The notes under the pieces: model-generated
What the model was told of the DNA's origin: nothing
The model's database searches: none
The model's input: only the letters and a program-made list of their open reading frames with translations
In this document: piece by piece, positions 1 to 64,000 of the stretch
Numbering within the stretch: position 1 is the first letter of the stretch
Layout: each line of letters begins with the position of its first letter
Position numbers and translations under genes: made by a program
Assembly: GCF_030506365.1 (NCBI RefSeq)
Contig: NZ_CP073092.1
Coordinates: forward strand, 1 to 64,000
DNA from: Corynebacterium tuberculostearicum
Lineage (GTDB): Bacteria > Actinomycetota > Actinomycetes > Mycobacteriales > Mycobacteriaceae
Direction: 5' to 3'
Length of the DNA: 64,000 bases

Positions 1-242
1 TGGGGTGCAATCGCACATTCTTCATGGGTTTCACGCAGCGCGGCCTGGGTAGGCGTCTCCGTAAAATCGCGGGCGCCACCCGGAATCCCCCAGGTATCGC
101 CGTGATTGGTCCACGCGGCGCGGTGCTGGAGGAGCACCTTACGCCCGGCGACGAGGAAGAGGCCGGCGGCACCAAATTTTCCCCAGACGCGAATGCCGCC
201 GGGGCCTGCCGCCCAGCCTTCTCCACTGTGAGGGTTATGCAT
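1..242 (-). CDS. NUDIX hydrolase, N-terminal part (cut by window edge)
   Basis: This is the first 80 codons of a gene running off the left edge, starting at an ATG at 242. A beta-strand segment is followed by a Nudix box at about residues 56-78 (GGARDFTETPTQ, then RETHEEC), so the protein should hydrolyse a nucleoside diphosphate linked to another group. The invariant Gly near the end of the box reads Ala, a small departure from the consensus. The start is 70 bp from the divergent glnX start, so the two share a short promoter region with a TAGGAT -10-like element on this strand. The substrate cannot be predicted because the C-terminus is missing. Confidence 0.85.
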   Translation of the reverse strand, partial: MHNPHSGEGWAAGPGGIRVWGKFGAAGLFLVAGRKVLLQHRAAWTNHGDTWGIPGGARDFTETPTQAALRETHEECAIAP

Positions 243-312
243 GCTGCCTATCCTAGCCACACACGCGGGTATATGGTGGCGCCCAGCACACTGCGGGCGC
301 TATTCTGAGTGA

Positions 313-1757
313 ATGACCGAGCAGGCAGTCCGGGCAGAAAGCGTGCATGACGAGCACGCTCACCCGAGCGATCACTGGCTCGATGAGGTTACCGCGCCCA
401 CCGGCCCGGCCTTCAGCGGGCTCAGCAGCCGCGCCATGGAATGGTTCGCGGGCCCGGCACGCCTGCTGCGCCGCTTCTACTACTTTGCCTCCACCACCCC
501 AGGCAAGCTTTTTACGGTCACGCTCATTCTCACCGTTGCCCTAGGCGCCGCGGGCTTATCGATGTCCCAGTCTTCCGCCGCCCGCCACTCCGACTTGGAC
601 GAGCTGCTGGCCACCACTGAGCCGATGTCGAATGCGGCGCACCACCTTTATAGTTCGCTCTCGGTGGCCGATACCGTGGCCACCACCGGCTTCGTACAGG
701 CCGGCGTGGAGTCGGAGCGCAACCGCGATAGCTATAACGAGGCCATCGATGCGGCTTCCGTAGCGGCTACCGAATCCGTGCTGGGTACCACCCAAGAGGA
801 TGGCCGCGTGCGCGAGCTGGTGACCTTTATCCAACGCGAGCTGCCTGTCTATACCGCAATGGTGGAAAAGGCCCGCGCCAATCACCGGGCGGGCAATGCG
901 GTGGCCAATTCCTATATGTCCAATGCCTCGGCTCTGATGCGCGAGCGTATCCTGCCGGCTGCCTCCGAGCTGTTCCAGCTGACCACCGCCAAGGTGAATC
1001 AGCAGCAGCAAAAGCTCACCTCCCCGCAGTGGGTGCCGCTCTCCGGCCTCTTGGCGGCGCTCTTTTTCCTAGCCGTGGCCCAATGGTGGCTGTGGCGCCA
1101 GACCCGGCGGCGTTTTAACCGCGGCTTCTTAACGGCCAGCGTGCTGCTTTTCTTGGCCATCTCCTGGGTGGCGCTATCCAACCTGGCTACATGGTCCACC
1201 GGCCACCAGGGCTTTGAGACGGCCTCGCGCCCGTGGGATTCACTCACGGCCTCGCGGATTGAAGCGCAGCAGGCGCGCACCTCTGAGACCCTGGCGCTGG
1301 TGCTGCGCTCCTCCGAGGAGGATTCGATGGTGCGCTTTTCCAGCTCCATCAACTCCATCGAAGGAGCCCTGGAGGATTATGAAGAAGCGCTCAATGATGA
1401 AGACGTGGAGGTCACGGACCCAGAACTCATCCACAGCGCCCGGGCTGCCGCCGAGCAGTGGCGCGGCACCCATGACAAGCTCATGGGTGCACTCAAGGAC
1501 GGCGACTATGACGAGGCCATTTACCAGGCCACGGCCACCGAGCCCAAGAACGGAGAGATGACCGCGGCGCGTTCCTATGACGAGCTCGACGCGGAGCTTT
1601 CGGATCTCATCGGCCAGGCGCGCATCGCCATGCGCAGCTACTTGGAGCGCGGTCTGACCGCCATGACTGCGGTGTCCTCGGCCGTGTTCCTGCTGACCTT
1701 GTGCGCCATTATTGCCGTGTGGCTGGGCATCCGTCCCCGACTGCAGGAGTACCTCTA

Positions 1758-1758
<1 letters not shown>
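313..1758 (+). CDS. glnX: GlnX-like membrane protein of the PknG signalling operon
   Basis: This is an integral membrane protein of 481 residues with four hydrophobic segments (about 58-80, 242-262, 272-292 and 450-472). They bracket two large Ser/Thr- and acid-rich extracytoplasmic regions. In mycolata GlnX is the membrane partner that relays amino-acid binding by GlnH to the kinase PknG, and the order glnX-glnH-pknG is exactly preserved here. The stop overlaps the glnH start (TAATG at 1756-1760), so the genes are translationally coupled. A TATTCT element at 301-306 lies about 7 bp before the ATG, the spacing expected for a leaderless transcript. There is no domain of known enzymatic function; assignment rests on topology and context. 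Confidence 0.85.
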
Positions 1759-5341
<3,583 letters not shown>

Positions 5342-5386
5342 TCTGCCTTCCTGCTACCAGCCAACAGGGTGCAGAAAACTAGAAAA

Positions 5387-5417
5387 GGGGCGCGCGGTCT
5401 TTTACACCACACGCCCC
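5387..5417 (-). terminator. Hairpin between convergent pknG and ackA
   Basis: GGGGCG at 5387-5392 pairs with CGCCCC at 5412-5417. On the minus strand the stem is followed by TTTTC, so it best fits termination of pta-ackA, and it may also stop pknG transcripts. The inner part of the stem is imperfect. Confidence 0.5.
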
Positions 5418-5456
5418 GTTGTTCAAAGTCCAGCCGTTAGCTAGACGTGAGAATCT

Positions 5457-6680
5457 TTACTTGTAGAGGCCAGCCTCACGCGCCATTGCGGCGATTTCGG
5501 CGGACTTCTGAGCGATAGCCAACTCTTCGTTGGTCGGTACGACAAAGACCTTAACCGGGGAATCCTCGGTGGAGATCATGCGCGGCTGGTCGGAACGGAC
5601 CAGGTTGCGCTCCTTATCAAAGTGGATGCCGTACATATCCAGGTTGTACAGGGAGTCCTGGCGGACCTCGGTATCGTTCTCGCCCACACCGGCGGTAAAG
5701 GTGATGGCGTCCACGCGGCCCAGGGCAATCATGTAGGAACCGATGAAGCGGCGCAGCTGGTGGATGTAGATGTTATAAGCCAGCCAAGCGTCTTGGTCCT
5801 CGTTGTCGATGCGCTCGCGCAGCGTACGGAAGTCGTTAACGCCAGAGATGCCCTTGACACCGGACTGCTTGTTGAGCAGGTTGTCAATCTCATCCACGCT
5901 CATGCCCGCCTGGCGGACGAGGTGGAAGATGATGCCCGGGTCAATGTCACCGGAGCGGGTACCCATAGCCAAACCGGCCAACGGGGTCAGGCCCATCGAG
6001 GTATCGATGGCGCGGCCATTGCGGATGGCGGCAGCGGAAGCACCGTTGCCCAGGTGGAGAGTGATCTGGTGGGTGTGCATCGGGTCGCGGCCCAAAAGGG
6101 CCGGCACCTGCTGGGAGACGAACTCGTGAGAGGTGCCGTGGAAGCCGTAGCGACGGATATCGTACTTGGATGCCACTTCATTATTGATGGCATAAAGCGC
6201 AGCTGCCGGCGGCAGGGTGTTGAAGAACGCGGTATCGAAGACGGCAACGTGCGGGATATCCGGCAGCATCTTGCGGGCCACGCGGATGCCGTCCAGGTTG
6301 GCCGGGTTGTGCAGCGGAGCCAGCGGGATGAGGTCTTCAATCATGGACTCAATCTGGTCCACGATGAGCTGTGGCTCGGAGAAGAGGCGGCCGCCGTGAA
6401 CAACACGGTGACCAACGGCGATAACATCCACGTCGGTCGGGCCAACGTTGTGCTCGCTCATGATGGCAAAAGCGCGCTCAAGGCCGAAGGAGTGAGTAGG
6501 GATTTCCAGCTCTTCCTTGTACTTCTCGCCACCGGTCTTGACGGTGACGGCGCCGAGGGGCTCGCCAACCTGCTCGACCAGGCCAGAGACCAGCGGGGTA
6601 TCCGTGGCGCTGGACTCGGGATCGACCAGCTGGAATTTAACGGAGGAAGAACCTGAGTTAAGGACCAGAACGTATGACAT
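5457..6680 (-). CDS. ackA: Acetate kinase
   Basis: This is acetate kinase (407 residues), which interconverts acetyl phosphate plus ADP and acetate plus ATP. The family motifs are intact: [11 protein letters not shown] at the N-terminus, HRVVHGG (substrate-binding Arg/His), the catalytic region [16 protein letters not shown], the phosphate loop [10 protein letters not shown] and FTAGVGEND. It starts immediately after the pta stop with no spacer, and its ribosome site (GGAGAG) lies inside the last pta codons, so the two enzymes are co-translated. Pta-AckA is the main acetate activation and overflow route in corynebacteria. Confidence 0.97.
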
Positions 6681-8042
6681 TTATTTCTCTCCAGCCTGAA
6701 TAGCGGTGATTGCAACGGTGTTGATGATGTCCGGAACGGTCGCGCCACGCGACAGATCGTTAACCGGCTTGTTCAGGCCCTGCAGGATCGGGCCCACGGC
6801 GAGCGCGCCGCCGGTGCGCTGTGCCGTCTTGTAGCCAATATTGCCGGCCTCAAGATCCGGGAAGACAAAGACGTTTGCCTGACCGGCAACCTCAGAATTC
6901 GGCATCTTCTTAGCCGCAACGCCTGGATCGCAGGCGGCGTCGAACTGCAGCGGACCATCCACCTTGACGGAGGAATCCAGCTTCTTGGCGGCCTCCACGG
7001 CGGCCACTGCACGGTCGACGTCCGGGCCGGAGCCGGAGGTGCCGGAGGAGTAGGACAGCATGGCCACACGCGGGTCGATGCCGAACTGGGAGGCGGTCTG
7101 TGCGGAAACGATAGCGATCTCGCCTAGCTGCTCGGCAGTAGGGTTCGGGTTGACGGCGCAGTCACCGAAGGCCCACAGGCGGCCGCGCATAACCATCAGG
7201 AAAATGGAGGAGACCACGGAAGCGTTCGGCTTGGTCTTGATGATCTGGAAGGAAGGCTTAATGGTGTGCGCGGTGGTGTGAGCAGCGCCGGAGACCATGC
7301 CATCGGCCAAGCCCTTGTGCACCATCATGGTGGCGAAGTAGGAGATGTCCTTCATCGTCTCGCGAGCTTGCTCGAGGGTAACGCCCTTCTTCTTGCGCAG
7401 CTCGGCAAAGTCGGCGGCGAATTCCTCTGCCAGTGGGGACTCGAGGTGGTTGATGATCTCGGCACCAGCCAGGTCGAGCTTGAGCTCTTCGGCACGGGCC
7501 TTGATATCAGCCTCGTTGCCCAGGATGGTCAGCTTGGCAACCTTATCGCGCAGCACCACGTGGGCGGCCTCGAGGATGCGGTCATCGTCGCCCTCTGGCA
7601 GCACGATGTGCGAACCGGCGGCGCGGGCCTGGTCAATGAGCTGCTTCTGGAAGAGGTCTGCGGACATGACCGGGGAGACGTCGCCAAGCGCAGCAAGTGC
7701 GCCCGGAACCGCTTCCAGGTCGGTGAAGATGCCAGCGACGGTAGCCCCCAGGGATTCCGCATTGTGCTGGGCAAGCTCGCCGGTGCGCTGCGGGGCGCCG
7801 GAAATGATGGCCAACGGCAGGCCTAGGGCGGCAGCTACTTCAGCATCGAAGGCGATATCGCCGGTGCCCTGCGCCACAATGTTCTCAGCCGCGGGAGCCT
7901 CAGCCAGTACGGCGGCGACGGTGGCATCGAAGTCTTCGAGGCGGATGAACTCCGCGCCCAGTTCTTGTGCCAGGGCCGGCACGTCGAGGCCATCGAAGCC
8001 ACGGCCGATAGCGCTAATAACTGCGGAATGGGATGCAGACAT
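6681..8042 (-). CDS. pta: Phosphate acetyltransferase
   Basis: This is phosphate acetyltransferase (453 residues), which converts acetyl-CoA plus phosphate to acetyl phosphate plus CoA. The catalytic PTA_PTB domain fills about residues 130-450 (VLPEGDDDRILEAA, SGAAHTTAHTIKP, FPDLEAGNIGYK, GPILQGLNKPVNDLSRG). Only a short, about 120-residue N-terminal DRTGG-like part precedes it, so the protein is much shorter than the roughly 700-residue enterobacterial enzyme; that is the usual corynebacterial size. It is the first gene of the pta-ackA operon. A run of ACCCC/CCCC tracts lies upstream (8150-8170), reminiscent of RamA sites, but I cannot assign an operator with confidence. Confidence 0.96.
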   Translation of the reverse strand: MSASHSAVISAIGRGFDGLDVPALAQELGAEFIRLEDFDATVAAVLAEAPAAENIVAQGTGDIAFDAEVAAALGLPLAIISGAPQRTGELAQHNAESLGATVAGIFTDLEAVPGALAALGDVSPVMSADLFQKQLIDQARAAGSHIVLPEGDDDRILEAAHVVLRDKVAKLTILGNEADIKARAEELKLDLAGAEIINHLESPLAEEFAADFAELRKKKGVTLEQARETMKDISYFATMMVHKGLADGMVSGAAHTTAHTIKPSFQIIKTKPNASVVSSIFLMVMRGRLWAFGDCAVNPNPTAEQLGEIAIVSAQTASQFGIDPRVAMLSYSSGTSGSGPDVDRAVAAVEAAKKLDSSVKVDGPLQFDAACDPGVAAKKMPNSEVAGQANVFVFPDLEAGNIGYKTAQRTGGALAVGPILQGLNKPVNDLSRGATVPDIINTVAITAIQAGEK

Positions 8043-8270
8043 GCAATTTACCTTTCATTCACGGTCACTTGAACACAATTAACGCGCCTCATAACTTCAT
8101 GTCAGTCATCACAGTTATCAGCGCGCGGTGACTACTCCACTGTACGCGATTTACCCCCTCCTATGCCCCATCGTGACCGCCCTAAACTGGGGTTAGTAAT
8201 GCTGTGGTTTTTATCGCATAGTGACCGCGTAGAATATGCAGCACAACGAAAGAAAGGACACCCTAAGCAC

Positions 8271-9632
8271 ATGACTACCCCAGTGCGCGTCGCCGTGGTC
8301 GGCTCCGGCCCGGCAGGCATTTACGCCTCTGACCTTCTAGTGAAATCCGACCTCGATGTGCAGATCGATCTTTTTGAAAAGATGCCGACGCCGTTCGGTT
8401 TGATCCGCTACGGCGTGGCACCGGATCACCCGCGTATTAAGGGCATCGTGCAGTCCCTGCACAACGTTATGGAAAAGGAAGAGATCCGCTTCCTGGGCAA
8501 TATCGAGGTGGGCAAGGACATCACCGTCGAGGAGATGCGCGAGTATTATGACGCCATCATCTTTGCCACCGGTGCTACCGCCGATAAGCGCATGGGCATC
8601 CCGGGCGAGGATCTCAAGGGCAACCATGGCGCCGGCGAATTCGTGGGCTTTTATGACGGCAACCCCAATTTCGAGCGCGATTGGGATCTCTCTGCAGAAT
8701 CCGTCGCCGTGGTTGGTGTGGGCAATGTCTCCCTCGACGTCTCCCGCATCCTGGCTAAGACCGCGGACGAGCTGCTCGTGACGGAGATCCCCGATAACGT
8801 TTATGAGGCGCTGAAGAAGAACCGCGCCAAGGAGGTCCACGTCTTCGGCCGCCGCGGCCCGGCGCAGGCTAAGTACACGCCGAAGGAGCTCAAGGAACTG
8901 GACGAGTCCCCGACCATCGAGGTCATCGTCAACCCCGAGGACATCGAGTATGACGCCGCCTCTGAGGAGGCCCGCCGCGCCGCCAAGTCCACCGACCTGG
9001 TGTGCCAGACCCTCGAGTCTTACGCCATGCGCGAGCCAGGCGACGCCCCACACAAGCTCTACATCCACTTCTTCGAGTCCCCCGTAGAGGTATTGGGCGA
9101 GGACGGCCACGTCACCGCCATCAAGACCGAGCGCACCGAGCTCAACGGCGATGGCTCCGTAACCGGTACCGGCAAGTTCACCGAGTGGCCGGTACAGGCC
9201 GTCTACCGCGCGGTGGGCTACCACCCGCAGTCCGTCGACGGCGTACCCTTTGACGAGACCCAGGCCACCATGCCTAACGACGGCGGCCACGTGCTGGCCA
9301 ATGTCGACGGCGAAAAGCTCCCCGGCCTTTACACCACCGGCTGGATTAAGCGCGGTCCGGTGGGCCTGATTGGCAATACCAAGTCCGATGCCAAGGACAC
9401 CACCACCATGCTCATCGCCGATTACAAGGCGGGCGACTTGGAGCCTGCCACCAAGCGCGATCCGCAGGATATCCTGGACTTCCTGGCCTCCCGCGATATC
9501 GCCGTGACCACCTGGGAAGGCTGGCACCGCCTGGATGCCGCCGAGCGCGCCGCCGGCGAGCCGCACGGCCGCGAGCGCATCAAGATCGTCGAGTGGGACG
9601 AGATGGTCAAGCACGCCGGCCCGCAGGCCTAA
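8271..9632 (+). CDS. fprA: Ferredoxin/adrenodoxin-type NADP+ reductase FprA
   Basis: This is an FAD-dependent NADPH:ferredoxin oxidoreductase of 453 residues, of the adrenodoxin-reductase family. The start at 8271 is chosen because the FAD-binding motif GSGPAGIYASDLL follows within about 10 residues and GAAAGGAC lies just upstream; the longer reading adds an atypical 36-residue tail. The NADPH-binding motif GVGNVSLDVSRIL is near residue 148, and the C-terminal GPVGLIGNTKSDA segment that closes over the flavin is intact. It is transcribed divergently from pta across a 228-bp gap. The acetyltransferase start follows 3 bp after its stop, so the two are probably co-transcribed. Confidence 0.94.
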   Translation: MTTPVRVAVVGSGPAGIYASDLLVKSDLDVQIDLFEKMPTPFGLIRYGVAPDHPRIKGIVQSLHNVMEKEEIRFLGNIEVGKDITVEEMREYYDAIIFATGATADKRMGIPGEDLKGNHGAGEFVGFYDGNPNFERDWDLSAESVAVVGVGNVSLDVSRILAKTADELLVTEIPDNVYEALKKNRAKEVHVFGRRGPAQAKYTPKELKELDESPTIEVIVNPEDIEYDAASEEARRAAKSTDLVCQTLESYAMREPGDAPHKLYIHFFESPVEVLGEDGHVTAIKTERTELNGDGSVTGTGKFTEWPVQAVYRAVGYHPQSVDGVPFDETQATMPNDGGHVLANVDGEKLPGLYTTGWIKRGPVGLIGNTKSDAKDTTTMLIADYKAGDLEPATKRDPQDILDFLASRDIAVTTWEGWHRLDAAERAAGEPHGRERIKIVEWDEMVKHAGPQA

Positions 9633-9635
9633 CCC

Positions 9636-10118
9636 GTGCCGCATATCATTACCGCCGCGCCCCTGGGGCCGCTGGCGGCCCTGGACGTCCACCAGCTCTA
9701 TAAGCTGCGGGTGGACGTCTTTGTGCACGAGCAGCGCTGCCCGTACGCCGAGATTGACGCCACCGACGCCGATCCCCGGACCGTGCACCTGCTGGCCTGG
9801 GACGCAGACACCCACGAGCTGCTTGGCACGGCCCGCGTCTTTCCGGCCGCGCCTACTGACGCCGCGCTTGCCGACGCCCCCGGCGCCCAAATCGGCCGCT
9901 TCGCGCTCGCGCCCGCCGCGCGCGGCACGGGCCTCGGCCGCGAACTCTTCCAGGCGGCCGTCGACCTAGGCGAGCGCATGCACCCGGGCCAGCCGCTCTA
10001 CCTGGAGGCGCAGGCCGGCCTCGTGGACTATTACGCCGGCTTTGGCTTTACTCCGGTAGGCGAGCTATTCGACGACGAGGGAGTCCCCCACCAGCCGATG
10101 CTGCGCCCCGCTTCCTAG
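9636..10118 (+). CDS. GNAT family N-acetyltransferase, ElaA type
   Basis: This is a 160-residue acetyltransferase with the ElaA signature: LYKLRVDVFVHEQRCPY at the N-terminus, an acetyl-CoA binding segment GRFALAPAARGTGLGRELF at about 88-107, and the C-terminal ...YYAGFGFTPVGE...HQPM pattern. The acceptor substrate of the family is not established. It begins with GTG 3 bp after fprA without its own clear ribosome site, suggesting coupling to fprA. Its TAG stop shares the CTAG at 10115-10118 with the convergent purT stop. Confidence 0.88.
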   Translation: MPHIITAAPLGPLAALDVHQLYKLRVDVFVHEQRCPYAEIDATDADPRTVHLLAWDADTHELLGTARVFPAAPTDAALADAPGAQIGRFALAPAARGTGLGRELFQAAVDLGERMHPGQPLYLEAQAGLVDYYAGFGFTPVGELFDDEGVPHQPMLRPAS

Positions 10119-11467
10119 TCGGCGTCGTCCACGCCGGAGGCGAGCTTCGGGTCGAGCTCCACGCCGCCCTCGTACTCCACAACTTCGATATCGGGGACGT
10201 TATCCGCCTCCGGCTCGATGCCGCGCGCACCACCCTGGGCCAAAAGGCCCGGCGTGGAGGTCACCTCGATCTTGTGCGCGGCTAGTGCTGCGCGGTCGCG
10301 TGCCTCCTCCGCGCTTTCCGCGGTGGCAGACACCAAGCCCATGCGACGGCCCTTGTAGGCCCCGGGCTTGCCAAAGAGCTTCACGTCCGTCTCTGCGTAA
10401 TTGAGGGCCGCGGCGACGCCGGTATAGGCCACCTTATTTAGCTCCTCATCCGCGTGGATGACCACGCTGGCGCCAGGGGTGACCAGGGTGGCGTCGATGG
10501 GGTAGCCCAAAATCGCGCGCGCATGCAGGTCAAAGGCGGAGAAGCGCTGGGTATAGCAGGTCAGCATCGCCGTATCCGAGGGCCGCGGGGACACGGAGGA
10601 AAAGTACACGTCATCGCCCGCGACGAAGAGCTCTACGCAGTACACGCCGCGCCCGCCCAGCTCATTAGAGATGCGCGCGGCCACCGAGCGTGCGTTTTCC
10701 AGCGCGATCTCGCTCATGCCGGTAGGCTGCCACTCCTCCACGAGGTCGCCGCGCTCATGGCGGTGACCGATGGGCTCACTAAACCACGTGGCCAACTTGC
10801 CCGTGGCCGGATCAATGGAACGGATAGCCAGCAGGGTGACCTCGAGGTCAAAGTCTACGAAGCGCTCGGCCACCACGCGCTGCGAATCCGAGGACACGCG
10901 CCGCACGGTCTCCCATGCGGTGCGCACGTCCTCCTCATCGCGGGCAATCATGTGGCCCTTGCCGGAGGTGGACACATCCGGCTTAATAATGCACGGAAAG
11001 CCCAGCTCCCCCACCGCTTCCTCGAGCTCCTCCACGGAGCTAGCAAAGCGATACGCGGAAACCGGCAGCCCGATATTCTCCGCCACCTCGCGCACGCACT
11101 GGCGGTCCTGCGTCATGGCGCAGGCGCGGGCGGAAGGGACCACGACGGCGTCGCTATGCGCCTCCATCTCCTCCAGCGCTTCTACCGCAACGGTTTCTAC
11201 CTCCGGAACCACAAAATGCGGCTGAATCTCTTGGGCCAGCTGCAGGATGCGCCCGGTGTCCTTGATATCGGCGACGTAGCTATACTGCGCCACCTGGTGC
11301 GCCGGCGCGCCCGCATACGAGTCCACCGCGTGGACCTCCAAGCCCAGGTTTTGGAAGGACATGGCCAGCTGCTTGCCCAGCTCGCCCGAGCCCAGCAGCA
11401 ATACCTTGGTGGCATTGCTGGTCAGCGGCGTGCCAATATGACCGGCGATCTCGCCTGGATTATCCAT
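10115..11467 (-). CDS. purT: Formate-dependent phosphoribosylglycinamide formyltransferase (PurT)
   Basis: This is an ATP-grasp enzyme of 450 residues that formylates glycinamide ribonucleotide with formate and ATP in de novo purine synthesis. The N-terminal pre-grasp domain opens with KVLLLGSGELGKQLA. The ATP-grasp region includes PCIIKPDVSTSGKGHM, the ELFVAGDDVYFSSVSPRPSD metal/ATP segment and the FDLHARAILGYP helix, as in PurT. The length is slightly greater than the usual ~390-400 because of an N-terminal extension and a C-terminal acidic tail. The 3' end overlaps the convergent acetyltransferase by four bases (CTAG). Confidence 0.95.
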   Translation of the reverse strand: MDNPGEIAGHIGTPLTSNATKVLLLGSGELGKQLAMSFQNLGLEVHAVDSYAGAPAHQVAQYSYVADIKDTGRILQLAQEIQPHFVVPEVETVAVEALEEMEAHSDAVVVPSARACAMTQDRQCVREVAENIGLPVSAYRFASSVEELEEAVGELGFPCIIKPDVSTSGKGHMIARDEEDVRTAWETVRRVSSDSQRVVAERFVDFDLEVTLLAIRSIDPATGKLATWFSEPIGHRHERGDLVEEWQPTGMSEIALENARSVAARISNELGGRGVYCVELFVAGDDVYFSSVSPRPSDTAMLTCYTQRFSAFDLHARAILGYPIDATLVTPGASVVIHADEELNKVAYTGVAAALNYAETDVKLFGKPGAYKGRRMGLVSATAESAEEARDRAALAAHKIEVTSTPGLLAQGGARGIEPEADNVPDIEVVEYEGGVELDPKLASGVDDAD

Positions 11468-11574
11468 GAAAATGCTCCTTCTAAGCCGCAGGCAGCGGCG
11501 TTTACTGCCTTAAATTATTTCATATTTAGGCCCCAACCCCACCACCTACATGCCAGGTGAGCCGGATAGGCGAA

Positions 11575-11604
11575 GGCGCCCTGTGGGCAATTCCACAGGG
11601 CGCC
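11575..11604 (-). terminator. Perfect 12-bp hairpin after the sortase gene
   Basis: GGCGCCCTGTGG and its exact complement flank a 6-base loop. It lies 14 bp past the sortase stop. No T-run follows on either strand, so it may be a transcript-end stabiliser or a weak terminator; it is placed between the sortase 3' end and the purT promoter region. Confidence 0.55.
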
Positions 11605-11618
11605 GTAGGAGTTTCAGC

Positions 11619-12452
11619 CTAGGCTGCAGGTGCCTCAGCCGGTGCCTCCTCTGCCGGCTGCTCGGCGGGCTGCTCTGGCTCGCCTACCGGCTCCGCCACG
11701 GTAATGATGTTGTCCTCATAACCCAGCGCGCCACCAACGAACTGGCCGCCACAGGTAATGAGAACCAGGCGGTTCTCGCCTTCCTTATCGTTGACCACGT
11801 CCGGGAATCCGGAGCCCTTTGGCAGGCGGTACGGCGCCTCGGTCACGCGGAAGGTGCGCTCCTGGCCGTCGATGACCACAGTGAATTCCTGGTCCTTCTT
11901 CAGCTTGGTGAACTTCTCCGCATAACCAGTGCCCTGGCCCTGGTAGTTAATGTGGCCGGTAATCACACTCGAGCCCACATTGCCCGGCTCACCCGGCACT
12001 GCGGAGGCGGAGTACCAGCCCACGCGGGTGACGTCGTGTGGCGGCAACAGCACGCCCTGGTCCGTGACCTGCACGGGGTCCACGGCCGCGTACTCGCCAT
12101 CGATGCCCACGGACATGCCTTCAAAGCCCTTGAATTCACCAGGCGCGGCCTCATACTCGTGCTCCTGCTGGCCCGAATCATCCACGAAGGCATCGGACTT
12201 CGGCCCGGATTCCTCCGAGGCGCTCTCGCTGGCTACCGTCTCCGGCGCCGAACCAGCCTCATCCTCATCATCGCGCGCCAGGTACAGCACTACCTGCAAC
12301 AAGACCAATGTCACCACAATGATGGCCGCGATAATAGCGATCAGCTTGCCACGGCCCATGCCCTGCTTGCCGACGCCCCCTTCTTCCCCACTCGCCGGAT
12401 ACTGCGACATTCCATTGTCTTCCGGCTGCCGTGGTTCAGCATGCTTTCCCAT
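11619..12452 (-). CDS. Class F-like sortase, membrane anchored
   Basis: This is a 277-residue protein with a cytoplasmic N-terminus, one membrane segment (about 37-58), an acidic linker and a sortase domain (about 105-255). The catalytic His is H167 in VITGHIN and the catalytic Cys is C234 in LVLITCGG, as in class F actinobacterial sortases. The Arg normally found a dozen residues after the Cys (HYRDN type) is replaced: the segment reads GYEDN with E246. A Pro/Ala/Glu-rich tail ends the protein. The start at 12452 is preferred over the upstream ATG at 12563 because of the AGGAAG ribosome site and because the extra residues overlap the terminator. It follows the giant surface protein gene, which is a possible substrate. 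Confidence 0.88.
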   Translation of the reverse strand: MGKHAEPRQPEDNGMSQYPASGEEGGVGKQGMGRGKLIAIIAAIIVVTLVLLQVVLYLARDDEDEAGSAPETVASESASEESGPKSDAFVDDSGQQEHEYEAAPGEFKGFEGMSVGIDGEYAAVDPVQVTDQGVLLPPHDVTRVGWYSASAVPGEPGNVGSSVITGHINYQGQGTGYAEKFTKLKKDQEFTVVIDGQERTFRVTEAPYRLPKGSGFPDVVNDKEGENRLVLITCGGQFVGGALGYEDNIITVAEPVGEPEQPAEQPAEEAPAEAPAA

Positions 12453-12503
12453 AGCTAGCTTCCTCTTCTTCCTCGTTTTGTCTACCTTGTGCAGGTTATA
12501 TGC

Positions 12504-12545
12504 AAATCCCCTCCAGCGTGTGCAGTCACACCCTGGAGGGGATTT
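12504..12545 (-). terminator. Long hairpin between surface-protein and sortase genes
   Basis: AAATCCCCTCCAG pairs with CTGGAGGGGATTT, and an inner GTGTG/CACAC stem closes a 4-base loop with a single C-C mismatch. ATTT (minus) or five Ts (plus) follow. It should reduce read-through from the repeat protein gene into the sortase gene, so the sortase may be expressed at a lower level or from its own promoter. Confidence 0.75.
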
Positions 12546-12607
12546 TTGGTGTTTAAGTCTCAACCCCGGTGGGGCGACCCGCGGGCCGCCTCACCGATGC
12601 TTATGGA

Positions 12608-15600
12608 CTACTTGATGTAATCCTGCATACCCGGCTCAAGCTCGGTTGCGCCGGACGGTACGGACTTAATCTCAACGCGCTCGGCGTTGGATGGCAGTGC
12701 GTTGCCAGTCTCTTCAGGTTCCTGACCCTGGACCTCAACGCCACGGCCGTGTCCATTTTCAGAGTTGCCGCCCTGAGGAGCATCCTGACCCTTGACCTCG
12801 TGACCATTGTCAGAGTTGCCGCCCTTAGGAGCATCCTGACCCTGGACCTCGTGACCATTGCCACCATCGTGGTTACCGGTGTTGTCACCGTGGCCACCGT
12901 TGTGGTTGCCATGATCCTTGTGGTCGAAGTGATCCTTGATGATCTTGCCCAAGCCGATGCCCGGAATCAGGATGAGCCACCACTTATTGTCCTTGGAGGA
13001 ACCGTCGGAGGATCCGCCGTCGCCCGGCTCCTGACCCTCAACCTCGTGGGAGGTTACGGTCTGGTCCTCATCATTGATGTCCTTGTGCTCAGCGATGTGG
13101 TTCGGATTCTCCGGAGTGGTATCCGGGGTGTCCTCACCCTTGTCGTTGACCTCAGTGGAGGTGAGCTCCTCGAAGGCAACCGCAGCCTCAACCGGCTCGG
13201 TCACATCATCATTGACGGTGATGGTGACAGGCTCCATGCCGTTGGACTTCTCCGGAGTGAAGGTAGCTTCACCCTTGCCCAGCACAGACTTGCCGTCCTT
13301 CTTGTTAATGAGCTCAGCCTTCAGGGTGTATTCCTTACCCGGAACCAGACCCTCGTAAGAAACCTGGTCCACAACCTTGGCACCAGCAACAACTGCGTGG
13401 GAGCCCTTCTCGAAGTCCGCCTTAGTGGAAACCTTCGGAGTCTTCTCAGAACCCTCAGAGGTCACAGTCTGATCTTCGTCATTGATGTCCTTGTGCTCAC
13501 CAACCGGATTCGGGTTGTCCTCATCGGTCGGGTTGTCCTCACCGTGCTTATCCACCTGGGTGGAAGTCAGCGTCTCGAAGGCAACCGCAGCCTCAACCGG
13601 CTCGGTCACATCATCATTGACGGTGATGGTGACAGCCTCCATGCCGTTGGACTTCTCCGGAGTGAAGGTAGCTTCACCCTTGCCCAGCACAGACTTGCCG
13701 TCCTTCTTGTTAATGAGCTCAGCCTTCAGGGTGTATTCCTTACCCGGAACCAGACCCTCGTAAGAAACCTGGTCCACAACCTTGGCACCAGCAACAACCT
13801 CACGCAGGCCACCCTCGAAGTCAGCGTTAGTGGAAACCTTCGGAGTCTTCTCAGAACCCTCAGAGGTCACAGTCTGATCTTCGTCATTGATGTCCTTGTG
13901 CTCACCAACCGGATTCGGGTTGTCCTCATCGGTCGGGTTGTCCTCACCGTGCTTATCCACCTGGGTGGAAGTCAGCGTCTCGAAGGCAACCGCAGCCTCA
14001 ACCGGCTCGGTCACATCATCATTGACGGTGATGGTGACAGCCTCAGTGCCATTAGCGCTCTCCGGAGTGAACTTGTGACCCTTAACCTCACCAAGAACGG
14101 TCTTGCCGTCCTCCTTGGAAATCAGCTGGGCATCCAGAGTGTATTCCTTACCCGGAACCAGACCCTCGTAAGAAACCTGGTCCACAACCTTGGCACCAGC
14201 AACAACCTCACGCAGGCCACCCTCGAAGTCAGCGTTAGTGGAAACCTTCGGAGTCTTCTCAGAACCCTCAGAGGTCACAGTCTGATCTTCGTCATTGATG
14301 TCCTTGTGCTCACCAACCGGATTCGGGTTGTCCTCATCGGTCGGGTTGTCCTCACCGTGCTTATCCACCTGGGTGGAAGTCAGCGTCTCGAAGGCAACCG
14401 CAGCCTCAACCGGCTCGGTCACATCATCATTGACGGTGATGGTGACAGCCTCAGTGCCATTAGCGCTCTCCGGAGTGAACTTGTGACCCTTAACCTCACC
14501 AAGAACGGTCTTGCCGTCCTCCTTGGAAATCAGCTGGGCATCCAGAGTGTATTCCTTACCCGGAACCAGACCCTCGTAAGAAACCTGGTCCACAACCTTG
14601 GCACCAGCAACAACCTCACGCAGGCCACCCTCGAAGTCAGCGTTAGTGGAAACCTTCGGAGTCTTCTCAGAACCCTCAGAGGTCACAGTCTGATCTTCGT
14701 CATTGATGTCCTTGTGCTCACCAACCGGATTCGGGTTGTCCTCATCGGTCGGGTTGTCCTCACCGTGCTTATCCACCTGGGTGGAAGTCAGCGTCTCGAA
14801 GGCAACCGCAGCCTCAACCGGCTCGGTCACATCATCATTGACGGTGATGGTGACAGCCTCAGTGCCATTAGCGCTCTCCGGAGTGAACTTGTGACCCTTA
14901 ACCTCACCAAGAACGGTCTTGCCGTCCTCCTTGGAAATCAGCTGGGCATCCAGAGTGTATTCCTTACCCGGAACCAGACCCTCGTAAGAAACCTGGTCCA
15001 CAACCTTGGCACCAGCAACAACCTCACGCAGGCCACCCTCGAAGTCAGCGTTAGTGGAAACCTTCGGAGTCTTCTCAGAACCCTCAGAGGTCACAGTCTG
15101 ATCTTCGTCATTGATGTCCTTGTGCTCACCAACCGGATTCGGGTTGTCCTCATCGGTCGGGTTGTCCTCACCGTGCTTATCCACCTGGGTGGAAGTCAGC
15201 GTCTCGAAGGCAACCGCAGCCTCAACCGGCTCGGTCACATCATCATTGACGGTGATGGTGACAGCCTCAGTGCCATTAGCGCTCTCCGGAGTGAACTTGT
15301 GACCCTTAACCTCACCAAGAACGGTCTTGCCGTCCTCCTTGGAAATCAGCTGGGCATCCAGAGTGTATTCCTTACCCGGAACCAGACCCTCGTAAGAAAC
15401 CTGGTCCACAACCTTGGCACCAGCAACAACCTCACGCAGGCCACCCTCGAAGTCAGCGTTAGTGGAAACCTTCGGAGTCTTCTCAGAACCCTCAGAGGTC
15501 ACAGTCTGATCTTCGTCATTGATGTCCTTGTGCTCACCAACCGGATTCGGGTTGTCCTCATCGGTCGGGTTGTCCTCACCGTGCTTATCCACCTGGGTGG

Positions 15601-18600
15601 AAGTCAGCGTCTCGAAGGCAACCGCAGCCTCAACCGGCTCGGTCACATCATCATTGACGGTGATGGTGACAGCCTCAGTGCCATTAGCGCTCTCCGGAGT
15701 GAACTTGTGACCCTTAACCTCACCAAGAACGGTCTTGCCGTCCTCCTTGGAAATCAGCTGGGCATCCAGAGTGTATTCCTTACCCGGAACCAGACCCTCG
15801 TAAGAAACCTGGTCCACAACCTTGGCACCAGCAACAACCTCACGCAGGCCACCCTCGAAGTCAGCGTTAGTGGAAACCTTCGGAGTCTTCTCAGAACCCT
15901 CAGAGGTCACAGTCTGATCTTCGTCATTGATGTCCTTGTGCTCACCAACCGGATTCGGGTTGTCCTCATCGGTCGGGTTGTCCTCACCGTGCTTATCCAC
16001 CTGGGTGGAAGTCAGCGTCTCGAAGGCAACCGCAGCCTCAACCGGCTCGGTCACATCATCATTGACGGTGATGGTGACAGCCTCAGTGCCATTAGCGCTC
16101 TCCGGAGTGAACTTGTGACCCTTAACCTCACCAAGAACGGTCTTGCCGTCCTCCTTGGAAATCAGCTGGGCATCCAGAGTGTATTCCTTACCCGGAACCA
16201 GACCCTCGTAAGAAACCTGGTCCACAACCTTGGCACCAGCAACAACCTCACGCAGGCCACCCTCGAAGTCAGCGTTAGTGGAAACCTTCGGAGTCTTCTC
16301 AGAACCCTCAGAGGTCACAGTCTGATCTTCGTCATTGATGTCCTTGTGCTCACCAACCGGATTCGGGTTGTCCTCATCGGTCGGGTTGTCCTCACCGTGC
16401 TTATCCACCTGGGTGGAAGTCAGCGTCTCGAAGGCAACCGCAGCCTCAACCGGCTCGGTCACATCATCATTGACGGTGATGGTGACAGCCTCAGTGCCAT
16501 TAGCGCTCTCCGGAGTGAACTTGTGACCCTTAACCTCACCAAGAACGGTCTTGCCGTCCTCCTTGGAAATCAGCTGGGCATCCAGAGTGTATTCCTTACC
16601 CGGAACCAGACCCTCGTAAGAAACCTGGTCCACAACCTTGGCACCAGCAACAACCTCACGCAGGCCACCCTCGAAGTCAGCGTTAGTGGAAACCTTCGGA
16701 GTCTTCTCAGAACCCTCAGAGGTCACAGTCTGATCTTCGTCATTGATGTCCTTGTGCTCACCAACCGGATTCGGGTTGTCCTCATCGGTCGGGTTGTCCT
16801 CACCGTGCTTATCCACCTGGGTGGAAGTCAGCGTCTCGAAGGCAACCGCAGCCTCAACCGGCTCGGTCACATCATCATTGACGGTGATGGTGACAGCCTC
16901 AGTGCCATTAGCGCTCTCCGGAGTGAACTTGTGACCCTTAACCTCACCAAGAACGGTCTTGCCGTCCTCCTTGGAAATCAGCTGGGCATCCAGAGTGTAT
17001 TCCTTACCCGGAACCAGACCCTCGTAAGAAACCTGGTCCACAACCTTGGCACCAGCAACAACCTCACGCAGGCCACCCTCGAAGTCAGCGTTAGTGGAAA
17101 CCTTCGGAGTCTTCTCAGAACCCTCAGAGGTCACAGTCTGATCTTCGTCATTGATGTCCTTGTGCTCACCAACCGGATTCGGGTTGTCCTCATCGGTCGG
17201 GTTGTCCTCACCGTGCTTATCCACCTGGGTGGAAGTCAGCGTCTCGAAGGCAACCGCAGCCTCAACCGGCTCGGTCACATCATCATTGACGGTGATGGTG
17301 ACAGCCTCAGTGCCATTAGCGCTCTCCGGAGTGAACTTGTGACCCTTAACCTCACCAAGAACGGTCTTGCCGTCCTCCTTGGAAATCAGCTGGGCATCCA
17401 GAGTGTATTCCTTACCCGGAACCAGACCCTCGTAAGAAACCTGGTCCACAACCTTGGCACCAGCAACAACCTCACGCAGGCCACCCTCGAAGTCAGCGTT
17501 AGTGGAAACCTTCGGAGTGTCCTTCTCGTCGTCACCAGGGGTACCCGGCTCGTTAGGCTCGGTCGATTCAGAAGGCTCGGTCGGCTTATCCGGGGTCGTC
17601 GACTCGCCGTCCGAAGGCTTGTCAGACTCAGAGGTCTCGGAAGCTTCAGAAGACGTGGTCTCTACAGACTCGGACTCAGAAGACTCACTGGACTCAGACT
17701 CAGACGGTTCCTCAGACTCGGAAGGCTTCTCACTCTCAGAGTCACCCGGCTCCTCAGACTCGCTGGCCTCGCTAGTCGTCGAGGTAGAGGAATCCTCAGA
17801 GGAAGAAGGCGTAGAGGTTTCACCCTCGCCACCGTGACCAGGCTTATCCGGAACCTCCTCGGTAGAGGTGGCGGTCTCCGGAGTGGTGGTCTCGGAAGGC
17901 TTGTCAGACTTTACAGTCTGAGCCTCGTCCTCGATATTGGTGTGCTCGGCGATGTCATTCTTCTCACCAGTGGTGGAATCCTCGCCGTCCTTGTTAACAG
18001 CAGTGGAGGTCAGGTACTCGAAAGCAACTGCCTCATCAACGGCCTCGGTAACACCCTCATCAACGGTGATCTTGACTTCTACCGTGCCCTCGGAGGTCTT
18101 CGGTACGAAGGTCTTCTCACCGTGGCCGATTACCGGGAAGTCACCAGTGGTCTCGTCCTTGACCTTGGAACGCAGCTCTGCATTCAGAGTGTATTCCTTG
18201 CCAGGAACCAGGTCGTTGTACTTAACCTTATCGGTAATGACGGTGCCAGCCTTGATCTCATCGCCCTCAGCCTTCTCAGCCTTGGTGCCGATGGATGGCT
18301 CCATCTTGGAGGTTACGGTCTGTGCCTCATCATCGATGTCGCGGTGATCGGTAATCTTCTTCTCTTCGTCAGAGTTCGGAGTGTCCTTACCGTTCTCATC
18401 GACCTGCTTGGAATAGAGATCCTCGAATGCGACGGCAGCCTTGATAACGCCTTCAACGTCATCGTTGACCTTAATGTCAACAACCTGCTCGCCGGAAGAC
18501 TTCTTCGGAGTGAAGGTTACATCGCCCTTGCCGACGACCTCGTGCTCACCCTTATCATTCTCAGCCTTGTTACGCAGCTCAGCCTTCAGGGTGTATTCCT

Positions 18601-20536
18601 TACCCGGCACCAAGTCGGTGTAGGTAACGGTGTCCTTGACGGTGACGCCAGCCTTTACCTGCTTAGCGTTGTCAAATTCAGCCTTAGTCTGGATAGACGG
18701 GGTCCACTTGGTGTTAACGGTCTGCTTCTCATCGTTGATGTCTTCGTGAGTAGCAATCTCGTTCTCATCGGAGGAGCCAGTGGTCTCGTTGCCATCCTTG
18801 TCTACCTCGGTAGATACAAGCTTCTCGAAGGCAACCGCAGCGTCAACAGCAGGATCTGCCTTCTCGTTGACGGTGATCTCAACCTTCTGTTCACCGGCGG
18901 ACTCCTTCGGAGTCAGTTCCGCAGAGCCTTCACCCAGTACGGTTTCGCCATCTTTCTTGGAGATGAGTTTTGCCTTCAGGGTGTACTTCTTACCCGGAAC
19001 AAGATCCTTATACGTCACAGTGTCAATAACCGTGGCACCCTTCTCTACACGGTTGCCATCCTTGATCTTGGCCTGCGTGTGAATCTCAGGATTCCACTTG
19101 GTATTGACGGTCTGCGCCTCATCATCAATGTCCTCGTGCTTCGCAATGAAGTTGCCATCGCCGGAATCGTTCGGGACATCCTTGCCGTTCTCATCCACCT
19201 CGTGGGAGTACAGCTTCTCATAAGCAACGGCAGCAGCAACAGGGTTCTTCACACTGTCATCGACATTGATCTTTACCTCAACGTCCCCGGACTCACCCGT
19301 AGCTTCAAAGGTCTCAGAACCGGTACCAAGAATAGCGTGCTCGCCGTTCTCGCCAGCAGCCTTGTTACGCAGCTCAGCCTTTAGGGTGTACTTCTTACCC
19401 GGGACAAGATCCTCGTAGTGAACCTTGTCCTTAACGGTAGCGCCAGCAACGACCTGCTGCTTGTCGCCATCAAAGGAAGCTTCAGTCTTAATCTCCGGAT
19501 TAAGGTCCTTCTCCTGCTCTTCAGTGCCTGGAACCGGAGCGGTCGGCTCAGTCACCTTAGTGGTCTCGTCAGGAGAGGTCGGTTCAGTAGTGGAATCCTT
19601 TGGAGTGGTCTCCTCAGTGTTAGACGGCTCAGAATCCGTGGTCGTCTCACTATTAGGGGTAGTCTCCTCACCCGGATTCTCAGGAGTGGTCTCATCGGAC
19701 GGATTTTCCTCCGTCTTCGGAGTCTCCGGAGAAGTAGTAGGTTCCTCAGTTTCACCTTCATCGTCGGGCAGACCCGGCTGATCCGGCGGCATTACTCGCT
19801 GCATGCCTGGAGCCCTTTTCCCATTCTTCTCAACCGGAATAACCACAGTGACGAAATAGTCTGCAGGTTGCTCAGGAATCTCTGAAACCTTCTTGAAAGA
19901 AGGGCCCTTATTTCCCGGAGTATAAGCGCTCTCAATCTCAAGACCCGTTAGATCTGTGAATTCTTTCATAGAGCCATTAAAGGTCGGAAAGTTGACTTGA
20001 TCATAAGGGTTGTTGTACTTGGGCTGTTGCCCGTTAATGGTATAGGCGGCCGCAGTCCTGTTATCCGGACGTTCACTTACCAGCGCTATCATGTATACCA
20101 CATACGTACCCGCAGCGGCCTTATCCCCAGCCTTAATGGCCTTTTGCCACTCGAGAGCTAACCGAATCACAGCGTCCCGATACTCGGAAGGAATGCTCAA
20201 TTTTGTCGCGTTGTCCTTCGAGTACAAAACGCTAGTTTTGTTATTTGGGTACTTGTCAAGAGGATCTATACACCAAGCCCACCCCACGTTGTTATTTGGG
20301 TTTGCCTTCGTGCCATCCTTAGGGGGACCTGCCCACGTCAGAGAGCCCCATGCCTGGGCGTCCTCGCCTACATTAACCCTACCGCCCATCTCTACGTTCG
20401 GCGTAAAGTCGGTAGGCTCAGCAGCCCCTGCCTTACTACCCGGAACGGTGACCATGGCCGCGATTACCGCAATTGCAGCAAGCACTGCGGTAAAGACCAT
20501 CCACCCCTCTCGGGATATATTTCTTAACTTACTCAT
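12608..20536 (-). CDS. Giant VaFE-repeat surface protein (2642 aa)
   Basis: This is a secreted adhesin-like fibre protein. Residues 1-39 form a signal peptide (cleavage near AGAA/EPT). Residues 40-240 are a globular head with the only cysteine I see in the protein (C89 in WAWCIDP), resembling thioester adhesin domains. Residues 245-340 are a Pro/Thr/Glu stalk. Four diverged VaFE-type beta repeats occupy about 345-877, then a Ser/Glu-rich stalk 878-1005, then eleven further repeats 1006-2497, nine of them identical. Each repeat has LVPGKEYTL and VAFE. The C-terminus has a short hydrophobic patch (WWLILIPGIGLG), a His/Gly/Asn-rich region with repeated GQDAP units, and a charged tail ending MQDYIK. 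No LPxTG motif plus terminal membrane helix is visible. GAGGAAAG precedes the ATG. Confidence 0.93.
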   Translation of the reverse strand: MSKLRNISREGWMVFTAVLAAIAVIAAMVTVPGSKAGAAEPTDFTPNVEMGGRVNVGEDAQAWGSLTWAGPPKDGTKANPNNNVGWAWCIDPLDKYPNNKTSVLYSKDNATKLSIPSEYRDAVIRLALEWQKAIKAGDKAAAGTYVVYMIALVSERPDNRTAAAYTINGQQPKYNNPYDQVNFPTFNGSMKEFTDLTGLEIESAYTPGNKGPSFKKVSEIPEQPADYFVTVVIPVEKNGKRAPGMQRVMPPDQPGLPDDEGETEEPTTSPETPKTEENPSDETTPENPGEETTPNSETTTDSEPSNTEETTPKDSTTEPTSPDETTKVTEPTAPVPGTEEQEKDLNPEIKTEASFDGDKQQVVAGATVKDKVHYEDLVPGKKYTLKAELRNKAAGENGEHAILGTGSETFEATGESGDVEVKINVDDSVKNPVAAAVAYEKLYSHEVDENGKDVPNDSGDGNFIAKHEDIDDEAQTVNTKWNPEIHTQAKIKDGNRVEKGATVIDTVTYKDLVPGKKYTLKAKLISKKDGETVLGEGSAELTPKESAGEQKVEITVNEKADPAVDAAVAFEKLVSTEVDKDGNETTGSSDENEIATHEDINDEKQTVNTKWTPSIQTKAEFDNAKQVKAGVTVKDTVTYTDLVPGKEYTLKAELRNKAENDKGEHEVVGKGDVTFTPKKSSGEQVVDIKVNDDVEGVIKAAVAFEDLYSKQVDENGKDTPNSDEEKKITDHRDIDDEAQTVTSKMEPSIGTKAEKAEGDEIKAGTVITDKVKYNDLVPGKEYTLNAELRSKVKDETTGDFPVIGHGEKTFVPKTSEGTVEVKITVDEGVTEAVDEAVAFEYLTSTAVNKDGEDSTTGEKNDIAEHTNIEDEAQTVKSDKPSETTTPETATSTEEVPDKPGHGGEGETSTPSSSEDSSTSTTSEASESEEPGDSESEKPSESEEPSESESSESSESESVETTSSEASETSESDKPSDGESTTPDKPTEPSESTEPNEPGTPGDDEKDTPKVSTNADFEGGLREVVAGAKVVDQVSYEGLVPGKEYTLDAQLISKEDGKTVLGEVKGHKFTPESANGTEAVTITVNDDVTEPVEAAVAFETLTSTQVDKHGEDNPTDEDNPNPVGEHKDINDEDQTVTSEGSEKTPKVSTNADFEGGLREVVAGAKVVDQVSYEGLVPGKEYTLDAQLISKEDGKTVLGEVKGHKFTPESANGTEAVTITVNDDVTEPVEAAVAFETLTSTQVDKHGEDNPTDEDNPNPVGEHKDINDEDQTVTSEGSEKTPKVSTNADFEGGLREVVAGAKVVDQVSYEGLVPGKEYTLDAQLISKEDGKTVLGEVKGHKFTPESANGTEAVTITVNDDVTEPVEAAVAFETLTSTQVDKHGEDNPTDEDNPNPVGEHKDINDEDQTVTSEGSEKTPKVSTNADFEGGLREVVAGAKVVDQVSYEGLVPGKEYTLDAQLISKEDGKTVLGEVKGHKFTPESANGTEAVTITVNDDVTEPVEAAVAFETLTSTQVDKHGEDNPTDEDNPNPVGEHKDINDEDQTVTSEGSEKTPKVSTNADFEGGLREVVAGAKVVDQVSYEGLVPGKEYTLDAQLISKEDGKTVLGEVKGHKFTPESANGTEAVTITVNDDVTEPVEAAVAFETLTSTQVDKHGEDNPTDEDNPNPVGEHKDINDEDQTVTSEGSEKTPKVSTNADFEGGLREVVAGAKVVDQVSYEGLVPGKEYTLDAQLISKEDGKTVLGEVKGHKFTPESANGTEAVTITVNDDVTEPVEAAVAFETLTSTQVDKHGEDNPTDEDNPNPVGEHKDINDEDQTVTSEGSEKTPKVSTNADFEGGLREVVAGAKVVDQVSYEGLVPGKEYTLDAQLISKEDGKTVLGEVKGHKFTPESANGTEAVTITVNDDVTEPVEAAVAFETLTSTQVDKHGEDNPTDEDNPNPVGEHKDINDEDQTVTSEGSEKTPKVSTNADFEGGLREVVAGAKVVDQVSYEGLVPGKEYTLDAQLISKEDGKTVLGEVKGHKFTPESANGTEAVTITVNDDVTEPVEAAVAFETLTSTQVDKHGEDNPTDEDNPNPVGEHKDINDEDQTVTSEGSEKTPKVSTNADFEGGLREVVAGAKVVDQVSYEGLVPGKEYTLDAQLISKEDGKTVLGEVKGHKFTPESANGTEAVTITVNDDVTEPVEAAVAFETLTSTQVDKHGEDNPTDEDNPNPVGEHKDINDEDQTVTSEGSEKTPKVSTNADFEGGLREVVAGAKVVDQVSYEGLVPGKEYTLKAELINKKDGKSVLGKGEATFTPEKSNGMEAVTITVNDDVTEPVEAAVAFETLTSTQVDKHGEDNPTDEDNPNPVGEHKDINDEDQTVTSEGSEKTPKVSTKADFEKGSHAVVAGAKVVDQVSYEGLVPGKEYTLKAELINKKDGKSVLGKGEATFTPEKSNGMEPVTITVNDDVTEPVEAAVAFEELTSTEVNDKGEDTPDTTPENPNHIAEHKDINDEDQTVTSHEVEGQEPGDGGSSDGSSKDNKWWLILIPGIGLGKIIKDHFDHKDHGNHNGGHGDNTGNHDGGNGHEVQGQDAPKGGNSDNGHEVKGQDAPQGGNSENGHGRGVEVQGQEPEETGNALPSNAERVEIKSVPSGATELEPGMQDYIK
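13847..17518 (-). repeat. Nine tandem 408-bp identical repeats
   Basis: Nine head-to-tail 408-bp units encode the 136-residue repeat STNADFEGGLREVV...TVTSEGSEK of the giant surface protein. Comparing stretches 2040 bp (five units) apart, I found no base difference until the array ends at 17518, so the units look identical. A 405-bp hybrid unit (about 13442-13846) and a more diverged unit (about 13045-13441) continue the array on the C-terminal side. Such identity implies recent expansion or gene conversion and predicts length variation between isolates. 408 is a multiple of three, so unit loss or gain keeps the frame. Confidence 0.97.
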
Positions 20537-20635
20537 TCTTTCCTCTTCGAGCGGTACAAATACTTACATTCGTTTTCCTGTACAGCGAGTGTCTTCGCTG
20601 AACAGAACCTGAAATTGAGACTTGAACACACTGCG

Positions 20636-20670
20636 GTTAATCAGGGTTTTGAACCCGAATCTGGATTAAC
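20636..20670. repeat. Nested inverted repeat upstream of the giant gene
   Basis: GTTAATC at 20636-20642 and GATTAAC at 20664-20670 form an inverted repeat. Inside it lies a second one, GGGTT-TTG-AACCC at 20644-20656. It sits in the probable 5' untranslated region 100-135 bp before the start codon and could be an operator or an mRNA structure. Confidence 0.5.
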
Positions 20671-20688
20671 TCTTATCGTGCTCTCAGC

Positions 20689-20694
20689 ATAGTA
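20689..20694 (-). promoter_or_regulatory. Probable -10 element of the giant surface protein gene
   Basis: TACTAT on the minus strand, preceded by TGA (extended -10 type), gives a leader of about 145 nt. No convincing -35 is visible. Confidence 0.4.
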
Positions 20695-20699
20695 TCACG

Positions 20700-21203
20700 G
20701 GAAAATTTAAGGCGCCAGCCAGAAAGCTTTAGAAAACTGCAGGTTATGCAGGATTTCTAATTTCATACCCACAGGTGGATGCACTTATTTCCACGGTTAA
20801 CCTAGGTTTAAATACGTATGTTCAATGTTTCCTAGGCCTTTCTTAAGGTCTGGACACCACACTAATGGCTTAATCAATACTAAGATTAGCTTTAACAAGA
20901 CCTACGTAGATATTTCTTTACGCTGTGCTTTATCTAATTTCTTGCAAATTTTAGAGAGGGGGGATTGCACGCAATTTCTTCGCGTCACCCCGCTACCATC
21001 CCCAGAAAGTTGGTGTTACAGGTGTAACTGCATGGCATTCGATAAGAGTGTACGCACGTTCGACATTTAGAAATGTAGTAATCCTTAACCCTTTTGCCTC
21101 TCATCTCCAAGAAGGGCTGTGTGAGCGAAAACTCTGCCTAAGGTCGTCACAATCACACTTAGGACCCCCGAATAGGGAGTGAGGGAGAATTGGGCAAAGA
21201 AAA
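20700..21203. other. Gene-free AT-rich stretch
   Basis: This stretch is clearly AT-richer than its surroundings and lies between the giant surface protein gene and the next gene's terminator. The only open frame (20825-21070, +) has no ribosome site and no recognisable protein character. I see no RNA gene. The low GC content fits a regulatory region or the edge of an acquired segment. Confidence 0.5.
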
Positions 21204-21254
21204 ATCCGCACGGGCGTCGGCAAGCGGATGCTTTACCGAGGCCGCAGTGCGGAT
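21204..21254 (-). terminator. Rho-independent terminator of the small secreted protein gene
   Basis: ATCCGCAC and GTGCGGAT pair around a GC-rich interior, followed on the minus strand by TTTTTC. It lies 19 bp past the stop of the 107-codon gene. Confidence 0.8.
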
Positions 21255-21272
21255 CCTGGAATGAACTAGGCC

Positions 21273-21596
21273 TTAAAGAACGGCAGTAACCCGGTAGCCC
21301 TTTTCCTGCAGGAGCTGGGAAACCGCCTCAAAAGTATCGCCATCCTTGTCCGGGTTGTAGGTCTCCGGGTTCAGGGCAATATGGGCGGTGTCGCCTTCGT
21401 AACGGACGCTGATGAAGTCGTAGCCGGCTTCGGCATGGGCGGCGTCGATAAGCGCCTGCACGTCGTCGTTGTTGCCCTGCTCAGCAACAGCAACCTGCTC
21501 CTGCTCAGGTGCCGGCGCAGCCTCCTGCGCCGGGGCGCCCAGGCCGAAGAAGCCCATAATCGTGGCTAGCAGGCCGCTCACAAGCTTGATAATCAT
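21273..21596 (-). CDS. Small secreted protein of unknown function
   Basis: This is a 107-residue protein with an N-terminal hydrophobic signal or anchor (about 1-24, MIIKLVSGLL), a short Ala/Pro/Glu/Gln linker, and a compact C-terminal domain of about 60 residues (ALIDAAHAEAGYDFISVRY through GYRVTAVL). I do not recognise the domain. The gene is monocistronic, with a good promoter (TTGAAC-17-TAAAGT) and a strong terminator, which supports real expression. There are no cysteines. The product is probably exported and either membrane-tethered or released. Confidence 0.75.
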   Translation of the reverse strand: MIIKLVSGLLATIMGFFGLGAPAQEAAPAPEQEQVAVAEQGNNDDVQALIDAAHAEAGYDFISVRYEGDTAHIALNPETYNPDKDGDTFEAVSQLLQEKGYRVTAVL

Positions 21597-21675
21597 TGAA
21601 GTAACTCCCTGTGTAGTAATACGCGGGAATAGGGCCCGCGAAAGCTGAAAACTCTCAGTACTTAAAGCAATCTTA

Positions 21676-21704
21676 ACTTTAGCTTAGTATCTAGTTACGT
21701 TCAA
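21676..21704 (-). promoter_or_regulatory. Promoter of the small secreted protein gene
   Basis: TTGAAC (21704-21699) and TAAAGT (21681-21676) are separated by exactly 17 bp on the minus strand. This gives a leader of about 75 nt containing a CGCGGG/CCCGCG hairpin (21622-21640). Confidence 0.6.
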
Positions 21705-21751
21705 CAGGGAAAGCCTTAATTCACCAAATCATGAGCTTGTGGGTGGTTAAG

Positions 21752-21776
21752 GGGCGCTGAAAACGCCACAGCGCCC
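21752..21776. other. Alternative hairpin overlapping the purA terminator
   Basis: GGGCGCTG (21752-21759) pairs with CAGCGCCC (21769-21776). The right arm shares six bases with the left arm of the larger hairpin at 21771-21807, so only one of the two can form at a time. Confidence 0.55.
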
Positions 21777-21807
21777 GTGCTCCGTCTCAATGACGGGACA
21801 CGGGCGC
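21771..21807 (-). terminator. Strong hairpin downstream of purA
   Basis: GCGCCCGTG pairs with CACGGGCGC, and an inner CCGTC/GACGG stem closes a 5-base loop. It lies about 160 bp past the purA stop. TTT follows on the plus strand; on the minus strand GTTTTC follows a few bases later. The stretch between it and purA (21808-21968) contains nothing I recognise. Confidence 0.65.
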
Positions 21808-21968
21808 TTTCACTCAATTAGGGCTAAATCCTTAAAGGGACCGCGAGCTGGATAGGGGTAGCAACCTTTGTTGTCTGCTTGGAGGGCTAGAAGAAGCATC
21901 GTGCAGAGAGCCAGTTCAGCTGTGCTAGAGAGTGGGGCTCTCACCCCAGGCTAATAAGGACTACATCC

Positions 21969-23261
21969 TTACTGGTCTTCCATGACATCGTGACGCACGA
22001 TGGTCTGGTCGCGACCCGGACCAACGCCGATATAGGAGATACGGCAGCCAGACAGCTCTTCCAAGCGCAGGACGTAATCCTGTGCCTTCTGCGGCAGCTC
22101 CTCGAAGGTGGAGCACTCTGTGATGTCTTCATCCCAAGCCGGCATGGTCTCGAAGATGGGCTCGGCGTGGTGGAACTCGGACTGGGTAAGCGGCAGTTCG
22201 TCGTAGCGCTTGCCGTCGACGTCGTAAGCGACGCAGATCGGGATCTCGCCAATGCCGGTAAGAACGTCCAGCTTGGTCAAGAAGTAATCGGTAAAGCCGT
22301 TAACGCGGGTGGCATAGCGCGCCACAACGGAGTCATACCAACCACAACGGCGCTTGCGGCCGGTGTTCACGCCAATCTCGCCACCGGTGGTCTGCAGGTA
22401 CTCGCCCCACTTATCAAAGAGCTCGGTGGGGAACGGGCCGGCACCCACGCGGGTGGTATAAGCCTTGATGATGCCCAGCGAGGTCTTGATGCGCGTTGGG
22501 CCAATGCCGGAGCCCACGGAAGCACCACCGGCGGTCGGGTTAGACGAGGTCACGAACGGGTAGGTGCCGTGGTCCACGTCGAGCATGGTGGCTTGGCCAC
22601 CCTCCATGAGCACGTGCTTGCCAGCTTCGAGGGCCTGGTTGAGCTCCAGCTCGGCGTCGATAACCATCGGGCGCAGGCGGTCGCGGTAGCTTAGGAAGTA
22701 CTCCACAATCTGATCCGCCTCGATGGCCTTACGGTTGTACATCTTCACCAGCATCTGGTTCTTGATATCCAGCGCGGATTCCACCTTCTGGCGCAGGATA
22801 GACTCATCAAAGATGTCCTGCACGCGGATGCCAATGCGCGCAACCTTATCGGCGTAGGTCGGTCCAATGCCGCGGCCGGTGGTGCCGATAGCGCGCTTGC
22901 CCAGGAAGCGCTCCTGCACGCGGTCCAGGGTCTGGTGGTACGGCGCCACCAGGTGCGCGTTGGCGGAAATCTTCAGGCGCGAGGCGTTCGCGCCGCGGGC
23001 CTCAAGGCCATCAATCTCATCAAAGAGCGCCTCAAGGTTGATCACAACGCCATTGCCCAGCACCGGGGTGGCGTTCTCGGACAAAATGCCGGCCGGCAGG
23101 AGCTTCAGCTCGTATTTTTCGCCGCCTACCACGACGGTATGGCCGGCGTTATTACCGCCGTTCGGCTTGACCACGTAGTCAACCTTGCCGCCGAGGATGT
23201 CGGTCGCTTTGCCCTTGCCTTCGTCGCCCCACTGGGCGCCGACAATGACGATCGCTGCCAT
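21969..23261 (-). CDS. purA: Adenylosuccinate synthetase
   Basis: This is a GTP-dependent ligase (430 residues) making adenylosuccinate from IMP and aspartate in AMP synthesis. The P-loop-like [14 protein letters not shown] opens the protein. The IMP-binding loop GGNNAGHT, the region [18 protein letters not shown], the catalytic GPFPTEL and the guanine-specificity region near the C-terminus ([10 protein letters not shown]) are all present, and the length is standard. It appears monocistronic, with an ATG 87 bp from the divergent unknown gene. AATGAGGAAGTG lies upstream as ribosome site. Confidence 0.97.
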
Positions 23262-23348
23262 TGTTTAGTCACTTCCTCATTATTGAAGCCAAAATACTCT
23301 CCAACTTTACACTTTCCCGGCGCAAAAAGCCCGCGTAGCATTGACCGC

Positions 23349-24221
23349 ATGCGTTTTTTGTTCCTCCGCTGCGGCGCCCCGGGCGTGGCCATGCCTGCCG
23401 ACGCCCACGATCTCTCCCCCATCCCTACCCGCAAAGAGCTCGCGCTTATCGACGCCTTCCTCAACCCCCTCCTCCCCACAGACCCCACTCCCTCGCTCGA
23501 TGACATCGCCGCGCAACCCGACGTCCGCCACCTCGGCGCCCCCGAACCTGCCCCACAGGCCCCGCACCTAGTAGAGCCCGCCCGCATCGTCGTCGCCGGC
23601 TCCGACGCCGCCCTTTCGGCCGTGCTGACCCGCCTCATGCGCTCCGACCGCCTCTGGGCCGAGGTCGCCTTCATCCCCGTCCCCGCGGCCGCAGCCTCCG
23701 CCCCCTCAACCACCGCGCCGGCCGCCTCCACTCCGTCCACCACGTCCGCGGCCGCGCAGAACTGGGGACTTCCCACCTCCCCGGCCGAGGCCCTCGATTT
23801 CGCCCGCACCGCCCGAGTCCGCCCCGCGCCGCTCATCCGCAATGACTCCGGCCTCGCCGTCGCCGGCTCCGCCACCATCTCCGACGCCGCAAATGGCTCT
23901 TTCACCGGCGAAGTCATCATCGACGACCACACCCTAGCCGCCATTTCCCCCAAAACCTTCGGTGCACGCCTCGTCCCGATGACCGACGCCCCCGGCATCC
24001 TCGCCGCCCGCGCCATCTCCCCCGTCGAGTCGCAGGGCCGCCTGCGCTCGCTCCTGCGCAAGCCCGGCCAGCTCGACCCCGAATCCGTCAGCACCGGCCG
24101 CGCAGTCCAGGCCGGCGGCCCACAGCTGCGCGTCATCGTCGATTCCGTCCCCCACAAGCGCCCGGTAACCCGCGTGACGTTCTACCGCCACCTGCGCGAT
24201 CTCCAGATCGTCCGCCCTTAG
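23349..24221 (+). CDS. Conserved hypothetical protein, possibly related to a lipid-kinase fold
   Basis: This is a soluble 290-residue protein without signal peptide or membrane segment. The start at 23349 (MRFLFLRCG) is preferred because upstream in-frame codons lie inside purA on the other strand, and a TAGCAT -10-like element 7 bp before it suggests a leaderless mRNA. An IVVAGSDAALSAVLTRL segment (about 79-95), an Ala/Pro/Ser linker (about 115-140) and a conserved-looking C-terminus (QLRVIVDSVPHKR, TFYRHLRDLQ) are visible. The pattern faintly recalls diacylglycerol-kinase-like proteins, but I cannot confirm catalytic motifs. GC-rich third positions confirm coding on this strand. Confidence 0.7.
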   Translation: MRFLFLRCGAPGVAMPADAHDLSPIPTRKELALIDAFLNPLLPTDPTPSLDDIAAQPDVRHLGAPEPAPQAPHLVEPARIVVAGSDAALSAVLTRLMRSDRLWAEVAFIPVPAAAASAPSTTAPAASTPSTTSAAAQNWGLPTSPAEALDFARTARVRPAPLIRNDSGLAVAGSATISDAANGSFTGEVIIDDHTLAAISPKTFGARLVPMTDAPGILAARAISPVESQGRLRSLLRKPGQLDPESVSTGRAVQAGGPQLRVIVDSVPHKRPVTRVTFYRHLRDLQIVRP

Positions 24222-24255
24222 CCCCAAGCGACGCCCTTGCTTCCGCGCGAGGACG

Positions 24256-25455
24256 TCAGTCCTCGCGCCCCCACACCTCCGGCGGGTAGGCCGGGTGCTG
24301 CGAGGTAGGCACCAGGTGCGCCACGGCCGACTCACGCGACAACCCGCACACCATCAGCATGTCCACCACGATGGAGCGCGTCTGGCCCAGAATCATATAG
24401 GCCGATAGCGTGCCTTCCCTGTCAATGATGTCCAGCCCGGCGCGCCCGCCTACGATGCGCAGGCGCTGCACAAGGTCCGGAATCTCAATCGCCTCATCGT
24501 GCCCATGCTTCTTGCCCTGGCCGTAGAGCTCACTAATCGCGAGCATGATTTCAGAAAGCTCATCGAGCAACTCCACCTGCTCATCCGAAACCTTGTCGCG
24601 GTCCTCCGTCAGGCCCAGCGCCTGGCGGGAAAGCACGCGCACGCCGCGGACCGCGTTATCCACCGGCAACAGGATGCGCTCCAGCGAGCGAATGCTGCGC
24701 CGAGAGGCCCACAACAGCGGCGAGACTTCTGAGGCCTCCCTGCCCGATTGCGCCGCGCTCAGCAGGGTATTGACGCTATTTTGCGTACCGCGCACCGCCT
24801 CGCGCGCGTCGCGGATGACGGCGGGGTCTTGGCGGCGGATGCCATAAGTGACGTCGGCAAGAATGCTCGAGGCAACCTTAAGCACCTTCGATACCTCGCG
24901 CCGCGCCTCCACCAACGGGGAATTGGGGATCAGCGCAATGGTTATTAGGCCAATGCCCGAGCCAATCATCGCGTCAATCGCGCGGTGCAGGCCACCCGGG
25001 CCCTCCGTGGGTGGGAAAATCGTCGCAATCAAAATCGCGCCAAAGACAATCTGGTTGGTCACCAGTGGCGACTTGGTCAAAAACGAGCCCACCACCAGGC
25101 CCGCGCCCACAATGAAGAAAATCTGGAACGGCCCTTGGCCCACTATCTGGAAGAGCAGGTCGCCCACGGCCACGCCAATGATGCCGCCAATCGACATCTC
25201 CAGCGCCTTTTTCATCCTGTCCCCACCGGACATCCCCAGAATGATGACCGCAGAAATCGGCGCAAAGAACGGCTGCGGGTGCCCCACCACATCGCCGGCC
25301 ACCCAGTACGCGAGCGCCGCGCCAATGGTCGCCTGGATGATGTAGACAAACCGCGAGCGGATGCGGTTGACCCGCGAGAGCACCGAGCGGTCAATCACCC
25401 GCAGCTTCTGCCGCGTTGAGACTCTTTCCTTCGCTTCCGACATGCCTTCCAGCAT
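24256..25455 (-). CDS. FUSC-family (aromatic acid exporter-like) membrane protein
   Basis: This is a 399-residue membrane protein. The N-terminal half has about six hydrophobic segments (residues 35-185, for example PISAVIILGMSGG and GIGLITIALIP) typical of the FUSC/ArAE exporter family. The C-terminal half is a cytoplasmic helical domain. Two in-frame ATGs, 25455 and 25443, are possible; the upstream one has a better spaced purine-rich site. Family members export hydrophobic weak acids, but the substrate here is unknown. It converges with the unknown plus-strand gene, with 34 bp between stops. Confidence 0.85.
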   Translation of the reverse strand: MLEGMSEAKERVSTRQKLRVIDRSVLSRVNRIRSRFVYIIQATIGAALAYWVAGDVVGHPQPFFAPISAVIILGMSGGDRMKKALEMSIGGIIGVAVGDLLFQIVGQGPFQIFFIVGAGLVVGSFLTKSPLVTNQIVFGAILIATIFPPTEGPGGLHRAIDAMIGSGIGLITIALIPNSPLVEARREVSKVLKVASSILADVTYGIRRQDPAVIRDAREAVRGTQNSVNTLLSAAQSGREASEVSPLLWASRRSIRSLERILLPVDNAVRGVRVLSRQALGLTEDRDKVSDEQVELLDELSEIMLAISELYGQGKKHGHDEAIEIPDLVQRLRIVGGRAGLDIIDREGTLSAYMILGQTRSIVVDMLMVCGLSRESAVAHLVPTSQHPAYPPEVWGRED

Positions 25456-25620
25456 AGAAGACCGCCCTTACCATCGCCGCCGTCCCCGCGCATCTCGGCC
25501 GTCGGCCGGCTTGTGGATAGCTCTTGCCGACGCCCCCTTTTCCCCCACCTATCCACAATTTCCACCTTCCCGGCCGCGCACCGCTTGTTCGGCCCTCGCA
25601 CGCCTTTTAGCTTCGGCCGT

Positions 25621-26712
25621 GTGAACACCGAATTCCTCTTGCTATGCCGCCGCGGCGTCGACCTCGTCGCCGAATTTCAGGGCTGCTCCGAAGACTCACT
25701 CCTCGAGGCCGGAGCCAGCCCCCTTCTGGCTGCCCAGCTCGCCCGCCTGCAACACGTCTACTTCGGCCGCACATCCAATAGCCGCAAGCAGCGCCTCGCC
25801 CGCGACGCCGCCCGCACCCGCGCTCACGACCTCGCCACGCTCGATAGCATCGAGTCCTATACCCGCCGCGTGCGCGATACCAACCGCGCCTGGGACTTGC
25901 GCCTAGAACTGTGCCGCACCGAGGCCCGCCTCATCCCCTCCGTGGCCAAGAAGCTCCTCAAGCAGCTTAATCCGCCCCGTCGCCCCGAGCCCGGCGTGCG
26001 CTATACCCGCCGCCCCGACGGCCCCCACACCATCTCCATTACGGCTGATCCCACCGATATCGCCGATATCAAGGGCGTGCTCTCCTCTGTCAACAAGGAC
26101 GATCCCCTCGCCGCCGCCAAGCAGGTCCTCCTCGAGGGCAATCCCGGCGCGTTGCCGGCCGTACACACCAACGTCATCCTCACCTTGGACCAGCTCGACC
26201 GCATCGTCGCCGCGCCTGCCGACGCCTCCGATATCACCCTCCAGCTCACCAACGGCGCCCGCATGACCGGCGCGCAGCTCGTCGCCCGTGCCTTAGCCCA
26301 GCGCGGCTATGTCAGCCTGGTCCACCCGGAGCACGGTCCGGTGAACCTGTACCGCACCGAGCGCATGGCCACGTGGAAACAGCGCATGCTCGCCGCGGCC
26401 GAGCATCCCGTGTGCGCGTGGCCGGGCTGCAATACGCCTGCCGACGACGCCCAAGTCCACCACCTCACCGCCTGGTCCGCCGGCGGGCCCACCAACCAAG
26501 AAAATCTGGTCACCTTGTGCGCGCACCACAACTCCGTCAACCAAGATGACCCCTCCCGCCCCACAGAGCGCGGCCGCATGGTGCGCATCGATGGCCGCGT
26601 CGCCTGGATACCACCGTGGAGCAACACCCCACGCTTCGTCCCCAGCCCCGCTAGGCCGCCAAACCCCGCCCCTAACCACAACCCCAGCCCCCGTCCCACA
26701 CACAACCCTTAA
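25621..26712 (+). CDS. HNH endonuclease domain protein (13E12/DUF222 type)
   Basis: This is a 363-residue protein with a helical N-terminal half and a C-terminal HNH nuclease motif: CAWPGCNTPADDAQVHHL, then GGPTNQENLVTLCAHHN. It has the zinc-like CxxxxC and CxxH spacing and the catalytic HH. A Pro/Asn-rich tail follows. GTG at 25621 is chosen as start because the frame upstream is low-complexity and lacks a ribosome site; an alternative ATG lies at 25513. Such proteins are common, multicopy and of unclear role in actinobacteria. No toxin-immunity partner or mobile element is adjacent. Confidence 0.82.
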   Translation: MNTEFLLLCRRGVDLVAEFQGCSEDSLLEAGASPLLAAQLARLQHVYFGRTSNSRKQRLARDAARTRAHDLATLDSIESYTRRVRDTNRAWDLRLELCRTEARLIPSVAKKLLKQLNPPRRPEPGVRYTRRPDGPHTISITADPTDIADIKGVLSSVNKDDPLAAAKQVLLEGNPGALPAVHTNVILTLDQLDRIVAAPADASDITLQLTNGARMTGAQLVARALAQRGYVSLVHPEHGPVNLYRTERMATWKQRMLAAAEHPVCAWPGCNTPADDAQVHHLTAWSAGGPTNQENLVTLCAHHNSVNQDDPSRPTERGRMVRIDGRVAWIPPWSNTPRFVPSPARPPNPAPNHNPSPRPTHNP

Positions 26713-26781
26713 CTGCGCCGGCCGCTCACCGAGTCGCCGCCCAGACCCGGCCCGGAGCCGCCCCGGCCGAAAGTACGAAAA

Positions 26782-26808
26782 AGCCGCCTCCCACGCGGGG
26801 AAGCGGCT
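26782..26808 (-). terminator. Rho-independent terminator of fda
   Basis: AGCCGC and GCGGCT pair with an inner TCCC/GGGA stem. TTTTTC follows on the minus strand. It is located 54 bp past the fda stop. Confidence 0.8.
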
Positions 26809-26861
26809 CATTCGGCATGCCTATGTACGAGGCAGCCTCAACTTAGAACATGGTGGCCAGA

Positions 26862-27896
26862 TTACTTGGAGATGGACTTGCCCACGGAGTGCAGGTCCTG
26901 GCAGGACTCGATGACGCGCTCGGACATGCTCTGCTCTGCCTTCTTCAGGTAGGAGCGTGGGTCGTAGGCCTTCTTGTTGCCAACCTCGCCGTCAATCTTG
27001 AAGACGCCATCGTAATTCGTCATCATGTGGCGAGCAATCGGGTTGGTGAAGGCGTACTGGGTATCGGTGTCCACGTTCATCTTGATGACGCCGTAGCCCA
27101 GAGCCTCTTCGATCTTTTCCTTCTCGGAGCCGGAGCCACCGTGGAAGACGAAGTCGAAGGCGTACTCGTCCTCACCCAGGCCGAGCTTCTTCTGTGCCAC
27201 CTTCTGGCCCTCGAGCAGAACCTCTGGGCGCAGCTTCACGTTGCCTGGCTTGTAGACGCCGTGAACGTTGCCGAAGGTTGCGGCCAGCAAGTAGCGGCCC
27301 TTCTCGCCGGTGCCCAGGGCATCGATGGTCTTTTCAAAGTCCTCTGGGGAGGTGTAGAGGTTAGCGCCCGCCTTGGCCTGGACGCCGTCCTCTTCGCCGC
27401 CGACGACGCCGATCTCGGCCTCGAGGATGACGTGCGCGTTCTTAGCCTTTTCCAGCAGCTCCTGGGCGATGACTAGGTTCTCGTCGATAGGGATAGCGGA
27501 GCCGTCCCACATGTGGGACTGGAACAGTGGGTTCTCGCCGCGGTCGACGCGCTCCTGGGAGATGGCCAGCAGCGGGCGGACGAACTCATCGAGTACTTCC
27601 TTCTGGCAGTGGTCGGTGTGCAGCGCGATATTCACGCCGTAGTGCTTGGCGGCCTCATGAGCGAATGCGGCCAGTGCCTGAGCACCCTTGACCTTGTCCT
27701 TCAGTGCCAGGCCAGAGCCGAAGGCGGCACCGCCGGTGGAGAACTGGATGATGCCGTCGGACTCGGCCTCAGCAAAGCCCTTCAGAGCTGCGTTAATGGT
27801 CTCAGATGAGGTGCAGTTGATAGCTGGGAACGCGAAGCCGTTCTTCTTCGCGGTATCCAGCATCTCGTTATAGACCTCAGGGGTTGCAATTGGCAT
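26862..27896 (-). CDS. fda: Class II fructose-bisphosphate aldolase
   Basis: This is a zinc-dependent aldolase (344 residues) cleaving fructose 1,6-bisphosphate in glycolysis and gluconeogenesis. Class II signatures are clear: AFPAINCTSSETINAAL, the zinc-binding ALHTDHCQK, ILEAEIGVVGGEEDG, VFHGGSGS and the C-terminal KMNVDTDTQYAF. Length is standard. The gene is monocistronic, with its own hairpin terminator and about 145 bp upstream for a promoter. AAGGATG sits before the ATG as ribosome site. Confidence 0.97.
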   Translation of the reverse strand: MPIATPEVYNEMLDTAKKNGFAFPAINCTSSETINAALKGFAEAESDGIIQFSTGGAAFGSGLALKDKVKGAQALAAFAHEAAKHYGVNIALHTDHCQKEVLDEFVRPLLAISQERVDRGENPLFQSHMWDGSAIPIDENLVIAQELLEKAKNAHVILEAEIGVVGGEEDGVQAKAGANLYTSPEDFEKTIDALGTGEKGRYLLAATFGNVHGVYKPGNVKLRPEVLLEGQKVAQKKLGLGEDEYAFDFVFHGGSGSEKEKIEEALGYGVIKMNVDTDTQYAFTNPIARHMMTNYDGVFKIDGEVGNKKAYDPRSYLKKAEQSMSERVIESCQDLHSVGKSISK

Positions 27897-28041
27897 GAGT
27901 TTCCATCCTTAAAAAGTGGGTTTGTGGTCAAACACGTTCCAACAGCCAAGTATGCCCGTTTCACGGAAATTCTGCCGCAAAAACCGTGTGACATTTTCAA
28001 CCCGGTCATTTCCGGGACCAATCCACCCCGACAAGCGTGGG

Positions 28042-29232
28042 CTATTTAGCCATATTTCGCGCGACGCGGGCGCAGGCCTCCATCAGCATCCAACCGGAAA
28101 GCTGCACGGATAAATCGCGCTCATCTACGCGAATGATGCCGACCTTCTCACTCATGGTGCGCCGGCCGAAGCCGTAGTTATGCGGCAGGCGCGCATCGGA
28201 CAACCAGTCGGATCCGAAAATCGGCAGGCCGTCGACCTCGAGGCGGTGCTCCCACACCGACTCGGCCGAGGCCACCACCATGCGTGCGGCCAGCTTCTTC
28301 GTCGCACGGTTGGCGGGGGAATCGCCGGGCAGGCGCACGGCGACGTCGGCAAGATAGCGCATCAAAATGCCTTTAAACAGGCCACCGTCACCATCGCCGG
28401 TCTCCCAGTCCACCACGCCCGAAGGCGTAGCCATGCCCGAAGCCACGGTCTGCACCAGGCCGCGGATGCGGATAATGTAGTCCATCATCTCGGAAGCCAG
28501 CTCGGCCTCGTGTACGCTGTCGATTTGCTCCAAATCACCGATGCCGGCCTTTTCCCGCAGCGCCAGCACAATTTCCAAGCACGCACCTAGGACCACGCCT
28601 TGGCAGTAGGGGTGGATGTTTTTTACCACCTCAGGGCCGTCCATGCGCATGCGGATGCCGTCCATGATGTAGCCGTCGTCGTCAAGCAGGTGGTCATAGA
28701 TCCAGTCAACGATGCGGCGCGCTTCCTCAATGCGCCCCATCCGCGCGAGCATGATGGCGCCCGGGCCGTTGGAGGGCACGTTCATGAAATTCTCGCCCAG
28801 GCGCCACGGCAGCACGCCAAGCGATTCATCGAGACCTTCGTGGATATTGCGCTGCAGGGCCGCGAGACGCTTGGGCGTCTTTGCCTTCTTCAGGCCCTCC
28901 ACGCGGCCGAAAGCCAGCGCGAGCCAGGCCTTGTCGTCGTAGTACTTATTCTTGGTCAGCTGCGCGAGGTTGCGGATGCGAATGCCGCGCAAGGTGTCAT
29001 AGATGCGGTGGCGGCGCACCTTGGTGTTATTGCGCAGCGCCGCATCAACGAGGCAGTCCAAGTAGTGGGCCTGCCACCAGTAGTGCCAGTGGACAAAGAG
29101 CTTTTCCTTCGTGGTGGGCGGCCAGCTGACCACGGCAAGATTGGTGCGCGGCAGGCCCCATACGGAGTGCGCGTGGCGCTCGTTGATGGCGGCCTCTGCG
29201 AGTTCGGCGCGGTGGGCCCACTTTTCTTCCAC
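28042..29232 (-). CDS. Glycoside hydrolase family 76-like protein, cytoplasmic
   Basis: This is a 396-residue all-helical protein resembling GH76 (alpha-1,6-mannanase) enzymes. Features include the paired acidic motif YYDDKAWLALAFG near residue 98, aromatic-rich segments (HWHYWWQAHYLDCL) and repeated Asp/Trp positions of an alpha6/alpha6 barrel. There is no signal peptide, so it would act in the cytoplasm, unlike secreted fungal GH76 enzymes; a role in turnover of mannose-containing glycans is possible but inferred. The GTG start is preceded by GAGGAA. It lies directly upstream of fda, about 145 bp apart. Confidence 0.75.
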   Translation of the reverse strand: MEEKWAHRAELAEAAINERHAHSVWGLPRTNLAVVSWPPTTKEKLFVHWHYWWQAHYLDCLVDAALRNNTKVRRHRIYDTLRGIRIRNLAQLTKNKYYDDKAWLALAFGRVEGLKKAKTPKRLAALQRNIHEGLDESLGVLPWRLGENFMNVPSNGPGAIMLARMGRIEEARRIVDWIYDHLLDDDGYIMDGIRMRMDGPEVVKNIHPYCQGVVLGACLEIVLALREKAGIGDLEQIDSVHEAELASEMMDYIIRIRGLVQTVASGMATPSGVVDWETGDGDGGLFKGILMRYLADVAVRLPGDSPANRATKKLAARMVVASAESVWEHRLEVDGLPIFGSDWLSDARLPHNYGFGRRTMSEKVGIIRVDERDLSVQLSGWMLMEACARVARNMAK

Positions 29233-29286
29233 GGTTCCTCAATCACTCCAGTCGCACGGGTAGATATAGCTAGTGTAACGATCTTC

Positions 29287-29985
29287 CTACCAGGAATTTG
29301 CCAGATCGGCGTGCTGGCGGATCCAGGCGTGCATGGCGATGCCGGCCGCAACGCCCGCGTTGATGGAGCGGGTGGAGCCAAATTGGGCGATGGAGCAGGT
29401 CATCACCGCGGCATCCTGGGCCGCTTGCGTCACGCCGGGGCCTTCCTGGCCGAAGAGCAGCAAGCTGCGCTCCGGCAGCTCGGCCGTTTCCAGGGGCACG
29501 CAACCGGGGGTGTTATCGATGGCAACGATGGTAAGGCCTTCCTCGGCCGCCCACGCAATAAGCTTCTCGACGCTCTCGTGGTGCATCAAGTGCTGGTACC
29601 TATCCGTGACCATTGCCCCGCGGCGATTCCACCGCCGCCGGCCGACGATGTGCACGGTATCGACGGCGAAGGCATTGGCGGTGCGCACGACGGTGCCGAT
29701 ATTGGCGTCGTTTTCGAAGTTCTCGATAGCGATGTGCAGGCTATGCCGGCGCTTATCGATGTCCTCTTTGATCGCTTCCCTGCTCCAGTAGCGGTAGGCG
29801 TCGACGACGTTGCGACGGTCGCCTTCGGCGAGCAGCTCCGGATCGTACTTCGCGGCCTCCGGTCCTTGCGGCAGCGGACCTTCCCAGGGACCTACGCCAT
29901 GGCGGCCCTCGTTCCACTCGGTCGGCCCCTTGGCCTCGTCCGGCTTGGCCTGGTCGGCCGCGCTATCTGAATTAGGCGAGGTCAA
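29287..29985 (-). CDS. TrmH/SpoU-family RNA 2'-O-methyltransferase
   Basis: This is a SAM-dependent RNA ribose methylase with a knotted SPOUT domain. Motif 1 covers NFENDANIGTVVRTANAF, motif 2 is LLFGQEGPGV and motif 3 is FGSTRSINAGVAAGIAMH. The start is uncertain: TTG at 29985 overlaps the pyrE end by 14 bp and is the simplest choice, while the only ATG further upstream (30048) would add about 21 residues encoded inside pyrE. There is no separate promoter, so it is expected to be co-transcribed with pyrE. The exact target (tRNA or 23S rRNA) cannot be told from sequence. Confidence 0.88.
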   Translation of the reverse strand: MTSPNSDSAADQAKPDEAKGPTEWNEGRHGVGPWEGPLPQGPEAAKYDPELLAEGDRRNVVDAYRYWSREAIKEDIDKRRHSLHIAIENFENDANIGTVVRTANAFAVDTVHIVGRRRWNRRGAMVTDRYQHLMHHESVEKLIAWAAEEGLTIVAIDNTPGCVPLETAELPERSLLLFGQEGPGVTQAAQDAAVMTCSIAQFGSTRSINAGVAAGIAMHAWIRQHADLANSW

Positions 29986-30562
29986 GGTCGCCCAGGCCCA
30001 GCAGGGAGCGGTACTCGAGGCCTTCTGCGGCGATGACGTCGCCGGCACCGGTCTCGCGGTCCACGACGGTCGCCACGCCCACGACCTCGGCGCCGGCCTC
30101 GCGTAGCGCGGCCACGGCGGTCAGCGGGGAGTTACCGGTAGTGGTGGTGTCTTCTACGACAAGAACCTTCTTGCCTTCTACGTCTGCACCCTCGATGCGG
30201 CGCTGCATGCCGTGCTTCTTGGCTTCTTTGCGCACGACGAAGGCTTCGATATCACGGCCTTCGGCATGCATGATGGAGGTAGCAACCGGGTCGGCGCCGA
30301 GGGTCAGGCCACCGACGGCCGCGAAATCCCAATCTGCGGTCAACTCGCGCAGCAGGGCGCCGATGAGGCGGGAGGCCTCGTGATGCAAGGTAGCGCGGCG
30401 GAGATCCACGTAGTAATCAGCTTCCTTGCCAGAGGACAGGGTCACCTTGCCGTGGACGACGGCCAGTTCCTTGACTAGTTCTGCGAGGCGGGCCTTCTTC
30501 TCGGCGTCCAGGTTTTGGGCATGCGCGTTCTGGGCGTTGGTGGTGTGAGAATCCACAGTCAT
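29972..30562 (-). CDS. pyrE: Orotate phosphoribosyltransferase
   Basis: This is a 196-residue enzyme converting orotate and PRPP to OMP in pyrimidine synthesis. The PRPP-binding motif VLVVEDTTTTGNSPL is near residue 127, with the catalytic-loop region RKEAKKHGMQRRIEG before it and GGLTLGADPVA earlier. ATG at 30562 is chosen because AAGGAG lies 5 bp upstream and the protein then has the usual size; a longer frame adds low-complexity sequence. The stop overlaps the methyltransferase start region, indicating an operon. Confidence 0.95.
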   Translation of the reverse strand: MTVDSHTTNAQNAHAQNLDAEKKARLAELVKELAVVHGKVTLSSGKEADYYVDLRRATLHHEASRLIGALLRELTADWDFAAVGGLTLGADPVATSIMHAEGRDIEAFVVRKEAKKHGMQRRIEGADVEGKKVLVVEDTTTTGNSPLTAVAALREAGAEVVGVATVVDRETGAGDVIAAEGLEYRSLLGLGDLDLA

Positions 30563-30617
30563 CTGCTCCTTGTTGTGGTTCGGGGACGGCGGCCGGCCGC
30601 CGGTATCGGACTCTAGG

Positions 30618-32039
30618 CTACTCTCCCCGGCGCGGGTCCGATTCCTCGGCCGCGGACTCGCTGGCCGGGTTGGGGTCGACTGGGTTGGGGTCGGCCGCGC
30701 GGGGGCCGTCGGTGGTGGAGTCGGCGGAGGGGCTGTCGAAGATGGAGGCGGCGCGGAACTGCTGGCGCGGCAGGCGGGCGGTGTGGGAATCGGGGGTGGG
30801 GCGCTCGCGGCCGTCGGCAATGGCGTCTACTTCGTCGCCGCCGAGGGCGCTGTGCTCGACTGGCCCGCGGGTTTCAGAGTAGGCCCGAGACGGCATCTGC
30901 AACGGCTCTTCCGGGCGCTGGATGACGGGACGCTCGAATTCGGGCGCGCCTGCGGCCGGCGCGCCGCCGACGACCTCGACGATGGGCTGGGCGGGAATCT
31001 CGCGGGCTGGGTCCAATTCCTCGAGGCGCACCACGTGGGTGGCGGAGGAACGCGGGGGGAGGACGCGGGCGGCGTCGGCAAGCAGGGCGAGAGGCGGCAG
31101 CATCGCGTCCCATTCCGCGGAGCGCGCCTGCTTCGTGGTCTGCGCCAAGACCCACTCCGTTTCCATCCACAGTGCGGTAGCGGCCTCGGGCATTTGCTGC
31201 AGGGCGACGTGGACGCGCTCGTCCACCATGCGCTCGGTCACGGCGCTATCCGAGGAATACACATCGAAACCCTCGATGGTCATGGCCAACAGCAGATCCT
31301 CGGAGGTCTTCGCATCGTCCCGGTCGAAGCGACGGAAATCCACGACCATGTCGGAGGCCGCTCCGGTGCGCATGGCCATGACGTTGACGCCGTCGATATC
31401 CATCAACAGCATCTCGTGGCCGTACACATTGCCGGCGACAATGTCTTTGGGAGCCGCTCCCGTGGAGGCCACTCCCCTAGTCCATTCGTCTACGAGGTAA
31501 GGGTCGGCCTTCATGAATTCAAATCCCTTGGCTTCCGCCCAATTGCGGCGCTCGCGGCGCATGGTTCCTGGCAGGATCGGCCGGTGGCGTGCGTGTGGCT
31601 TGGAAGGCGCGGGGTGCTCGCTCGCGGACTCGTGGCTCGGCCGGTGCTCCGGTTCGCGGGTCGGTTCGTGCTCGGGGGCCGGCTCGGGTTCGTCGGTTGG
31701 CTCAGATTCTTGCTGGGCCGGGGTCTCGGTCGCGGGCTCGGGTGTGGGTTCCGGCGCGGGAGCTGGCACCGCTGCTTCGGTGGCTGGGGTGGCCGAATCG
31801 GCAGGCTCGGCCGCGGCGACACTTTCGGGCGCGGCGTCGGTGGATGCGGAGTCCATCGGAGTGGGATCTTCGGGGGCGGCGTCCGCGCGATCGGCGTCCG
31901 CGGGAGTGGGAGCCGCGGAGCTGGAGTCTGCGTCGGCGGAGGGTGTAGGGGTGGAGGTGCGCTGTTTGCCGTCGTAAAGCAGCAAGGCACCGCCGGCAAT
32001 GCCGAGAAGAACCGCAAAAGCAAGGATTAGAAAAGCCAT
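30618..32039 (-). CDS. Membrane-anchored hypothetical protein with Pro/Ala/Glu stalk
   Basis: This is a protein of about 473 residues that I do not recognise. An N-terminal membrane anchor (MAFLILAFAVLLGIAGGALLL) is followed by about 130 residues rich in Pro, Ala, Glu, Ser and Thr. A mixed alpha/beta domain (about 155-330, containing LLMDIDGVNVMAM and DMVVDFRRFDRDD) and a disordered tail follow. The anchor and stalk suggest display of the domain outside the membrane. GTG at 32042 and ATG at 32039 are adjacent alternative starts. A long glycine-rich frame on the opposite strand is only a shadow. It is separated from pyrE by 55 bp, same direction. Confidence 0.75.
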   Translation of the reverse strand: MAFLILAFAVLLGIAGGALLLYDGKQRTSTPTPSADADSSSAAPTPADADRADAAPEDPTPMDSASTDAAPESVAAAEPADSATPATEAAVPAPAPEPTPEPATETPAQQESEPTDEPEPAPEHEPTREPEHRPSHESASEHPAPSKPHARHRPILPGTMRRERRNWAEAKGFEFMKADPYLVDEWTRGVASTGAAPKDIVAGNVYGHEMLLMDIDGVNVMAMRTGAASDMVVDFRRFDRDDAKTSEDLLLAMTIEGFDVYSSDSAVTERMVDERVHVALQQMPEAATALWMETEWVLAQTTKQARSAEWDAMLPPLALLADAARVLPPRSSATHVVRLEELDPAREIPAQPIVEVVGGAPAAGAPEFERPVIQRPEEPLQMPSRAYSETRGPVEHSALGGDEVDAIADGRERPTPDSHTARLPRQQFRAASIFDSPSADSTTDGPRAADPNPVDPNPASESAAEESDPRRGE

Positions 32040-32133
32040 CACCCCACGATAGTAGTAGGAATGAGCAAGCCCCCAGCGCTCGGCGCGCGGACGCGGGAGG
32101 CTGAGGGCGAAGGCGAGGGGCGGGCTGGGGCGA

Positions 32134-32991
32134 TTAGCCGTTGACGGTGAGGCGGTCGCCGCGCTCTACGGGGTTGTGGGGGTTGGCGGACCACTGGGAC
32201 CAGCCGCCGACATAGTGGCGCAGGCCGGTGAAGCCGGCGTCTTCCATGGCGGCAAGGGCGAGGGCGGAGTGGTTGCCGGAACCGGAGTAAATGATGGCGC
32301 CTTGGACGTTGTCGGGGGTGAGGCCGGCGTCGAAAAGCACTTCGCGGATTTCGCCCACGGACTTCCAGGTGCGCAGGCCATCGTTGTGGAACAGGCGCTC
32401 TGGCACGTTGACGGCGCCGGGGATGTGGCCGGCCTTGAGGTCAAGGTTCTCGCGGCGGCCGGCGAAACGGTTGCGGGTGCGGGTATCGATGAGCAGGCCA
32501 TCGTGATTGCGCACGTCATCGATGGTGGCCACGGGCATCTGGCCCGGGTTAACCTCGGCGGTGGCCCCGACGGCGAAGTTGCCGGGGCCGGTCAGTGTGG
32601 TATAGCCCAGGTGTCGCCAATTGGCCAAGCCGCCGTCGAGGATGCGGACGTTTTCTAGGCCGGCCCAGCGCAAGGTCCACCACGCGCGGCCGGCGAAAAG
32701 GCCACGGCCTTCGTCATAGACCACGACGGGACGGTCCTTACGGATTCCCCACTGGCGGAAGTGCTCCTGCAGCTTATCCGGATCCGGCAGCGGGTTGCGG
32801 CCTACCTGGGAGCCAGGCAGGCCGGCGAAGGAATTGGCGGTATCGCTAAACAGTGCCGTCGGGATGTGCAGGGAGGTGAATTCGTTGTAGCTCTGGCGCA
32901 GCTGCGGCTGCCAGTGGGTGGCCAAGAGGGTGAAACGCTCGCCGTGATAAATGGATTCGCGGAGTTCTTGCGGGGAGACCAAAATGCTCAT
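32134..32991 (-). CDS. Rhodanese-like sulfurtransferase homologue with Ser at the catalytic Cys position
   Basis: This is a two-domain rhodanese homologue (285 residues) of the SseA type. The N-terminal domain (about 1-140) includes RPVVVYDEGRGLFAGRAWWTL; the C-terminal domain (about 150-285) includes DTRTRNRFAGR and GHIPGAVNVP. The active-site loop that normally begins with the persulfide-forming Cys reads YSGSGNHSA, with codon TCC (Ser236). Transfer of sulfur by the classical mechanism should therefore be impossible. The reading frame is otherwise intact and there is no frameshift, so this looks like a retained non-catalytic homologue. It is followed by clpB upstream, same strand, with 56 bp between. 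Confidence 0.88.
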   Translation of the reverse strand: MSILVSPQELRESIYHGERFTLLATHWQPQLRQSYNEFTSLHIPTALFSDTANSFAGLPGSQVGRNPLPDPDKLQEHFRQWGIRKDRPVVVYDEGRGLFAGRAWWTLRWAGLENVRILDGGLANWRHLGYTTLTGPGNFAVGATAEVNPGQMPVATIDDVRNHDGLLIDTRTRNRFAGRRENLDLKAGHIPGAVNVPERLFHNDGLRTWKSVGEIREVLFDAGLTPDNVQGAIIYSGSGNHSALALAAMEDAGFTGLRHYVGGWSQWSANPHNPVERGDRLTVNG

Positions 32992-33047
32992 GCCCCCGAG
33001 TCTAAGGGCATGAGCAGGATTTGGCGCGGCGGGCGCTGCGCGGCCGA

Positions 33048-35603
33048 CTAGCGGGCGGCGATGTCTAACTCGGCGCCGCCATCGGCGACGTCCACGTGGA
33101 CGGTGTCGCCATCGCCAATATCGCCGGCCAGCAGCTTCTTGGCGAGCTTGTCACCGATGGCCTGCTGGATGGTGCGGCGCAACGGGCGGGCGCCATAGGC
33201 CGGGTCGTAGCCACGCTCGGCCAGCCAGGACTTGGCGGAATCCGAGACCTGCAAGGTCAGGCGGCGGGCGTCGAGGCGCTCGGACAGGCCGCGCAGTTGG
33301 ATGTCGACGATGCCACGCAGGAGCTCCTCCGAAAGGGGCTCGAACATAACCACATCATCGAGGCGGTTGATGAATTCGGGCTTGAAGGCCTTCTTCACCG
33401 CGTCCATGGTCTCCTCGCGGGTGCCGCCGGCGCCCAGGTTGGAGGTCAGGATGATGACGGTATTGCGGAAGTCGACGGTGCGTCCTTGGCCGTCGGTAAG
33501 CCGGCCTTCATCCAGGACCTGCAGGAGGACGTCGAAGACGTCGGGGTGAGCCTTTTCCACCTCGTCGAAAAGCACGAGCGTGTAGGGGCGGCGGCGCACG
33601 GCCTCGGTGAGCTGGCCGCCGGCCTCGTGGCCGACGTATCCCGGAGGGGCACCGACGAGGCGGGAAACGGAGTGCTTCTCGCCGTACTCGGACATATCGA
33701 TGCGCACCATGGCGGATTCATCGTCGAAGAGGAAGTCTGCCAATGCCTTCGCCAGCTCGGTCTTGCCCACACCGGTGGGGCCGAGGAAGAGGAAGGAACC
33801 GGTCGGGCGGTTGGGGTCGGCCACGCCCGCACGGGAGCGGCGCACAGCATCCGATACCGCGGTAACGGCTTCCTTCTGTCCCACCACGCGCTTGCCCAGC
33901 ACGGATTCCATGTTGAGCAGCTTCTCGGTCTCGCCCTGCAACATCTTGCCGGCCGGGATGCCGGTCCAGGCGGAAACGACCTCCGCGATGGTGTCCGGGC
34001 TTACCTCCTCATCGAGCATCGTGTTGCGCTGCTCGGCGGCCTTGACCTCCGCGGCCGCGAGATCCTTTTCCAGCGGTGGAATCTTGCCGTAGTTGATCTC
34101 AGAGGCCAGTGCGAGGTCGCCGTCACGCTCGGCGATTTCAGCCTGGCGGCGCAGGTCATCGAGTTCTTCCTTGATGTTTTGGACATCATCGATGGCCTTC
34201 TTCTCGTTGGCCCAGCGGGCCTTGAGCTCACCAAGCTTTTCGCGCTGGTCCGCGAGCTCGCCCTGCAGGGTGGCTAGGCGATCCTGGGAGGCGGCGTCAG
34301 ATTCCTTCTTCAGCGCCAGCTCTTCGATCTCCATGCGGCGTACGATGCGCTCCAGCTCGTCGATTTCCTGCGGTGAGGAGTCGATCTCCATGCGCAGGCG
34401 GGAGCCTGCTTCATCGACGAGGTCGATGGCCTTATCCGGTAGGAAGCGGTTGGTGATGTAGCGGTTGGATAGCTCGGCGGCCGATACCAGCGCGGAGTCC
34501 ATGATGCGCACGCCGTGGTGCACCTCGTAGCGCTCCTTCAGGCCACGCAGGATGCCGATGGTGTCCTCCACCGAAGGCTCGGCGGCGTAGACCTGCTGGA
34601 AGCGGCGCTCGAGGGCGGCATCCTTTTCGATGTACTTGCGGTACTCGTCCAGGGTGGTGGCGCCAACAAGACGCAGCTCGCCGCGGGCCAGCATGGGTTT
34701 AATCATGTTGCCGGCGTCCATGGAGCCGTCGCCAGTAGCGCCGGCACCGACGATGGTGTGCAGCTCATCGATGAAGGTGATGATCTCGCCCTCGGAGGAC
34801 TTAATCTCATCGAGCACGGCCTTGAGGCGCTCCTCGAATTCGCCGCGGTACTTCGCGCCGGCGACCATGGAGCCTAGATCCAGGCTGATGAGGGTCTTAC
34901 CCTTGAGGGACTCGGGGACGTCGCCAGCCACGATGCGGCGGGCCAAGCCCTCCACGATGGCGGTCTTGCCCACGCCGGGTTCGCCAATGAGCACTGGGTT
35001 GTTCTTCGTGCGACGGCTAAGCACCTGGACCACGCGGCGGATTTCCTGATCGCGGCCGATAACCGGGTCGATCTTTCCCTCTCGGGCGCGGGCGGTGAGG
35101 TCCGTGGCGTACTTTTCTAGGGCCTGGAACTGGTCCTCCGGGTTCTCAGAGGTCACCTTGGCGGCACCGCGAACAGAGGGGAAGGCACCCTTGATGGCGT
35201 CATAAGTAGCACCACGGCCGGTAAGTAGCTCGGCGGCGTCGGTCTTAGAGCCCGCGATGGCGGCGAGGAGGACCTCGGTGGAGACGAATTCATCGCCCAG
35301 CTCCCCGGCCAACTCCTGCGATTTGGTCAGGACGTTGAGGCCGTCGCGGTTAAATTGCGGGTTGGCCATATTGGCACCCTCGGCCTTGGGATAGGAATCA
35401 ACGAGCTCGCGGGCTTCCTTGAGCACGGTATCCGGATCTACGCCGGTGGCCTTAAGTACTGGGGCGGCGATTCCGCCTTCTTGGCTAAGAATGGCCGCCA
35501 GCAGGTGGGCCGGGCGGATATCCGGGTTGCCATTAGAGGAGGCGGTTTGCAGGGCGTCCTGCAAGGCCTCCTGTGTTTTAGTGGTGGGGTTAAATGAGTT
35601 CAT
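33048..35603 (-). CDS. clpB: ClpB disaggregase
   Basis: This is the Hsp100 chaperone ClpB (851 residues), which works with DnaK to rescue aggregated proteins. Order: N-terminal Clp_N repeats (1-150), first AAA+ domain with Walker A GEPGVGKT near 205, coiled-coil M domain (about 410-525, [16 protein letters not shown]), second AAA+ domain with GPTGVGKT near 606, and the C-terminal D2-small domain. Length is typical. Two HAIR-type inverted repeats and a SigH-like promoter lie upstream, so it is heat-shock regulated by HspR and probably SigH. Confidence 0.98.
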
Positions 35604-35658
35604 GTGTGCGTTGCTCCTTCTAAGATTTATTCACCCACTGTAGGGCTTCACTTAGCAC

Positions 35659-35684
35659 AACGCACCCAGAGTTGAGCCTATTCC
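35659..35684 (-). promoter_or_regulatory. SigH-like promoter of clpB
   Basis: On the minus strand GGAATA (35684-35679) and GTT (35661-35659) are separated by 17 bp, which fits the SigH consensus GGAAT...GTT. The -35 element lies inside the HAIR operator, so HspR binding would block it. Confidence 0.6.
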
Positions 35685-35692
35685 ACTCAACT
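35670..35692. promoter_or_regulatory. HAIR operator 1 of clpB (HspR site)
   Basis: AGTTGAG-N9-CTCAACT is a perfect inverted repeat matching the core TTGAG-N9-CTCAA of HspR-associated inverted repeats. It lies about 70-90 bp before the clpB start. Confidence 0.85.
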
Positions 35693-35700
35693 TAAATATT

Positions 35701-35722
35701 TTTAAGCGTAGGCCGCTCAACT
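35701..35722. promoter_or_regulatory. HAIR operator 2 of clpB
   Basis: TTAAG-N9-CTCAA differs from the HAIR core at one base. It lies 32 bp (about three helix turns) from the first site, centre to centre, so two HspR dimers could bind on the same face. Confidence 0.65.
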
Positions 35723-35735
35723 TTGCGCAGGACCT

Positions 35736-37148
35736 TTAAACCTGCTTGTATTCCTCGTTTTCGTGGCCCAGAATCTGCAAGCTGTGGGCGATAGCAAAGA
35801 AGGATAAGGTCACCGCCTGGATAAAAAGCGCCCACTTGAGATCTTCATTGAAACTCTTGAAATCGCCAATGCTGCACAGGTGGGCAATGCCGTTGGCGCT
35901 GGCCCATACAGCCAAGGCGCTGATATAAACCAGCTGGTCGGTGGGGGTAATTCCCATCTCGATGACAAACTTGCGGAGTAGGTCCATCATGATGGCATAG
36001 TTCTTGGCCATACCCTCATGCGAGCTGCCATCACCATTGTGTGGAACGATGGAACCGCTGGCCAGCGCGATAATGGAGCTGAAACGCTCTGGGTACATCA
36101 TCGCGTAATTAAAATAGGCGGCCGCAACAATCTGCAGTTGGTCTACAGTGGGGGTGTCCTCCGGAAGCGCAGCAAGGCAATTCTCGAAGACCTTGACCAT
36201 TTCCGTGATGGTGAGGGTTTCTGCCACCTCACGCAGCGCGAAATCGTTGTCCACGATGGTGGTCAGGAAGTCTTTGGAGGTACCAAGCTTTTCGGCCACG
36301 TGGTCAAAGAAGCGGCGGTCGACACCGCGGCGACCAGCCACACGCAGCGCGGCCTCGATGATGACCTTCTTGGCTTCCTCAGGATCCATCTGCTCAAGGT
36401 TATCCGGAGCCACGAAGGGCTTTTCACGCTCGCTGCCCATGACCTTTTCCACAATGCCGCGGGCATCGTTCATAATGGGGCGGCGTTGCGGGATCTGCTT
36501 ATTCTTAAACCAATATTGCAGGGCATCGACTACAAGACGATCGACCTGCTTAAGGTTGGCGGCGCGAATAACGGCATGTTGCAGGCGCAGGATACCTACC
36601 ACGCTCAGGTGGCCCATGCCATGGATGACCGACCAACACGCCAAGGTAATGCGGCCGATTTGCAGGGGAGAGATGTCTCCACCGTGAGCAACGACGGCAC
36701 CTTGCTCTTCGGCAAAGCGCTTGACGACGTCCAGCGCCATGTCCGCCCCCGGAGTCCCCGACTTTTCTCCCTTGGCGAATTGGCAAACATGCTCCTCATC
36801 GAGGGCGTCATACCGCTCAAAGAGGTAGTGGTAGATGGCGGGCTCGTCATGGGCGTAGGCAAAGTAGGCCTCTGCCAGCTGCATGAGGACATCGCCGCCG
36901 GAATTGCCCTCCGGCAGGTGGCGCGCCGCCTCCACCATGTATTCAGACATGCGACGATCCAAGAAGGCAGGGATTTCCGCGAGCATGTCAGCACCGGTGG
37001 CGAATTCCTCAGCCACCGCCTGTGGCGAGAGACCAGCCTGGTCCGCCACAGATTCCACGGTAACGGCCTGCTCGCCTTCGCAGCCCGCTACATAAACAGC
37101 GGCTTCCAGGATGATCACCCGCCTAGAAGCCCCATCTAACTGGTACAT
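35736..37148 (-). CDS. Double TetR-like regulator (two units fused)
   Basis: This 470-residue protein appears to contain two TetR-type units in tandem. Unit one (about 1-215) has a helix-turn-helix-like start (VIILEAAVYVAGCEG, VTVESVADQAGLSPQAVAEEF). Unit two (about 240-465) has KKVIIEAALRVAGRRG and RRFFDHVAEKLGTSKDFL. Both carry long helical ligand/dimer domains with matching segments (YFAYAHDEPAIYHYLFERYD versus YFNYAMMYPERFSSII). A fused pseudo-dimer could bind an asymmetric operator. Its target is unknown; the neighbouring glutamate symporter gene, 255 bp upstream in the same direction, is a candidate. It starts at ATG 37148. Confidence 0.75.
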   Translation of the reverse strand: MYQLDGASRRVIILEAAVYVAGCEGEQAVTVESVADQAGLSPQAVAEEFATGADMLAEIPAFLDRRMSEYMVEAARHLPEGNSGGDVLMQLAEAYFAYAHDEPAIYHYLFERYDALDEEHVCQFAKGEKSGTPGADMALDVVKRFAEEQGAVVAHGGDISPLQIGRITLACWSVIHGMGHLSVVGILRLQHAVIRAANLKQVDRLVVDALQYWFKNKQIPQRRPIMNDARGIVEKVMGSEREKPFVAPDNLEQMDPEEAKKVIIEAALRVAGRRGVDRRFFDHVAEKLGTSKDFLTTIVDNDFALREVAETLTITEMVKVFENCLAALPEDTPTVDQLQIVAAAYFNYAMMYPERFSSIIALASGSIVPHNGDGSSHEGMAKNYAIMMDLLRKFVIEMGITPTDQLVYISALAVWASANGIAHLCSIGDFKSFNEDLKWALFIQAVTLSFFAIAHSLQILGHENEEYKQV

Positions 37149-37403
37149 CTAGTTCCCCATCAAGACAAAGATTAATACTCGATAATTCTAACAAAATTTT
37201 AAGGTAAAGGGATAGCCCCAATCGATTATCCTTTTCAAGGAATCCGACACTCACCGATGTTAACGGTGGTAGCGCGGCTGATGAGCCATGATTACGACGG
37301 TAAGCACCTCGACCCACTCGCACCGGCGAACTGTTTTCTTAACTTTAGTGCGGACAATCTCATAGTTTTTTAAGGTTGACCGAGGGGGCGTCGGAAAGCG
37401 CGG

Positions 37404-38777
37404 CTATGCCTGCTTCTGCCCTACATGGCCGATACCCTCTTGGAAGATAGTGCCGCGCGGCGGCATAAGGCGCATGGACTTGAAGGCAATATAGACGCCG
37501 ATGGAAATCGCCAAGGAAATGGCACCGAACGCGCCGGTAAATCCGTACATCACGGCCATAGGCGCGATGATGGTCCACGAGATTTCAAACGGGCCGAAAC
37601 CGATATAGGCCATGCCGTATTCGGACAGCGTGCCGGACTTGAGCTTGGGATCCACAATCTTGAGGATGGCGATGCCGGTCGCCACAGTGGCGGTGGCCCA
37701 GCCCCAGCCAAAGATGCCGCGCTCAATCCAGCGCTCGCCAAAGAACTCGGCCGGGAACCACAGCAAGAAGAACACGCAGAAGATGGTGCCGAGGATGAAG
37801 AGCAGGAGAAGGGCCTGCCAGTAGGAGGCAATGGCGGCCGGGACGATGGCGGCCACACCGAAGGCAATGAGGTAGTCCGTGGCCGCGCCGGAGATGGAGG
37901 AAATGGAGTCCTTATCCAGGTAGTCCTCAGCACCGACGAAGTTCATGAGCGCACGGAAGAGAAGGCCGACCACCATGGACATAGCAAAGAGCGGCACGGA
38001 GACGTTTTCCCAGATGCTGCTCAGGCCCTGGTTGATGCCGTAGGCGGTCATCACGGTCAGGATGATGAAGCCGAAGTGCAATGCGAGCGGCTCGATGGAG
38101 GAAGGGTTGGTGGTAGCGCGGCCGAGCGACGGGCGCTCATCGATGTTTTTGATGTAGCCGCGGCGCAGCTCTTCCGGAAGTTCCTTGGGCACGTGGGAGA
38201 CCTTGCCCTTGCGGATGCCCCAGTTGCCGGCGATCACGCCGCCGATGATGGCGGCCAGCGTGCCGACGGTCGCGGAGGTAAAGCCCAGCGAGGAGGCAGC
38301 ATCGGCGCCCACGCCCTCCAGCGCGCCACCCACGGCCGCGGCGGTACCGAATCCGCCGGTGAAACCGACGGGCAGCATCATGCCGAACCAATTCGGGGTA
38401 TCGAAAAGCGGCGCAAAAAGGAAAAGCCCCAGCACGATGAACAGGCCCCACTGGCCGGTGAACATCATGGTGGAATAGCCCCACATATTGCGCGCGCCCT
38501 TGCCCATGTTGCCGCCCACTTCCATGGAATAGGCCATAGACGCAAAGACCACCGCGATGAGGATGGAGGTGTAATCACCCAAATTATCGGAGAAGTTGAT
38601 CCAGCCCAGCACGTTTGGACCTACCAGCAGGCCGATGAGGCCGGCGGTAATCGGGGCAGGCAGCAGCAGGTCCTGGAAGATGAACTTCACCTGGTGACGC
38701 AGGACATTGCCGATGACCATGAGCAAAGAAATCCAGCCCACATCCAGCATGAGCGTATAAGCGGAAAAATCTTCCAT
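37404..38777 (-). CDS. Sodium/glutamate symporter family protein (GltS-like)
   Basis: This is a polytopic membrane transporter of 457 residues with about ten hydrophobic segments and the family's two pore-loop regions (GFTGGFGTAAAVGGALEG near 140 and the repeat around GAATDYLIAFGVAAIVPA near 300). It begins MEDFSAYTLMLDVGWISLLMVIG. GltS proteins take up glutamate with sodium. The placement beside a double TetR regulator and in a genome with the PknG pathway fits glutamate metabolism, but substrate specificity is inferred from family only. AAGGGTCC precedes the ATG. Confidence 0.85.
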   Translation of the reverse strand: MEDFSAYTLMLDVGWISLLMVIGNVLRHQVKFIFQDLLLPAPITAGLIGLLVGPNVLGWINFSDNLGDYTSILIAVVFASMAYSMEVGGNMGKGARNMWGYSTMMFTGQWGLFIVLGLFLFAPLFDTPNWFGMMLPVGFTGGFGTAAAVGGALEGVGADAASSLGFTSATVGTLAAIIGGVIAGNWGIRKGKVSHVPKELPEELRRGYIKNIDERPSLGRATTNPSSIEPLALHFGFIILTVMTAYGINQGLSSIWENVSVPLFAMSMVVGLLFRALMNFVGAEDYLDKDSISSISGAATDYLIAFGVAAIVPAAIASYWQALLLLFILGTIFCVFFLLWFPAEFFGERWIERGIFGWGWATATVATGIAILKIVDPKLKSGTLSEYGMAYIGFGPFEISWTIIAPMAVMYGFTGAFGAISLAISIGVYIAFKSMRLMPPRGTIFQEGIGHVGQKQA

Positions 38778-38955
38778 GAGGACCCTTTCTAGCTGTGCAA
38801 TTATGGCGGCTTGCCCCCGTTAGAGGGCAGACGGATAGGGAATACAATACCTTCCGACAAGTGAGCCACAACATAGGCTCCCGTTTTCACCCCCACTACA
38901 CTTTCAGTAGGTAGCTCGACCCCCGGTTGGGCGCTGACTATTAGGATGATGTGAC

Positions 38956-40128
38956 ATGTGGGAATTGGGCGAGCATTTTCGAAATTACGAAGACGAGTAC
39001 CGCGATGCGGTCCACGAGCATTTCTTTAACGCGGTGCCTGAATCCCGCCAGATTTTTGCCCTGTCGATGCGCGATACCCATACCTCGATGGTGCCTGCGC
39101 TGGCGTGGGTGATTGAGCATACGGAGCCTGGGGAGCCCCTGCTTGCCGACGTCTCCGCAAAACTCACCCAGCTCGCCCGCGATCACCGCCGGCATGGGTT
39201 TCCGGCCGAAATCTATGCCCACTTTGCCGACGCCCTCGTGGCCGGCCTGCGCGTTTTGGCGCTGACGCAGTATCAATACAACTTTGCCTGTGACGTCATC
39301 CACCAGGTGTGCGCCACGATGGCCGACGCCGCACGGGAGTCCGACGCCGCCGGCGAAGCACCGGCGCACTCGGCGCAAGTAGTGGCGGTGGATCACCCCA
39401 CCCGCGAGACGTCCATCATCCGCGTGGAGGCTGGCCTGGCTGTGCCCTATCAACCGGGGCAGCACTTTCCGGTGACCACGCAGTACTTGCCCGGGCAATG
39501 GCGGATGCTCACTCCTGCGCAGCCTAGCGACGGAACCGGCCAGCTGGTCTTTCACGTCTCCACCGCGGGCGAGGCTTCCCGGTCCCTCGCGCACGCGCAG
39601 CCAGGAGACTGGTGGACCCTGGGCCAGCCCGCCGGCGGCATTAGCCTGCAGAACGCGGGCGCAAGAGAACTGGTCATCATTGCCTATGGCACCGGCTGGG
39701 CCACGGCCCGCTGCGCGGCGCTCGCCACGCTGGACGATGAAGACCGCGGCCGAGTACCACGCCTCTTTGCCGTGGCGGGCAGCCCCGGCGCCCACTATGA
39801 CACCTACTTCCAGCAGAACCTGGCAGCGCTCGGCGTGCCGGTGCGCCGCATCGTGCGGGAAGAACAAGACCCGTGGCTGCTCAATGCCCGCGAATTGGCA
39901 CCCGACGCCGACTATGTAGTCTCCGGGGAACCGACCGATGTAGTAGTCAACGAGGTGGAGTTATCCACAGGCACTCCCCCGCGCTTCTTACTCGTCGGAC
40001 CGGCCGACGAGGTTGTGGAAGGTGCGGAAAGGTTGGTTCAAAGGGGCGTCGGCAAGCAGCAGATCGACGTCCTTAGCTGGGGCCGCGACGGGCGCTGGCA
40101 GCCGGAAGACTACGCGGCTCTGGCCTAG
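38956..40128 (+). CDS. Flavohaemoglobin-like protein
   Basis: This 390-residue protein has an N-terminal globin domain (about 1-130, with LARDHRRHGFPAEIYAHF as the likely proximal-His region) followed by an FAD/NAD reductase module (about 135-365: PGQHFPVTTQYLPG, IAYGTGWATARCAAL, FLLVGPADEVV). Flavohaemoglobins oxidise NO to nitrate with O2 and NADPH. The usual flavin motif RxYS reads RMLT here, so FAD binding or activity may be altered. A TAGGAT element 8 bp before the ATG suggests a leaderless transcript. The stop shares CTAG with the convergent amidase gene. Confidence 0.8.
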   Translation: MWELGEHFRNYEDEYRDAVHEHFFNAVPESRQIFALSMRDTHTSMVPALAWVIEHTEPGEPLLADVSAKLTQLARDHRRHGFPAEIYAHFADALVAGLRVLALTQYQYNFACDVIHQVCATMADAARESDAAGEAPAHSAQVVAVDHPTRETSIIRVEAGLAVPYQPGQHFPVTTQYLPGQWRMLTPAQPSDGTGQLVFHVSTAGEASRSLAHAQPGDWWTLGQPAGGISLQNAGARELVIIAYGTGWATARCAALATLDDEDRGRVPRLFAVAGSPGAHYDTYFQQNLAALGVPVRRIVREEQDPWLLNARELAPDADYVVSGEPTDVVVNEVELSTGTPPRFLLVGPADEVVEGAERLVQRGVGKQQIDVLSWGRDGRWQPEDYAALA

Positions 40129-40940
40129 TCCACAGTGGCCACAACCGGCAGGGCGCGGCGGGTTTTCGCTACCTCATTCGGATCGATGTCGGCATAGAGG
40201 ATGTCATCCTCGTAGCCGGCCTCGGCCATGCGCACGCCATTCGGATCAACGATGGTGGAATGGCCAATGCCCGTTGGTCCGGAAGGATTGCCCGCCTCTG
40301 CGCCACCGCCCGGACGCGATTGGCCGGCCGCGACGATATAGCTAGTGGAGTCCAAGGCACGCGCGGCCGTGAGCAGGCGCCACTGCTCCAGCTTTCCAGG
40401 GCCATCCGCCCAGCTCGTGGGTACTACAATGAGCTGCGCACCCTGGCTGGCCAGCTCCTTAAACTGCTCTGGGAAACGGATGTCATAGCAGGTGGCCACA
40501 CCCACAATAAGGTCATCCACGTCGAAGGCTACGAGCGATTCGCCGGCCAAGACCGTATCCGATTCGCGGTAGTCAAAGGCATCATAGGTGTGGATCTTGT
40601 CGTAGCCGCCCAGCACGCCAGGGCCTGCAATGAGCGCCGTATTGGTCACGCGATTAATGGTCTTGCCGTCGCGCTCCACGGTATCGGCTGGGCAGAACAT
40701 GCCGGCCACGACGGTGACCTCGAGCTCCTCTGCGAGTGCTTGGATCGCCGTGGCGAACGGGCCTTCGAGCGTCTGCGCCTGCTCATCAAGGCGCCCGGAG
40801 CGGAAATTCTGCGCCGTGGCCTCCGGCAGCACGATTAACCGCGCCCCGTTTCCGGCCGCCTCACGGATCTTGGCGAGGGCCAATTCCTGGTTTTCGGTGA
40901 CATTACCGGTGGACGTTAACTGCACTGCTGCTACCTTCAT
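40125..40940 (-). CDS. Carbon-nitrogen hydrolase (nitrilase superfamily)
   Basis: This is a 271-residue amidase of the nitrilase superfamily with the complete catalytic triad E40 (LIVLPEAT), K115 (GYDKIHTYDAF) and C151 (VGVATCYDIRFPE). The DKIHTYDAFDYRES stretch resembles the Nit/omega-amidase or deaminated-glutathione amidase branch, but the substrate is not certain. ATG 40940 is chosen because GGGAGGC lies immediately upstream; a TTG at 40949 is the alternative. Its stop shares CTAG with the flavohaemoglobin stop. Confidence 0.9.
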   Translation of the reverse strand: MKVAAVQLTSTGNVTENQELALAKIREAAGNGARLIVLPEATAQNFRSGRLDEQAQTLEGPFATAIQALAEELEVTVVAGMFCPADTVERDGKTINRVTNTALIAGPGVLGGYDKIHTYDAFDYRESDTVLAGESLVAFDVDDLIVGVATCYDIRFPEQFKELASQGAQLIVVPTSWADGPGKLEQWRLLTAARALDSTSYIVAAGQSRPGGGAEAGNPSGPTGIGHSTIVDPNGVRMAEAGYEDDILYADIDPNEVAKTRRALPVVATVD

Positions 40941-41031
40941 GCCTCCCAAAATAATGAAGCATGGCGGAGTTATCCACAGGCTGCGTCTGTACCCCTAGCG
41001 CGGCGTTGTATGGTCCTTCAGGCTTAGGGGC

Positions 41032-41295
41032 ATGAGTTATGTAGAAATTCCCACGCACCTGCCCGATTACGTCCGCTCCCTCATGGCGCGCCCTTCGCTG
41101 CCACCGCCGACGGCCGCGCTCGATACCGCCTGCCGCACCGCGGCCGCACTAGAGCGAGCCCGTGCCACCTGGTCCAGCACCGTGGCTGCAACGGAGGATG
41201 CCACGGCCGAGCAATTGCGTTCCGTCGACGCCTTCCTCCACACTGCTGCCGGGGTGGATTCTCACCTGGGCCATACATTAGGAGATGCACGATGA
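41032..41295 (+). CDS. Small helical protein paired with a DUF1023 hydrolase (WXG100-like)
   Basis: This is an 87-residue, mostly helical protein (LDTACRTAAALERARATWSS; EQLRSVDAFLHTAAGV) with no signal peptide. Size, helix-turn-helix layout and the ATGA overlap with the next gene resemble the small WXG100/ESX-like partners found before DUF1023 hydrolases in actinobacteria. A strict W-x-G turn is not present, so the family assignment is tentative. AGGGG lies upstream of the ATG. Confidence 0.7.
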   Translation: MSYVEIPTHLPDYVRSLMARPSLPPPTAALDTACRTAAALERARATWSSTVAATEDATAEQLRSVDAFLHTAAGVDSHLGHTLGDAR

Positions 41296-42458
41296 CCCTA
41301 TCCGTGGCTTTAAAAAACAGTGCCAGTACGTTGCACAGCGAACACGCTGAACTGCGCTTTCGCCTTATAGATGCGCACCAGGATTGGCGCGACCTATCAC
41401 TGGGTGGGCCCGCCGGCGAGGCCGCGCGCACCAGTTTGGCCAGCTACACCGACTGGCTCGCACAACCGCTGCACCAGATGGAGCAGGTTGCCACCACCCT
41501 TGAACTCCACGCCAACCTGCAGGCCCGCCGCGAGGAACTCGAGGACCGCATCATCGCATTTCTAGGACAAGTGGATGAACGCAATGGCGCCGCGGCCAGC
41601 GCCGCAGGGCTCTTGTTGAATCAGGTGCGGGCGCTGGGCGATTCCCTCGACTGGCTCTGCTCCCAAGAAATCGATGCCCTGTGTACGCCTAGCGGGGTGG
41701 CCCCACCCGTGCGCTTGGAAGACTTCTCCGATCTTCCAGTGGATACCGTCCACGAGATTAATCTTGCCCACGCCAGCGAGCACGTATCTCAGCTAGCCGC
41801 GCAGAACCCAGATATGCGAGTGCTAGAAACTAGCGACGGGCGGCTCGTAGCCATGGTGGACCCTGGCGGCTTCCGGACTACGCCGGCATCACTTACCACC
41901 TTCGTAGAAGGGGTTCACTCCTCCGATCCAGAAACCTGGCAGCGCGCGGTGGACCGCGGCCGCAATCTTGCTAAGGCCAGCGGCGGGCCCGCGGTGGTGT
42001 GGTTGGGCTACCAGGCGCCCTCCTCCCTGCCCCGTGCGGTTCACGCCACTCCCGCGCGAACTGCCAGTCAAGAACTCGCCCGGTTTCAGCGCTCGCTTGG
42101 TGCACGCTATCCACAGGCCAAGCGCACCGTAGTGGGATATTCCTATGGTTCTGTCGTCACCGGGCACGCCGCAAAGCAAGAAAAGATTGCTAATGACGTA
42201 GTGCTCGTCGGTAGCCCCGGCACCGGCGCTGGCCACGCCTCAGAACTGCACGGCCGCATCTGGGCAGCCACAAACGCCAACGACCCCATCGCTATTACGA
42301 CGGGGCCTCACGCCGGCATCCATGGCCCCGATCCCACCATTGATACCTTTGGCGCCACTCCCCTTCCCGGTGCGGATGGTCTCCCTGGCGATCATGGCTC
42401 CTATTGGGAGGACCCCTGGTTCTTGCGTGGCCTAGGCCAAGTGGCACGCGCGAACTAG
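41292..42458 (+). CDS. DUF1023 alpha/beta hydrolase with helical N-terminal domain
   Basis: This is a 388-residue protein. Residues 1-140 are helical and WXG-like (DWRDLSLGGPAGEAARTSL), and residues 150-385 form an alpha/beta hydrolase of the DUF1023 family. The nucleophile elbow is GYSYGS (Ser near residue 283), an acidic candidate lies in NANDPIAI and the His in GDHGSYW. The substrate is unknown. There is no Sec signal; the WXG-like head suggests recognition by a type VII-like system, although no secretion genes lie nearby. Its start overlaps the preceding gene (ATGA), so both are made together. Confidence 0.82.
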   Translation: MTLSVALKNSASTLHSEHAELRFRLIDAHQDWRDLSLGGPAGEAARTSLASYTDWLAQPLHQMEQVATTLELHANLQARREELEDRIIAFLGQVDERNGAAASAAGLLLNQVRALGDSLDWLCSQEIDALCTPSGVAPPVRLEDFSDLPVDTVHEINLAHASEHVSQLAAQNPDMRVLETSDGRLVAMVDPGGFRTTPASLTTFVEGVHSSDPETWQRAVDRGRNLAKASGGPAVVWLGYQAPSSLPRAVHATPARTASQELARFQRSLGARYPQAKRTVVGYSYGSVVTGHAAKQEKIANDVVLVGSPGTGAGHASELHGRIWAATNANDPIAITTGPHAGIHGPDPTIDTFGATPLPGADGLPGDHGSYWEDPWFLRGLGQVARAN

Positions 42459-42475
42459 TCCGAAGGGTAAGACCT

Positions 42476-43996
42476 TTAGAAGAGGCCGGCCGGCTGGTCC
42501 GAATAGGAAACCAACATATTCTTAGTCTCCTGATAGTGGCCCAGCATCATCAAGTGGTTCTCGCGGCCAAGGCCAGACTCCTTGTAGCCGCCAAAGGCGC
42601 TGTGCGCTGGGTAGTCATGGTAGTGATTGACCCACACGCGGCCGGCCTGGATATCGCGGCCTGCGCGGTAGCAGATGTTTTGGTTGCGGGACCATACGCC
42701 GGCCCCAAGGCCGAAGTTGGTGGCGTTAGCGATTTCGATCGCCTCGTCATAGTCCTTGAACGTAGCTACGGAGAGCACCGGGCCAAAAATCTCCTCCTGG
42801 AAGATGCGCATGTCGTTATTTCCCTTAAACACGGTGGGCTCGATGTAGTAGCCCTTTTCCAGGCCTTCCACCTTGTTGACGTGGCCGCCCACAAGAGTCT
42901 CCGCACCTTCTTGCGGACCAATCTCCAGGTACTGCTTGATCTTGTCCATCTGCTCCTGGGAGGCCTGCGCGCCCATCATGGTTTCGGTATCGAGCGGGTG
43001 ACCAATCTTAATCTTCTTGACGCGCTCAACGGCCAGTTCCAAGAACTTATCTGCAATCTCTTCGTGCACCAGTGCGCGCGATGGGCACGTGCAGACCTCG
43101 CCTTGGTTAAGGGCAAACATGACAAAACCCTCCACGCACTTTTCCAGGTAGGAATCGTCTTCATCCATGATGTCTTTAAAAAAGATGGACGGGGATTTAC
43201 CACCCAGCTCCAAAGTGACGGGGATGACCTTGTCAGCGGCAGCCTTGTTGATGATCTTTCCCACCGGGGTAGAGCCGGTGAAGGCGATTTTGGCAATGCG
43301 GTCCGAGCCGGATAGTGCCGCACCGGCTTCATCACCCAGACCATTGACGATATTGAGCACGCCATCAGGAAGAAGATCACCGATGATATCGATGAGCAAC
43401 AGGATGGATGCTGGGGTTTGCTCAGCCGGCTTCATGACAATGCAGTTTCCAGCAGCCAGCGCTGGTGCAATCTTCCAGGCGGCCATGAGCAACGGGAAAT
43501 TCCACGGAATAATCTGACCTACGACGCCGAGCGGCTCATGGTAGTGATAGGCCACGGTGTCCTGGTTGAGCTGGGACAGACGACCCTCCTGGGCGCGGAT
43601 GGCGCCAGCAAAGTAGCGGAAGTGATCCACGGCCAGCGGAATATCAGCGGCCAGAGTTTCGCGTACGGCCTTGCCGTTCTCCCAAGTTTCCGCGACCGCA
43701 ATCTTTTCCAGGTTTTCCTCGATGCGGTCCGCAATGCGGTGCAGGAGCAACGCACGCTCGGCCGGGGTGGTTTTACCGAAGGTTTCGAAGGCCTTTTCCG
43801 CGGCATCGATAGCCAAGTTGATATCGGCTTCTTTGCCGCGAGCTACCTGGCAGAATACCTCGCCGTTTACCGGACTGATATTGTCCATGTATTCACCATC
43901 GACGGGCGCCACCCATTGGCCGCCGATGTAGTTGTCATAGCGTTCGCGGTAGTCAACGATGGAGCCTTCGGTTCCGGGGGCTGCATACAGGGTCAT
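42476..43996 (-). CDS. ald: Aldehyde dehydrogenase (NAD-dependent, ExaC/Ald type)
   Basis: This is a 506-residue aldehyde dehydrogenase. The NAD-binding region includes [19 protein letters not shown] and FTGSTPVGK, the general-base Glu is in LELGGKSP, and the catalytic Cys is in [11 protein letters not shown], with a second Cys two residues later as in many acetaldehyde dehydrogenases. ATG 43996 is chosen (AAAGGAC upstream); the longer frame adds 17 atypical residues. In C. glutamicum the enzyme at this locus oxidises acetaldehyde during ethanol growth. It lies next to the hspR operon, same strand, but separated by a terminator. Confidence 0.93.
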
Positions 43997-44180
43997 GGTG
44001 CGTGTCCTTTCCTGGAGAAATTTACAGGTGGAGGTGCTGTACAGCACTATTGATTCCTGCTGTGTTGTACATCACCCGCTCGCTAGTTATCCTAACCTTA
44101 AACTTTGCAATGCGCACTGATTACGGTTACCCCCTTTGCAAAAATTCACATGCCACCGCGAGTACGCGAGTAGAAGAAAA

Positions 44181-44212
44181 CCCCGCAGCCAGCGGGAAAG
44201 CTGGCTGCGGGG
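44181..44212 (-). terminator. Terminator of the dnaK-grpE-dnaJ-hspR operon
   Basis: CCCCGCAGCCAG and its exact complement flank an 8-base loop; TTTTC follows on the minus strand. It lies 28 bp past the hspR stop. Confidence 0.88.
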
Positions 44213-44240
44213 TTGGGTGTACTCGTCTGCAGAGCGAGAG

Positions 44241-44690
44241 TTAGTCTTGGCCGTATCCACGGCCGCGGGCGCGCTTGCGCTCACGCGCGGTGCGCGGGCT
44301 CCACATCACCACGGAGGTGGACCGTGGGACATGGACAAGCTCACCACTGCGCTGCGGGCGGCGCCCGGCGGCCTGCTCGCGCAGGGCTCGGACCTCTTCA
44401 GCTAAAGCGTCGCGCTCGGCCTCGAGTCGATCGCGTTCTTCGGTCAACTCGATGATGGACTTGATGCCGGCAAGGTTGACGCCATCGTCTTGGGACAGCG
44501 CCTGAATCTTGCGCAGCAGCTCGATGTCCCGGTCGGAGTAGCGGCGGCCGCCACCACGGGTGCGGGCCGGGGAGACCAAGCCCATGCGGTCATAGGTGCG
44601 CAGGGTTTGGGCGTGCATTCCGGATAGTTCCGCAGCTACGGAGATGACGTAGACCGCGGTACCGGAATCTTCTGCCTTTCCAGTGCTCAT
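44241..44690 (-). CDS. hspR: HspR, MerR-family heat-shock repressor
   Basis: This 149-residue repressor binds HAIR operators together with DnaK. The MerR DNA-binding domain covers about 12-82 (VYVISVAAELSGMHAQTLRTYDR, RRYSDRDIELLRKIQ), followed by a coiled coil (ELTEERDRLEAERDALAEEV) and a basic tail. It is the last gene of the operon, 20 bp after dnaJ. Because the dnaK and clpB promoters both contain HAIR sites, the circuit is autoregulatory. Confidence 0.97.
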   Translation of the reverse strand: MSTGKAEDSGTAVYVISVAAELSGMHAQTLRTYDRMGLVSPARTRGGGRRYSDRDIELLRKIQALSQDDGVNLAGIKSIIELTEERDRLEAERDALAEEVRALREQAAGRRPQRSGELVHVPRSTSVVMWSPRTARERKRARGRGYGQD

Positions 44691-44710
44691 TTTTTAACAC
44701 ACCTCCTGCC

Positions 44711-45916
44711 TTAAGCATTCTCGGCGCCGGCCCAACCCGCACGCGGGTTGAAACCGGAGTCCTTTTCCGCTTGAGCATAGGTGCGCAGGGCGCTGGAGGC
44801 GGCGGCATCGAGCTTGGTGGGCACGGTCACCTGCACGGTAACCAGCAGATCACCGGAGTTGCCACCGCGCTTGGCGATGCCCCTTCCACGCACCCTCAAC
44901 GTGCGACCATCCGGGGTGCCAGCCGGGATCTTCACGCGCACCGGGTTATCCAAGGTAGGAACCGCGATGGTATCGCCCAAGGCCAGCTCCGTGAAGGACA
45001 CCGGAACGGTGACATGGAGGTCATCGCCCTCGCGAGTGAAGACCTTGTCCGGTTTTACGGTCACCGCTACGAAGAGGTCACCGGCCGGGGTGCCGTTGGG
45101 GCCTGCTTCGCCTTGGCCGGCGAGGCGGACCTTTTGTCCATCGATGACGCCGGCGGGGATGCGCACGGTGATGTTGCGGGTGCGGTGAACCGTGCCGGTG
45201 CCGTGGCAATCCTTGCACGGATCCGTGATGCGCCGGCCGGTGCCATCGCAGTCCTTACACGGGGCAGAGAAACCGAAGGCGCCGCGGTTCTCCGAGGTAA
45301 AACCGGTACCGCTGCAGGTACCACAGGTAGAGGTCTTGCCGGAAGCGGAACCCGAGCCGTGGCACGTGGTGCACGGCGCATTGCCGCTGAGCGCCAGGGG
45401 AATGGTGGTTCCCTTAGCAGCCTCGCGGAAGTCGAGGGTTATTTCCGTTTCGACGTCGGCCCCCCGCGACGGTTTAGCTGAGTGGCCAGCACTACCGCCG
45501 CGGTTGAAAACGCTACCGAAGATATCCCCAACACCGCCGCCTTGAGCCGATCCTCCAGCGGATCCTCCGAAGAGGTCCGAGAGGTCGAATTCTTGCGCAC
45601 CTTGTCCACCCATGCGCGTGGATCGAAACCCGCCGGGAAATCCGGCGCCTCCCATCCGTCCAAAGCCGCCTCCGTTGCGGAGCATGGCCTTGAACTGGTC
45701 GTATTCCTTGCGCTCGGCGGCGTCGGAAAGCACGTCGTAGGCTTCCGCAACCTTCTTGAACCGTTCCGCTGCCGCGGGGTCGTCCGGGTGGGTATCGGGG
45801 TGATTTTCGCGCGCTAGCTTGCGGTAAGCACGCTTAATCTCGTTCTGGTCTGCGGACGAGGAGACCCCCAGATCCGCATAGTAATCTTTGTCTGCCCATT
45901 CGGGTTTAGCGCTCAC
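44711..45916 (-). CDS. dnaJ: DnaJ co-chaperone
   Basis: This is a type I Hsp40 (401 residues). It has a J domain with HPD ([11 protein letters not shown]), a Gly/Phe-rich linker (about 80-140), a zinc-finger domain with four CxxCxGxG repeats ([32 protein letters not shown]) and C-terminal substrate domains. The start is GTG at 45916 with GGAGG upstream. It stimulates the DnaK ATPase. A hairpin separates it from grpE, so its expression may be lower than that of dnaK-grpE. Confidence 0.97.
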
Positions 45917-45960
45917 TGGGCATCTCCTCCTTTCAAAGAGAATCGATACAAGTTAAGTAA

Positions 45961-46005
45961 AAGGGCGCCGCGGGAAGGTCACTTATTAATTCCCAGGGCG
46001 CCCTT
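45961..46005 (-). terminator. Attenuator-like hairpin between grpE and dnaJ
   Basis: AAGGGCGCC pairs with GGCGCCCTT and GGGA with TCCC inside; TTTTAC follows on the minus strand. It sits between co-directional operon genes, so it is likely a partial terminator or processing site. Confidence 0.65.
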
Positions 46006-46013
46006 TATGTTAT

Positions 46014-46721
46014 TTACTCGGAATCTTCCGAGCTGCCGGACTCATCGCTGGGGTCCGCGATGATGACCATGGCATTGCGCACGAGCCTGTCGCCCACGCG
46101 GTAGCCCTTGCGCAGCACGGTGCCAAGCACCTGCTCATCGCCGGAGGACAAGTCCTGCACGGCTTCGTGGACCTCAGGGTCGAAGGCATCGCCTTCCTCA
46201 CCAAAGGCAGCGAGGTCGTGCTTTTCCAGCGTGCTGTAGAACTTATCCGCAAACGCCTTGAGCGGGCCTTCCAAGTCGCCGTGTTCACGAGCCAGTTCCA
46301 GGTCATCAAGGACAGGCAGCATATCTGCGATGACCTTGGCCTTGGCGGTCTCGATTACGGCCTGGCGGTCGCGCTCGGTGCGGCGGCGGTAGTTGGTGTA
46401 TTCCGCATTCAGACGCTGCAGGTCTTCCGTGCGTTCTGCCAACTGTGCTTCCACATCGCTGGCGCCGGTGCCTGCGGGCTCTTCGCCCGCTGCTTCGGCT
46501 TCTACCTCATCAGCGTTGACATCCGCCAGCGCTTCTTCGAGGTCAGCATCGAGGGTGGGATCCAGCTCGGCTTCTTCGGTGGCGTCAGCCTGCGCTTCCT
46601 GCGCAGCCTGGGCCTCCTCGGCCTGCTCGGCAGCAGCCTCAGCGCGGTCAGCCGAGGTAGCCTCCGGATCCGTGTTTTCCGGGTCGCCTGGGTTGTGCGG
46701 CATTCCGCTGTCCTGAGTCAT
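46014..46721 (-). CDS. grpE: GrpE nucleotide exchange factor
   Basis: This 235-residue exchange factor for DnaK has a long acidic Ala/Glu-rich N-terminus (1-85), a coiled-coil region (about 90-140, [19 protein letters not shown]) and the beta-domain signature [16 protein letters not shown] near the C-terminus. The start codon overlaps the dnaK stop (TAATG), so it is translationally coupled to dnaK. Confidence 0.96.
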
Positions 46722-48571
46722 TACTTGTTGCCATCCTTGTTCTCGTCCTCGTCAACGACCTCAGCGTCGACGACGTTCGGGTCACCCTGCGCAGCGCCTG
46801 CATCGGCAGCACCTTCAGCGCCGGCCTCAGCAGCCTGTGCCTCGTAGATCTGCTTGCCCATCTCCTGGGATTCGGTGGACAGCTTCTCCACTGCGGACTT
46901 GATGGCCTCGAGGTCATCGCCCTTCAGAGCCTCATCAACGGCATCAGCAGCCTCGGTGACCTTGGTCTTAACGTCCTCGGATACCTTGTCAGCGTTGTCA
47001 TCCAAGAACTTGCGGGTCTGGTAGGAGGTGGACTCTGCGTTGTTGCGCAGCTCCTGCTCCTCGCGGCGCTTCTTGTCCTCTTCAGCGTGTTGCTCAGCAT
47101 CCTTGACCATGCGGTCGATTTCTTCCTGGGACAGGCCGGAACCATCCTGAATCTTGATGGTGTTTTCCTTGCCGGTGCCCTTGTCCTTTGCGGTCACGTG
47201 GACGATGCCGTTGGCATCGATATCGAAGGTGACCTCAATCTGCGGAACACCGCGCGGTGCCGGAGCAATACCGCCGAGCTCGAAGGAGCCCAGCAGCTTA
47301 TTGGCGGTAGCCATCTCGCGCTCGCCCTGGAAGACCTGAATCTGTACGGAAGGCTGGTTGTCTTCCGCGGTGGTGAAGGTCTCGGACTTCTTGGTCGGGA
47401 TGGTGGTATTGCGCTCGATGAGCTTGGTCATCACGCCACCCTTGGTCTCAATGCCGAGGGAGAGCGGGGTGACGTCGAGAAGCAGCACATCCTTAACCTC
47501 GCCGCGCAGCACGCCTGCCTGCAGGGCAGCGCCGACTGCAACAACCTCGTCCGGGTTAACGCCCTTGTTGGCATCCTTGCCGGTCAATTCCTTAACCAGG
47601 TCAGATACGGCCGGCATACGGGTGGAACCGCCAACGAGAACAACGTGGTCGATATCGCCGACGGAAAGGTCAGCGTCCTTGATGACCTGGTTGAACGGAG
47701 CCTTGGTGCGATCCAGCAGATCCTGGGTGATCTTCTGGAACTCAGTGCGGGTCAGGGTCTCATCCAAGAACAGCGGGTTCTTGTCGGAGTCAACGGTGAT
47801 GTACGGCAGGTTGATGTTGGCCTGCTGGGAGGAGGACAGCTCAATCTTGGCCTTCTCTGCAGCCTCGCGCAGACGCTGCACGGCGCGCTTATCCTTGGTC
47901 AGGTCAACGCCCTGGGAGGTCTTGAAGCGGTCTACCAGCCAGTCGACGATGCGCTGATCCCAGTCATCGCCACCCAGCTCGTTATCGCCGGCGGTGGCCA
48001 TAACCTCAACGACGCCATCGCCGATTTCCAGCAAGGAGACGTCGAAGGTGCCGCCACCCAGGTCGAATACCAGGATGGTCTGCTCCTGCTCGCCCTTTTC
48101 CAGGCCGTAAGCCAAAGCAGCTGCGGTTGGCTCGTTAACGATACGGAGCACGTTCAGGCCTGCAATCTGGCCAGCTTCCTTGGTGGCCTGGCGCTGTGCG
48201 TCCTCGAAGTATGCAGGAACGGTAATAACGGCGTCAGTAACATCCTCACCGAGGTAAGCCTCTGCGTCGCGCTTCAGCTTCATCAGCGTGCGAGCGGAGA
48301 TCTCCTGGGAGGTGTAATCCTTATCATCAATGTTGATCTTCCAGTCGGTACCGATGTGACGCTTGACGGAGCGAATGGTGCGGTCAACATTGGTTACCGC
48401 CTGGTTCTTAGCGGACTGACCGACCAGGATTTCGCCGTTCTTTGCAAAAGCAACGACGGAAGGCGTGGTGCGAGAGCCCTCGGAGTTAGCGATAACGGTG
48501 GACTCGCCACCTTCCAGTACGGAAACGACGGAGTTCGTCGTACCAAGGTCAATACCTACTGCGCGTCCCAT
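46721..48571 (-). CDS. dnaK: DnaK (Hsp70)
   Basis: This is a 616-residue Hsp70 chaperone. The ATPase domain carries [31 protein letters not shown] and [12 protein letters not shown]. The substrate-binding domain and helical lid follow, with an acidic Ala/Gly-rich tail ending in DENKDGNK. It is the first gene of the heat-shock operon; AAAAGGAG lies before the ATG. Besides folding, DnaK acts as HspR co-repressor in actinobacteria. Confidence 0.98.
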
Positions 48572-48606
48572 GATTTCTTCTCCTTTTATCTTGGGGTAAT
48601 TAATAA

Positions 48607-48629
48607 AGTTGACTGTCAGTGACTCAACT
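48607..48629. promoter_or_regulatory. HAIR operator proximal to dnaK
   Basis: AGTTGAC-N9-CTCAACT has one mismatch to the HspR inverted repeat. On the minus strand the TTGAGT half can also serve as -35 of a promoter whose -10 (ATTAAT) lies 17 bp further, so HspR would occlude RNA polymerase. Confidence 0.75.
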
Positions 48630-49019
48630 TCTCGTTGCGTCCGAGCGCTACTGTAACAGAACTTCTACGTTCGGTCACACAACCTTGAGCCTATGTCACT
48701 CAATCTCTACAACGAGCAGCCTACAAAAGTTATTCCCCGCGACTCAACTTTTCTTGTAAAACTTTCCTTTATGCAGCTCAGCACCGCACTTGCCGACGCC
48801 CACCCCCTTACCCTCCGCACAATCACCCTCTTCATTCAACACTGCCCCATACCCAAACGGAGCTCCTTAAATAACCCTAAGAGGATCCAAAAGTCACCTC
48901 AGAAAGGATCCAAAAGAGGATTGGCAGCCCGCTCCCGCTACCGCATACTAGGAATCACAGCAGTTAAGAGCTGCTACCCCAGAGAGAGATTGTAGTTTTA
49001 CTCCGCCGATCCGAAAGGA
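48630..49019. other. dnaK upstream region and spacer
   Basis: Apart from the HspR sites this stretch has no gene I can support. A further half site (GACTCAACTT) lies near 48740. A plus-strand frame (48693-48995) is basic and low-complexity and overlaps the operators. The ribosome site at 49013-49019 belongs to the next small gene. Confidence 0.5.
48684..48704. promoter_or_regulatory. HAIR operator distal to dnaK
   Basis: CTTGAG-N9-CTCAAT contains the exact core TTGAG-N9-CTCAA. It lies 76 bp upstream of the proximal site, centre to centre. Confidence 0.85.
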
Positions 49020-49025
49020 ATGTAT

Positions 49026-49202
49026 ATGTTCGATTCCCTCGCAGACCTCAGCTCCGCCATCGACTTCGAGGCACTCATCAAGGGCATCAAGGGCCTCATC
49101 GAGGCTTCCTCCGAGTCCAACACCGACTCCGAGGGCCTGTCCTCCGTATTCGAGGGCCTGTCCTCCAAGGATGACGCAGAGGCTGCTGCAGAAGCTAAGT
49201 AA
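49026..49202 (+). CDS. Small acidic amphipathic peptide (possible PorH/PorA-like channel peptide)
   Basis: This is a 58-residue peptide without signal sequence: MFDSLADLSSAIDFEALIKG at the start, then a Ser/Glu/Asp-rich part with two similar GLSSxFEGLSS-like units and an Ala/Glu tail. Small acidic helical peptides of this size form the mycolate outer-membrane channels PorA/PorH in corynebacteria; similarity here is in size and character only. ATG 49026 is chosen over 49020 because GAAAGGA then has a proper 6-bp spacing. The gene has its own terminator at 49281. Confidence 0.7.
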   Translation: MFDSLADLSSAIDFEALIKGIKGLIEASSESNTDSEGLSSVFEGLSSKDDAEAAAEAK

Positions 49203-49280
49203 TTAGCCTTCTGTACTCCTTCATGAAGACCAGCTAAACCCCCTCACCTTCTTCCTCCGCTCGGAACCCACCACAAGGAA

Positions 49281-49300
49281 CCGCGCACGAAGGTGCGGGG
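49281..49300 (+). terminator. Terminator after the small acidic peptide gene
   Basis: CCGCGCAC-GAAG-GTGCGGGG hairpin with one mismatch, followed by GTTTCGCTGTTTTC. Confidence 0.65.
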
Positions 49301-49385
49301 GTTTCGCTGTTTTCAATCGCTGTTTCACGTTCGCTGTACTTACACTAGGGAGATAAAACCCATTGAGCCTTAGCATCCAGGAAGC

Positions 49386-50576
49386 GTGGACCGCACCGTG
49401 TCGAAACCTTCACAGCCGCCCCTTCACCAACGCATCCGCGCGGCCATGACTCTGCAACGAACAGCCGCTTTAACTGCGGTGATCTGCGTGGCGCTGACAT
49501 TACTTGGCGCATTCCTCACCCCCACGGAGTATCAATTATCCGCGGCAATCTTGGGGTTAATTCTTACAGTGATCACCACCTCCGCCTATCGCTGGCCCTT
49601 GGGAATGGCCGCCGCGTTCGTAATCACCTGGATTATCGCGGCCATTCTAACCAGAACCCCTTTAATCAGCTCTGTATTTTTGGCCCCAGTCTTTCTTGCT
49701 GTTGTGGCCTATCACGGAAAGCACGGGCGTACAGTCGCAATAGGTTTCATTCTGTGGTTCTGTGGCCTCGTCGATCCCGTAACACTTCAGTTAAGTTTGC
49801 ATCTTGCCCCCGCGCTCACATGGGGAATGCTCATTGGAGTTGGCGGCGTAATTGGAGCTATATTTGCTCATTCGGCAGATCGCTATAGATCCGCCATGGT
49901 GGAGTGGAACGATGACGTGAAGCGCCGACAATCCGACCTCGCAGAAACATTGCATAATTCGGTTGTTTCTAACCTCACGGTAAATACCATGCAGCTAGAG
50001 GCTCTAAGCCTCGAATATTCCAAGCAGCCAGAACTAGCGAAGAAACTCGATGAGCTCAGCGATTCCATGCGCTCTTCCATGTCCGAAGTACGGGCACTGA
50101 CCAAGGTCCTGCGAAATAATATCGATGGACTTAACGACGGCATGAGTTTTGGCACAACCACGAAGCCGACCAGCTTCGCCCAGCTAATTTCCGAAGAAGA
50201 AGAGCGCCTTTCCCGGCTCAACCGATCACCCATTGTTGAGGTCGCAGGGGAAGAGTTCGCACCGGAATTCCCGCAAGCCATTCTCGATCCCATTGCAGCC
50301 ATCACCACAGAAGCCTGCCTAAACGCAGTGAAGTATTCGCCACCAGGGGCGGAGATAGTAATTTCCGTCCGCCCCCACATGGGATGGACGGTCATCACCA
50401 TCACCAATCCCGTCGCTAAACCAACTAGCAAGAACATTGAAATGTCCTCAGGTATAGGCATGTCCTCCATGAACCGGATTGCAGCCACGATTGACGCACG
50501 ACTGGACACTGACTTGGAATCGGGGAAATGGGAATTGAACTTATTTCTGCCACCCAGCGCCCATAAGCGGCGTTAG
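49386..50576 (+). CDS. Sensor histidine kinase, six membrane segments (NarL-type partner)
   Basis: This 396-residue kinase has about six closely spaced hydrophobic segments (residues 22-160) with almost no extracytoplasmic loop, then a HisKA_3 dimerisation domain with H190 (LAETLHNSVVSNL) and an HATPase domain (ACLNAVKYSPPGAEI; SGIGMSSMNRI). Kinases with such intramembrane sensors respond to membrane-active compounds or small peptides. The start is uncertain: GTG 49386 or 49398, or ATG 49446. The cognate regulator lies downstream, and a 51-codon peptide gene lies between them. Confidence 0.9.
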   Translation: MDRTVSKPSQPPLHQRIRAAMTLQRTAALTAVICVALTLLGAFLTPTEYQLSAAILGLILTVITTSAYRWPLGMAAAFVITWIIAAILTRTPLISSVFLAPVFLAVVAYHGKHGRTVAIGFILWFCGLVDPVTLQLSLHLAPALTWGMLIGVGGVIGAIFAHSADRYRSAMVEWNDDVKRRQSDLAETLHNSVVSNLTVNTMQLEALSLEYSKQPELAKKLDELSDSMRSSMSEVRALTKVLRNNIDGLNDGMSFGTTTKPTSFAQLISEEEERLSRLNRSPIVEVAGEEFAPEFPQAILDPIAAITTEACLNAVKYSPPGAEIVISVRPHMGWTVITITNPVAKPTSKNIEMSSGIGMSSMNRIAATIDARLDTDLESGKWELNLFLPPSAHKRR

Positions 50577-50666
50577 TTCCACCACGATGTATAGCGAAGG
50601 CTTAATCCATACACTAAGCTTTCGTTTGTTTCTGCCTATTCAAACTTTCACAAAAGGAGCGCCTTG

Positions 50667-50822
50667 ATGCAGGCCGCACTCGCAAGTCTTCTCGCCCCAC
50701 TCATGTTGTCTTCTTCCATCTTCGGCGCCGGCCTTACCCCTGGTGAGCTGCCGAAGACTACGGAATACGCATCTCCCGTCGATATTGCATTTGGTTGCCC
50801 GGCTCCATGGTGCGGGAAGTAA
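50667..50822 (+). CDS. 51-residue putative secreted peptide between kinase and regulator
   Basis: This short gene has an ATG at 50667 with a strong ribosome site (AAAAGGAG, 7-bp spacing). The peptide has a hydrophobic N-terminus of about 22 residues (MQAALASLLAPLMLSSSIFG), a short polar middle and the C-terminus FGCPAPWCGK with two cysteines four residues apart. The hydrophobic part lacks a basic N-terminus, so it is an atypical signal sequence. Its last 16 bases overlap the regulator's start, which couples translation of the two. It could be an exported signal peptide sensed by the kinase, a small membrane modulator, or merely a translational leader. Confidence 0.65.
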   Translation: MQAALASLLAPLMLSSSIFGAGLTPGELPKTTEYASPVDIAFGCPAPWCGK

Positions 50823-51493
50823 AAACATCCCTCTTAGTCGTCGATGACGACCCACTTGTCCTTGAGGCCCTGGGACGCTACTTCGCCTCGGCTGAGGACA
50901 TGGAGGTGCGCGCCACCGCAGAAAATGGCAAGGTCGCCCTCGAGCTTTTGCAAGAGCAGGACTTCGACGTCATTGTCGCGGACATCCATATGCCCGAGAT
51001 GGATGGCACGACCCTCTTGCGTGAGGTCAACAAGCTGGAAGACCCGCCGGTCTTTGTTGCGATGACCGCGATGGACAATGACGAGACCCTCAAAGAGGTC
51101 ATGTCCAACAAGGCCGCGGCCTATATTTTGAAAAGCTCCAAGCCGGTCTACATTTTGGATACCGTGCGCGAGGCCGTGCGCGGCGGCACGGTTGTCACCC
51201 CACAGTCACTTACCCGCTTGTTTGAGCAGCTTCCCGATTGGAACGCTGAGGGAGCAGGCGCCGAGGCGGCTGCCGCAACCGCAAAAATCAAGGACAATCA
51301 CCACATCTCTCCCGCGCTAGAGCAGGTCCTGGACTTGGTCTGCCAAGGAAAGTCCAACGAAGAGATTGCCAAGAGCACACACTATGCACCGGGCACAGTG
51401 AAGAAGTACGTGTCCACCCTGCTCAGTGAATTCCACGCCAAGTCGCGCCTCGAGCTGGCAGTGAAGGCACTTAAGGCCGGCTACGGTTCCTAA
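50807..51493 (+). CDS. NarL/LuxR-family response regulator
   Basis: This is a 228-residue response regulator. The receiver domain has acidic residues D13-D15 (VVDDDP), the phospho-acceptor D59 (VIVADIHMPEMDG) and K near 109 (YILKSSKP). The C-terminal LuxR-type HTH covers about 160-225 (LDLVCQGKSNEEIAKS, APGTVKKYVSTLLSEF). ATG 50807 is the first ATG of the domain and overlaps the peptide gene; a TTG at 50795 is less likely. It pairs with the HisKA_3 kinase upstream. Two hairpins follow the stop. Confidence 0.93.
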   Translation: MVREVKTSLLVVDDDPLVLEALGRYFASAEDMEVRATAENGKVALELLQEQDFDVIVADIHMPEMDGTTLLREVNKLEDPPVFVAMTAMDNDETLKEVMSNKAAAYILKSSKPVYILDTVREAVRGGTVVTPQSLTRLFEQLPDWNAEGAGAEAAAATAKIKDNHHISPALEQVLDLVCQGKSNEEIAKSTHYAPGTVKKYVSTLLSEFHAKSRLELAVKALKAGYGS

Positions 51494-51510
51494 AACCCAA
51501 TTGTTGGACA

Positions 51511-51535
51511 ATCCGGGGGTAGATTACCCCCGGAT
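51511..51535 (+). terminator. Perfect 11-bp hairpin after the regulator gene
   Basis: ATCCGGGGGTA-GAT-TACCCCCGGAT, with no T-run; it is followed 18 bp later by a second hairpin. Confidence 0.6.
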
Positions 51536-51552
51536 GAGTCAATACCCCCTCT

Positions 51553-51573
51553 AAACCCCACATGCTGGGGTTT
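51553..51573 (+). terminator. Rho-independent terminator of the two-component operon
   Basis: AAACCCCA-CATGC-TGGGGTTT followed by ATTTTTTG. Confidence 0.88.
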
Positions 51574-51640
51574 ATTTTTTGTTTTTCTACCCCCGCTTAC
51601 CGTTTTTGAAAGGAGACTAGCGTCACGTTTACCGCTTTCC

Positions 51641-51646
51641 TATAAT
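51641..51646 (+). promoter_or_regulatory. -10 element upstream of putA
   Basis: A consensus TATAAT with TAGCGT 17 bp upstream as a weak -35. The distance to the putA start implies a leader of roughly 420 nt. Confidence 0.6.
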
Positions 51647-52073
51647 TGCGGCAACACAAAAGTTCATAGTATTTCCCAGGCAACAATTGGAACCTGAACC
51701 TGCAGGGTTGCCGCACGTCAGAGCGTTATGGCGCTCGCGTTTTCCTCTAGCCACACACAGTCACGTCATAGAAAGCAGGTGAGTGTTGAACACCAACCTG
51801 GCGCGCGTTCGTCGCAGCAGCGATAGGCCTCCCGTCCGCACTCGGCCCGCATAATGGCCCGCTGAAATCGCACTTCACCCCGAATCCCTGCGACCCTCAC
51901 ATTGCGTCGCGCGCACCCGCGTGTTCGCTCCTCACCCGACTGCAGCCCTGCAGCACCACATAGCTCACCGCTTACGTCCCGGCCGCCCGTATCGCCCGGC
52001 AGCCCACTGTCCGGCACGAATACTGCTAGCGGCTATGGGGATGTGACCCGTTTGAAAAAGAGGTAGAACCCAT
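51647..52073 (+). other. Long putA leader region
   Basis: No full-size gene is present. I see a GGCAAC/GTTGCC hairpin near 51680-51716, a GAGCG/CGCTC hairpin near 51721-51737 and a possible 23-codon reading frame at 51783-51854 (GTG start) rich in Arg and Pro (DRPPVRTRPA). A 32-codon ATG frame starts near 51727. No riboswitch family is recognised. It may regulate putA in the mRNA. Confidence 0.4.
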
Positions 52074-55000
52074 ATGACTTCTCCTGCCAATACCCGCTTG
52101 CCCATCTCTGATGATGTGGAAGCAGTCCTGCCCGCAGCGATTAGCCGCGCACACGACTGGTTGAAGTCCACTGCGGACGAAGAAGATAAGGCCACCGAAC
52201 AGCTCGCGGACTTGCTGCGCGATGAGGACGGCGTGAAGTTCACCATGGACTTCGTCGACCGCGTCATGCGCCCAGAAGATGACAAGGTTGCCGCGCACGC
52301 ACTGAAGGATATTTCTTCCCACTATGACCCGTCGTTCCTGGGCAGCATCAATGGTGCACTCGTTGGCGCCGGTGGTTTCTTCGGCCCTATCCTGCCGAAC
52401 CTGGTCATGCCGGTAGCCCGCCTATACATGCGCAAGATGGTTGGCCACCTGGTTCTAGACGCCGAGTCTGATGCCCTCAACAAGATCCTGGACAAGGCCG
52501 CCGAATCCGGTGAGCAGCTTAACCTCAACCTGCTGGGTGAGGCCGTACTCGGTGAGGAAGAGGCGAAGTCCCGCGCGGAGCGCACCCTCAAGCTCATCCA
52601 AAACCCCCGCGTGACCTACGTTTCGGTCAAGGCTTCCTCCATGGTGGCCCAGCTCAACCACTGGGATATCGATGGCTCGGTAGAGCGCCTCAAGGAACGC
52701 CTGCGCCCGCTGTACCAGGCTGCAGCAGACCGCACCGACAAGGTCTTTATCAACATGGACATGGAGGAGTACCACGACCTCCACCTGACCATCCGCCTGT
52801 TCAAAGAGCTGCTCAGCGAGCCGGAATTCCTCACCCTGGACGCCGGCATCGTGCTGCAGGCTTACCTGCCGGATACCTTCGATGCGCTCAAGGATGTCGC
52901 TGACTTTGCCAAGGAGCGCGTGGCTAAGGGCGGCGGCAAGGTCAAGGTGCGCATTGTGAAGGGCGCGAACCTGTCCATGGAAAGCGTGCAGGGCGAAGTC
53001 CACGATTGGCCGCTGGCTACCTACACCAACAAGCTCGACGTTGACGCCAACTACTACCGCCTATTGGATTTCATTCTGCGCGAGGAATACGCCGGCAGCA
53101 TCCGCATCGGTGTTGCCACCCACAACCTCTACACCGCGGCAATGGCCTATGAACTGGGCAAGAAGCGCGGCGTGCTGCACATGCTGGACTCGGAGATGCT
53201 GCAGGGTATGTCCCCTGCCCAGCAGGCAGCGGTACGCAAGGTCTTCGACGGCCGCCAAATCCTCTATACCCCGGTTGTCCACGCAGATGACTTCGACGTC
53301 GCCGTGTCCTACCTGGTGCGTCGCCTGGAGGAGAACTCCGCGCCGCAGAACTTCCTCTACGCCCTCTTCGCCCCGGGGGAGGAGCCGTTGGCGGACCAGG
53401 AAGAGACGTTCCGTCGGGCCGTCGCCAAGCGCTGGGAAACCTTCGCTGGTGCCCGTCGCACGCAGAACCGCCTTGAGGAAAACGGCCGCCAGGCACCGCG
53501 CACCGGCCGCTTTACCAACGAGGCAGATACTGACCCGGCGCTCGCGCCGAACCGCCAGTGGGCGCAGGAAGCACTCAAGCGCAATCCGGGCGAGCACGGC
53601 ATCGCGGAGGTTACCGACCCTACCGCGGTCGAAGGCCACATCGCCCGCGCCAAGGAGCTGGGCACCGAGTGGGGCAAGCGCCCTGCCGCCGAGCGCGCCG
53701 CCGCACTGGAGGCCGTGGCGGATCAGATTGCCTCCCAGCGTGGCAAGTTCATCTCCGTGGCTGCGTATGAGGCCAATAAGACTGTTACCCAGACCGACCC
53801 TGAGGTCTCTGAGGCGATTGACTTCTGCACCTACTACGGCCAGTCCGCACGCCTGCTGGAGGAGTCCTACTCCGAGTTCACCCCGCACACCGTCACCGTG
53901 GTAACCCCACCGTGGAACTTCCCCATTGCCATCCCGACTGGCGGCATTGCGGCTTCCTTGGCGGCGGGCTCGGCGGTCATCGTCAAGCCTGCACCGCAGG
54001 TGGTTCACTGCGGCAAGCTCGTGGTGGAGGCCTTCCGCACCGCCCTCGAGGCACAGGGTCTGGACCCAGATCTGGTGCAGCTGGTGCTGACTGATGAAGC
54101 CGCGGCCGGAAAGGCTCTGCTCTCTCACGATGACGTGGACAATGTCATCCTCACCGGCGCCTCCGACACCGGCGCGCTCTTCCGTTCTTGGAAGCCGAAG
54201 ATGAACATTATGGCGGAGACTTCCGGCAAGAACGCTCTCATCATTACCCCAGCCGCGGACCCGGATCTGGCCATCGATGACCTCTACAACTCCGCCTTTG
54301 GCCACTCCGGCCAGAAGTGTTCGGCGGCCTCCCTGGTTATCTTCGTCGGCGCGGCCGGCAAGTCCGAGCGCCTGCGCACCCAGCTGCTGGACGCGGTCAA
54401 GACCCTTAAGCCGGGCCCGGGCTTCGATATCACTACCACCATGAACGGCCTGGCGGAAGCGCCGAGCGAGAAGCTCCTGCGCGGTTTGACCCAGCTCGAG
54501 CCGGGCGAGAAGTGGCTGCTCAAGCCGGAAAAGCTCAACCAGGAAGGCACCCTGTGGTCCCCGGGCATCCGCGATAATGTGCAGCCGGGCTCTTGGTACC
54601 ACAAGAACGAGTGCTTCGGCCCCGTCCTGGGCATCATGTACGCCGATACCTTGGAAGAGGCCATTTCCTGGCAGAACGACACCGGCTATGGCCTGACCGG
54701 CGGCATTCACTCGCTTGACGACGCCGAGATTGAGTACTGGATCGACAACGTTGAGGTGGGCAATGCCTACGTCAACCGCGGCATCACCGGTGCGATTGTC
54801 CAGCGCCAGTCCTTCGGCGGTTGGAAGAAGTCCGTCATGGGACCAGGCGCCAAGGCTGGCGGTCCGAACTACGTGGCGCAGATGGGTGAGTGGGCCGATG
54901 GCGAGCTCAAGCCACGCAATGTGGACATTGCCCCAGCTAGCCTCGCCGCGCTGCACCGCCTGCGCGATAACCTTTCCGGCAAGCTCACCGAGGAGGACAT

Positions 55001-55517
55001 CACCTGGCTGTGGCGCGCCGCTGAACTGGACCAGGTGGCGTGGCAGGAAGAGTTTGGCCGCAACCACGACCGCACCGGTTTGGTCTCTGAGGCTAATATC
55101 TTCCGCTACCGCCCTCTTCTGACCAAGCTGCGCGTGCGCGTGGGCGAAGGCTATGAGCTGCGCGAGGTTGCTCGCCAGGTGCTGGCCGCCGCAATTACCG
55201 GCACCGCCACGGAAATCTCCGCCACCCCGGAGGTTGCCACCCAGCTGCAGGACCTAGGCTTCGACGTCAAGGCCATCACCGACGAGGCTTTTGCCACCGA
55301 CGTGGCCAATGACGCCTCCTCCCGCGTGCGTGCTCTGGGCACCGTGCCGGATTCCATCTACGAGGCCGCGGTGCGCTCCAACTCCGTGGTGCTGGACCAG
55401 CCCGTGCTTGCCGACGGCCGCCGTGAGCTCATGCCTTACCTCCTTGAGCAGGCAGTTTCGGTTACCATGCACCGCTTCGGCATTATCCGCAACGTAGGTA
55501 ACCTGCGCGACGAGTAA
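52074..55517 (+). CDS. putA: Bifunctional proline dehydrogenase / glutamate-semialdehyde dehydrogenase (PutA)
   Basis: This 1147-residue enzyme oxidises proline to glutamate. The FAD-dependent proline dehydrogenase barrel spans about 90-440 (KASSMVAQLNHWD, VKGANLSMESVQGE, FLYALFAPGE). The NAD-dependent P5C dehydrogenase spans about 500-990 (TPPWNFPIAIPTGG; base Glu in MAETSGKNA; catalytic Cys in SGQKCSAASLVI). A C-terminal domain follows. There is no N-terminal ribbon-helix-helix DNA-binding domain, so it does not repress itself as enterobacterial PutA does. AAAGAGG lies upstream of the ATG. Glutamate made here feeds the OdhI/PknG-controlled node. Confidence 0.97.
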   Translation: MTSPANTRLPISDDVEAVLPAAISRAHDWLKSTADEEDKATEQLADLLRDEDGVKFTMDFVDRVMRPEDDKVAAHALKDISSHYDPSFLGSINGALVGAGGFFGPILPNLVMPVARLYMRKMVGHLVLDAESDALNKILDKAAESGEQLNLNLLGEAVLGEEEAKSRAERTLKLIQNPRVTYVSVKASSMVAQLNHWDIDGSVERLKERLRPLYQAAADRTDKVFINMDMEEYHDLHLTIRLFKELLSEPEFLTLDAGIVLQAYLPDTFDALKDVADFAKERVAKGGGKVKVRIVKGANLSMESVQGEVHDWPLATYTNKLDVDANYYRLLDFILREEYAGSIRIGVATHNLYTAAMAYELGKKRGVLHMLDSEMLQGMSPAQQAAVRKVFDGRQILYTPVVHADDFDVAVSYLVRRLEENSAPQNFLYALFAPGEEPLADQEETFRRAVAKRWETFAGARRTQNRLEENGRQAPRTGRFTNEADTDPALAPNRQWAQEALKRNPGEHGIAEVTDPTAVEGHIARAKELGTEWGKRPAAERAAALEAVADQIASQRGKFISVAAYEANKTVTQTDPEVSEAIDFCTYYGQSARLLEESYSEFTPHTVTVVTPPWNFPIAIPTGGIAASLAAGSAVIVKPAPQVVHCGKLVVEAFRTALEAQGLDPDLVQLVLTDEAAAGKALLSHDDVDNVILTGASDTGALFRSWKPKMNIMAETSGKNALIITPAADPDLAIDDLYNSAFGHSGQKCSAASLVIFVGAAGKSERLRTQLLDAVKTLKPGPGFDITTTMNGLAEAPSEKLLRGLTQLEPGEKWLLKPEKLNQEGTLWSPGIRDNVQPGSWYHKNECFGPVLGIMYADTLEEAISWQNDTGYGLTGGIHSLDDAEIEYWIDNVEVGNAYVNRGITGAIVQRQSFGGWKKSVMGPGAKAGGPNYVAQMGEWADGELKPRNVDIAPASLAALHRLRDNLSGKLTEEDITWLWRAAELDQVAWQEEFGRNHDRTGLVSEANIFRYRPLLTKLRVRVGEGYELREVARQVLAAAITGTATEISATPEVATQLQDLGFDVKAITDEAFATDVANDASSRVRALGTVPDSIYEAAVRSNSVVLDQPVLADGRRELMPYLLEQAVSVTMHRFGIIRNVGNLRDE

Positions 55518-55556
55518 TTCCCGGCCGCGTCAGCGGACGCGTTAAAGGCACTGAAG

Positions 55557-55590
55557 GGAGGTAGCGCCCCGCCCGTGGGCCGCTACCTCC
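55557..55590 (+). terminator. Terminator of putA
   Basis: GGAGGTAGCG pairs exactly with CGCTACCTCC and is followed by TTTTTC. Confidence 0.9.
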
Positions 55591-55629
55591 TTTTTCGTAT
55601 ATGCGCTGCGAGTTTTATGTGGCATAGTG

Positions 55630-55644
55630 GTAGACAATGTCTAC
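55630..55644. promoter_or_regulatory. 15-bp palindrome spanning the transporter start codon
   Basis: GTAGACA-A-TGTCTAC is a perfect inverted repeat with the ATG (55637) at its centre. A CATAGT -10-like element lies just before it, so it overlaps the probable transcription start. Confidence 0.55.
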
Positions 55645-57010
55645 GTCACATAATTCGTCTTCCCGCGACGAGGCCAAGCGCCCGTCTACGCAGGAAAAAG
55701 GCAACGCAACCCAGATCCAAAAGCCAGGCGAGGAAGATTCTCATACCCTCGTCGCTTATGATGACGCGCACCTTGGTGCAGAGGCTGCCAGCGAGCACCC
55801 TGCCGAGCGCGACGATAAATCCGCCGTCCTGGCCAAGGACTTCCGCACTATGGCCAAGGTCTCGGTAGTCTTCATCCTCATCGTCGCCGGCCTAGCGCTG
55901 GCCGGCTACCTGCTCAAATTCATTTGGGTAGGCCTGCTGCCGGTCTTGCTCGCCATCCTCGTCTCCACGGTGCTCTACCCCATCAGCGCGTGGCTGCGCA
56001 GTAAGGGATTCCCGCGCTCGCTCGCGGCAGTGAGCACCTTGCTCGGCCTCATCATTATCTTCTGCGGCGTCTTTGCCGCCATGGCCCCCGTAGTCACCAG
56101 CCAAAGCCAAACGCTCATTGACCAGGCCGAGGATGGCATTAACCAGCTGACGGAGATGGTGGAAAAGTCCCCCATCGATATCCAAAGTGACCAGCTACAA
56201 TCCGTGCTGCAAGACGTGGTCAAGTTTGCCAAGGGCCAAGCCTCGACCATCGCCACCGGCGTTATCTCTGGTTTCTCGATGGCCAGCTCCATCGTCGTGG
56301 CCGCGCTGATCATGCTCTTTGTCACCTTCTTCATCATTAAAGACGGCGACAAGTTCCTGCCGTGGCTGCGCAAGTACACCGGCAATTCCACCGGCTGGCA
56401 CATCACCGAGTTGGGGGCGCGCATCTGGAAGACCCTGTCCGGCTTTATCCAGGCGCAGGCCGCCGTGGCCATGGTGGACGCAGTCCTCATCGGCCTTGGC
56501 CTGTGGGTGCTGCAAGTTCCGCTCGCGCTCGTCATCGCCGTGGTGACGTTCTTCGCCAGCTTCATCCCGATCATCGGTGCGGTCACCGCTGGCGCCCTCG
56601 CCATCATCATCGCGCTGGTTTCCAATGGCCTGACCAACGCGCTGCTGGCGCTCGCACTTATCATCATCGTCCAGCAGGTGGAAGGCAATGTCCTCCAGCC
56701 GATGCTGCAGTCCAAGGCCATGGGCCTGCACGCGGCCGTTGTCCTACTCTCCGTCACCGTCGGCTCCACCCTGGCCGGCATTGTCGGCGCCTTCCTCGCC
56801 GTCCCCGTGGCCGCAACCATCGCTGTTGTGGTGCGCTACCACGCCGAGATGGCCGCACTGCGCTCCGGCGAAGTCGAGCCCTCCGATATAGACATCATCA
56901 CCGGCTCCAAGGACGATCCTGAAGACTTCAGCGACTTCACCTACGAACACGACGAGACCCCACGCGACAAGGTAGAGCAGCTCTACCAGTCCATGAGTCC
57001 GCTGAGCTAA
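55637..57010 (+). CDS. AI-2E family transporter
   Basis: This 457-residue membrane protein of the AI-2E/PerM family has a hydrophilic acidic N-terminus of about 70 residues, then about eight membrane segments with the family regions (SQSQTLIDQAEDGINQL extracytoplasmic domain, FASFIPIIGAVTAGALAI, QQVEGNVLQPMLQSKAMGLH) and a charged cytoplasmic tail. Members export diverse solutes, including Na+/H+ exchange in some; the name does not prove autoinducer transport. The ATG sits inside a 15-bp palindrome, and there is no ribosome site, which suggests a leaderless mRNA. Confidence 0.88.
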   Translation: MSTSHNSSSRDEAKRPSTQEKGNATQIQKPGEEDSHTLVAYDDAHLGAEAASEHPAERDDKSAVLAKDFRTMAKVSVVFILIVAGLALAGYLLKFIWVGLLPVLLAILVSTVLYPISAWLRSKGFPRSLAAVSTLLGLIIIFCGVFAAMAPVVTSQSQTLIDQAEDGINQLTEMVEKSPIDIQSDQLQSVLQDVVKFAKGQASTIATGVISGFSMASSIVVAALIMLFVTFFIIKDGDKFLPWLRKYTGNSTGWHITELGARIWKTLSGFIQAQAAVAMVDAVLIGLGLWVLQVPLALVIAVVTFFASFIPIIGAVTAGALAIIIALVSNGLTNALLALALIIIVQQVEGNVLQPMLQSKAMGLHAAVVLLSVTVGSTLAGIVGAFLAVPVAATIAVVVRYHAEMAALRSGEVEPSDIDIITGSKDDPEDFSDFTYEHDETPRDKVEQLYQSMSPLS

Positions 57011-57028
57011 GACTCAGCCACCACTAGC

Positions 57029-57055
57029 AGCGCGCCGGTCCTCCCCCGGCGCGCT
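57029..57055. terminator. Bidirectional terminator between convergent genes
   Basis: AGCGCGCCGG pairs with CCGGCGCGCT, followed by TTTTAG on the plus strand. It lies between the transporter and the nucleosidase stops. Confidence 0.85.
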
Positions 57056-57063
57056 TTTAGTTT

Positions 57064-57654
57064 TTAGCGGAGAAAGCCTAGGTCCGTAGCCGCCGAGGCG
57101 AGCTGGCGCGCACCGCGGTCAAGGACGTTGGCCCAGGTGCCCTTGGATTCCTCATTGGCGGAATCGGACACCTGCTTAAGCAGGGTGCAGGGCACATCGA
57201 AGCGCTGGCATACTGCGGCGATGGAATAGCCTTCCATGTCGCACAGCTGCGATTTTTTGGCCAGCTCGGTGCGCAGGGCGGTATCGGAGACAAACATGTC
57301 GCCCGTGGCCAGTCCGCGCACCGGCAGGCGGCCGGAGGTCTCGAGCTCGATGACCTCTGGCAGCAGGTAGCGGTTGATATCGGTAAGCACTTCTAGCTTG
57401 AAGTCATGCTTGGTGACCTTATTGACTTCGAAGACGCCAGCCATGCCGTCAACAAGCGCGCCGGCCGTGCCAATATTGACCACGCGATCGGGAAGGGCGC
57501 CGTTAGCGCGGGCGTCGGCAAGAGCTTCCGTGAGCGCAATGGCCGCCGGAACCGTACCGATTCCGGTGATGAGCAGGGGTTCGCCTTCCGGAATGTGGGC
57601 GGCTTCCGCATCCACGGCGGCGACGAAAAGGGTGCGTCCGTTGAGATTCTCCAT
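57064..57654 (-). CDS. Nucleosidase of the MTA/SAH nucleosidase family
   Basis: This is a 196-residue purine nucleoside phosphorylase-fold protein. The substrate-binding motif CDMEGYSIAAVCQ (Met-Glu pair binding ribose) and the catalytic Asp in VSDSAN are present, and GIGTVPAAIALTEAL is the phosphate/ribose loop. It is shorter than the typical ~230-residue MTA/SAH nucleosidase, and the exact nucleoside is uncertain. It is separated from the next upstream gene by 23 bp, so both may form one operon. Confidence 0.88.
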   Translation of the reverse strand: MENLNGRTLFVAAVDAEAAHIPEGEPLLITGIGTVPAAIALTEALADARANGALPDRVVNIGTAGALVDGMAGVFEVNKVTKHDFKLEVLTDINRYLLPEVIELETSGRLPVRGLATGDMFVSDTALRTELAKKSQLCDMEGYSIAAVCQRFDVPCTLLKQVSDSANEESKGTWANVLDRGARQLASAATDLGFLR

Positions 57655-57677
57655 GCCTGCGAGAATACCTGCCCGCC

Positions 57678-58661
57678 CTAGTCAAAGTTCAATGTGCGGT
57701 TCTTCTGGCGCAGGCGAATCGTAATATTTTTCTGGCCGGCGCCGAGGGCAATGATTTTCCCGCTCAGCACCCGGGCGACGGCCAGGTCTTCCTCCGTCGG
57801 TGCTTCGGCCGCGACCCGCACCGTAGGCAGCCATGCATCGTGCGGGTCTGGCGCGCCGAGGTGAATGAGCCGTTCGCGCTCCACGTCGATCCAATAGCCC
57901 TCCGTGGCCATGAAGCGGTCGTGGCTTCCCTCGAAGGAATCGCGGCGCCACCCACCCTCGGCCACGCGGAAAACAAAGGGGCAATAGCCAAAGCGCGAAG
58001 GCACGATATAGCGTGTCTGGGGGCTAACGCGCCAATGGCCGCGCGCGGAACTCCAGACTTGGCGGTAGGTATCGGCCAGGCTCATGCCCAACCGCAGGCG
58101 CTGCTGCCTGTCTTCGTCCAACCCAGCACCATCTACCTGGGTGTTTAGCTCCCCGAGCCGCGTGGCATCGGCCACGTACATGCCCAACCACGCTTCCTCC
58201 GGAGTAGTGTACGGGCCGGTGATATCACGGTGGAAGGAATCCGGCACGGCCCGTTCTGCGTCCTGGGGCAGGCGCTGGCGGGCGGCAAAGGCCCACAGGC
58301 GCGGATGCCCCATGCGGTATAGCATCACCGTCGCCCGCGGCAGGCGGTCGTGCACCTGCTGGCGCGTCAGATAATCCCCCGCGCTGATGCGCCGCAGCAG
58401 CTGCTTAGCGACGTCCCCCTCTACCTGCTGCTCCACACCCGGCGCGACTTCCATCTCCGGCAGCTGACTAAGCAGCATCAAATCGATGATGTCGCCCAAA
58501 TCAAAGACCTTGCTCAATTCCGTCTGCGCCTCTGGGCCAAAAGCCTCGATGGCGTGATATCCCAGCGCACCGCCCAAGCGGCGGATGAGATCCGGGGACA
58601 CGCTCACTCGGTTGCGGGTCGCATGCAATTCCGCAGCGTTGAGATTACGGTCTAGGACCAC
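57678..58661 (-). CDS. Conserved hypothetical protein
   Basis: This is a 327-residue soluble protein that I do not recognise. It begins MVLDRNLNAAELHATRNRVSV (GTG start, GGAGGAAGGAG upstream). Helical N-terminal and central parts (AKQLLRRISAGDYLTRQQVHDRL) are followed by a C-terminal beta-rich part with many aromatic residues (HDRFMATEGYWIDVERERLIHLGAP). There is no membrane segment or catalytic motif that I can name. It lies upstream of the nucleosidase gene in the same direction, probably in one transcript. Confidence 0.75.
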   Translation of the reverse strand: MVLDRNLNAAELHATRNRVSVSPDLIRRLGGALGYHAIEAFGPEAQTELSKVFDLGDIIDLMLLSQLPEMEVAPGVEQQVEGDVAKQLLRRISAGDYLTRQQVHDRLPRATVMLYRMGHPRLWAFAARQRLPQDAERAVPDSFHRDITGPYTTPEEAWLGMYVADATRLGELNTQVDGAGLDEDRQQRLRLGMSLADTYRQVWSSARGHWRVSPQTRYIVPSRFGYCPFVFRVAEGGWRRDSFEGSHDRFMATEGYWIDVERERLIHLGAPDPHDAWLPTVRVAAEAPTEEDLAVARVLSGKIIALGAGQKNITIRLRQKNRTLNFD

Positions 58662-59043
58662 GAGGGCTCCTTCCTCCCCCTCATCGGGGATTTAATTCTT
58701 AGTCATGCTTGGGATTAAGCCGAACATTGGTCTTTGCGTTGTAGGAGGCCGACCTTTCCCGTGCGCATTCTGAATGTTTCTTGGCAACGTGATGAGGGCG
58801 TTTTCCAGGCGGCAAAGCCACTATGGTGCCCTCCGTAGCTTATACAGATCCGTGAAGCAATGTTCCCCTTAAGCCTTACGCATTACATTTTTCTCCTTTT
58901 ACATCCATTGAAACTACCCCTTCAGAGCATCATTCAGAAGAATTCATGCAACCCGTGTGTTTATAGTATGACGCGGATTGATTCTCAGCTTTCCGCTCTC
59001 TTTCGCATCCGTTTTCCACTCTGCGCGCATAGGAGTCCAAACC
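58662..59043. other. Intergenic region with divergent promoters
   Basis: No gene is supported here. The right part is AT-rich and holds TATAGT at 58962-58967, a good -10 for the plus-strand cluster. A plus-strand frame (58860-59051) lacks a ribosome site and protein-like composition. AGGAG at 59031-59035 serves the TTG start at 59044. Confidence 0.5.
58962..58967 (+). promoter_or_regulatory. -10 element of the envelope protein cluster
   Basis: TATAGT, about 77 bp before the first start codon. No clear -35 is seen. Confidence 0.45.
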
Positions 59044-60054
59044 TTGACTAATAACAACGCTTGGGGTCAACCGGAGCCCTCCTCCCCAGACCCCGGCTCC
59101 TCGGGCAGCACCCAAACCTGGGGTGCGCCCTCCCCTGCATCCCCTACGCAGGAGCCAAATCCCGAATCCACTGGCAAGGGCAAACGCCTAGCCATAATTG
59201 TGGTAGCTGTCTTGGCGGCTCTCGCCCTTGTAGGCGCCGGCGCATGGGCGCTGCTAAATGAGCACGATTCCACAAACGACCCAGGCTCCACTCTTTCAGC
59301 CCCAGCTTCTACGCCTTCAGGTTCAGCGGCCTCCGAAGAGGCTTCTTCAACCGAGTCCGAAGAAGTTGCAGAAGAGAAATCAAAGAGTGAGGACAAGAAC
59401 GCTGCCGCAGCGGATGCTCCTACCAAATACGAAAAGTGCAATGACTTCGCAGATAAGAAGCTCAGCTCGTTGACTAGACCAGTTAAGGAGTATTGCGATG
59501 ACTCATGGCTTTTTGCCGCTGAAGACGGAACGTCACACTTCACGTTGTTCTATTGGACCGACAATGCGTGGCACAAATACAAAACGGATGGAACAGCTTG
59601 GCCTTCTGATATCGGATGCTATGACCAAGACAAGCTTGAAGAAGCAGGAGCACCGCTTCCCCTCCTTGACAAGGTCCTACTTTGCACCGATGAAGGCGAC
59701 ACTTCTACAGAAGCCGAAGAAGCCGAAGAAGACCCCGCAGCAGACGAGTTTGCGTGGGCCGGCGACTGGAACGGCAAATGCGATGGTCGCTATATCCTCA
59801 TCGTTGAATCCGCACTGATCGATGGGCCAGAACCATATACTGAGACCTCTCGCGTCCAGGATAAATACCCCGGTTCCAAGATCCTTTACGGCGGGGCCTG
59901 CAGCTCTCTTCGCCAGACGGTAGACGGCAAATCCGTCTACGCCATTTACTATGACGCCGGCTACAGCGTAGACAAGGTCTGTTCCCTTAAGGCCCAATAT
60001 GGCGGCAACGCTCGTTCGCTGAACAATGACGGAGATTTCTCCGATCCCTGTTAA
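59044..60054 (+). CDS. Single-pass membrane protein with cysteine-rich extracellular domain
   Basis: This is a 336-residue protein with a cytoplasmic Pro/Ser/Gln-rich N-terminus (MTNNNAWGQPEP), one membrane segment (RLAIIVVAVLAALALVGAGA, about 48-70), a Ser/Glu/Lys stalk and an extracellular domain with at least six cysteines (YEKCNDF, KEYCDD, DIGCYD, LLCTDEG, GKCDGRY, GACSSL). Paired cysteines suggest disulfides. Function is unknown. The TTG start at 59044 is chosen because AGGAG lies 8 bp upstream; an in-frame ATG at 58978 would add 22 residues. It is first in a three- or four-gene cluster. Confidence 0.78.
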   Translation: MTNNNAWGQPEPSSPDPGSSGSTQTWGAPSPASPTQEPNPESTGKGKRLAIIVVAVLAALALVGAGAWALLNEHDSTNDPGSTLSAPASTPSGSAASEEASSTESEEVAEEKSKSEDKNAAAADAPTKYEKCNDFADKKLSSLTRPVKEYCDDSWLFAAEDGTSHFTLFYWTDNAWHKYKTDGTAWPSDIGCYDQDKLEEAGAPLPLLDKVLLCTDEGDTSTEAEEAEEDPAADEFAWAGDWNGKCDGRYILIVESALIDGPEPYTETSRVQDKYPGSKILYGGACSSLRQTVDGKSVYAIYYDAGYSVDKVCSLKAQYGGNARSLNNDGDFSDPC

Positions 60055-60128
60055 TCCCCCTATATCCCTCCCCTATCACCCTCCTTCCGGCATTTTCACT
60101 GCCTATTTACACCTGAAAGGAACCTCCC

Positions 60129-60887
60129 GTGGCTCACTACAATCTCTACAACTCCCTCTCCCTGGATCCTTCCGCTGAGTCTTCCCAGCTAGTCGCCGAT
60201 GTCGAGGCCAAGCTAGCTCAGTTAAGTCCGGAAAACGCAGCAGCTCGAGACGAGCTCACCACTGCTCGTGAGATTTTCTCGGCTGAAAGTCGCCGCTCGC
60301 AATATGACAAAGAGCTGGCAGACCCGACCGGTCCAGAGGTAGATATCGCACGCATTCGCCAAATTGCAGCTTCCCCTGCTGGAACAGCTACAGACATGTC
60401 CACTCCCAAGCATGAGACCCCCTCCCCTGAAGCCAATAGCACATACACCCCTGCCCCCGGATATAACGCTGCACGCACGCCACAACACGGTTGGCCTACT
60501 CAAACCACTTCCCAGACCCCGGCTCCATCCAATAGCACCGGCTTCAACAGCTCTAAAAAGCAGTTCACTGTTGACTTCAGCAATATGTCATTCCCGGTTG
60601 AACCTGCCCGCCAACGCTGTCAGTCCATAATGTGGTGCGTGGTGTGGGGAATCCTGCTGTTGATGTGGCTCATCGCCGGTATCCGCGGGCTCTCCTTGGC
60701 CGGCACAGCCAACGATGCCACCGCAATGAGCCTGATTATGGGCTCCTCCGATCTCGAAGCAAAGACCGCAAACTTCACCGCCTCAATGATCAAGACTGTT
60801 ATCGCTACCCCACTTCTGCTTGTCCTGGCAGAGTTCATTTGGTCTATCCGCAAAACCCTCGGTCTAAAGGGCGCCAATAATGCATAG
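60129..60887 (+). CDS. Two-pass membrane protein with degenerate J-domain-like N-terminus
   Basis: This is a 252-residue protein. Residues 1-66 (YNLYNSLSLDPSAES through AREIFSAESRRSQYDKEL) resemble a J domain in pattern but lack the HPD tripeptide needed to stimulate Hsp70. A Pro/Thr-rich linker follows, then two membrane segments (about 168-190 and 218-240). GTG start with AAAGGAACC upstream. Its last 8 bp overlap the following lipoprotein gene, so they are co-translated. It may be a scaffold for the envelope cluster. Confidence 0.75.
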   Translation: MAHYNLYNSLSLDPSAESSQLVADVEAKLAQLSPENAAARDELTTAREIFSAESRRSQYDKELADPTGPEVDIARIRQIAASPAGTATDMSTPKHETPSPEANSTYTPAPGYNAARTPQHGWPTQTTSQTPAPSNSTGFNSSKKQFTVDFSNMSFPVEPARQRCQSIMWCVVWGILLLMWLIAGIRGLSLAGTANDATAMSLIMGSSDLEAKTANFTASMIKTVIATPLLLVLAEFIWSIRKTLGLKGANNA

Positions 60888-61539
60888 ACTTCGCTTCACG
60901 GCTGGCATTGTGTTAGTGGGATTAGTCGTGACCGCCTGCACGGAAAATTCCACGGACACCACAGGCCAAGAGCCTACGATTGAGACAGCGACGACGTCCG
61001 CTACAGAAGAAAGCAGCGATGCCAAGCCGAAAGAATCGCCCACTGACTCTGCTGCGAAAGAAGAAGAGCCTACTCGGCCAGTGCCCCCGAACGTCGTGAT
61101 GGATGACGAGCAGCCGAGCCCGGAAGCCGACACCGCCTCGTCGTGTGGCGCAGCTGATGCCCAAACGGCATTCTCTGAAGGAGTATCCCAAGTCGCTCCG
61201 TGGGGCACCATCGGATGGGAGCTTTTCGATTCCACCGGTTATGACCCCTGCGCATCCCTATCGTGGGAAACCCTGATGATTGAAGGAGGAACCAGTTCTT
61301 CACCCTTCCACATCATGCTGTTTAATCACGGCGAATACTTGGGCACCGCAACGGCAAAGCCCTATGGATTCGCCCCCACTATTGAGCGCGTGAGTGATTC
61401 CGAGATCGCGGTTACCTACCACTGGCCGCGCGAAGGTGAAGGCAATGCCAACCGCTCAGGCACGACCGATGCAGGCTTCCGGTGGGATGAAGGCCAGCAA
61501 AAGGTCATCATGTCTGGCGACGTACCGCCAACGGGATAA
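60880..61539 (+). CDS. LppP/LprE-family lipoprotein (copy 1)
   Basis: This is a 219-residue lipoprotein with signal peptide MHRLRFTAGIVLVGLVVTAC (lipidated Cys20). A Thr/Glu/Ser-rich stalk leads to a C-terminal domain with the LppP/LprE pattern: GYDPCASLSWETLMIEGG, SPFHIMLFNHGEYLGTATAK, EIAVTYHWPREGEGNANRSG and GFRWDEGQQ. Function of the family is unknown; it is restricted largely to mycolic-acid bacteria. It shares its C-terminal domain with the next gene. Confidence 0.88.
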   Translation: MHRLRFTAGIVLVGLVVTACTENSTDTTGQEPTIETATTSATEESSDAKPKESPTDSAAKEEEPTRPVPPNVVMDDEQPSPEADTASSCGAADAQTAFSEGVSQVAPWGTIGWELFDSTGYDPCASLSWETLMIEGGTSSSPFHIMLFNHGEYLGTATAKPYGFAPTIERVSDSEIAVTYHWPREGEGNANRSGTTDAGFRWDEGQQKVIMSGDVPPTG

Positions 61540-61641
61540 AGAGTCTCGGATTGTCATTTCGGCTTTTCTTGGCCAGCGCTGTTGCTATTGTCGGGTTTGA
61601 CTCGGCTTCCTGCTAATAGTCCCGCGAAAGGAAACTCGACC

Positions 61642-62343
61642 ATGCTGAACAGCCTCGACCGTTTCTTGCTTCAACTGCGTCCCGCAGCAGCAGTGGCTAG
61701 CGCCGGTATTCTCTGCCTTTCCTTAGCAGCCTGTGGAAGTGATTCTGCGGATCCAGAAGATTCGCCTTCTTTCTCTGCTGCAAAGGAAAGCGCTCCCGAA
61801 GCGGATCAAGCTATCTCTTCCGCCGAGGGAAATACTGAAGAAAAGCCCGCGCGAAAGACCACTACCGTAGTCGAAGCTCCTCCAGAGAAGAAGCAGGACG
61901 AGAGTGCACCTAGCCGGGGTCAAGGCAATGGTGGCTCTTCTGAGTGCAGCTCCGACAACGACGAGAGTGCCTATGAAAAGGCAATCGCTCAGGTCGAGCC
62001 ATATCCAGGACTTGATAGGCCATGGAGACCTTTTGCTTCCAATTACGACCCATGCGCGTCCCTTTCGTGGATTACGGTAACGCTCGAAGGCGCGACTGCT
62101 TCCTCGCCGTATCACATCCTCCTTTTCCACAATGGCGAATACCTAGGAACGGCCACCGCCAAGGCATACGGTTTTTCGCCAAAGGTCAGCCGAGTGGATG
62201 ATTCCGAGATTGCAGTTACCTACCGCTGGCCAAAGGAGGGTGAGGGCAACGCTGAAGCATCGGGGACAACACAAGCCGGCTTCCGCTGGGATGAAGGTGC
62301 GCAAAAGGTAGTCATGTCCGGCGACGTACCGCCTATGCAATAG
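61642..62343 (+). CDS. LppP/LprE-family lipoprotein (copy 2)
   Basis: This is a 233-residue paralogue of the preceding gene. The signal peptide ends in SLAAC (lipidated Cys near 31), followed by an acidic stalk and a C-terminal domain nearly parallel to copy 1 (YDPCASLSWITVTLEGA, SPYHILLFHNGEYLGTATAK, EIAVTYRWPKEGEGNAEASG, GDVPP). ATG 61642 is chosen because GAAAGGAAAC precedes it; the longer frame has no ribosome site. The stalk sequences differ while the domain is conserved, as after duplication. A strong terminator ends the cluster. Confidence 0.88.
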   Translation: MLNSLDRFLLQLRPAAAVASAGILCLSLAACGSDSADPEDSPSFSAAKESAPEADQAISSAEGNTEEKPARKTTTVVEAPPEKKQDESAPSRGQGNGGSSECSSDNDESAYEKAIAQVEPYPGLDRPWRPFASNYDPCASLSWITVTLEGATASSPYHILLFHNGEYLGTATAKAYGFSPKVSRVDDSEIAVTYRWPKEGEGNAEASGTTQAGFRWDEGAQKVVMSGDVPPMQ

Positions 62344-62351
62344 CTCGATGT

Positions 62352-62408
62352 AAAACAAGCACGTTTCGCCAAAATTTCACCAGTTGGGCGGCGAAACGTG
62401 CTTGTTTT
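62352..62408. terminator. Perfect 19-bp hairpin terminator
   Basis: AAAACAAGCACGTTTCGCC pairs exactly with its complement at 62390-62408 around a 19-base loop, ending in TTTT. It terminates the envelope cluster. Confidence 0.92.
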
Positions 62409-62543
62409 GCTCGAAGGGCGGACACCGTGCGACGGAGCGGTGCTTCGAGGGGAGCGGGGAAGCCAAGAAGTGGCCGCGCTCTAGGCTTTCGCGGGGAACC
62501 AAGAGCGGTTATCGTGGCCGTAACGTAGCCGAGAGAGATAGGA

Positions 62544-62732
62544 ATGAGCGAGAAGACGTTTCAGCAGAAGTTCGGGGCTTTCGCGCTGGTGGCGGCGTTT
62601 GTCCTGCTGATCGTGAACTTGACCGTAGCAGGGCCTACGGTGTTCGGTATCTCCACGCCGCTGTTGCTCGGAGTCACGGGCATCATAATGATCCGCGGTG
62701 AGAGAAGCAGCAGCGGCGTACAGGATGACTAG
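62544..62732 (+). CDS. Small two-pass membrane protein
   Basis: This is a 62-residue protein with two hydrophobic segments (about 11-30 and 36-52: FALVAAFVLLIVNLTVAG and GISTPLLLGVTGIIMI) and short charged ends. AGAGAGATAGGA lies before the ATG. I do not recognise it. Its TAG stop shares CTAG with the convergent cysN stop, so both reading frames end in the same four bases. Confidence 0.7.
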   Translation: MSEKTFQQKFGAFALVAAFVLLIVNLTVAGPTVFGISTPLLLGVTGIIMIRGERSSSGVQDD

Positions 62733-64000
62733 CGCAGGCGGTGGCCTACGAAGCCGGCGGCAAGGGTGTTGCCGGAGGATTGATCGATGAGCAGGAAGTT
62801 GCCCACCGCGCCGCGGGCGGCATAGTCCTCGACGGGGAGTTCGGCCTGGGTCTGGATGGTGATGTGGGCGATGTCGTTCATGGCGACGGACTCGGGATCT
62901 TCCACATCGGAAACGCCATCAAGATCCAGGGTGCGGGTGACGGCGGCGACGCGGGCCTTAACCAGGGAAGAGCCGTAGCGCAGCTTGAGCATCTGGCCGG
63001 GCTTAATCTCCTTTTCGGTCAGGCCCACAACGGTGGCGTCGAATTCGCGGGTGGACGCGGGGCGCTGGGGGCCGGCGAGGAGATCGCCGCGGGCGAGATC
63101 GACGTCGTCGGCAAGTAGGAGCGTCACGGAGTCGCCGGTAGCAGCGGAGTCGGCCGGACCGTCAGCAGTGTCAATCTGGGTAATGGTGCTGGTACGGCCT
63201 TCAGGGAGGCGGACCTCGTCGCCCACGGAGATGGAACCCGCCTTCACGCGGCCGGCGTAGCCGCGGTAATCGGAGGCGTGCTCGCGGATGACGTACTGGA
63301 TGGGGAAACGGAAGTCCAGCTCATCGGCGCGGCCGGTGGCCACGGGGACGGTCTCGAGAACCTCGAGGACGGTCGGGCCGGTGTACCACTCCATGGTGGT
63401 GGAGCGCTCGACCACGTTATCGCCCTTGAGCGCGGAAATCGGCACCACGGTGGTATCGGTAATACCCAGGCGGGTGGCGATCTGGTTGAACTCGGACTCG
63501 ATATCGCGGAAGACCTGCTCGTCGTAGTCCACTAGGTCGATCTTGTTCACCGCGAGGACCACGTGGCGCACGCCGAGGAGGGCGGCCACGTTGAGGTGGC
63601 GGCGGGTTTGTTCGACAACGCCATGGCGGGCGTCGATAAGAAGCACCACCACCTGAGAGGTGGACATGCCCGTGACCGTATTGCGGGTGTACTGCACGTG
63701 GCCGGGGGTATCGGCGAGGATGAAGGTGCGCTTATCCGTGGCGAAGTAGCGGTAGGCCACGTCGATGGTAATGCCCTGCTCGCGCTCGGCACGCAGGCCG
63801 TCAACAAGCAGGGAAAGGTCCATGCCGTCAAAGCCGCGGTCAGTGGAGGTGCGCTCCATGGACTCGACCTGGTCCGCGAGCACGGACTTGGTGTCATAGA
63901 GCAGGCGGCCGACGAAGGTGGACTTGCCGTCATCAACGGAGCCGGCGGTGCACAGGCGCAGGGTATCGCGCTGCTTGAGGGCGCCGACATTCGGCGTGAG
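62729..64000 (-). CDS. cysN: Sulfate adenylyltransferase subunit 1 (CysN), 5' end beyond window
   Basis: This is the GTPase subunit of ATP sulfurylase, needed to activate sulfate to APS. The visible 423 codons begin at LTPNVGALKQRDTLRL and contain the G1 loop GSVDDGKST, G3 DTPGHVQYTRN and G4 NKIDL, followed by elongation-factor-like beta-barrel domains and the end GFVGHRLR. Only the first few residues are missing at the right edge; cysD is expected just beyond it. No APS-kinase domain is fused at the C-terminus. Confidence 0.96.
   Translation of the reverse strand, partial: LTPNVGALKQRDTLRLCTAGSVDDGKSTFVGRLLYDTKSVLADQVESMERTSTDRGFDGMDLSLLVDGLRAEREQGITIDVAYRYFATDKRTFILADTPGHVQYTRNTVTGMSTSQVVVLLIDARHGVVEQTRRHLNVAALLGVRHVVLAVNKIDLVDYDEQVFRDIESEFNQIATRLGITDTTVVPISALKGDNVVERSTTMEWYTGPTVLEVLETVPVATGRADELDFRFPIQYVIREHASDYRGYAGRVKAGSISVGDEVRLPEGRTSTITQIDTADGPADSAATGDSVTLLLADDVDLARGDLLAGPQRPASTREFDATVVGLTEKEIKPGQMLKLRYGSSLVKARVAAVTRTLDLDGVSDVEDPESVAMNDIAHITIQTQAELPVEDYAARGAVGNFLLIDQSSGNTLAAGFVGHRLR

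Follow-up and report, generated by a model that had tools for sequence, protein, structure and literature searches.

What does a 51-codon open reading frame do when it lies between the genes for a membrane histidine kinase and its LuxR-type response regulator? The question is raised by the window analysed here, which covers the initial 64 kb of a Corynebacterium contig of 2.47 Mb and in which these three genes are flanked by the dnaK-grpE-dnaJ genes and by a gene for a PutA-type proline/aldehyde dehydrogenase. An initial annotation had described the small frame as preceded by a strong ribosome site, encoding a peptide whose N-terminus is hydrophobic and whose tail reads CPAPWC, and overlapping the regulator start by 16 bp; it had offered the peptide as a ligand, accessory factor or pheromone of a six-segment kinase or, more simply, as a translational leader for the regulator. 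The gene order, the 51 codons, the tail and the overlap are all borne out by the ORF coordinates, and the ribosome site lies where it was expected, ahead of the peptide gene. The features of the locus are as follows.

49386..50576, + strand: sensor histidine kinase, GTG start, 396 aa, with a multi-span N-terminal membrane domain and a HisKA_3 core (ORF list, Pfam, hydropathy)
50614..50632, + strand: block CTAAGCTTTCGTTTGTTTC in the gap between the kinase and peptide genes (alignment of 21 loci)
50652..50659, + strand: ribosome site AAAAGGAG of the peptide gene (sequence, alignment of 21 loci)
50667..50822, + strand: peptide gene, ATG start, 51 codons, hydrophobic N-terminus, FGCPAPWC close to the C-terminus (ORF list, profile search, dN/dS)
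50807..50822, + strand: 16-bp overlap of the peptide end with the regulator start, where translational coupling is likely (sequence)
50807..51493, + strand: LuxR-type response regulator, ATG start, with Response_reg and GerE domains (ORF list, Pfam)

The kinase and the regulator are a two-component pair of the HisKA_3/LuxR type: the HisKA_3 match of the kinase lies above the Pfam cut-off (31.3 bits, E 3e-7), its HATPase_c match falls under the curated cut-off (20.2 vs 26.4 bits), and both Response_reg and GerE exceed their Pfam cut-offs in the regulator. The description of the kinase as six-segmented agrees with hydropathy, by which about six hydrophobic segments fall within residues 19–165. 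The peptide has no match in Pfam, NCBIfam or PHROGs. Because no ribosome site is seen before the regulator start in the window sequence, translational coupling of peptide and regulator is likely in this locus and its closest relatives (the window clade, defined below). A Pfam scan of six flanking ORFs recognised a MerR-type protein, DnaJ, GrpE, Hsp70, the proline/aldehyde dehydrogenase and an AI-2E family transporter, the last encoded at 55637–57010 (+), two genes 3′ of the regulator. We also note a 60-aa ORF at 49020–49202 (+), directly 5′ of the kinase, which has the same neighbourhood in 21 of 21 clade genomes, is more strongly conserved than the kinase, with a pS of 0.09 among the close species, and is without a Pfam or NCBIfam match; it gives the impression, and only that, of resembling the small corynebacterial porins.

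Close relatives of the peptide are few and consistently placed. Of 201 genomes searched first, 12 gave a match at E <= 1.2e-6, with all remaining matches at E >= 0.01; among those remaining matches whose loci were inspected (L013–L030) there is no regulator of the family nearby, and they were set aside as noise. A profile search over 242 genomes detects the peptide in 21, all at E <= 8.2e-21, and then drops to a match at E 0.006; regulators with at least 73% identity to that of the window occur in precisely these 21, the next regulators being about 50% identical. In the 21 extracted loci of this window clade the peptide sits between the same kinase and regulator. The small peptide gene is real and under purifying selection, which was checked in these homologous loci: outside the overlap, the median dN/dS is 0.13 in eleven close species, 0.06 in a second group of six, and 0.14 in all 20 distinct sequences. 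The hydrophobic character of the N-terminus also holds; however, it is not a textbook signal peptide in the window clade, since none of the 21 members, as their starts are called, has a lysine or arginine in residues 2–20.

All 125 regulator loci found at E <= 1e-40, from 117 of 242 Corynebacterium genomes, were fetched. Upstream of regulators that are 38–55% identical, small ORFs with signal-peptide marks again lie between kinase and regulator and have tails such as IFSCKTYHYPWC. Because the broad peptide model (A3) has at least one weak match at E <= 1 in all 242 genomes, we counted as peptides only Cys-tail matches within a regulator locus. By this count a small peptide gene is present in 113 of the 125 loci, using a model built from 33 peptides of the same set; 110 loci have both kinase and peptide, and in the other three no kinase was detected in the stretch. 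Six loci have a kinase without an intact peptide (L193–L196 and L205, with no peptide, and L106), and six have neither, the regulator being an orphan. In L106 the second tail cysteine is replaced by serine (PWSK), and the kinase and regulator beside it look intact. A model-free rule gives a similar picture: of 90 loci (21 of them from the window clade), 75 have an ORF with a tail of the form Cys...[WFYL]Cys immediately 5′ of the regulator, with 2.5 expected from dinucleotide shuffles and a single, chance match among 25 control loci. A scan of named genomes, which is not a census, gave at least five Corynebacterium loci among the 80 listed; the named hosts are C. lowii, C. lipophiloflavum, C. 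amycolatum SK46, C. aurimucosum and a record titled C. vitaeruminis 1285_CVIT.

Alignment of these peptides reveals a shared tail of approximately [FL]-x-C-x(3-7)-W-C, which is absent from all of the family libraries searched. Nearly all members have the two tail cysteines, and the residues that separate the first cysteine from the residue preceding the second number 7 in 74 peptides, 6 in 16, 4 in two and 3 in 21. Among 90 distinct tails, tryptophan precedes the second cysteine in 85, phenylalanine or leucine stands two residues before the first cysteine in 81, and aspartate stands four before it in 49. Signal-peptide marks, scored by simple rules and not by a signal-peptide predictor, are ordinary in 52 of 54 peptides outside the window clade; in these (L073–L141, called starts) a lysine or arginine occurs in residues 2–15 in 53 and an AxA-type site in 52. 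The part of the peptide that follows the signal peptide is about 20–60 residues long. The 33 members of the A3 alignment have scattered Pfam matches only, at E >= 0.03 and in one member each.

The gene arrangements bear directly on the simplest of the proposed roles, that of an ORF which merely starts or meters translation of the regulator. The order is kinase-peptide-regulator in 102 loci and kinase-regulator-peptide in seven, and in one further locus the regulator and the peptide gene are on opposite strands. Because the peptide does not precede the regulator in these eight loci it is no mere leader, even though the seven regulator-first cases are not independent, since six or seven of them belong to one clade (the three included in the tree form one clade). 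The 16-bp overlap and the lack of a visible ribosome site before the regulator start are what a leader would lead us to expect in the window, but the purifying selection outside the overlap, the signal-peptide marks and the conserved tail are not. Moreover, three of the 21 loci of the window clade (L070–L072) keep a CPSPFC tail although no ATG overlaps it; their regulators must therefore use another start codon, probably TTG. As a full explanation the leader fails, and we regard it as very improbable.

The alternative offered by the initial annotation, in which the peptide serves the kinase as ligand, accessory factor or pheromone, is supported by the purifying selection on the peptide, by its presence in 113 of the 125 family loci and its absence from the controls searched with the same model. 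No match was found in 20 LuxR-type loci outside the family (18 from other genera and two from Corynebacterium), nor at any of the ten other HisKA_3 kinases of the window genome. Among 301 genomes of 31 genera there is no regulator outside Corynebacterium closer than E 8.6e-30, and by this regulator search the system is found in Corynebacterium only. A quick tree of the regulators (75 members, 10 outgroup rows) places the members that lack a peptide in scattered positions and counts nine changes in total, consistent with repeated loss; its details are uncertain, since one of the outgroup rows nests among the members and several branches are long.

Comparison of the locus among eleven close species shows that the kinase and peptide genes form a hypervariable block between conserved flanks. 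The pS values are 0.64–0.70 for the kinase and 0.57 for the peptide, compared with 0.17 for dnaK (ten species), 0.09 for the 60-aa ORF ahead of the kinase, 0.31 and 0.45 for the two halves of the regulator gene, and 0.27–0.30 for putA. The second group (six species) shows a weak contrast only, with 0.31–0.38 for the kinase, 0.37 for the peptide and 0.39–0.41 for the regulator, and flanks at 0.14–0.16 (dnaK) and 0.18–0.23 (putA). Trees built for ten of the eleven species and one outgroup disagree about one genome in particular, G052: in the flank tree, in which most other branches are unresolved, it pairs with G000 (98/99); in the regulator tree it groups with G000, G093 and G005 (97/97); and in the kinase-plus-peptide tree it joins G198, G230 and G231 (100/100). 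The last conflicts with both of the others, and AU tests, for groups that were picked after the pS profile had been seen, reject the alternatives with p values of 2e-75 and 0.002. Kinase and peptide thus seem to have been exchanged together between species.

Within the block, the peptide varies with the sensor part of the kinase. Between G000 and G093 pS is 0.62 for the sensor, 0.50 for the peptide, 0.29 for the core that lies between them and 0.18 for the regulator, and the difference between peptide and core has a p value of 0.02. With core and regulator allowed for, the partial correlation of peptide with sensor is 0.28 across 85 loci (p 0.0005) and 0.56 across the 11 species (p 0.0002), these Mantel-type p values being too low when rows are related; that of peptide with core is 0.22 and 0.47, and that of peptide with regulator is 0.02 and a weak 0.25 (p 0.03), respectively. 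Each species is represented by one genome. Sensor exchange is not by itself diagnostic of a peptide signal, because it is also seen in L333 (C1:1730456-1731640 of the window genome), a control HisKA_3 kinase without a peptide gene, whose sensor is exchanged and divergent in the same close species (pS 0.52 vs 0.26 in the core). This control speaks for a cassette that reflects ordinary exchange of kinase sensor domains, with the peptide carried along and having no signal role. Such exchange would, however, leave the conserved exported peptide unexplained, as well as the excess of both sensor and peptide over the intervening core in G000 and G093, and a second control, L336, is without the pattern (sensor 0.23 vs core 0.37); we consider this explanation highly unlikely. 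In the eleven close species kinase and peptide diversify and move as a cassette, and for this pattern we infer a cause like that of pherotypes.

Because the three genes recur in many species of the genus and sensor and peptide seem to be exchanged together, an undescribed peptide-based signalling system is suggested. We favor, with a probability of roughly 0.6, the reading that an exported and probably disulfide-ringed peptide is the signal of the neighbouring kinase, to which it would bind. The peptide would be exported, in most members through a cleavable Sec signal peptide, and its tail cysteines would form a small disulfide ring outside the membrane. To judge from the association and the co-variation, the membrane domain of the kinase may sense the ringed peptide as an autocrine or quorum signal; the kinase would then be expected, as a member of its family, to phosphorylate the LuxR-type regulator. 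Positive feedback is possible, since the regulator comes after the peptide gene in the usual order. Kinase and peptide would diversify and pass between species in the manner of pherotypes, as the one group of close species suggests.

It is conceivable that the exported peptide instead remains at the membrane, without diffusing away, and tunes its own kinase, as an accessory sensor or inhibitor similar to HbpS-SenS-SenR, with the true stimulus (redox state, envelope stress or a membrane-active compound) lying elsewhere and being sensed by way of the complex or the two cysteines. The genetic evidence is the same for this role as for a signal, and the two cysteines of nearly all members suit it; there is also a precedent in streptomycetes, where a secreted accessory protein acts with a membrane kinase and its response regulator in a single pathway (PMC4991794). 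A signal and its receptor would nonetheless more typically diversify and be exchanged jointly, as peptide and sensor do here, and we take the peptide to be a probable ligand; an accessory role is the main rival and seems rather unlikely. The peptide may also be what the pathway produces, such as a small bacteriocin-like product controlled by a kinase and regulator that sense some other stimulus. Short exported cysteine-containing peptides can be bacteriocins, and the gene order would place the regulator with its target, but the peptide accompanies one kinase type throughout the genus and covaries with its sensor, and neither an immunity gene nor an exporter is recognised between the three genes; we think this improbable.

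The proposed signal and receptor can be compared with several known systems. In ComQXPA, a quorum-sensing system of Bacillus, the pre-peptide is, as here, encoded next to a kinase of several membrane spans and a regulator, ComA, which is LuxR-type. Pherotypes are set there by a poorly conserved part that contains comX together with the 5′ end of comP (PMC6334282, PMC4008528) and also comQ (PMC6334282). The Corynebacterium loci similarly combine a hypervariable pre-peptide gene and 5′ part of the kinase gene with a conserved regulator, clearly in the eleven close species and weakly in the second six; unlike ComQXPA, the peptide has, in most members, the marks of a Sec-type signal peptide, as well as two conserved cysteines, and the Pfam scan of the six flanking ORFs shows nothing ComQ-like. 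The agr system also has a small peptide gene with its own kinase and regulator and a hypervariable signal-receptor block, but the Corynebacterium regulator is LuxR-type (GerE) and not LytTR, the tail suggests a disulfide and not a thiolactone, and none of the six flanking ORFs scanned is AgrB-like. HbpS is a full-size protein which shares with this system the combination of secreted protein, membrane kinase and regulator in an actinobacterium; the window peptide differs in being 51 aa long, having no Pfam or NCBIfam match and not classifying as HbpS-type haem-binding. In C. glutamicum, LuxR-type regulators likewise accompany kinases, including in EsrISR, of which EsrI is a membrane protein. 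EsrISR has been called a three-component system, and in C. glutamicum ATCC 13032 five of five HPK7 kinases pair with LuxR-type regulators (passages of PMC3353115); the main text of that paper, which covers only the systems of two C. glutamicum strains and their orthologues, does not contain the word 'peptide'. For the genus, passages of a 2016 review mention LuxR-type domains only (PMC4748050), and a full-text search of the open-access literature, with subscription papers and preprints outside its scope, found neither the peptide nor the system nor any Corynebacterium peptide quorum sensing.

A possible output is suggested by the neighbours of the system in other genomes. The window genome contains a trio of adjacent open frames, of 430, 211 and 198 aa (C1:787087-789562; L366 3588-6063), far from the kinase-peptide-regulator genes; members of this secreted family, which often forms a trio, adjoin the three genes of the system in at least 17 genomes, 16 of which have them no more than about 0.3 kb from the regulator and one at about 3 kb (L197–L201, L204, L211, L214–L216 and L367–L374). 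They are not nearby in the wide loci L193, L195, L202, L206–L210, L212, L213 and L217. Among the matches listed, the regulator family is present in 69 of 80 genomes with a strong match to the secreted family (E < 1e-50) and in 48 of 162 without (Fisher p 1.6e-17, with kinship ignored). The secreted proteins have no convincing match to solved structures or Pfam families; a likeness to pore-forming proteins is an impression by eye and is not claimed. We regard the trio as a candidate target of the system, no more.

A broader proposal, which we offer tentatively and at somewhat less than even odds, is that these loci constitute an undescribed, genus-wide peptide language of Corynebacterium, in which Sec-exported disulfide-ring peptides of the form C-x(3-7)-W-C and their kinases would be exchanged as pherotype cassettes, species would acquire or drop a signal held in common, and the secreted trio, where it adjoins the system, would be under its control. 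If true, this would supply a class of kinases that has no known stimulus with a candidate ligand, and would offer about 90 natural tail alleles for tests of specificity and a means of finding out which members of Corynebacterium hear one another.

In the alignment of 21 loci, the most strongly conserved stretch between the kinase and peptide genes, apart from the ribosome site, includes the block at 50614–50632. This block has one match within the window, with 0.05 expected, and one perfect match in the genome, and is possibly a promoter or a site of regulation or autoregulation. The conserved 20-bp block was rejected as a guide to the regulon, there being a single perfect match and 16 with two mismatches (8 forward and 9 reverse in total) compared with 7 and 7 for the reversed pattern. 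Elsewhere in the window, the region at about 14000–22000 has a G+C content of 0.51–0.56, compared with about 0.62–0.65 in its surroundings, and is possibly acquired DNA.
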